The notes beneath the pieces are model-generated. The model saw nothing but the letters and a program-made list of their open reading frames with translations, had not been told where the DNA came from and did not search any database. Shown here piece by piece: positions 1 through 20,656 of a stretch of DNA of 20,656 nucleotides (the first letter of the stretch is position 1; the number at the start of each line of letters is the position of its first letter). The position numbers and the translations under genes were made by a program. This DNA comes from a virus: the IMG/VR virus record IMGVR_UViG_3300021405_000052, positions 1 to 20,656 of that record; one strand, written 5' to 3'.

Positions 1-260
1 GCACCAAAAATAAATTCCTTGAGTCTTCCAACTTCCTTCGTGAGGACGCCAAAGGCATCGTAAGGCATCGGATTTGGCGTATATGGAGGTACACCCTTTG
101 GCAATAACCAGATATAAGCGGGATGATAAGCAAGACTGATCATGTCCCTCAGAATTGGGCTATTGTTCTTACGCAGGCTGTCGATGCGGCCCTGACGGGT
201 GCGTATCTTTGAAGCTTCCAAGAATAACTCGGAAACGGTACTAATTTTAACATGGCTCAT
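1..260 (-). CDS. Conserved phage protein, DUF6433-like, 3' end beyond window
   Basis: The reading frame starts at the ATG at 258-260, behind GGAG with 7-nt spacing, and runs off the left edge after 86 codons, so the C-terminus is missing. The visible part reads SELFLEASKIRTRQGRIDSL, then NSPILRDMISLAYHP and LLPKGVPPYTPN. The pattern of an N-terminal helix, a 'NSP.LR' segment and 'LP.G.PPY.PN' resembles a small family widespread in T4-like marine phages that I recall as DUF6433; this is recognition by eye. Its function is unknown. It overlaps the 3' end of the next upstream gene by 14 nt, suggesting coupled translation. Confidence 0.8.
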   Translation of the reverse strand, partial: MSHVKISTVSELFLEASKIRTRQGRIDSLRKNNSPILRDMISLAYHPAYIWLLPKGVPPYTPNPMPYDAFGVLTKEVGRLKEFIFG

Positions 261-444
261 GTGTGTCTCCTTCGAAAACAACTTCGTTAGTAATAGGATC
301 AATCGTGAATGGTACAACGAATGTAAGAGGTTCACGAGGCGTGTAATAGGTGACAATGTATTCCTTTGTAACGTCGTCTATATCTATGTTATAATCGACA
401 ATTGCACCCTTCTTCTGTAACTCATCCAACCATTTTGCAATCAT
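247..444 (-). CDS. Hypothetical protein, 65 aa
   Basis: This is an intact 65-codon frame between the RNase H homologue and the partial gene at the left edge. Its ATG overlaps the RNase H stop as TAATG, and its own end overlaps the next gene by 14 nt. The tight packing is the main evidence that it is real. The protein is acidic and soluble, with a helical N-terminus (MIAKWLDELQKKGA) followed by alternating hydrophobic stretches that look like beta strands (EYIVTYY, LTFVVPF). I see no catalytic motif and do not recognise a family. Confidence 0.75.
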   Translation of the reverse strand: MIAKWLDELQKKGAIVDYNIDIDDVTKEYIVTYYTPREPLTFVVPFTIDPITNEVVFEGDTHEPC

Positions 445-1307
445 TAGAAATCCTGTATCGAGGCAGCTAGTGTGTCCAAACCGTTAGACATCAAATAAAA
501 CAACAGCTTACCCTTTGGTTTATTTATTTGTTTCTCATATTCAGCAAGGATTTCCCACGTCACGTCACTTGGGATAAACCTTAAATCGATCAGCTTCTCA
601 TTCAATTCATAACGCTCGGGGGTCAAAGCACCAGCCTTGCCAAGAGCCTTTCTCTTGGCAGTAGCGGGTGACTGACGCTGCCCTAGGGCAATGCAATTGT
701 CGGGGGAGTAGACATTCGGGATCGAGTCACCAACGTCGCCAATGAGAATGTGCTCAGCCAGGAAATCCTTAGGGTTCTCAGCCACTTCCCATCTCTTATC
801 GACGGGGTTATACTGCTTGACCCAAGGATAAATCTGAAGCTGTTTCAGGTCTTTATCCCTTGAGATAATCAAGACGTTATCTTTCAAGGTCGTATCCATC
901 TCGACCAAAGTAGCGATCACGTCATCGCCCTCGGCTCTATCAACCTCTATTACGGGATAAGGCAGATACTTCTTAATCTCTTCCCTAACAGTCTTGATGA
1001 CCTTATAGACATGAGTCCAGTCAATGGCACTCGCGTCTCTATCTAGCTTTCGCTTGACCTTATAGAAGGGGAATATTTCCTTACGCCAGTAGTTCTGACC
1101 ATCACATGCGATAACCATCTTGCCGTACTCGGCTCTATACCTCGTGCTATAGTTCTTCAATGAGGATAGTACAGACCAGCGGATGCGATCTTCACTAATT
1201 GGTTCTGGAAGTGAGTCTGGATCGCTTTCGTTAATCATATACTGTTGATAATGAATGTTAGCCATAGTCGCAGCAACAATAGTACCTGAGAAGTCAACTA
1301 TGATCAT
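444..1307 (-). CDS. rnh: T4 RNase H-like 5'-3' exonuclease (flap nuclease)
   Basis: This is a 287-residue member of the FEN-1/RNase H (PIN-like) 5' nuclease family, close to T4 RNase H (305 aa), which removes RNA primers and flaps from lagging-strand fragments. The metal-binding acidic motifs are visible in order: IIVDFSG at the N-terminus, then CDGQNYWRKEIFPFYKVKR, EVDRAEGDDVIATL, ISRDKDLKQLQ and GDVGDSIPNV. I chose the ATG at 1305-1307 rather than an upstream in-frame start because the family begins with this DFSG strand and AAAGG lies just upstream. It overlaps the Cys-rich gene before it by 14 nt. It should work with the polymerase encoded at 12596-15091. Confidence 0.93.
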   Translation of the reverse strand: MIIVDFSGTIVAATMANIHYQQYMINESDPDSLPEPISEDRIRWSVLSSLKNYSTRYRAEYGKMVIACDGQNYWRKEIFPFYKVKRKLDRDASAIDWTHVYKVIKTVREEIKKYLPYPVIEVDRAEGDDVIATLVEMDTTLKDNVLIISRDKDLKQLQIYPWVKQYNPVDKRWEVAENPKDFLAEHILIGDVGDSIPNVYSPDNCIALGQRQSPATAKRKALGKAGALTPERYELNEKLIDLRFIPSDVTWEILAEYEKQINKPKGKLLFYLMSNGLDTLAASIQDF

Positions 1308-1488
1308 TCTGAACCTTTCGTGGATCGTTAGGAAAGCGGAAGTCATTGTCGATACACTTACATTCAGGTGCATTGGGCTGAACACATTCAGGCACATAAG
1401 GAGTGAACCAAGCAATCAAACCGCCGTCTGCGGTCTTGACTCGGCCAGAACGAGCACACTTATCGGTGCAATCACACTTCTCACTCAT
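1294..1488 (-). CDS. Small cysteine-rich protein, 64 aa
   Basis: The start is the ATG at 1486-1488, preceded by AGGAAG at about 8 nt; in-frame codons further upstream belong to the shadow of another gene. The protein opens MSEKCDCTDKCARSGRVK and later has PECVQPNAPECKCIDNDF, giving six cysteines in 64 residues, arranged as CxCxxxC and CxC clusters that could bind one metal ion. No family is recognised. It overlaps the RNase H start by 14 nt and the upstream gene end by 8 nt, in keeping with a translationally coupled operon. Confidence 0.7.
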   Translation of the reverse strand: MSEKCDCTDKCARSGRVKTADGGLIAWFTPYVPECVQPNAPECKCIDNDFRFPNDPRKVQNDHS

Positions 1489-1717
1489 GAAGAGCTTCCT
1501 GAATGCTTTTGTTGGTCTCGGAGAACGTATTGAGTATCTTGTCAGATAACTCCATCGACTCAGTGAGGTATTTTCTCGTCTCATCCCAAGCGAGGAAGAG
1601 AACAATGATAGGAAGCGGATCGATTGTGATCGTGTCCGTCTTGCCATCCCACCCTTCCAGGGCGGTTGCGATTTTGCCTAGAGCTTCAGGCAGTTCCATT
1701 CCTGTCATCTTGCTCAT
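1481..1717 (-). CDS. Hypothetical protein, 78 aa
   Basis: This 78-residue, probably helical soluble protein begins MSKMTGMELPEALGKIATAL. A hydrophobic stretch (LPIIVLFLAW) lies near residues 35-44, too short and isolated to call a membrane segment with confidence. Its ATG overlaps the stop of the upstream gene as ATGA, and its stop overlaps the Cys-rich gene by 8 nt. Packing and frame integrity support it. No function can be assigned. Confidence 0.72.
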   Translation of the reverse strand: MSKMTGMELPEALGKIATALEGWDGKTDTITIDPLPIIVLFLAWDETRKYLTESMELSDKILNTFSETNKSIQEALHE

Positions 1718-1968
1718 GCTGCTATAGGTTCTGGTGGCTCATCGTCGTCACCGTTGTCGTTCTTGGGAACGGTCGCATTGGCCTTTTTCTCTTCGAACAT
1801 AGCAATGTAGACGGGATGGAAGTAGTCTTCCAGCACCTTCCACTCCACCTTCGCAAGGATACGCAAGGCAATGTCGATTGCTCTATAGGGAGTGATCTTC
1901 GTCTTCTTGTTGGTGAAGTCGATAACCACATGGCCTTCAACTGGCGTGAAGCTAAGTTTCTCGGTCAT
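1714..1968 (-). CDS. Hypothetical protein, 84 aa
   Basis: An 84-residue protein starting MTEKLSFTPVEGHVVIDF and ending in an acidic, proline-rich tail (NDNGDDDEPPEPIAA). The N-terminal half could be a small beta domain and the middle is helical. The start overlaps the end of the GHMP kinase gene by 17 nt; AAGGTAATATAT precedes the ATG, giving a usable AAGG site. No family is recognised. Confidence 0.75.
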   Translation of the reverse strand: MTEKLSFTPVEGHVVIDFTNKKTKITPYRAIDIALRILAKVEWKVLEDYFHPVYIAMFEEKKANATVPKNDNGDDDEPPEPIAA

Positions 1969-2947
1969 TATATATTACCTTACTTCCTTCGTATGAGAAT
2001 TTGAAATCAAGAGGTTTAACATTTCCGTGTTTTCCGAGAGCATTCGTGACATCTCGTTTAGCTCCATACGATGGCGTGTAAAAGAGGAAGAAACCTCCAC
2101 CGCCAGCCCCAAGAAGCTTGCCACCAAGAGCACCTGCACGAATAGCATCATCATAAATATCGTCAAGTGCATTGGTTGTAATGCCTTTAGAAATCTGCTT
2201 TTTCTCTGCCCAAGACTGATTAAAGAGGTCTCCAACTGCATCAAAGTCGCCGTCATAGATGTAACGATAGGCTTCGAAAGCTCGGTCACGGTTTCTTTGA
2301 ACTCTAGCGAATTTAATCGGGTCATCCATTGAGGCAGATTGGTCTTTAAGGATAACATTGCCGTCTCTCTCAATTCCCGTGTAAAACATGATCAGATTGT
2401 CTTGAAGAAGCTCGACATTGCGTCCAGTAACTTCGTTCGTGCGGACGCGACCACTCTGCTCGAACTGGAAGAGGTTCATGCCGCCAAAGGCGGCTGCATA
2501 TTGATCCTGCTTCCCAATCGGTGAACCGCAGTTTACGATTTCGATTGTGCAAGCGTCAGAAGCCAATTGTGAACTGTGGTATCCAGGCTTTGATAGAAGT
2601 GCGTTAAGGAGACCCACAGTAAATGCGGAGCTAGTGCCAAGACCACAACCATTATAGCTAACATCAGATATGGAAGCAATTTCCCAACCACTGAAGAGAT
2701 TTGGGCCATAGACATAACGTAATGCCTCTCTGGTTATCAGATGCTTGACATCATCAAGGTCCGAGAACAATTCAACCTGATCAAACTTAAGGCGAATGCC
2801 AGGATTGAACGTTGGATGCACCATTACGTAAATGTATTTGTCAATGGTCACAGACAGAGCCGCACCGTCTTCCTTATGGAAAAAGGCTGGAAGGTCTGAT
2901 CCTCCACTGAATAATGAGATACGTACTGGTGTCTTAGTTACAATCAT
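1952..2947 (-). CDS. GHMP-family sugar kinase, D-glycero-D-manno-heptose-7-phosphate kinase-like
   Basis: This 331-residue GHMP kinase most resembles HddA-type enzymes, which phosphorylate D-sedoheptulose-derived heptose 7-phosphate at C1 during nucleotide-heptose synthesis. The N-terminus TKTPVRISLFSGGSDLPAF is the family's usual opening, which fixes the start. The ATP-binding motif GCGLGTSSA is at about 101-108, and the C-terminal motif GGKLLGAGGGGFFLF at about 276-290. Length is normal. The start lacks a clear Shine-Dalgarno sequence and lies about 7 nt after the -10 element of a good promoter, so a leaderless mRNA is possible. Two genes upstream are a glycosyltransferase and a nucleotidyltransferase, which suggests a sugar-activation route. 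Fucokinase-like or other GHMP substrates cannot be excluded. Confidence 0.88.
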   Translation of the reverse strand: MIVTKTPVRISLFSGGSDLPAFFHKEDGAALSVTIDKYIYVMVHPTFNPGIRLKFDQVELFSDLDDVKHLITREALRYVYGPNLFSGWEIASISDVSYNGCGLGTSSAFTVGLLNALLSKPGYHSSQLASDACTIEIVNCGSPIGKQDQYAAAFGGMNLFQFEQSGRVRTNEVTGRNVELLQDNLIMFYTGIERDGNVILKDQSASMDDPIKFARVQRNRDRAFEAYRYIYDGDFDAVGDLFNQSWAEKKQISKGITTNALDDIYDDAIRAGALGGKLLGAGGGGFFLFYTPSYGAKRDVTNALGKHGNVKPLDFKFSYEGSKVIYNDRET

Positions 2948-2953
2948 TGAATG

Positions 2954-2982
2954 CTTATATCAGTATGGATCAACGTTGTCAA
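2954..2982 (-). promoter_or_regulatory. Sigma70-type promoter, TTGACA-17-TATAAG
   Basis: On the minus strand TTGACA is at 2977-2982 and TATAAG at 2954-2959, separated by exactly 17 bp. It lies across the 3' end of the upstream gene. The predicted transcription start, about 7 nt past the -10, falls on the ATG of the kinase gene. Confidence 0.65.
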
Positions 2983-3250
2983 GCTTTTTCTTTTCCTTTG
3001 TCAGGAAAATGAGGAAGTCAGCGATATCGCCAAGACAAATTTCTTCAAACACACATGGTTCTTCATAGTTGAAGAAGGAAAACTTCTTCCACTTCTTGAA
3101 CCACTCGATATAACCGAGACGGCTACCGTCCTTCGTGTTGCTTACTTCCCAATAATATGGGTTTAGAGCGTTCACGTGAGTGTAGTCCCTCTTATCGAAG
3201 GTAATGAACTTGCCTACGTAGACCTTATCGGTGACTCTCTGAACAGTCAT
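2960..3250 (-). CDS. Hypothetical phage protein, 96 aa
   Basis: The start at 3250 follows GAGG with about 7-nt spacing, 3 nt after the glycosyltransferase stop. The protein contains LGYIEWFKKWKKFSFF followed by CVFEEICLGDIADFLIFL. This arrangement (GxIEWxxxWxxYxF, then a helix with LxDIxxFLxxL) resembles small proteins found in many phages; I know no function for them. It is rich in Lys and aromatics. The promoter for the kinase gene lies over its last codons. Confidence 0.8.
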   Translation of the reverse strand: MTVQRVTDKVYVGKFITFDKRDYTHVNALNPYYWEVSNTKDGSRLGYIEWFKKWKKFSFFNYEEPCVFEEICLGDIADFLIFLTKEKKKLDNVDPY

Positions 3251-3253
3251 AAT

Positions 3254-4276
3254 TTACCTCTTGTTTGTGTCGATGACCCAAATCTGGTCAGTTGAAACCT
3301 TGCGGCTTGCCACGTCGGCGTATTGCTTGTTCAATTCCATCAGCAAGCCAATCCACTTCTTGACGATAACCTCGGGGTTATAACGCCAATCGACGTAATG
3401 CTTGTTGAAGTCCAAGTGCTGTTGCAGTGATGGACTGTTCTCGCGAACGATGCTGATGGCACCTGTCAAGGCCGTATAGAAAGCGTTCAAGTGCTCCTGG
3501 GGATTGGTCGATCCCTGATACATCAAATTCAGGCTTCCAGACGTATCTGGCAGGGCTGCGAGGTTCGGGTGAACACATAGAAGCTTCGCACTCATGGCCT
3601 CTAGCATGGCTCTACAAGCCGTCTCAGGCCACACTGAAGGGTAAGCGAAGATATGGTAGTCTTTGATCTTCGCCAGTAGCTCTTCGTGCTCCGTGAAGCC
3701 GTAATACTCGATCTGAGGGTGATCACGGCAAATCTGGAACAGTTGCTCGAACTGTGAGTCCTGTTCGGGACGACCATAAGCTGCGAATGACGAGTGGACA
3801 TGCAGCTTGACGTTCTTGTCGGTTTCTGCGATCTTGGCGAAGACAGGCAGGAGGACGTTGAGACCGCGATGCGGTGTCGTGAAGTAGGCGAGATTTATAA
3901 TATCCGTTGGATCGGGCTTCTCGGTCAGAACTGATGGCTCAATGCCGCTCTCGATCACGAGGTTCGTCAGGTCATTCGGGAACCTCAACTGGTTCATGAA
4001 CTGTTGCTGTTGCCAGTGGGAGATGAACACCGTTCGGTGTATCTTCTTGCGATACGAAATGTCGCCAAGGGGCTGGAACTGAGGCTCATGCGGAAGGTCA
4101 TGCATGGTCAGAATTCTGATCTTGTCTTCCTTCAAATCCGTGATGCGTCCTGGCATGATCTGAACGTTTTCGAGCAACTCACGCGGGATAATGCCGCTAT
4201 AGAGGAAGTGCATGAAAAGTTCTGTGCCACCATGGGCATCCTTGTTCACTTCCATCAAGTCATAATTGTCAGCCAT
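3254..4276 (-). CDS. GT-B fold glycosyltransferase, group 1 (GT4-like)
   Basis: A 340-residue glycosyltransferase of the group-1/GT4 type, which transfers a sugar from a nucleotide donor to an acceptor. An early glycine motif AHGGTELF (about 14-21) matches the N-terminal acceptor-side loop. The donor domain follows, with YFTTPHRGLNVLLPVF, IEYYGFTEHEEL and the E-x7-E signature in WPETACRAMLEAMSAK (about 218-233), whose glutamates contact the donor. Its start overlaps the nucleotidyltransferase stop by 8 nt. With the kinase and nucleotidyltransferase it may glycosylate phage DNA, virion proteins or host surface sugars; the sequence does not say which. Confidence 0.87.
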   Translation of the reverse strand: MADNYDLMEVNKDAHGGTELFMHFLYSGIIPRELLENVQIMPGRITDLKEDKIRILTMHDLPHEPQFQPLGDISYRKKIHRTVFISHWQQQQFMNQLRFPNDLTNLVIESGIEPSVLTEKPDPTDIINLAYFTTPHRGLNVLLPVFAKIAETDKNVKLHVHSSFAAYGRPEQDSQFEQLFQICRDHPQIEYYGFTEHEELLAKIKDYHIFAYPSVWPETACRAMLEAMSAKLLCVHPNLAALPDTSGSLNLMYQGSTNPQEHLNAFYTALTGAISIVRENSPSLQQHLDFNKHYVDWRYNPEVIVKKWIGLLMELNKQYADVASRKVSTDQIWVIDTNKR

Positions 4277-4688
4277 TCTTAATTCGTTCCCTTAATTCTG
4301 TGGAGCTAAAGTTATGAAATCGTGTAAGAAAAACGATTTCGGTTCTTGTCAACATGCAGGTATTCTGCGAGCCAACCTTGCGTTCATCAAAATCCTTTCG
4401 GTATTCGCTACCGAGAAAACGCTTGGTGAATTTGTAGTGACGAAGGATGTAATCCAAATCCTTCTCGGTCTCGTAAGGTACAATGCAATCGACAGCATCA
4501 AGTGCGTCCAATTGAATATAACGCTCGAACAAAGTTTGTATGGGCTTGTTCTTCTGCGGCCTTTCAATCGACGGATCGATATGAAGCCCAACAGTCAGGT
4601 GGGCGACGTGTTCCTTTGCCTCACGCAAGAACATGACATGTCCCGCATGGAGAAGATCGAAAGTTCCGAATGTGACGCCTGTTGTCAT
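4269..4688 (-). CDS. Cytidylyltransferase-like nucleotidyltransferase (TagD/HldE-C type)
   Basis: A 139-residue enzyme of the HxGH nucleotidyltransferase family. The motif GVTFGTFDLLHAGHVMFLR at the N-terminus carries the HAGH nucleotide-binding signature. The middle (FERYIQLDALDAVDCIVPYE) resembles the ERY-x-x-L...V-D-x-V-x-P-Y-E region of glycerol-3-phosphate cytidylyltransferases. The C-terminal RTEIVFLTRFHNFSSTELRER gives the final S-S-T-x-x-R/I element. I chose the ATG at 4688 because it overlaps the stop of the small membrane gene as ATGA; an in-frame ATG six codons upstream is possible. It probably activates a sugar or polyol phosphate as an NDP derivative for the following glycosyltransferase. 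Confidence 0.88.
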   Translation of the reverse strand: MTTGVTFGTFDLLHAGHVMFLREAKEHVAHLTVGLHIDPSIERPQKNKPIQTLFERYIQLDALDAVDCIVPYETEKDLDYILRHYKFTKRFLGSEYRKDFDERKVGSQNTCMLTRTEIVFLTRFHNFSSTELRERIKNG

Positions 4689-4837
4689 ATTGGCCAAAAT
4701 ACCCATGCTGCGAGAGAAGTGAAGCAGAAAACAGAAAACAAAACGTAATTATCAACCATGTCGAAGTGTTGCTTCAACATATTGTCAACAAACAAGAAGA
4801 AGAACAGGAGAGCAGCACATATTAAAACGAAGCTCAT
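4685..4837 (-). CDS. Small two-segment membrane protein, 50 aa
   Basis: This short frame sits exactly between its neighbours: its ATG overlaps the stop of the P-loop gene as ATGA, and its TGA overlaps the start of the nucleotidyltransferase in the same way. It begins MSFVLICAALLFFFLFVDNM and ends FSVFCFTSLAAWVFWPI, which predicts two transmembrane helices (about 3-17 and 31-48) joined by a short polar loop (LKQHFDMVDN). Precise coupling on both sides is the strongest evidence that it is translated. Its function is unknown. Confidence 0.7.
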   Translation of the reverse strand: MSFVLICAALLFFFLFVDNMLKQHFDMVDNYVLFSVFCFTSLAAWVFWPI

Positions 4838-5316
4838 CCTGTTACAATCTCCTGTACAGCGTCAAATCCTTCCTCAACGGTCGGATATACGAAACTCTCT
4901 TCCATTGACTTGAGAACCCCCCTCGGGATCGTCTTGCCTGGACGCATCTGCAATCGCACGTCGTGGACTTCCTTGTCACACGTGAATACGATGGCGAGCT
5001 TCTTGTAGTGTTTTGGGGCCAAAGACAGAAGCTTGTGTCGTCCCTTGACAGTCAGGTTCGTGCGGTCGATGAAGACATTCCAGTTTGCCGCGAACGCAGT
5101 CTGAACCTGAGCGAAGAAGAGGCTCGTCGCCTCATCGATATAGTCCTTGAAAACCTGATTGTAGGTCTTACCAATGCGGAGGGCATGAGCATCGATGAGG
5201 TAGTCCGTTCCAAGCACGACAATCTGTTGCGTGCTGCGGATTTCGCAGTTCTTCTTGATCCAGACCGACTTCCCAACTCCTGGGTAGCCAACTCCAATCC
5301 ACAGATACGGGTTCAT
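4834..5316 (-). CDS. P-loop kinase resembling the polynucleotide 5'-kinase domain
   Basis: A 160-residue P-loop NTPase with Walker A in GVGYPGVGKSVWIKK near the N-terminus, a 'TD.L' segment after strand 2, and FIDRTNLTVKGRHKLL around the middle. The D-x-TN-x5-R pattern and the later MRPGKTIPRGVLKSMEESF are typical of the AAA_33/polynucleotide-kinase group, of which T4 Pnk is the best-known member. The phosphatase domain of T4 Pnk is absent, so this would be a kinase only. I chose the ATG at 5316, which has GGAG 6 nt upstream; two in-frame ATGs lie just before it. It is the first gene behind the promoter at 5338-5366. Confidence 0.82.
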   Translation of the reverse strand: MNPYLWIGVGYPGVGKSVWIKKNCEIRSTQQIVVLGTDYLIDAHALRIGKTYNQVFKDYIDEATSLFFAQVQTAFAANWNVFIDRTNLTVKGRHKLLSLAPKHYKKLAIVFTCDKEVHDVRLQMRPGKTIPRGVLKSMEESFVYPTVEEGFDAVQEIVTG

Positions 5317-5337
5317 GTCAATCTCCATCATAAACTC

Positions 5338-5366
5338 ACGTTAGCACAGCACAATAAACTTGTCAA
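5338..5366 (-). promoter_or_regulatory. Sigma70-type promoter, TTGACA-17-TAACGT
   Basis: TTGACA (5361-5366, minus strand) and TAACGT (5338-5343) are 17 bp apart. The TGA inside TTGACA is the stop codon of the preceding 54-residue gene. The predicted start near 5331 would give a leader of about 15 nt containing the GGAG of the P-loop kinase gene. Confidence 0.55.
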
Positions 5367-5527
5367 GCGGCTTTCTTGATCTGATCGAGTTTCTTTTGGG
5401 CCGACTCTTCGGCTGGCTTCCATTCAAGAAAGCTCTTCCAGCCTTTGAGACGTTCCTTTTCGACTCTACGCTTGATGCAATCCAAGTCCAGCTTGGCTTC
5501 TCTGTAAGCGACAAAATCGACTATCAT
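5363..5527 (-). CDS. Small basic protein, 54 aa
   Basis: The start at 5527 follows AAGGAT with 8-nt spacing. The protein opens MIVDFVAYREAKLDLDCIKR, has a central GWKSFLEWKPAEESAQ and ends in KKLDQIKKAA. It is Lys-rich and probably entirely helical. It lies directly after tRNA-Gln, and its stop codon forms part of the following promoter. No family is recognised. Confidence 0.68.
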   Translation of the reverse strand: MIVDFVAYREAKLDLDCIKRRVEKERLKGWKSFLEWKPAEESAQKKLDQIKKAA

Positions 5528-5546
5528 ATTGAAATCCTTACGGAAA

Positions 5547-5635
5547 TGGCTGGGGGTCTAGGGATCGAACCTAGATTTGCCGAGACGGCCCTCAGGGGTC
5601 AGAGCCCTGCGTGCTACCAATTACACCAACCCCCA
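5547..5635 (-). tRNA. tRNA-Gln (anticodon CUG) with long variable arm
   Basis: The acceptor stem TGGGGGT/ACCCCCA has the weak U1-A72 pair typical of tRNA-Gln, with discriminator G73 and an encoded CCA. The D-arm stem is GTGT/GCAC with loop AATTGGTA. The anticodon stem is CAGGG/CCCTG with loop CTCTGAC, anticodon CTG. The T-arm is CTAGG/CCTAG with TTCGATC. The variable region is 18 nt and contains a GCCG/CGGC stem with loop TCT; tRNA-Gln normally has 4-5 nt there. An AATAAATA promoter motif ends 15 nt upstream. Confidence 0.93.
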
Positions 5636-5650
5636 ATGAATTGTGTCAAG

Positions 5651-5658
5651 TATTTATT
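5651..5658 (-). promoter_or_regulatory. AATAAATA late-type promoter before tRNA-Gln
   Basis: The motif differs from the T4 late consensus TATAAATA only at the first base. It ends 15 nt before tRNA-Gln and incorporates the TAA stop of the upstream gene (TAATAAATA). Confidence 0.6.
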
Positions 5659-6106
5659 AGAGGAACTTGGCGTATACCTCATCTCGCTCATGCTCGTTAA
5701 GCATGGGGAATGTTACGTCATACTCCAAGTTTTTATCAACCCACGAATTAGTGTCCCTTCGATAAAATAGACGTACTCGCGAGCGACCATCCGCAGTCAT
5801 CTCAATGGTCACCATAAACTGATCATTGAGGCGAAGGTCACCGCAACTATTGTTCCACGCATCAACGATATCCCACTTCAGAAGTGTATGGAAGTTCTTC
5901 AATGTCAAGCTTTCATAGCCTGTTTTCTGGGAGTCGAGAAACTGCTTGAAAGCCATCTCAAGACGATACGTAAACTCTCGACAGAAAATATTGAACAACG
6001 CTTGATGTACAGCTTCGTCCCTTGATTGATTAGCAAAGTCAACGACGGTTCGATATCTTCCCCACGCACGACTCAACTTCAACCAATGCTGCTCTTCTAA
6101 AGACAT
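5657..6106 (-). CDS. Hypothetical protein, 149 aa
   Basis: The start is the ATG at 6106 with GAGG 6 nt upstream; in-frame sequence further upstream belongs to the deaminase gene region. The protein begins MSLEEQHWLKLSRAWGRYRT and is helical through about residue 85 (FCREFTYRLEMAFKQFL). It ends with a probable beta-rich part (FMVTIEMTADGRSRVRLFYR, LEYDVTFPML). It overlaps the deaminase end by 10 nt, and its TAA stop is shared with the late-type promoter of tRNA-Gln. No family is recognised. Confidence 0.78.
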   Translation of the reverse strand: MSLEEQHWLKLSRAWGRYRTVVDFANQSRDEAVHQALFNIFCREFTYRLEMAFKQFLDSQKTGYESLTLKNFHTLLKWDIVDAWNNSCGDLRLNDQFMVTIEMTADGRSRVRLFYRRDTNSWVDKNLEYDVTFPMLNEHERDEVYAKFL

Positions 6107-6522
6107 GAAAACCTCGTTGCATTGTTCTCGACATACATAACGTTCTTGATACCAAACGTTGCAATAGCTCGCTTGCAACCAGTGCAAGGCTTCGACAAGC
6201 CAGTAATCCAAGGACCATTGCGATGAAGACGCTTCACCCTCATGATGAACAAGTCACACTCACTCAAGTCCTGCAAGCCACCGTTATGCCTCAACCAATT
6301 CTTGATTGCATCAATCTCCGCATGGAGAAAGATGCTGCTCTCGGTCGTCCCGAAACGCTTCTGAAACGGATGAGTTTTCTCACGATTATAACCATAAGCC
6401 CATGAGTCACCATCGGTGATCGCGGCTAAAACCTTCGCACCGCCCATACCGTCAACTTCAATCGCATCAGAAAACAACTGATCGAAAAGTTCACGGTCTT
6501 CGTACTCAGTCTCTAGGCTCAT
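6097..6522 (-). CDS. Cytidine/deoxycytidylate deaminase family protein
   Basis: A 141-residue zinc-dependent deaminase. The catalytic HAE motif is in SSIFLHAEIDAIKNWL (about 66-81), and the second zinc-binding motif PCTGCKRAIATFGIKNVMYV is near 112-131. This arrangement is that of CDA/dCMP deaminases; in T4-like phages dCMP deaminase supplies dUMP for thymidylate synthesis. At 141 residues it is shorter than T4 Cd (193 aa) and lacks the obvious extra N-terminal zinc site, so the exact substrate (dCMP, cytidine or another base) is uncertain. I start it at ATG 6522, behind GGTGAG; a GTG two codons upstream is possible. Confidence 0.85.
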   Translation of the reverse strand: MSLETEYEDRELFDQLFSDAIEVDGMGGAKVLAAITDGDSWAYGYNREKTHPFQKRFGTTESSIFLHAEIDAIKNWLRHNGGLQDLSECDLFIMRVKRLHRNGPWITGLSKPCTGCKRAIATFGIKNVMYVENNATRFSCL

Positions 6523-6814
6523 TTGCACTCACCATATACATAGTTGTGGTCTGGTCTGAGTTGATCGGATAGTGAATATTGTAGCGGTTGCGGACCTTAC
6601 CCAACTGGTCGATCACAAATCGAAGTGTGTTGAAAGTCATCTCGTCGCAGCGTCCTTCCTGAAGGTCGTGATAGACTGCCTCGATATTCGAGTCAACCGC
6701 ACGGTCCACGAAGAACTCAGTGCCATCCACGACCTTGCGGACGATTGGCGGGAAGAGGACTGCCTTCACATAATTCAGAACGTCATCGGGCTTTTTCTGC
6801 CAGAACCATCTCAT
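6506..6814 (-). CDS. Hypothetical protein, 102 aa
   Basis: I start this gene at the second Met (6814), which has GAGG at a good distance; an ATG four codons upstream also exists. The protein begins MRWFWQKKPDDVLNYVKAVL and continues KVVDGTEFFVDRAVDSNIEA and FNTLRFVIDQLGKVRNRY. The mix suggests a small helical domain; no catalytic motif is seen. It overlaps the deaminase start by 17 nt and follows the tRNA-Asn terminator-like structure. Confidence 0.75.
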   Translation of the reverse strand: MRWFWQKKPDDVLNYVKAVLFPPIVRKVVDGTEFFVDRAVDSNIEAVYHDLQEGRCDEMTFNTLRFVIDQLGKVRNRYNIHYPINSDQTTTMYMVSANEPRD

Positions 6815-6835
6815 ATTGAACCTCATGAAAAAAAT

Positions 6836-6943
6836 GTGCCATTTGCTGGAGAGGTAGGAGTCGAACCTACAGTGGCCTTTTGGGCACGCCTGATTAACAG
6901 TCAGGTGGGGATACCAGTTTTCCTACACTCCAGCAAATGGCAC
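6836..6943 (-). repeat. 16-bp perfect inverted repeat enclosing tRNA-Asn, followed by T7
   Basis: The arms are 6836-6851 and 6928-6943. The inner 5 bp are the top of the tRNA-Asn acceptor stem and the outer 11 bp extend it without a break. On the minus strand the helix is followed by A and then seven T residues (6828-6834), like an intrinsic terminator. Confidence 0.85.
6846..6932 (-). tRNA. tRNA-Asn (anticodon GUU), extended stem and long variable region
   Basis: The anticodon stem CCTGA/TCAGG with loop CTGTTAA gives anticodon GTT. The T-arm is GTAGG/CCTAC with loop TTCGACT. The acceptor TGGAGTG/CTCTCCA, with U1-A72 and G73, fits Asn and carries one T-T mismatch. CCA is not encoded. The D-arm is poorly paired, with an A-C mismatch. 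The variable region is 18 nt and can form an arm (GTG/CAC and CC/GG around AAAA). A 16-bp inverted repeat encloses the gene. AATAAATA ends 16 nt upstream. Confidence 0.85.
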
Positions 6944-6948
6944 AGGAT

Positions 6949-6956
6949 TATTTATT
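6949..6956 (-). promoter_or_regulatory. AATAAATA late-type promoter before tRNA-Asn
   Basis: The motif ends 16 nt upstream of tRNA-Asn and contains the TAA stop of the preceding 73-residue gene in the form TAATAAATA. Confidence 0.6.
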
Positions 6957-7176
6957 AGCAGACTTTTGGAAGTCCGTCAAGCCCCAAATCGAGACACTGC
7001 TCGAAAGGAACATGCACATGCAAGATGATCATTGGGTCCAGCGTGTCGATATCGACTGCTTTGTCACAATGAACCATGGGTCTGAGAAGGTCGCGGTCGA
7101 GGACGCGTTTCAGCATCCACGCAGCCATATCCTTCGGAACTGCCTTCTGAATGGCACCTAGCTCAGTGGGTTTCAC
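6955..7176 (-). CDS. Hypothetical protein, 73 aa, GTG start
   Basis: The frame begins with GTG at 7174-7176, directly after the TGA of the GapR homologue, so it is probably translated by re-initiation. It reads MKPTELGAIQKAVPKDMAAW, then RVLDRDLLRPMVHCDKAVDI and MIILHVHVPFEQCL. No family is recognised. The stop codon lies within the late-type promoter of tRNA-Asn. Confidence 0.68.
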   Translation of the reverse strand: MKPTELGAIQKAVPKDMAAWMLKRVLDRDLLRPMVHCDKAVDIDTLDPMIILHVHVPFEQCLDLGLDGLPKVC

Positions 7177-7473
7177 TCAGTTCATGCCCAAGGCTGAGAG
7201 GTAGAGGTCGAGAATGGTCTCAATCTCGTTACGCTCGTCACGGTCAAGCTTGCGTAGTGCAACGACCTTCTTGATGATCTTCGTGTCGAAACCGTTCGCC
7301 TTGGCCTCTCCGTACACGTCCTTGATATCCTGGGCAATGCCAGTCTTCTCTTCCTCAAGACGCTCGATGCGTTCGATAAACGCCTTCAAGTGGCCTGCGT
7401 TCACTTCAGAAGTAGCAATGCGTTCCTCGGCAGTCCCGTCGAGGGGGGTCGTCACAACATTCACGTCACTCAT
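7177..7473 (-). CDS. gapR: GapR-family (DUF2312/UPF0335) nucleoid-associated protein
   Basis: This 98-residue protein matches the alphaproteobacterial GapR family closely. The core reads [60 protein letters not shown], then LYLSALGM. In Caulobacter, GapR forms a helical clamp around over-twisted, AT-rich DNA and supports gyrase and topoisomerase IV ahead of replication and transcription. The 25-residue N-terminal extension is poorly conserved, as usual. AAGGAG lies 8 nt before the ATG. It belongs to the same group of genes as UvsX. A phage copy could act on phage DNA topology or interfere with host GapR; the family also argues for an alphaproteobacterial host. Confidence 0.93.
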
Positions 7474-7485
7474 CTTCTTCTCCTT

Positions 7486-7863
7486 TTAATTGCCGTCTTC
7501 GTTTTCCAATGGTCCTCTGATGTTTGAATTGTTCCAAGCATCGAGTGGACCACCAGCTAATGCACCAGTGTAGACCTTCTTTTCCTCAATGATATCAAAC
7601 CTTTTCTTGATCTGGTCGAAAGATGCAACTTCAAGTCCCTGATCACCCAAAAGGATATATTGGTCAGGCTGGACGATGTTTCTTTCAGCATCGACCTTGA
7701 ATACGTCTTCAGCAGTCAACCAAACTCTAACATCATTCATATGGAATTCAATATGGGCACGACTGCCAACTTCATCAACAAGTGCTCGGTAGGACTCAAG
7801 AGTACCATCCCAAAGGAATGCTTTGAATGTGGGTACTTTCTTCGTAAGTGACAATTTCTTCAT
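7486..7863 (-). CDS. Hypothetical protein, 125 aa
   Basis: TAGGAG with 6-nt spacing precedes the ATG at 7863. The protein begins MKKLSLTKKVPTFKAFLWDG, then has HIEFHMNDVRVWLTAEDVFK and IVQPDQYILLGDQGLEVASF. This pattern of alternating strands ends with a likely disordered tail rich in Gly and Asn (GGPLDAWNNSNIRGPLENED). It may be a small beta-barrel-like fold, but no family is recognised. Confidence 0.8.
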   Translation of the reverse strand: MKKLSLTKKVPTFKAFLWDGTLESYRALVDEVGSRAHIEFHMNDVRVWLTAEDVFKVDAERNIVQPDQYILLGDQGLEVASFDQIKKRFDIIEEKKVYTGALAGGPLDAWNNSNIRGPLENEDGN

Positions 7864-7864
7864 A

Positions 7865-8035
7865 TCAAACTCCTAATAGTTTTCTACGCTCAGCGTAGAG
7901 TGCGGTTAATTTCTCAAGAGACTTGGATGAGTCTCTACCAGCGGCTTGCCCACTATGGGCCTTATCGTACATTGCTCCTTGCATATGAGCAATCTGCCTA
8001 TCGACTTCTTCGATGCTTCTTCGCTTCTGCTTCAC
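7865..8035 (-). CDS. Small helical protein, 56 aa, GTG start
   Basis: The GTG at 8033-8035 overlaps the UvsX stop as GTGA, and the stop lies 1 nt before the next gene, so the frame fills the gap exactly. It reads KQKRRSIEEVDRQIAHMQGA, then MYDKAHSGQAAGRDSSKSLE and KLTALYAERRKLLGV. It is basic, with two helices (about 5-25 and 39-54) joined by a Gly/Ser-rich loop. This could be a helical hairpin. Function unknown. Confidence 0.72.
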   Translation of the reverse strand: MKQKRRSIEEVDRQIAHMQGAMYDKAHSGQAAGRDSSKSLEKLTALYAERRKLLGV

Positions 8036-9027
8036 AGTGTGTATTCCTTCTGAACTGCCAATGGGAAGTCTGTATTCTCCATCAGATTTGTATAGAAAGC
8101 GTCATCAATTTCCTTGAGCTTCCAAGTCTTATCCTTCGCATTAGCAAAGGCGTAGGTTTGGACGGTCGGTCTGATCACATAACCCAAGTCGAGTGCCATG
8201 GCAAGAATGCCAGACCACTTATCTATGCCGCTGTCGAACGAAACAGTGATAGGAATTTTCCTATCCTGCTTGACGAAACGAGACTTCTCAACCTTGATCT
8301 TGAAGTCGAACCCAACGGTTTCCTTCTTGATACCTTCACCTTCGGTATTCTTTTCTGCACCAATAATCCATATACCATTGGAATTATACTCCGTTCCTGT
8401 GCCGCCACCAACGACTTCCTTGGCATACATCTCAAGCGTCTTGTATGTATGATTGATGACGATCATATAGATGTTCTTCATGCCAATGGACGGACCAATG
8501 ATGCGGAACATTGACTTGATAGCCTTGGCTCTGGTCATATCAACTGGCACGTTGCCACCCTTCAATGCGTCTGTCGTTTCCTTAATCGAGGGGGCATTAC
8601 CTAACGAGTCAACGATCACGAGCACGCGGTCAGCCTTTGAGATGCCCTCAAATTGAGTGGCAAGGTCATGGGTCATGACTTCAAGGTTCGCAACTGGCGA
8701 ATGGAGAACGTTGTCACGCTTGATGTTGTCCCAATATGGCTTCGGTGAACCAAACTCAGTATCGTAGAAGATGATGCCACCATCGGGGAACATAGCCTGA
8801 AAGGCTTCAGCAATGACGATAGCAAACTTCGTCTTGAACCTCTTTGAGGCACCAGCGATCTGGAGTAGTCCTGGCCCCATTCCGCCTGTTAGGTTACCTG
8901 ACAAGGCAACATTCAGAGCAGGAATTGAAGTGCTGATTATATCTTTGTCTTCCCAAAGGATGGACTGTTCCAGTAACGCAGTCTCTTCAATTGTAGAATT
9001 CTTCTTCAGTTTGTCCATAATGCCCAT
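8032..9027 (-). CDS. uvsX: UvsX/RecA-type recombinase
   Basis: A 331-residue RecA-superfamily recombinase of the T4 UvsX type, which forms filaments on single-stranded DNA and carries out strand exchange in recombination-dependent replication. The N-terminal region leads to ISTSIPALNVALSGNLTGGM, then Walker A AGASKRFKTKFAI at about 58-70. DTEFGSPK follows with the catalytic Glu, then Walker B RVLVIVDSLG (about 134-143) and IYMIVINHTYKT (L2 region). It is shorter than T4 UvsX (391 aa), mainly at the C-terminus. AAGGAG precedes the first ATG at 12 nt, and a strong promoter starts transcription about 34 nt upstream. Confidence 0.92.
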   Translation of the reverse strand: MGIMDKLKKNSTIEETALLEQSILWEDKDIISTSIPALNVALSGNLTGGMGPGLLQIAGASKRFKTKFAIVIAEAFQAMFPDGGIIFYDTEFGSPKPYWDNIKRDNVLHSPVANLEVMTHDLATQFEGISKADRVLVIVDSLGNAPSIKETTDALKGGNVPVDMTRAKAIKSMFRIIGPSIGMKNIYMIVINHTYKTLEMYAKEVVGGGTGTEYNSNGIWIIGAEKNTEGEGIKKETVGFDFKIKVEKSRFVKQDRKIPITVSFDSGIDKWSGILAMALDLGYVIRPTVQTYAFANAKDKTWKLKEIDDAFYTNLMENTDFPLAVQKEYTL

Positions 9028-9036
9028 GCGTAAAAA

Positions 9037-9840
9037 TCACTCCTTAAAATGGTCAGGATGAACGATCATCATATCCCCTAATGGGCCAGATGTCAAGTGT
9101 TTTCTTCCTGCTGTCAATGAAAAAGAAGCAGACACAAGAAGAATGATAGCAAGAGGGTCGGTAACGCCGACAATGAGAGTAATAATCCAGCGTACCGTAT
9201 TTTCCAACTGTGTGGCGTCTGCCTTTCCGTATACAAAGTCAGCCAGATATTGTAAAGGTCCAAAGTCCGCCTCCAAGAGGTTGTTCGAATTGGTCTTTTC
9301 GACTTCCTGCTTCTTTAGATCATCGAGCGTGGATCGATGTGCCATTTCCTCTTTCGTGAGGGCGTCACGAGTTTTTCGTTGAGCACTGAGTTGGGCAATC
9401 GCCTGTCCTGCACGGCCAGTTTCAGTAAGCTTAGCGATTGCTTTGTCAAGGTTTCCAACTTGGGTCTCGTAATCTGTGATGGTAGTTTGCTCACTCTTTT
9501 CTCTCTCTTTTATAATCTCGATGCCGCTGGTCTGTCCCGCATTCGAGACTTCTTGAGCGATATGAGCCTTCGACAGCAAGCCGAAGATACCCACACTGTT
9601 GAGCAACATAAGAGTCAGGACGGCGATAATCAAGTAGGTCTTAATCAAAAATGCTGCATCGCACCAATGTCGATGGAGGAAGGCTACGCCCGCGAGCTTA
9701 CCAATTTCCAGCACACCACCAAGCACAACAACTGACCAGAAAGCTCCTGGGAAGATTGCTGTTAACCCTGTTATAGAATAAAAGGCAGAGACGCTACTAA
9801 TCGACAACGCCGCTAGGAATAGGATCGTTGTGAGGAACAT
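9037..9840 (-). CDS. Integral membrane protein with periplasmic or cytoplasmic coiled coil
   Basis: This 267-residue protein has three N-terminal hydrophobic segments (about 1-20, 30-50 with SVVVLGGVLEIGKLAGVAFL, and 66-90 with IIAVLTLMLLNSVGIFGLL). A charged helical region of about 100 residues follows (EREKSEQTTITDYETQVGNL...LDDLKKQEVEK), likely a coiled coil. A final membrane segment is near 217-243 (WIITLIVGVTDPLAIILLVS). I recall proteins of this architecture in many T4-like marine phages, with no known function. GGAG precedes the ATG at 4 nt. A role at the host inner membrane is plausible but unproven. Confidence 0.82.
   Translation of the reverse strand: MFLTTILFLAALSISSVSAFYSITGLTAIFPGAFWSVVVLGGVLEIGKLAGVAFLHRHWCDAAFLIKTYLIIAVLTLMLLNSVGIFGLLSKAHIAQEVSNAGQTSGIEIIKEREKSEQTTITDYETQVGNLDKAIAKLTETGRAGQAIAQLSAQRKTRDALTKEEMAHRSTLDDLKKQEVEKTNSNNLLEADFGPLQYLADFVYGKADATQLENTVRWIITLIVGVTDPLAIILLVSASFSLTAGRKHLTSGPLGDMMIVHPDHFKE
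9068..9096 (-). promoter_or_regulatory. Sigma70-type promoter, TTGACA-17-TATGAT, for uvsX
   Basis: TTGACA (9091-9096) and TATGAT (9068-9073) on the minus strand are 17 bp apart, inside the last codons of the upstream membrane-protein gene. The predicted start near 9061 gives uvsX a short leader with AAGGAG. Confidence 0.7.
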
Positions 9841-9841
9841 A

Positions 9842-10111
9842 TTACTCCGCTATGATTGCGGTAATGTCCTGCATTAGCTTATCGATTGTTGCAACACGAC
9901 TCTCACCATCCCACTTGATAATCTCAAGGTGTGGGTCTTTCTTCAGTAAAAGAAGAAGGGGCCAAACTCTGTTCTTGATCTTGTTCAGCTTCAACTGAGC
10001 CTTTGTAACCTGATCCTGAATAACCTGAGCACTATCCTTTTCGGACTTCTTGATACTCTCTTCGGTCGTCATTGAGAAACCGAAATCCTCGATACCTGTC
10101 TCGTCAGCCAT
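9842..10111 (-). CDS. Conserved phage hypothetical protein, 89 aa
   Basis: It begins MADETGIEDFGFSMTTEESI, then has LKLNKIKNRVWPLLLLLKKD, and ends WDGESRVATIDKLMQDITAI. The order (acidic 'DFGF' N-terminus, helix with 'PLL..LKK.P', 'W..R...I..' C-terminus) resembles a small protein I recall from many T4-like phages of marine bacteria. It overlaps the Cys-rich gene by 8 nt and ends 1 nt before the membrane-protein start. GGAG lies 10 nt before the ATG. Function unknown. Confidence 0.8.
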   Translation of the reverse strand: MADETGIEDFGFSMTTEESIKKSEKDSAQVIQDQVTKAQLKLNKIKNRVWPLLLLLKKDPHLEIIKWDGESRVATIDKLMQDITAIIAE

Positions 10112-10403
10112 TATGCATTATCTCCGTTTTCTCACAACTACAATAGGGTTTGAAGCACATGGTATTGGTTGCTTCACATACCTTATTTATTGGTTTGAAG
10201 GGAACCTCATCAAGCCATGGCTCGCACTTATCTCGCCCGCAGCTACAGGCAGGCCAGAAGCACCACTTCTCGGCTGGTTCGTCATCGTCGCCCATGCAGT
10301 CGCAGATGCGTCCTACGAGGCCCAGACCGTTATGGGAGAGGACGCAATCGCAATATGTAACCTTGGGAACGGCATAGTCCTCAGACGCAGCCAGATCGCT
10401 CAT
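10104..10403 (-). CDS. Cysteine-rich protein, 99 aa, possible zinc binder
   Basis: The ATG at 10403 has GGAG at 9 nt; a TTG ten codons earlier is possible. The protein contains repeated CxC pairs: VTYCDCVLSHNG, GRICDCMGDDDE, WCFWPACSCGRDKCEPW and FKPYCSCEKTEI. Thirteen or so cysteines in 99 residues suggest two or more zinc sites, or disulfides if exported; no signal peptide is seen. The spacing does not match a zinc-finger family I know. An AATAAATA motif lies within its coding sequence at 10184-10191. Confidence 0.75.
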   Translation of the reverse strand: MSDLAASEDYAVPKVTYCDCVLSHNGLGLVGRICDCMGDDDEPAEKWCFWPACSCGRDKCEPWLDEVPFKPINKVCEATNTMCFKPYCSCEKTEIMHNG

Positions 10404-10425
10404 GAAGGGGGTCTCCGTGATTGTC

Positions 10426-10623
10426 TCAAGCAACTATCACTCCTACGGTCTCGGGTGCTGGCGGTGGCTTTCTGATGATCTGCCAGCCGATACGGTCGAG
10501 CCTATCGATAACGAAGACCGCATCCATCCTTATGGTACGATCACCATAATAATCAGGTGCGATGACACGCAAGGCATTCATCATCGCATTGATGAGGTCT
10601 TTATCTAAAGAGTCGCTATCCAT
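10426..10623 (-). CDS. Hypothetical protein, 65 aa
   Basis: I start this at ATG 10623, which overlaps the upstream stop by 8 nt (ATGGATAG); a GTG 12 codons upstream is an alternative. The protein reads MDSDSLDKDLINAMMNALRV, then YYGDRTIRMDAVFVIDRLDR and ends in a Pro-rich stretch and EVGVIVA-like tail (PPPAPETVGVIVA). No Shine-Dalgarno sequence is evident, so coupling to the upstream gene is likely. No family is recognised. Confidence 0.62.
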   Translation of the reverse strand: MDSDSLDKDLINAMMNALRVIAPDYYGDRTIRMDAVFVIDRLDRIGWQIIRKPPPAPETVGVIVA

Positions 10624-10909
10624 AATAAGGCTGCTTCGGCCAGACGCGTCTCTCGACACGCTTCGTCTTCACAATGCCGTTATGGCAATTCCATGGGCAG
10701 GGGATCGTGCCAGCGGATCGATGGCAATCTCCACTTTCATAATACGAGCCAGTGCCGCCGCAGAGACCACATTTGGTCCACTCAGACTCAGGGAGCTTCT
10801 CAATGCTGTAAGCAATGTAGCTCCCGTCATTCACCTTCTTCTCATCCTCGATCTTCTTAAGAGCTTTGATGGTTCTGATGTAGCCAGAAAACTCCTTATT
10901 GAAGGTCAT
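10616..10909 (-). CDS. Small protein with DnaJ-type zinc-finger motif
   Basis: The ATG at 10909 overlaps the HD-hydrolase stop as ATGA and has GGAG at 8 nt. After a helical N-terminus (FSGYIRTIKALKKIEDEKK) come WTKCGLCGGTGSYYES and GTIPCPWNCHNGIVKTKRV. The CxxCxGxG followed by CPxxCxxG pattern matches half of a DnaJ cysteine-rich domain, one zinc site, without J or C-terminal domains. Phages and bacteria encode many such short proteins of unknown role, perhaps RNA or protein binding. Confidence 0.8.
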   Translation of the reverse strand: MTFNKEFSGYIRTIKALKKIEDEKKVNDGSYIAYSIEKLPESEWTKCGLCGGTGSYYESGDCHRSAGTIPCPWNCHNGIVKTKRVERRVWPKQPYYG

Positions 10910-11466
10910 GGTGCAAGCTCCGAATAACGCTGTAGGAAGGCATTGTAGGCATCGATGGGCTTGAGCCAACTGAAGTGGAGCAGTCCCTTATAGCGAGGGA
11001 TGCAATGCTCGAATTCGGCATCGTCTTCCTCGCCTGGAAACACCAATTCACGATTGGAGAAGGCTGCATGATATTCCGTGATGAACATGTCGAAATCGAC
11101 TTCCTTCACCACAGGAGGAAATGGGTATTCGTACCCAAATTTCTCAGCGAGGTAGGCGTCAACTTGCCTCTCCATAGCCTTGAAGTCAGGGCTTAGGTTC
11201 TTGAGCGGAGTCACCATGTCACCCATGATTGACTCCGCAGCATCGTGCATGAGGCCGACAAAGGCATACTCAGGCGGCACGAAGTAGGATACGTTGATGC
11301 AATGCTCAGCAATCGACAAGATTTTATCCAAGTCAGTCTGCCCACCGAAGCGGGCAGACGCAGCAAGTCCATTTGCGATATCAGTTATCTGAACGGTATT
11401 TCTGCGAATGTTATCGAAATAGAACTTCCTACCTGAATTCATTCTTATATAATTGCTAGGCTGCAT
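10906..11466 (-). CDS. HD-domain phosphohydrolase (YfbR-like 5'-nucleotidase)
   Basis: A 186-residue HD-superfamily hydrolase. Metal-binding residues are visible in IAEHCINVSYFV (first His), then VGLMHDAAESIMGDMVTPLK (HD followed by E and D) and a later acidic residue in EVDFDMFITEYHAAF. The opening (FDNIRRNTVQITDIANGLAA) is typical of the YfbR/YfdR group, whose members remove phosphate from deoxynucleoside monophosphates. It could adjust nucleotide pools with the deaminase. GGAGG precedes ATG 11466, and the start overlaps the upstream stop as TAATG. Confidence 0.85.
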   Translation of the reverse strand: MQPSNYIRMNSGRKFYFDNIRRNTVQITDIANGLAASARFGGQTDLDKILSIAEHCINVSYFVPPEYAFVGLMHDAAESIMGDMVTPLKNLSPDFKAMERQVDAYLAEKFGYEYPFPPVVKEVDFDMFITEYHAAFSNRELVFPGEEDDAEFEHCIPRYKGLLHFSWLKPIDAYNAFLQRYSELAP

Positions 11467-11963
11467 TAGTCCTCCAAGTGGCCCCAATCAACGACGCCAG
11501 TTTCGAGATAAACACGAAGGGCTTTCGCAGCGTGTGCTGGCGAAATCTTGTCCATATCAGTATACTGATTGCCATCTGGCAGGATAGCATAGAAGAGCCT
11601 CGCCAGCGGAGCCGAGTCTTCATTATACCAGAATGAAGTTGTAAGGCCAAACGAAGAGTTTAACTCATATGGCCCCTTCTTTTCGCGTTTGCGATCACCA
11701 TTCATGTTCTTGCTGAATGCATAGACCGCACCAGCGATACAACAAACGGTGCCACAATGCTCTGGCTCGTAGTCGTCCTTGTCCTTGTATTCGATCACGG
11801 GGGAAATGAATTCATTCATATCGAAATGAAACCTTCCCTTGAGACCATCGAGTTGATGGGGAGCACCAAGCTCCAGCCACTTCAGAGCCTCAATGGCTCC
11901 TTCAGCATACTTGCGTGTCTTGAAGTCGGTAGTCTTTTGAACGTGTTCAACTGTGAGTTCCAT
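11466..11963 (-). CDS. Tandem paralogue A, CGTxCCIAGA-motif protein, 165 aa
   Basis: This is one of two adjacent related genes. Shared with its neighbour are FKTRKYAEGAIEALKWLELG, a Gly-rich APHQLDGLKG turn, the motif CGTVCCIAGAVYAFSKNMNG and a C-terminal segment (ISPAHAAKALRVYLETGVVD). The CGT..C.AG core resembles one I recall in unannotated bacterial and phage proteins; no function is known to me. The two cysteines after CGT could bind metal. AAGGAG lies 8 nt before the ATG, inside a leader sequence nearly identical to that of paralogue B. Confidence 0.85.
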   Translation of the reverse strand: MELTVEHVQKTTDFKTRKYAEGAIEALKWLELGAPHQLDGLKGRFHFDMNEFISPVIEYKDKDDYEPEHCGTVCCIAGAVYAFSKNMNGDRKREKKGPYELNSSFGLTTSFWYNEDSAPLARLFYAILPDGNQYTDMDKISPAHAAKALRVYLETGVVDWGHLED

Positions 11964-11999
11964 AATAAAATCTCCTTTTCGAGAGAGGTTCAGATGAGG

Positions 12000-12479
12000 T
12001 TAGTCGTCCAGATGGGACCAATCAACCTTGCCCTTCTTGAGATACTTGCGAAGCGTCTTCGCCGCTTGTTCAGGCGTGATTTGGTCAAGATAGTGATCGT
12101 CAGCATAGAAGAGACGGTGAAGATCGGGGTGAAGATTGGGATAGTCGGAGTCGTCCTCAGGGTCCATGGAGAAAACATCCATGCTGGCCTTTCCGCTCGG
12201 ACGGTTACCGTTCATGTTCTTGGTGAAGGCCCAGATGGCACCCGCGATGCAGCAAGCTGTTCCGCAGTCTTGCGAGGGCGGCGGGTTGTCCAACTCTTGC
12301 ACGTCCATCAAGAAAACGTCCATGGCGAATTGGTAGTAGCCCTTGAGACCGTCGAATTTGTGGGGTGCTCCCTCATCGAGCCACTTTAGAGCCTCAATGG
12401 CTCCTTCGGCCTGCTTCTTGGACTTGAATTGTGTCACTTCGCGAACGTGGTCGATAGTCGGATATGTACGCTTTGTCAT
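12000..12479 (-). CDS. Tandem paralogue B, CGTxCCIAGA-motif protein, 159 aa
   Basis: Paralogue of the gene at 11466-11963. It aligns throughout: FKSKKQAEGAIEALKWLDEG, APHKFDGLKG, CGTACCIAGAIWAFTKNMNG and ITPEQAAKTLRKYLKKGKVD, ending WSHLDD (A ends WGHLED). The middle, between the IAGA motif and the C-terminal helix, has diverged and is more acidic (DPEDDSDYPNLHPDLH). I start at ATG 12479 behind AAGGAG; the leader keeps the CTCTCGAAAGGAGA element also present before paralogue A. It follows tRNA-Tyr by 24 nt. Confidence 0.85.
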   Translation of the reverse strand: MTKRTYPTIDHVREVTQFKSKKQAEGAIEALKWLDEGAPHKFDGLKGYYQFAMDVFLMDVQELDNPPPSQDCGTACCIAGAIWAFTKNMNGNRPSGKASMDVFSMDPEDDSDYPNLHPDLHRLFYADDHYLDQITPEQAAKTLRKYLKKGKVDWSHLDD

Positions 12480-12503
12480 GATGAAGTTCTCCTTTCGAGA
12501 GAA

Positions 12504-12597
12504 TGGTGAGTGAGGAAGGAGTTGCACCTTCGTTGTTCAGCACATAGGCAACGGGTTTACAGTCCGTCCCAACACATCTGGCAGTTGGCTCTCACTC
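12504..12597 (-). tRNA. tRNA-Tyr (anticodon GUA)
   Basis: The acceptor stem GAGTGAG/CTCACTC is perfect, with A73 and an encoded CCA. The anticodon loop CTGTAAA gives GTA; the stem ACGGA/CCCGT has one A-C mismatch. A long variable region fits class II tRNA-Tyr. Two oddities: the T-loop is TGCAACT instead of TTCRANY, and the D-loop (TGCCAGATGT) lacks the GG that normally contacts it. The first two bases overlap the TGA of the DNA polymerase gene, so transcription must come from within or upstream of that gene; a promoter lies at 12812-12840. Confidence 0.87.
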
Positions 12598-18765: not shown

Positions 18766-18847
18766 TGGCCCACACGACAGGAGTCGAACCTGCATCTTAC
18801 CTCCAGTTAGCTTTGGCTCCGTTCGTAGCGGAGGGGCGTACATGTGG
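18766..18847 (-). tRNA. tRNA-Arg (anticodon ACG), D-arm missing, long variable region
   Basis: The acceptor CCACATG/CGTGTGG pairs fully (one G-U), with G73 and encoded CCA. The anticodon stem CTCCG/CGGAG with loop CTACGAA gives ACG. The T-arm is GCAGG/CCTGT with TTCGACT. Between acceptor and anticodon stems only 7 nt (TACGCCC) are found, so no D-arm can form. The variable region is 23 nt and contains AGCTAACTGGAGG, which looks a little like a D-arm. Total length with CCA is 82 nt. An AATAAATA motif ends 9 nt upstream. It may be a true unusual tRNA or a decayed one. Confidence 0.72.
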
Positions 18848-18856
18848 ATGCTTGGT

Positions 18857-18864
18857 TATTTATT
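18857..18864 (-). promoter_or_regulatory. AATAAATA late-type promoter before tRNA-Arg
   Basis: The motif ends 9 nt before tRNA-Arg and begins 4 nt after the stop codon of the 28-residue gene. Confidence 0.55.
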
Positions 18865-18868
18865 GTTC

Positions 18869-18955
18869 TTAGATAATAGGCCAGCGAGGGCGAATAGGGT
18901 CACCAGAAGGCTTATTCAGCAAACGATGAGGCTCTGGCGGAAATGAAGGCTTCAT
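18869..18955 (-). CDS. Small Pro/Arg-rich peptide, 28 aa
   Basis: GAGGG lies about 8 nt before the ATG at 18955. The peptide reads MKPSFPPEPHRLLNKPSGDP and ends IRPRWPII. It lies directly downstream of the 52-residue gene, and its start is inside the second unit of a 38-bp duplicated segment. The composition (7 Pro, 4 basic) does not suggest a fold. Position and ribosome-binding site favour translation, but this is uncertain. Confidence 0.45.
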   Translation of the reverse strand: MKPSFPPEPHRLLNKPSGDPIRPRWPII

Positions 18956-19002
18956 ACGCCAACCCTCTCAAGCAAAACGATGTTCGGCTTCATACGCCAA
19001 CC
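18948..19002. repeat. 17-bp direct repeat, 38-bp offset, spanning two gene junctions
   Basis: An identical 17-mer (ggcttcatacgccaacc on the plus strand) occurs at 18948-18964 and 18986-19002. The surrounding 38-bp units are related beyond the identical part: the translated flanks IVLGEKVGV and IVLLERVGV match in different frames. This looks like a tandem duplication of the end of the 52-residue gene. Confidence 0.8.
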
Positions 19003-19148
19003 TTTTCACCAAGGACAATAGTTGGTCTGTACATACGTGAAATCTTTCCACAAGGCTTGATCGGACCACCACATGGCTTCGACCAGAACTTGTCCAGAAG
19101 AACCTCTTCGATTGGCTTCGCCCAAACTACTTGCTCTCCACCTGACAT
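18990..19148 (-). CDS. Small hypothetical protein, 52 aa
   Basis: GGAGAGAG lies just before the ATG at 19148. The protein reads MSGGEQVVWAKPIEEVLLDK, then FWSKPCGGPIKPCGKISRMY and ends IVLGEKVGV. Two PCG turns could bind metal together, but two cysteines are not enough for a firm claim. It lies between tRNA-Leu(UAG) and the 28-residue gene, and its stop codon falls in the duplicated segment. Confidence 0.65.
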   Translation of the reverse strand: MSGGEQVVWAKPIEEVLLDKFWSKPCGGPIKPCGKISRMYRPTIVLGEKVGV

Positions 19149-19164
19149 GGCTCTCTCCTAAAAA

Positions 19165-19249
19165 TGGTGCCCATGGTAGGACTTGAACCTACACGCCTTT
19201 CGGCATTGGTTTCTAAGACCAACGCGTCTGCCAATTCCACCACACGGGC
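19165..19249 (-). tRNA. tRNA-Leu (anticodon UAG)
   Basis: The acceptor is GCCCGTG/CATGGGC (one G-U), with A73 and encoded CCA. The anticodon stem TTGGT/ACCAA with loop CTTAGAA gives TAG. The class II variable arm is TGCCGAAAGGCGT, and the T-arm is GTAGG/CCTAC with TTCAAGT. It reads CUA and probably other CUN codons. CCA is followed by a T-run. AATAAATA ends 13 nt upstream. Confidence 0.96.
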
Positions 19250-19262
19250 GATGAACTCTGTT

Positions 19263-19270
19263 TATTTATT
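19263..19270 (-). promoter_or_regulatory. AATAAATA late-type promoter before tRNA-Leu(UAG)
   Basis: The motif ends 13 nt before the tRNA and includes the TAA stop of the 51-residue membrane-protein gene (TAATAAATA). Confidence 0.6.
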
Positions 19271-19424
19271 AGTGAGCCGACAGCAAGGCTGCGGCAACAA
19301 TAAACACAATACCAAATAAAAATGGCGAAAGTGTGGTGATCCAACACCAAGTTCGCTCGGGACACTTTGGTCCGTCTTTGTCGCCTAACGCGTACCAATG
19401 ACCGTCTGGTGCTTGATATGGCAT
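19269..19424 (-). CDS. Small membrane protein, 51 aa
   Basis: GAGG lies 5 nt before the ATG at 19424, just after the T-run that follows tRNA-Thr. The protein starts MPYQAPDGHWYALGDKDGPK with CPERTWCW, then has one transmembrane helix (LSPFLFGIVFIVAAALLSAH) at the C-terminus. This suggests a polar N-terminal domain anchored by a C-terminal helix. Two cysteines lie near the membrane. Its stop codon is part of the late-type promoter of tRNA-Leu(UAG). Confidence 0.68.
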   Translation of the reverse strand: MPYQAPDGHWYALGDKDGPKCPERTWCWITTLSPFLFGIVFIVAAALLSAH

Positions 19425-19443
19425 CACAACCTCATAAAAAAAA

Positions 19444-19518
19444 TGGTGCCCCCCCAAGGACTTGAACCCTGCTCTGCTGTTTACAGGACAGCTACGTCGC
19501 CATCTACGTTTGAGGGGC
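19444..19518 (-). tRNA. tRNA-Thr (anticodon UGU) with C33
   Basis: The acceptor GCCCCTC/GGGGGGC pairs fully with one G-U, with A73 and encoded CCA. The D-stem is ACGT/ACGT with loop AGATGGCG. The anticodon stem GCTGT/ACAGC has loop CCTGTAA, giving TGT. The variable region is 4 nt, and the T-arm CAGGG/CCTTG has TTCAAGT. The base 5' of the anticodon is C instead of the nearly universal U33. CCA is followed directly by eight T. AATAAATA ends 12 nt upstream. Confidence 0.88.
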
Positions 19519-19530
19519 GTGATAGCGAAT

Positions 19531-19538
19531 TATTTATT
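19531..19538 (-). promoter_or_regulatory. AATAAATA late-type promoter before tRNA-Thr
   Basis: The motif ends 12 nt before tRNA-Thr and begins 3 nt after the closing helix of the structured RNA at 19542-19716. Confidence 0.6.
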
Positions 19539-19541
19539 GCG

Positions 19542-19716
19542 GACTTTGTGAGAGACCCACGTAATGCTCGTGGAATGTTCGAAGGCGTTCGCTAGTCGGG
19601 GTAGTTGAAGCTTACCATGGAACTTCAGCGTTTTTAACTCACCGCTAGGTACTATCTTCTCAAGCCGCCCTTATCAGCGGTGCGTCTCTTAACTTTCGCC
19701 AGTCTCTCACAAAGTC
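19542..19716 (-). ncRNA. Structured RNA closed by a 15-bp helix, unknown family
   Basis: The ends 19542-19556 and 19702-19716 are perfectly complementary over 15 bp. Inside are three hairpins: 19640-19646/19676-19682 (7 bp), 19606-19613/19621-19627 (7 bp with one bulge around CCATGG) and 19557-19561/19569-19573 (5 bp). This gives a four-way-junction-like plan of about 175 nt with no convincing gene. It starts 8 nt after the CCA end of tRNA-Leu(CAA), so the two are probably cut from one transcript. It does not resemble tmRNA, RNase P RNA, 6S RNA or a hammerhead core. Confidence 0.72.
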
Positions 19717-19724
19717 TACAATTC

Positions 19725-19811
19725 TGGTGCCCATGATAGGACTCGAACCTACACGCCCTTGCGGGCAGAGCATTTTGAGTGCTCCGCGTCTACCAATTCC
19801 GCCACAAGGGC
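19725..19811 (-). tRNA. tRNA-Leu (anticodon CAA)
   Basis: The acceptor is GCCCTTG/CATGGGC with one T-T mismatch, A73 and encoded CCA. The anticodon stem GAGCA/TGCTC with loop CTCAAAA gives CAA. The class II variable arm is TGCCCGCAAGGGCGT-like, and the T-arm is GTAGG/CCTAT with TTCGAGT. It reads UUG. The first base directly follows a structured RNA, so it needs processing from a longer transcript. Confidence 0.95.
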
Positions 19812-19971
19812 ATGGACGAAGGATGGAGCATAGAGGCGTACTCTATGGTTTTGAAGCCCCCTCTCCTTACGGCAAGAGAACATCCACCCATATTAGCTGC
19901 GGGGGTAGGCACTGCCCCTACCATTAACGGCACAAAAAGCCGCTGTCCTATACTTACGACGACCCGCAAAA
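19812..19971 (-). ncRNA. Structured leader RNA ahead of tRNA-Leu(CAA), unknown family
   Basis: About 160 nt lie between an AATAAATA promoter and tRNA-Leu(CAA), with no gene. In transcript order there is a 6-bp helix 19963-19968/19898-19903, enclosing hairpins 19939-19942/19928-19931 and 19917-19922/19904-19909 (6 bp). A 5-bp helix 19881-19885/19821-19825 follows, enclosing a short stem near 19861-19878 and a perfect 7-bp hairpin 19841-19847/19829-19835 with a 5-nt loop. Two helical domains follow each other. The first begins at about the expected transcription start. Confidence 0.62.
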
Positions 19972-19976
19972 AAGAT

Positions 19977-19984
19977 TATTTATT
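19977..19984 (-). promoter_or_regulatory. AATAAATA late-type promoter before the structured leader
   Basis: The motif lies 9 nt before the first helix (19968) of the structured RNA that leads into tRNA-Leu(CAA). TAATAAATA is present in full, but here the TAA is not the stop of the upstream gene. Confidence 0.6.
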
Positions 19985-20008
19985 ACGCGACTTTAGCCCT
20001 TGTGGGGC

Positions 20009-20239
20009 TCAAACCGCTTCAGGAACAATCTCGGGCACTTCACGAGACTTGAACCAGTTCCAGGCGTCGTTCCACATGGCCTTCTTAGCCACGATGTTAC
20101 GACCGACACAGATCGCCCAAATCTTCTTCTTGTTTTCATCAAGGCAGAAGATATGACCCATCTTCACGCCATCTCGCTTGATGACGTAATAATTGTCGAA
20201 GTGACCATCGACGTTCAGTTCGTATGTCAACTTAGCCAT
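20009..20239 (-). CDS. Hypothetical protein, 76 aa
   Basis: AGGAGG lies 5 nt before the ATG at 20239. The protein begins MAKLTYELNVDGHFDNYYVI, continues KRDGVKMGHIFCLDENKKKI and WAICVGRNIVAKKAMWNDAW, and ends in a Val/Pro-rich tail. The alternating strands followed by a helix suggest a small alpha/beta domain. It sits alone between the weak promoter at 20264-20292 and the late-type promoter at 19977-19984. Function unknown. Confidence 0.78.
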   Translation of the reverse strand: MAKLTYELNVDGHFDNYYVIKRDGVKMGHIFCLDENKKKIWAICVGRNIVAKKAMWNDAWNWFKSREVPEIVPEAV

Positions 20240-20263
20240 GTCGGCCTCCTGATTTATGAGACC

Positions 20264-20292
20264 ACCCTACACCAAGCTGAAACTAATGTCAA
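20264..20292 (-). promoter_or_regulatory. Possible sigma70-type promoter, weak -10
   Basis: TTGACA (20287-20292) is perfect, but the element 17 bp downstream is TAGGGT (20264-20269). The TGA within TTGACA is the stop codon of the 47-residue gene, as in the promoter at 5338-5366. Confidence 0.35.
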
Positions 20293-20432
20293 CGCCTATT
20301 TTGAAAATATTTCAGTCGTCCCGTAACGTCTTGAAAAGCTTCACTGACTGAAACCCTCGGGCGGGGAGCAGTCTTACGGAGGGTCTTGGCTGCACCGCGA
20401 CGAGCACCGCGATATGTGTTCTTGTCACGCAT
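20289..20432 (-). CDS. Small Arg-rich basic protein, 47 aa
   Basis: The ATG at 20432 overlaps the upstream stop by 8 nt (ATGCGTGA), with GAGAGAGA in front. The protein reads MRDKNTYRGARRGAAKTLRK, then TAPRPRVSVSEAFQDVTGRL and KYFQNRR. The high Arg/Lys content suggests nucleic-acid binding, by inference only. Its stop codon is inside the following TTGACA. Confidence 0.62.
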   Translation of the reverse strand: MRDKNTYRGARRGAAKTLRKTAPRPRVSVSEAFQDVTGRLKYFQNRR

Positions 20433-20613
20433 TATCTCTCTCCTTCGTCAAACATAGAACGACTTCGGCCAGTTGGGCAACCTTGTGCCATGGGCCGTAG
20501 CCAACGTCAGCTTGAATAGCCCAATCGAGCCAATCGGGATGAAGCATTTTGGAGAAGGTTTGAAGTTCCTCGTCCAACCGTGCCATCAATTTGTTTTCCT
20601 GTCGTCTAGTCAA
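20425..20613 (-). CDS. Hypothetical protein, 62 aa, TTG start likely
   Basis: The TTG at 20611-20613 has AGGAG 7 nt upstream. An in-frame ATG at 20586 has a poorer site and would give 53 residues. The protein begins MTRRQENKLMARLDEELQTF, then SKMLHPDWLDWAIQADVGYG and ends in a helix (KVAQLAEVVLCLTKERDNA). It is probably all-helical. No family is recognised. Confidence 0.68.
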   Translation of the reverse strand: MTRRQENKLMARLDEELQTFSKMLHPDWLDWAIQADVGYGPWHKVAQLAEVVLCLTKERDNA

Positions 20614-20656
20614 GGCTCAACTCCTGATCATGATGGGCACCGAGATAGGCGTTCAT
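20606..20656 (-). CDS. C-terminal end of a gene extending past the window
   Basis: An open frame enters from the right edge and ends at the TAG at 20606-20608, overlapping the next gene start by 8 nt. The visible residues are NAYLGAHHDQELSLD. The window's last codon is ATG, so this could be a complete tiny frame, but it is more likely the end of a longer gene. Nothing about function can be said. Confidence 0.4.
   Translation of the reverse strand: MNAYLGAHHDQELSLD

What the first reader, a model, noticed from the sequence alone, without database searches (positions are those of the whole stretch)
19542..19716. 175-nt RNA closed by a perfect 15-bp helix next to tRNA-Leu(CAA)
The terminal 15-bp complementarity with three internal hairpins gives a compact multi-branched RNA. 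It begins 8 nt after the tRNA CCA and ends 3 nt before the next late-type promoter, so it fills a discrete slot in the tRNA cluster. T4 also encodes stable RNAs of unknown function (species C and D) inside its tRNA cluster; this could be an unrelated counterpart. I know of no family with this plan.
Basis: partly seen in the sequence, partly recalled or inferred. Interest (0 to 1): 0.75.

Follow-up and report, generated by a model that had tools for sequence, protein, structure and literature searches.

The report
Helix-sealed RNA in phage tRNA cluster
A bacterial virus of the T4 superfamily carries, squeezed between two tRNA genes, a roughly 180-base RNA whose ends are zipped together by a long helix; RNAs built on the same plan sit between tRNA genes in other phages, including ones in culture, are absent from the RNA catalogue, and give a way to test what phages keep besides tRNAs in their tRNA clusters.

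Summary
The perfect 15-bp inverted repeat is at 19542-19556/19702-19716 and extends to about 20 pairs (19536-19722), starting 2 nt after the CCA of tRNA-Leu(CAA). None of 1000 shuffles of the spacer comes near it. The fold is better than shuffles (z -3.8). No homologue of this sequence was found: the only close relative, contig L044, ends just short of it. The plan, however, recurs. In gp43-selected T4-superfamily loci, long closing helices of this kind occur 7 times in 27 kb near tRNAs and 2 times in 907 kb elsewhere. One of these RNAs ('family A', 7 distinct sequences, always in tRNA clusters) keeps a 17-23-bp closing helix plus internal arms, with 24 of 48 pairs changed on both sides. Cultured Aeromonas and Burkholderia phages carry unrelated-sequence examples that are not annotated. 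No Rfam family matches. Most likely it is a structured small RNA cut out of a tRNA transcript, sealed by the helix against exonucleases, acting in trans; the target is unknown (an RNA decoy or antitoxin mimic is my guess). Kin to T4 RNAC/RNAD in setting, not in sequence or closing helix.

The parts
19536..19722 (-).
19702..19722 (-). 5' arm of closing helix (AUUGUA + GACUUUGUGAGAGAC)
19536..19556 (-). 3' arm of closing helix (GUCUCUCACAAAGUC + CGCAAU)
19636..19686 (-). Internal hairpin 1 (GAC.CACCGCU / AGCGGUG.GUU), pair probability about 0.8
19606..19627 (-). Internal hairpin 2 (UGAAGUU / AGCUUCA), pair probability about 0.5
19557..19573 (-). Internal hairpin 3 (CCACG AGCAUUA CGUGG; 5-bp stem, 7-nt loop), directly abutting the 3' closing arm, as a T-arm abuts the acceptor stem; no T-loop sequence; pair probability about 0.57
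19725..19811 (-). tRNA-Leu(CAA) immediately upstream
19447..19518 (-). tRNA-Thr(UGU)-like gene immediately downstream
   Evidence: cmscan 43 bits; missed by ARAGORN
19530..19537 (-). Late-promoter-like ATAAATAA between the RNA and the tRNA-Thr-like gene
   Evidence: ATAAATAW: 8 in window, 1.15 expected
19976..19983 (-). Late-promoter-like ATAAATAA upstream of tRNA-Leu, the likely promoter of the transcript that holds the RNA (inferred)

Best explanation
A structured small RNA made late in infection as part of a tRNA transcript. RNA polymerase reads leftwards from the ATAAATAA box at 19976 through tRNA-Leu(CAA) into the element (inferred). Maturation of tRNA-Leu frees its 5' side, and RNase P at the next tRNA plus 3' trimming frees its 3' side (inferred from the fit between element ends and tRNA ends). 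The long closing helix leaves almost no single-stranded ends, so exonucleases and 5'-end-dependent decay are blocked and the RNA accumulates (inferred). Inside, two or three hairpins form the working part, which acts in trans. My guess is that it binds a protein, as a decoy or antitoxin mimic against a host RNA- or tRNA-directed defence; this last step has only circumstantial support.
For: Shown: closing helix far above chance and fold z -3.8; non-coding slot between tRNA-Leu and a tRNA-Thr-like gene. Same plan elsewhere: 7 long closing helices in 27,382 bases near tRNAs against 2 in 907,009 bases elsewhere, expected 0.06, shuffles 0.00, in gp43-selected loci without the window (three of the seven lie in one contig). 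Family A: 9 of 11 pattern hits (7 distinct sequences) lie in tRNA clusters, most starting about 2 nt before to 2 nt after the upstream tRNA's end and ending within 10 nt of the next tRNA, beside different tRNAs (Leu, Glu, Gln, Trp; Met, Leu, Lys, Asn) and always in tRNA orientation. Its 48-pair structure keeps 98.8% of pairs with 24 two-sided changes, 11 of 19 in the closing helix, against 2-5 when slid, so the helix acts as RNA. Family B has two compensatory changes in its closing helix. Cultured Aeromonas TSW001 has several such RNAs, one kept at 87% in phiA8-29 with a rebuilt inner hairpin. Circumstantial for the defence role: an abiF RNA, a family with a proven RNA antitoxin (PMC12373285), lies 10 nt after a tRNA in family A contig L074.
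Against: The window RNA shares only the plan with families A and B; their covariance models do not recognise it as a member. No homologue, so no covariation for this element. No expression data. Both strands fold equally well. Inner hairpins 2 and 3 are ill-defined. The 3' end overlaps a promoter-like box, which is awkward if the helix must form while that promoter is in use. Nothing links it to a particular defence.
Confidence: 0.58

Rival explanations
1. A cis-acting spacer only: the helix keeps neighbouring tRNAs from misfolding or directs cleavage (for example by RNase III) of the polycistronic tRNA transcript, and the released piece has no job of its own.
For: Helix ends coincide with tRNA ends, sometimes with the tRNA CCA inside the helix (L142, L084, L087). 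Some tRNAs lie inside such helices themselves (window tRNA-Asn, L141 tRNA-Asn, L149 tRNA-Asp).
Against: Family A conserves its inner sequence and inner arms better than the closing-helix sequence, which a spacer would not need. It sits beside different tRNAs. Many inter-tRNA spacers lack any such helix (11 of 14 and 14 of 17).
Confidence: 0.22
2. A small mobile DNA element with terminal inverted repeats (MITE-like) that happened to land between two tRNA genes.
For: Perfect terminal repeats. The window's 109-nt helix-closed element (17187-17295) is an insertion absent from the closest relative at the same site.
Against: No target-site duplication seen at 19542/19716. No other copy in the window, and no second arm in any stretch around the 42 viral contigs that hold the 15-mer or in bacterial genomes. 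In family A the arms change in step while the core is conserved, the opposite of repeats read by a transposase.
Confidence: 0.06
3. A retron-like RNA (a1/a2 helix), or a Y-RNA, tmRNA, group I intron or GOLLD/ROOL relative too diverged for Rfam.
For: The plan (paired ends, inner hairpins) is that of retron and Y RNAs; Rhizobium phage TM30 has a TROVE (Ro60-like) protein in its tRNA cluster.
Against: No Rfam hit at any useful score. No reverse transcriptase and no TROVE domain in the window, in L044's contig or in the family A contigs tested, though several of these records are fragments. GOLLD and ROOL are several times longer.
Confidence: 0.06
4. Chance: an unremarkable spacer with a fortuitous inverted repeat.
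For: A 15-bp repeat somewhere in the window occurs in about 2% of shuffled windows. No homologue to show selection on this very sequence.
Against: Placement 2 nt after a CCA, extension to about 20 pairs, 0 of 1000 spacer shuffles close, and strong concentration of such helices at tRNAs in other phages.
Confidence: 0.05

Closest known systems
T4 RNAC and RNAD (rnaC, rnaD; species 1 and 2 RNA)
   Same: Small stable RNAs coded inside a T4-superfamily tRNA cluster, late, function unknown (PMC3014915, PMC9697503).
   Different: No sequence match; rnaC has a T-arm and a short, interrupted outer helix, rnaD no long closing helix.
Family A (this work; L074, L087, L140-L146)
   Same: Length 146-158 nt, closing helix plus inner arms, abutting tRNAs on the transcribed strand.
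   Different: Window RNA does not score with its model; the closing helix is 17-23 bp against 15 (20 extended); inner sequence unrelated.
Family B (this work; L084:8903-9109, L087:7739-7923)
   Same: Long closing helix beginning at the tRNA CCA.
   Different: Window element scores 5.0 bits, E 0.16, no sequence kinship.
GOLLD and ROOL RNAs
   Same: Phage RNAs of unknown function often coded near tRNA islands (PMC12286853).
   Different: Much larger ornate RNAs; no Rfam match here.
Retron msr-msd RNA
   Same: Ends paired by a perfect helix, inner hairpins (from general knowledge).
   Different: No reverse transcriptase found in the record or in the relatives tested.

Membership tests
Helix-closed inter-tRNA RNAs (class as defined here by plan) | Closing helix scoring at least 36 (GC 3, AU 2, GU 0.5, mismatch -4), span 80-260 nt | tested here: met
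   Score 42.5-45.5, span 187
Helix-closed inter-tRNA RNAs (class as defined here by plan) | One end within 10 nt of a tRNA gene end | tested here: met
   2 nt between the tRNA-Leu CCA and the extended helix
Helix-closed inter-tRNA RNAs (class as defined here by plan) | Compensatory changes in the closing helix | tested here: inconclusive
   Met for families A and B; no homologue of the window RNA to test
Family A | Match to covariance model R1 | tested here: not met
   No hit to the element on its strand; at most 1.2 bits nearby, against 162-172 for members
Family B | Match to covariance model R2 | tested here: not met
   5.0 bits, E 0.16, against 215-243 for the two sequences it was built from
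T4 RNAC/RNAD | Sequence or fold homology to rnaC or rnaD | tested here: not met
   No blastn or nhmmer match; different outer helix
T4 RNAC/RNAD | Stable late RNA from the tRNA cluster | not testable with these tools
   Needs RNA from infected cells; only the promoter-like boxes are seen
Retron | Linked reverse transcriptase | tested here: inconclusive
   PF00078 absent from the 20.7-kb record and the relative's 27.9 kb; both are fragments
Y RNA / YrlA | Rfam Y-RNA match, Ro60/TROVE partner | tested here: not met
   No Rfam match; no TROVE in the record, which is a fragment
GOLLD / ROOL | Rfam covariance match | tested here: not met

The most novel reading that the evidence does not exclude
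Phage tRNA clusters across several virus families hold an overlooked class of helix-sealed small RNAs, perhaps in part remodelled from tRNAs by stretching the acceptor stem, released by tRNA processing and acting as decoys or antitoxin mimics against host RNA-directed defences; the window RNA is one of many unrelated-sequence members, and T4 RNAC would be a short-helix cousin.
Probability: 0.27. Interest if true: 0.87.

Novelty: new variant of a known kind. Interest (0 to 1): 0.68.

Why it matters
T4 RNAC and RNAD have been described as RNAs of unknown role. Showing that many phages put structured, end-sealed RNAs into the slots between tRNA genes, that one such RNA is a covariation-supported family absent from Rfam, and that cultured phages (Aeromonas TSW001 and phiA8-29, Burkholderia BcepSauron) carry examples makes the question testable by small-RNA sequencing, deletion and pull-down in laboratory phages. 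It also warns that tRNA-cluster spacers, left blank in annotation, can be genes.

Tried and rejected
Homologue searches for the element that found nothing: blastn in phages and plasmids, exact 15-mer in IMG/VR with no paired arms, inner 18-mer in IMG/VR, paired arms in 85k genomes, neighbouring ORF in IMG/VR, conserved probes at the odd tRNA-Arg and the wcaG-like RNA, which return only the known relative, and gp43 in genome contigs. Other gp43 relatives in IMG/VR are under 40% identical. L044 (gp43 86%) breaks off in the tRNA next to the slot. Group I intron, tmRNA piece and Rfam families: no match. Retron: no reverse transcriptase. Y RNA: no TROVE. Terminator: no run of U after the helix. Coding: only very short frames in the element on the - strand; the 65-aa + strand frame that enters it runs over the tRNA-Thr-like gene. 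Shared k-mers between the window RNA and the other elements (ACTGGCGA with family A, TGTGAGAGA with family B) are too short to mean kinship. Two of the 11 family A pattern hits (L145, L147) were chance: no tRNA, no helix. Some high helix scores next to tRNAs came from T-arm against T-arm complementarity and were left out of the count.

Full report
Setting. The window is a whole IMG/VR record of 20,656 bases, a fragment of a T4-superfamily phage: its DNA polymerase gp43 is 37% identical to Sinorhizobium phage phiN3. The recognisable genes, tRNAs and most ATAAATAA late-promoter-like boxes are on the - strand. The closest relative, L044 (gp43 86%), is cut at its contig end inside the tRNA that follows the slot of interest. 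The relative's contig carries a permuted alphaproteobacterial-type tmRNA, which fits an alphaproteobacterial host.

Observation. It starts 2 nt after the tRNA-Leu(CAA) CCA. In 1000 dinucleotide shuffles of the 206-nt spacer no helix came near it (45.5 against at most 32.5). The - strand fold has z -3.8, but the + strand does as well. The closing helix is certain in the ensemble, hairpin 1 is likely, and hairpins 2 and 3 are about even. Rfam gives nothing, at gathering or lax thresholds.

No direct homologue. Every search for the element itself failed, so nothing about selection on this sequence can be shown. I therefore asked whether the plan, rather than the sequence, recurs.

The plan recurs. 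In 84 T4-superfamily loci plus the window, perfect repeats of 13 or more bases with 40-300-nt loops cluster beside tRNA genes. With a scored helix search on the gp43-selected loci, window and L044 left out, there are 7 such helices in 27 kb near tRNAs and 2 in 907 kb elsewhere (expected 0.06; none in shuffles). The seven come from five contigs, so the Poisson value (about 5e-13) overstates independence, but the contrast is large. Among inter-tRNA spacers of 60-330 nt, 3 of 14 and, in cultured phages, 3 of 17 hold such a helix, with 0.00 expected from shuffles.

Family A. L074 and L087 share a core with unlike arms. A 20-base pattern from that core found 11 IMG/VR stretches; 9 of them (7 distinct sequences) lie in tRNA clusters, mostly starting within 2 nt of the upstream tRNA's end and ending within 10 nt of the next tRNA, with several different tRNAs as neighbours. 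The upstream gap is 76 nt in L139/L087, and no tRNA was found downstream in L146. The consensus is a closing helix plus inner arms. Of 336 pair cells 98.8% are standard; 24 pairs have two-sided changes, 11 of them in the closing helix; sliding the partner by 1-3 columns drops this to 2-5 pairs. The seven sequences fall into a few related groups, so changes counted per sequence are not all independent events; the slid control keeps that relatedness. The closing helix is therefore kept as RNA structure while its sequence changes, which a transposon end read by its sequence would not do. Family B (L084, L087) shows two compensatory changes in its closing helix and begins in the tRNA CCA. Cultured examples exist: several in Aeromonas TSW001, one of them kept in phiA8-29 with a different but still paired inner hairpin, and one in Burkholderia BcepSauron. 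None of these is annotated at the matching places in the records I viewed. Models of A and B do not recognise the window RNA: it shares plan and place, not descent that I can show.

Mechanism. Shown: structure, position, recurrence of the plan, RNA-level constraint in family A. Inferred: transcription from 19976, release by tRNA processing, protection by the sealed ends, action in trans. Support for release by tRNA processing is the fit between helix ends and tRNA ends. Support for a trans role is that family A conserves its core more than its arm sequence. Support for a defence role is thin: one abiF RNA right after a tRNA in L074, a family in which an RNA antitoxin has been demonstrated (PMC12373285), and the common view that phage tRNA clusters counter tRNA-directed defences.

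A continuum with tRNAs is possible. Some tRNAs here and elsewhere have acceptor stems stretched to 17-20 pairs by leader-trailer pairing (window tRNA-Asn 6835-6944, L141 tRNA-Asn, L149 tRNA-Asp). Some closed RNAs keep a T-arm (L100, TSW001 7251). In the window RNA hairpin 3 abuts the closing helix as a T-arm abuts the acceptor stem, though its loop is not a T-loop and its pairing probability is only about 0.57. This is suggestive only.

Comparison. T4 RNAC and RNAD share the setting and, per PMC9697503 and PMC3014915, late expression and unknown function, but not the long closing helix or sequence. GOLLD and ROOL also lie near phage tRNA islands (PMC12286853) but are far larger. I rate it a new variant of a known kind, small structured RNAs of phage tRNA clusters, with the possibility that the helix-closed RNAs form a class of their own. 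My literature searches covered open-access papers only, and a description elsewhere cannot be excluded.

Noticed in passing
window 17187-17295 (-): A second helix-closed RNA (109 nt, perfect 13-bp arms, fold z -4.9), an insertion of about 117 nt absent from the same site in the 86% relative L044.
   Followed up: partly
window 17060-17171 (-); L044 about 1925-2020: A wcaG-like RNA (RF01761, 24.5 bits, below the curated cut-off of 42) with a 45-nt stretch identical in L044; would be a distant wcaG RNA outside cyanophages.
   Followed up: partly
window about 18763-18850 (-); L044 361-458: tRNA-Arg(ACG)-like RNA lacking a recognisable D-arm and missed by ARAGORN, yet nearly 100 nt identical to L044 while the flanks diverge.
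   Followed up: partly
window 6835-6944 (-); L141 rc 11840-11951: 88-nt tRNA-Asn whose acceptor stem is stretched to a perfect 17-bp helix by leader-trailer pairing, no CCA encoded; a like arrangement (20 pairs) in another phage.
   Followed up: partly
window 19898-19969 (-): tRNA-Lys(UUU)-like cloverleaf with loop GGCAGUG in place of the T-loop, z -2.7.
   Followed up: no
window 19814-19890 (-): Helix-closed two-hairpin RNA with weak tRNA-Sec resemblance (18 bits) between the Lys-like RNA and tRNA-Leu(CAA).
   Followed up: no
L055 6000-6384 (contig of L044): A permuted, alphaproteobacterial-type tmRNA gene in a phage contig (RF04321 111 bits, RF01849 103 bits).
   Followed up: partly
L151 (Rhizobium phage RHph_TM30) 3190-5954: TROVE (Ro60-like) gene inside a tRNA cluster next to an array of diverged tRNA-like units with a repeated GTTGCGA...TTCG motif, possibly phage Y RNAs.
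   Followed up: no
L074 9625-9661: abiF RNA (50 bits) 10 nt after a tRNA-Met in a T4-superfamily phage contig.
   Followed up: no

Follow-up and report, generated by a model that had tools for sequence, protein, structure and literature searches.

Which RNAs are encoded between the T4-type late promoter motif at 19984-19977 and the tRNA-Leu(CAA) gene, and do they represent a leader of this tRNA or units in their own right? The window (the whole stretch of DNA analyzed, 20,656 nt) represents part of the genome of a T4-like myovirus and contains a gp43 DNA polymerase, a UvsX-like recombinase and late motifs of the sequence AATAAATA. Judged by gp43, the closest isolates belong to the phiM12 group of Sinorhizobium phages (37% identity), and a megablast search of the window against phage records gave no match. 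In IMG/VR, a single close relative was identified, contig L003 (86% identity in gp43), whereas the next relatives reach 33-39%. On the minus strand, the order of the region is AATAAATA, domain 1, domain 2, tRNA-Leu(CAA) and a 175-nt element. The features of the window are:

19977..19984, minus strand: T4-type late promoter motif AATAAATA (from the motif count in the window and the layout shared with L003)
19897..19969, minus strand: domain 1, 73-nt tRNA-like cloverleaf (from the fold, shuffles, covariance models and the hairpin family)
19905..19921, minus strand: T-arm-like hairpin GTAGGGGCAGTGCCTAC of domain 1 (common to a 72-nt family in L173 and L186-L196)
19821..19889, minus strand: domain 2, closing helix GGGUGGA/UCCAUCC with two hairpin arms (predicted fold)
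19725..19811, minus strand: tRNA-Leu(CAA), CCA encoded (tRNA search)
19542..19716, minus strand: 175-nt 3′ ncRNA element with a perfect 15-bp closing helix (fold)
19531..19538, minus strand: next late motif AATAAATA, upstream of tRNA-Thr (motif scan)
19447..19518, minus strand: tRNA-Thr(TGT) (43.3 bits, 53.8 bits)

The motif AATAAATA occurs eight times in the window compared to 0.57 expected copies, and all eight are located on the minus strand. The distance between motif and tRNA was found to be 15 (Gln), 16 (Asn), 9 (Arg-like), 13 (Leu-TAG) and 12 nt (Thr). A preliminary description of this DNA had placed the other motifs 9-16 nt from tRNAs, which is borne out by these five gaps, one of them to a tRNA-like Arg gene. 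The same layout, with one late motif per tRNA, is present in L003. The motif at 19531-19538 is the predicted promoter of tRNA-Thr(TGT), a gene that was overlooked by ARAGORN and by an Rfam scan at the gathering threshold.

For the motif at 19984-19977 the distance to tRNA-Leu(CAA) is 165 nt, and this promoter had been regarded as an exception to the common spacing. The rule is not really broken, because domain 1, which is itself tRNA-shaped, begins 7 nt after the motif. According to the spacing in T4, transcription would start (+1) near 19971. Between 19977 and 19811, neither a further late motif nor a sigma-70-like promoter was detected by sequence scan, and a sigma-70 promoter near 19811 was accordingly rejected. 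The proposed order of ncRNA, tRNA and ncRNA behind one late promoter is thus seen in the sequence.

The predicted fold of the 173-nt leader has an energy of −59.6 kcal/mol (z about −2.2 to −2.3; 4 of 200 shuffles as good), a stability only moderately above chance. Folded separately, domain 1 reaches a z-score of −2.7 and domain 2 of −2.8; for domain 1, the plus strand folds equally stably. The earlier claim of a two-domain RNA of about 160 nt ending exactly at the tRNA holds for the two folded domains, but not for the end, since the closing helix of domain 2 stops at 19821 and is separated from tRNA-Leu by 9 nt (TTCGTCCAT). Domain 2 scores 7.2 bits against the tRNA model described below and is not recognizable as a tRNA. 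A selenocysteine tRNA was rejected for this domain: the Rfam model RF01852 gives 18 bits against a gathering threshold of 47, which is chance level, and both the T arm and the anticodon stem are missing.

Domain 1, a tRNA-like cloverleaf

The predicted fold of domain 1 consists of a 7-bp acceptor, a 2-nt linker, a 3-bp D-stem (D-arm UCGUC..UAGGACA), an anticodon-type arm with the 7-nt loop UUUUUGU, in which UUU takes the anticodon position, and the T-arm-like hairpin GUAGG-GGCAGUG-CCUAC, again with a 7-nt loop. The cloverleaf, its 7-bp acceptor and the length of 7 nt in both the anticodon loop and the T loop correspond to canonical tRNA geometry, and only 2 of 1,500 dinucleotide shuffles of the leader folded into a cloverleaf of tRNA size in which two loops had 7 nt. 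Canonical sequence marks are absent: the D-loop GUAAGUAUAG has no GG, the T-loop GGCAGUG no TTCRA and the 3′ end CUA no CCA.

For comparison, a tRNA covariance model was built from 32 tRNAs of the phage and its relatives, and the whole window was scanned without filters. Domain 1 scored 19.8 bits, with an E-value of 2.4e-4 for the entire window, compared to 48-68 bits for real tRNAs, and ranks directly behind the tRNAs and an Arg gene lacking the D-arm. It was called neither by ARAGORN nor by Rfam. A model of the leader only was also searched in other T4-like phages, where its best matches are tRNA-Gln (L046, E 4e-9) and tRNA-Glu (L043, E 1e-6), owing to the D-arm UCGUC..UAGGACA and the variable region that are in common. 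Phage tRNA-Gln and tRNA-Glu share the cloverleaf, this D-arm and the variable region with domain 1, which differs from them in the missing TTCRA T-loop, D-loop GG and CCA, in its loop UUUUUGU and in its lower score. The most likely ancestor of domain 1 is a Gln/Glu-type tRNA whose features of translation were lost while the fold was kept.

Weak matches of the leader model were found in L173 (E 0.05) and L178 (E 0.22), both of which carry GTAGGGGNAGNNCCTAC and a GCGG/CCGC acceptor. The hairpin pattern was followed in IMG/VR, where the scan resulted in 12 contigs, all 12 with a tRNA-like family of 72 nt:

L173 3990-4062 and copies in L186-L196: 72-nt tRNA-like family (12 viral contigs; hairpin pattern scan)

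Ordinary tRNA genes adjoin 11 of the 12 copies, and no tRNA was called near the copy in L189. The family, from marine viral contigs, resembles domain 1 in its acceptor TTGCGG../..CCGC, the hairpin GTAGGGGNAGNNCCTAC and the tRNA size. Its T-loop is non-canonical (GGAAGNU), U33 is absent, and complete contigs show a tail of the UCCA type. A comparison of six members revealed two compensatory changes in their anticodon-type arm. In the alignment, domain 1 shares with the family the hairpin next to the GCGG/CCGC acceptor and the location beside tRNAs, but neither the anticodon-type arm nor the tail: UCCA and a 7-bp arm in the family stand against CUA and a normal 5+7 arm in domain 1, and the remaining sequence is different. 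The link is based mainly on one hairpin and this acceptor, spotted after the fact. Kinship of domain 1 with the family is only probable, because the hairpin match is post hoc, the rest differs and the family itself was not scored as a tRNA by the tRNA model.

Structured RNAs beside phage tRNA genes

The 175-nt element at 19542-19716 starts 8 nt after the CCA of tRNA-Leu. As previously proposed, it is a real structure, with a perfect closing helix of 15 bp (22 bp with one mismatch) and a z-score of −3.7; the other strand is equally stable. No match was obtained by blastn against 50,697 phages, and no homologue was found with a model of the element (R2) in 20 complete records and loci totaling about 1.9 Mb or by a pattern search with its exact core. 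The leader gave only short chance-level matches in blastn against the same 50,697 phages. When IMG/VR was searched for tRNA-Leu D-arms preceded at 150-180 nt by a late motif, 10 contigs emerged, none of them homologous, and the upstream 76-aa protein was tried as a search anchor and rejected. A single copy of the exact leader and element is known, which leaves no covariation to count. The contig of the close relative L003 is cut off just 3′ of the region: its tRNA-Leu(TAG) is preceded by 50 nt of sequence, and the region of interest is absent from it.

Long closing helices were also sought in tRNA-flanking sequence, which revealed further structured RNAs:

L046 6460-6611: long-helix ncRNA between tRNA-Leu and tRNA-Met (closing-helix scan)
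L052 6305-6460 and 7302-7466: long-helix ncRNAs beside tRNAs (closing-helix scan)

The RNAs at L046 6460-6611 and L052 6305-6460 are mutually homologous, about 150 nt in length and closed by a helix of 19-22 bp. Among their 31 shared base pairs, 20 are unchanged and 11 are changed on both sides, with no one-sided change. These 11 compensatory versus 0 one-sided changes are good evidence that tRNA-neighboring ncRNAs of this type truly exist in T4-like phages and are subject to selection. The L046 copy had no match in phage records and none in Rfam at the gathering threshold. Similar to the 175-nt element, these RNAs have a long perfect closing helix and are located directly 3′ of or between tRNAs. 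Their interior is unrelated to that of the element, and they are structural analogues, not homologues. In the same T4-like viral contig, L046, an Rfam abiF RNA (RF03085) was found at 9625-9661.

GOLLD, ROOL and other phage ncRNAs in Rfam are structured and encoded near tRNA genes, but are several times longer. They share this location with the RNAs of the window, for which no Rfam match above threshold was obtained. In the tRNA cluster of T4, rnaC (139 nt) and rnaD (119 nt) follow tRNA-Arg. Their products RNAC and RNAD are reported to be late RNAs with a yet unknown function (PMC9697503). These RNAs (the species 1 and 2 stable RNAs) are structured ncRNAs of about 120-140 nt directly after a tRNA in the cluster, and the RNAs of the window are likewise located in a phage tRNA cluster. 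In T4, both follow tRNA-Arg with no adjoining late motif, whereas in the window ncRNA is found on both sides of the tRNA. Pairwise scores suggested that rnaC might be related to domain 2 or the element (0.01-0.2 level). This kinship was rejected by a profile search of the rnaC family (the only profile used) against leader and element, which gave no match. Since the likeness is merely suggestive in pairwise comparison and fails in the profile search, the arrangement in the window is regarded as the same kind as that of RNAC and RNAD, and not as an established representative of one of the two T4 families. On this comparison, RNAC and RNAD are the closest known kind, and the RNAs of the window may be a new version of the stable RNAs that T4 encodes beside its tRNA genes. 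Decades after their discovery, RNAC and RNAD still lack an assigned function, and similar RNAs in distant T4-like phages provide comparative material.

Proposed RNA operon and alternative readings

With a probability of roughly 0.55, the region represents a short late RNA operon of a tRNA-like RNA, domain 2, tRNA-Leu(CAA) and the 175-nt ncRNA, which is cut by tRNA enzymes. The motif, the folds, the tRNA-likeness of domain 1 and the order and spacing of the units are observed. The name 'structured leader', used in the preliminary description, is probably wrong: since a cloverleaf of the tRNA type makes up its first half, the unit more closely resembles a small operon of tRNA and ncRNA than a leader fused to a tRNA. 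The late promoter at 19984-19977 would transcribe domain 1, domain 2, tRNA-Leu(CAA) and the 175-nt ncRNA in turn, and tRNA-processing enzymes of the host would cut the transcript into units. As for any tRNA, RNase P cleavage is expected at 19811/19812, on the 5′ side of tRNA-Leu, and might also occur 5′ of the domain 1 cloverleaf, whereas 3′ exo- or endonucleases would act at the CCA end. The tRNA would supply leucine for UUG codons in late infection, and the flanking RNAs would resemble RNAC and RNAD as stable by-products or non-coding RNAs. Co-transcription, processing, stability and a non-translational role are what we infer in this model. RNAs that are linked to a late promoter and partly tRNA-shaped raise the question of which products other than tRNAs arise from phage tRNA clusters.

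As the main rival explanation, domains 1 and 2 may be what is left of decayed tRNAs (one of the Gln/Glu type and another) that were formerly located between the late promoter and tRNA-Leu, and would now form no more than a transcribed spacer that RNase P removes. The D-arm and variable region of Gln/Glu type, found together with the loss of the D-loop GG, the TTCRA T-loop and CCA, fit such a decay, as does the quick turnover of tRNAs, the content of which shifts fast between the window and L003. However, none of the four stems of domain 1 is broken, although random decay would hit stems first, and other phages have kept the unusual T-arm hairpin as well, so that we consider decay the less likely account, if a serious one.

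A true structured 5′ leader, which aids or regulates maturation of tRNA-Leu while the tRNA serves as a processing module for both flanking RNAs, is improbable. One late promoter followed by two stable domains, the tRNA and a closed ncRNA, with not more than 9 nt on either side of the tRNA, would agree with it. Domain 1 is better read as a tRNA-like unit at tRNA spacing from the promoter, the other tRNAs of this phage need no leader, and conservation was not seen. Chance folding of a GC-rich spacer without RNA function would account for the low z-score of the whole leader and the equally stable other strand of domain 1, but is very unlikely considering the rarity of the two-7-nt-loop cloverleaf among shuffles, the E-value in the tRNA model and the hairpin shared with other phages.

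Beyond the operon reading, domain 1 and the 72-nt family could be late-expressed, non-translating tRNA mimics of T4-like phages that are released, alongside a second ncRNA, from a tRNA operon; we consider this a long shot. Such mimics may, for example, act as decoys or resistant substitutes against anticodon nucleases of the host. Intact phage tRNAs were shown to act against tRNA-targeting defense systems (PMC11555353), and tRNA-like decoys, if true, would bear on this use of tRNAs.

Other irregular tRNA genes

A tRNA-Arg(ACG)-like gene without D-arm is located at 18769-18847 (minus strand) of the window, at 366-444 in L003, 313-406 in L018, 1464-1543 in L019 and 5136-5237 (minus strand) in L020. 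It was missed by ARAGORN, is near-identical in the window and L003 and is conserved in further T4-like contigs. The gene consists of the acceptor, the anticodon arm CTCCG-CTACGAA-CGGAG, 20-27 nt with the D-loop-like AACTGGA, the T-arm and CCA. This order suggests that the arms were swapped, with the D-loop-like piece placed after the anticodon arm.

Seven contigs (L005, L006, L008, L009, L010, L012 and L014) encode tRNA-Leu-like genes with the 5′ half TAGTCAGGTGGCGGAATTGGTAGACG and a long or odd insert replacing the anticodon arm; in all seven, AATAAATA is found 150-180 nt upstream. The leaders in L005 and L012 have TACCACNAGGCTTCCCAT..GAACAGCTCACTTG in common. A similar gene with a long insert and a different acceptor is present in L011.

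In the window, a tRNA-Tyr missed by ARAGORN directly follows gp43 (12507-12597, minus strand). The tRNA-Gln (5547-5635) and tRNA-Asn (6845-6932), both on the minus strand, have long variable arms and a size of 88-89 nt, while their counterparts in L003 are 74-75 nt in length.
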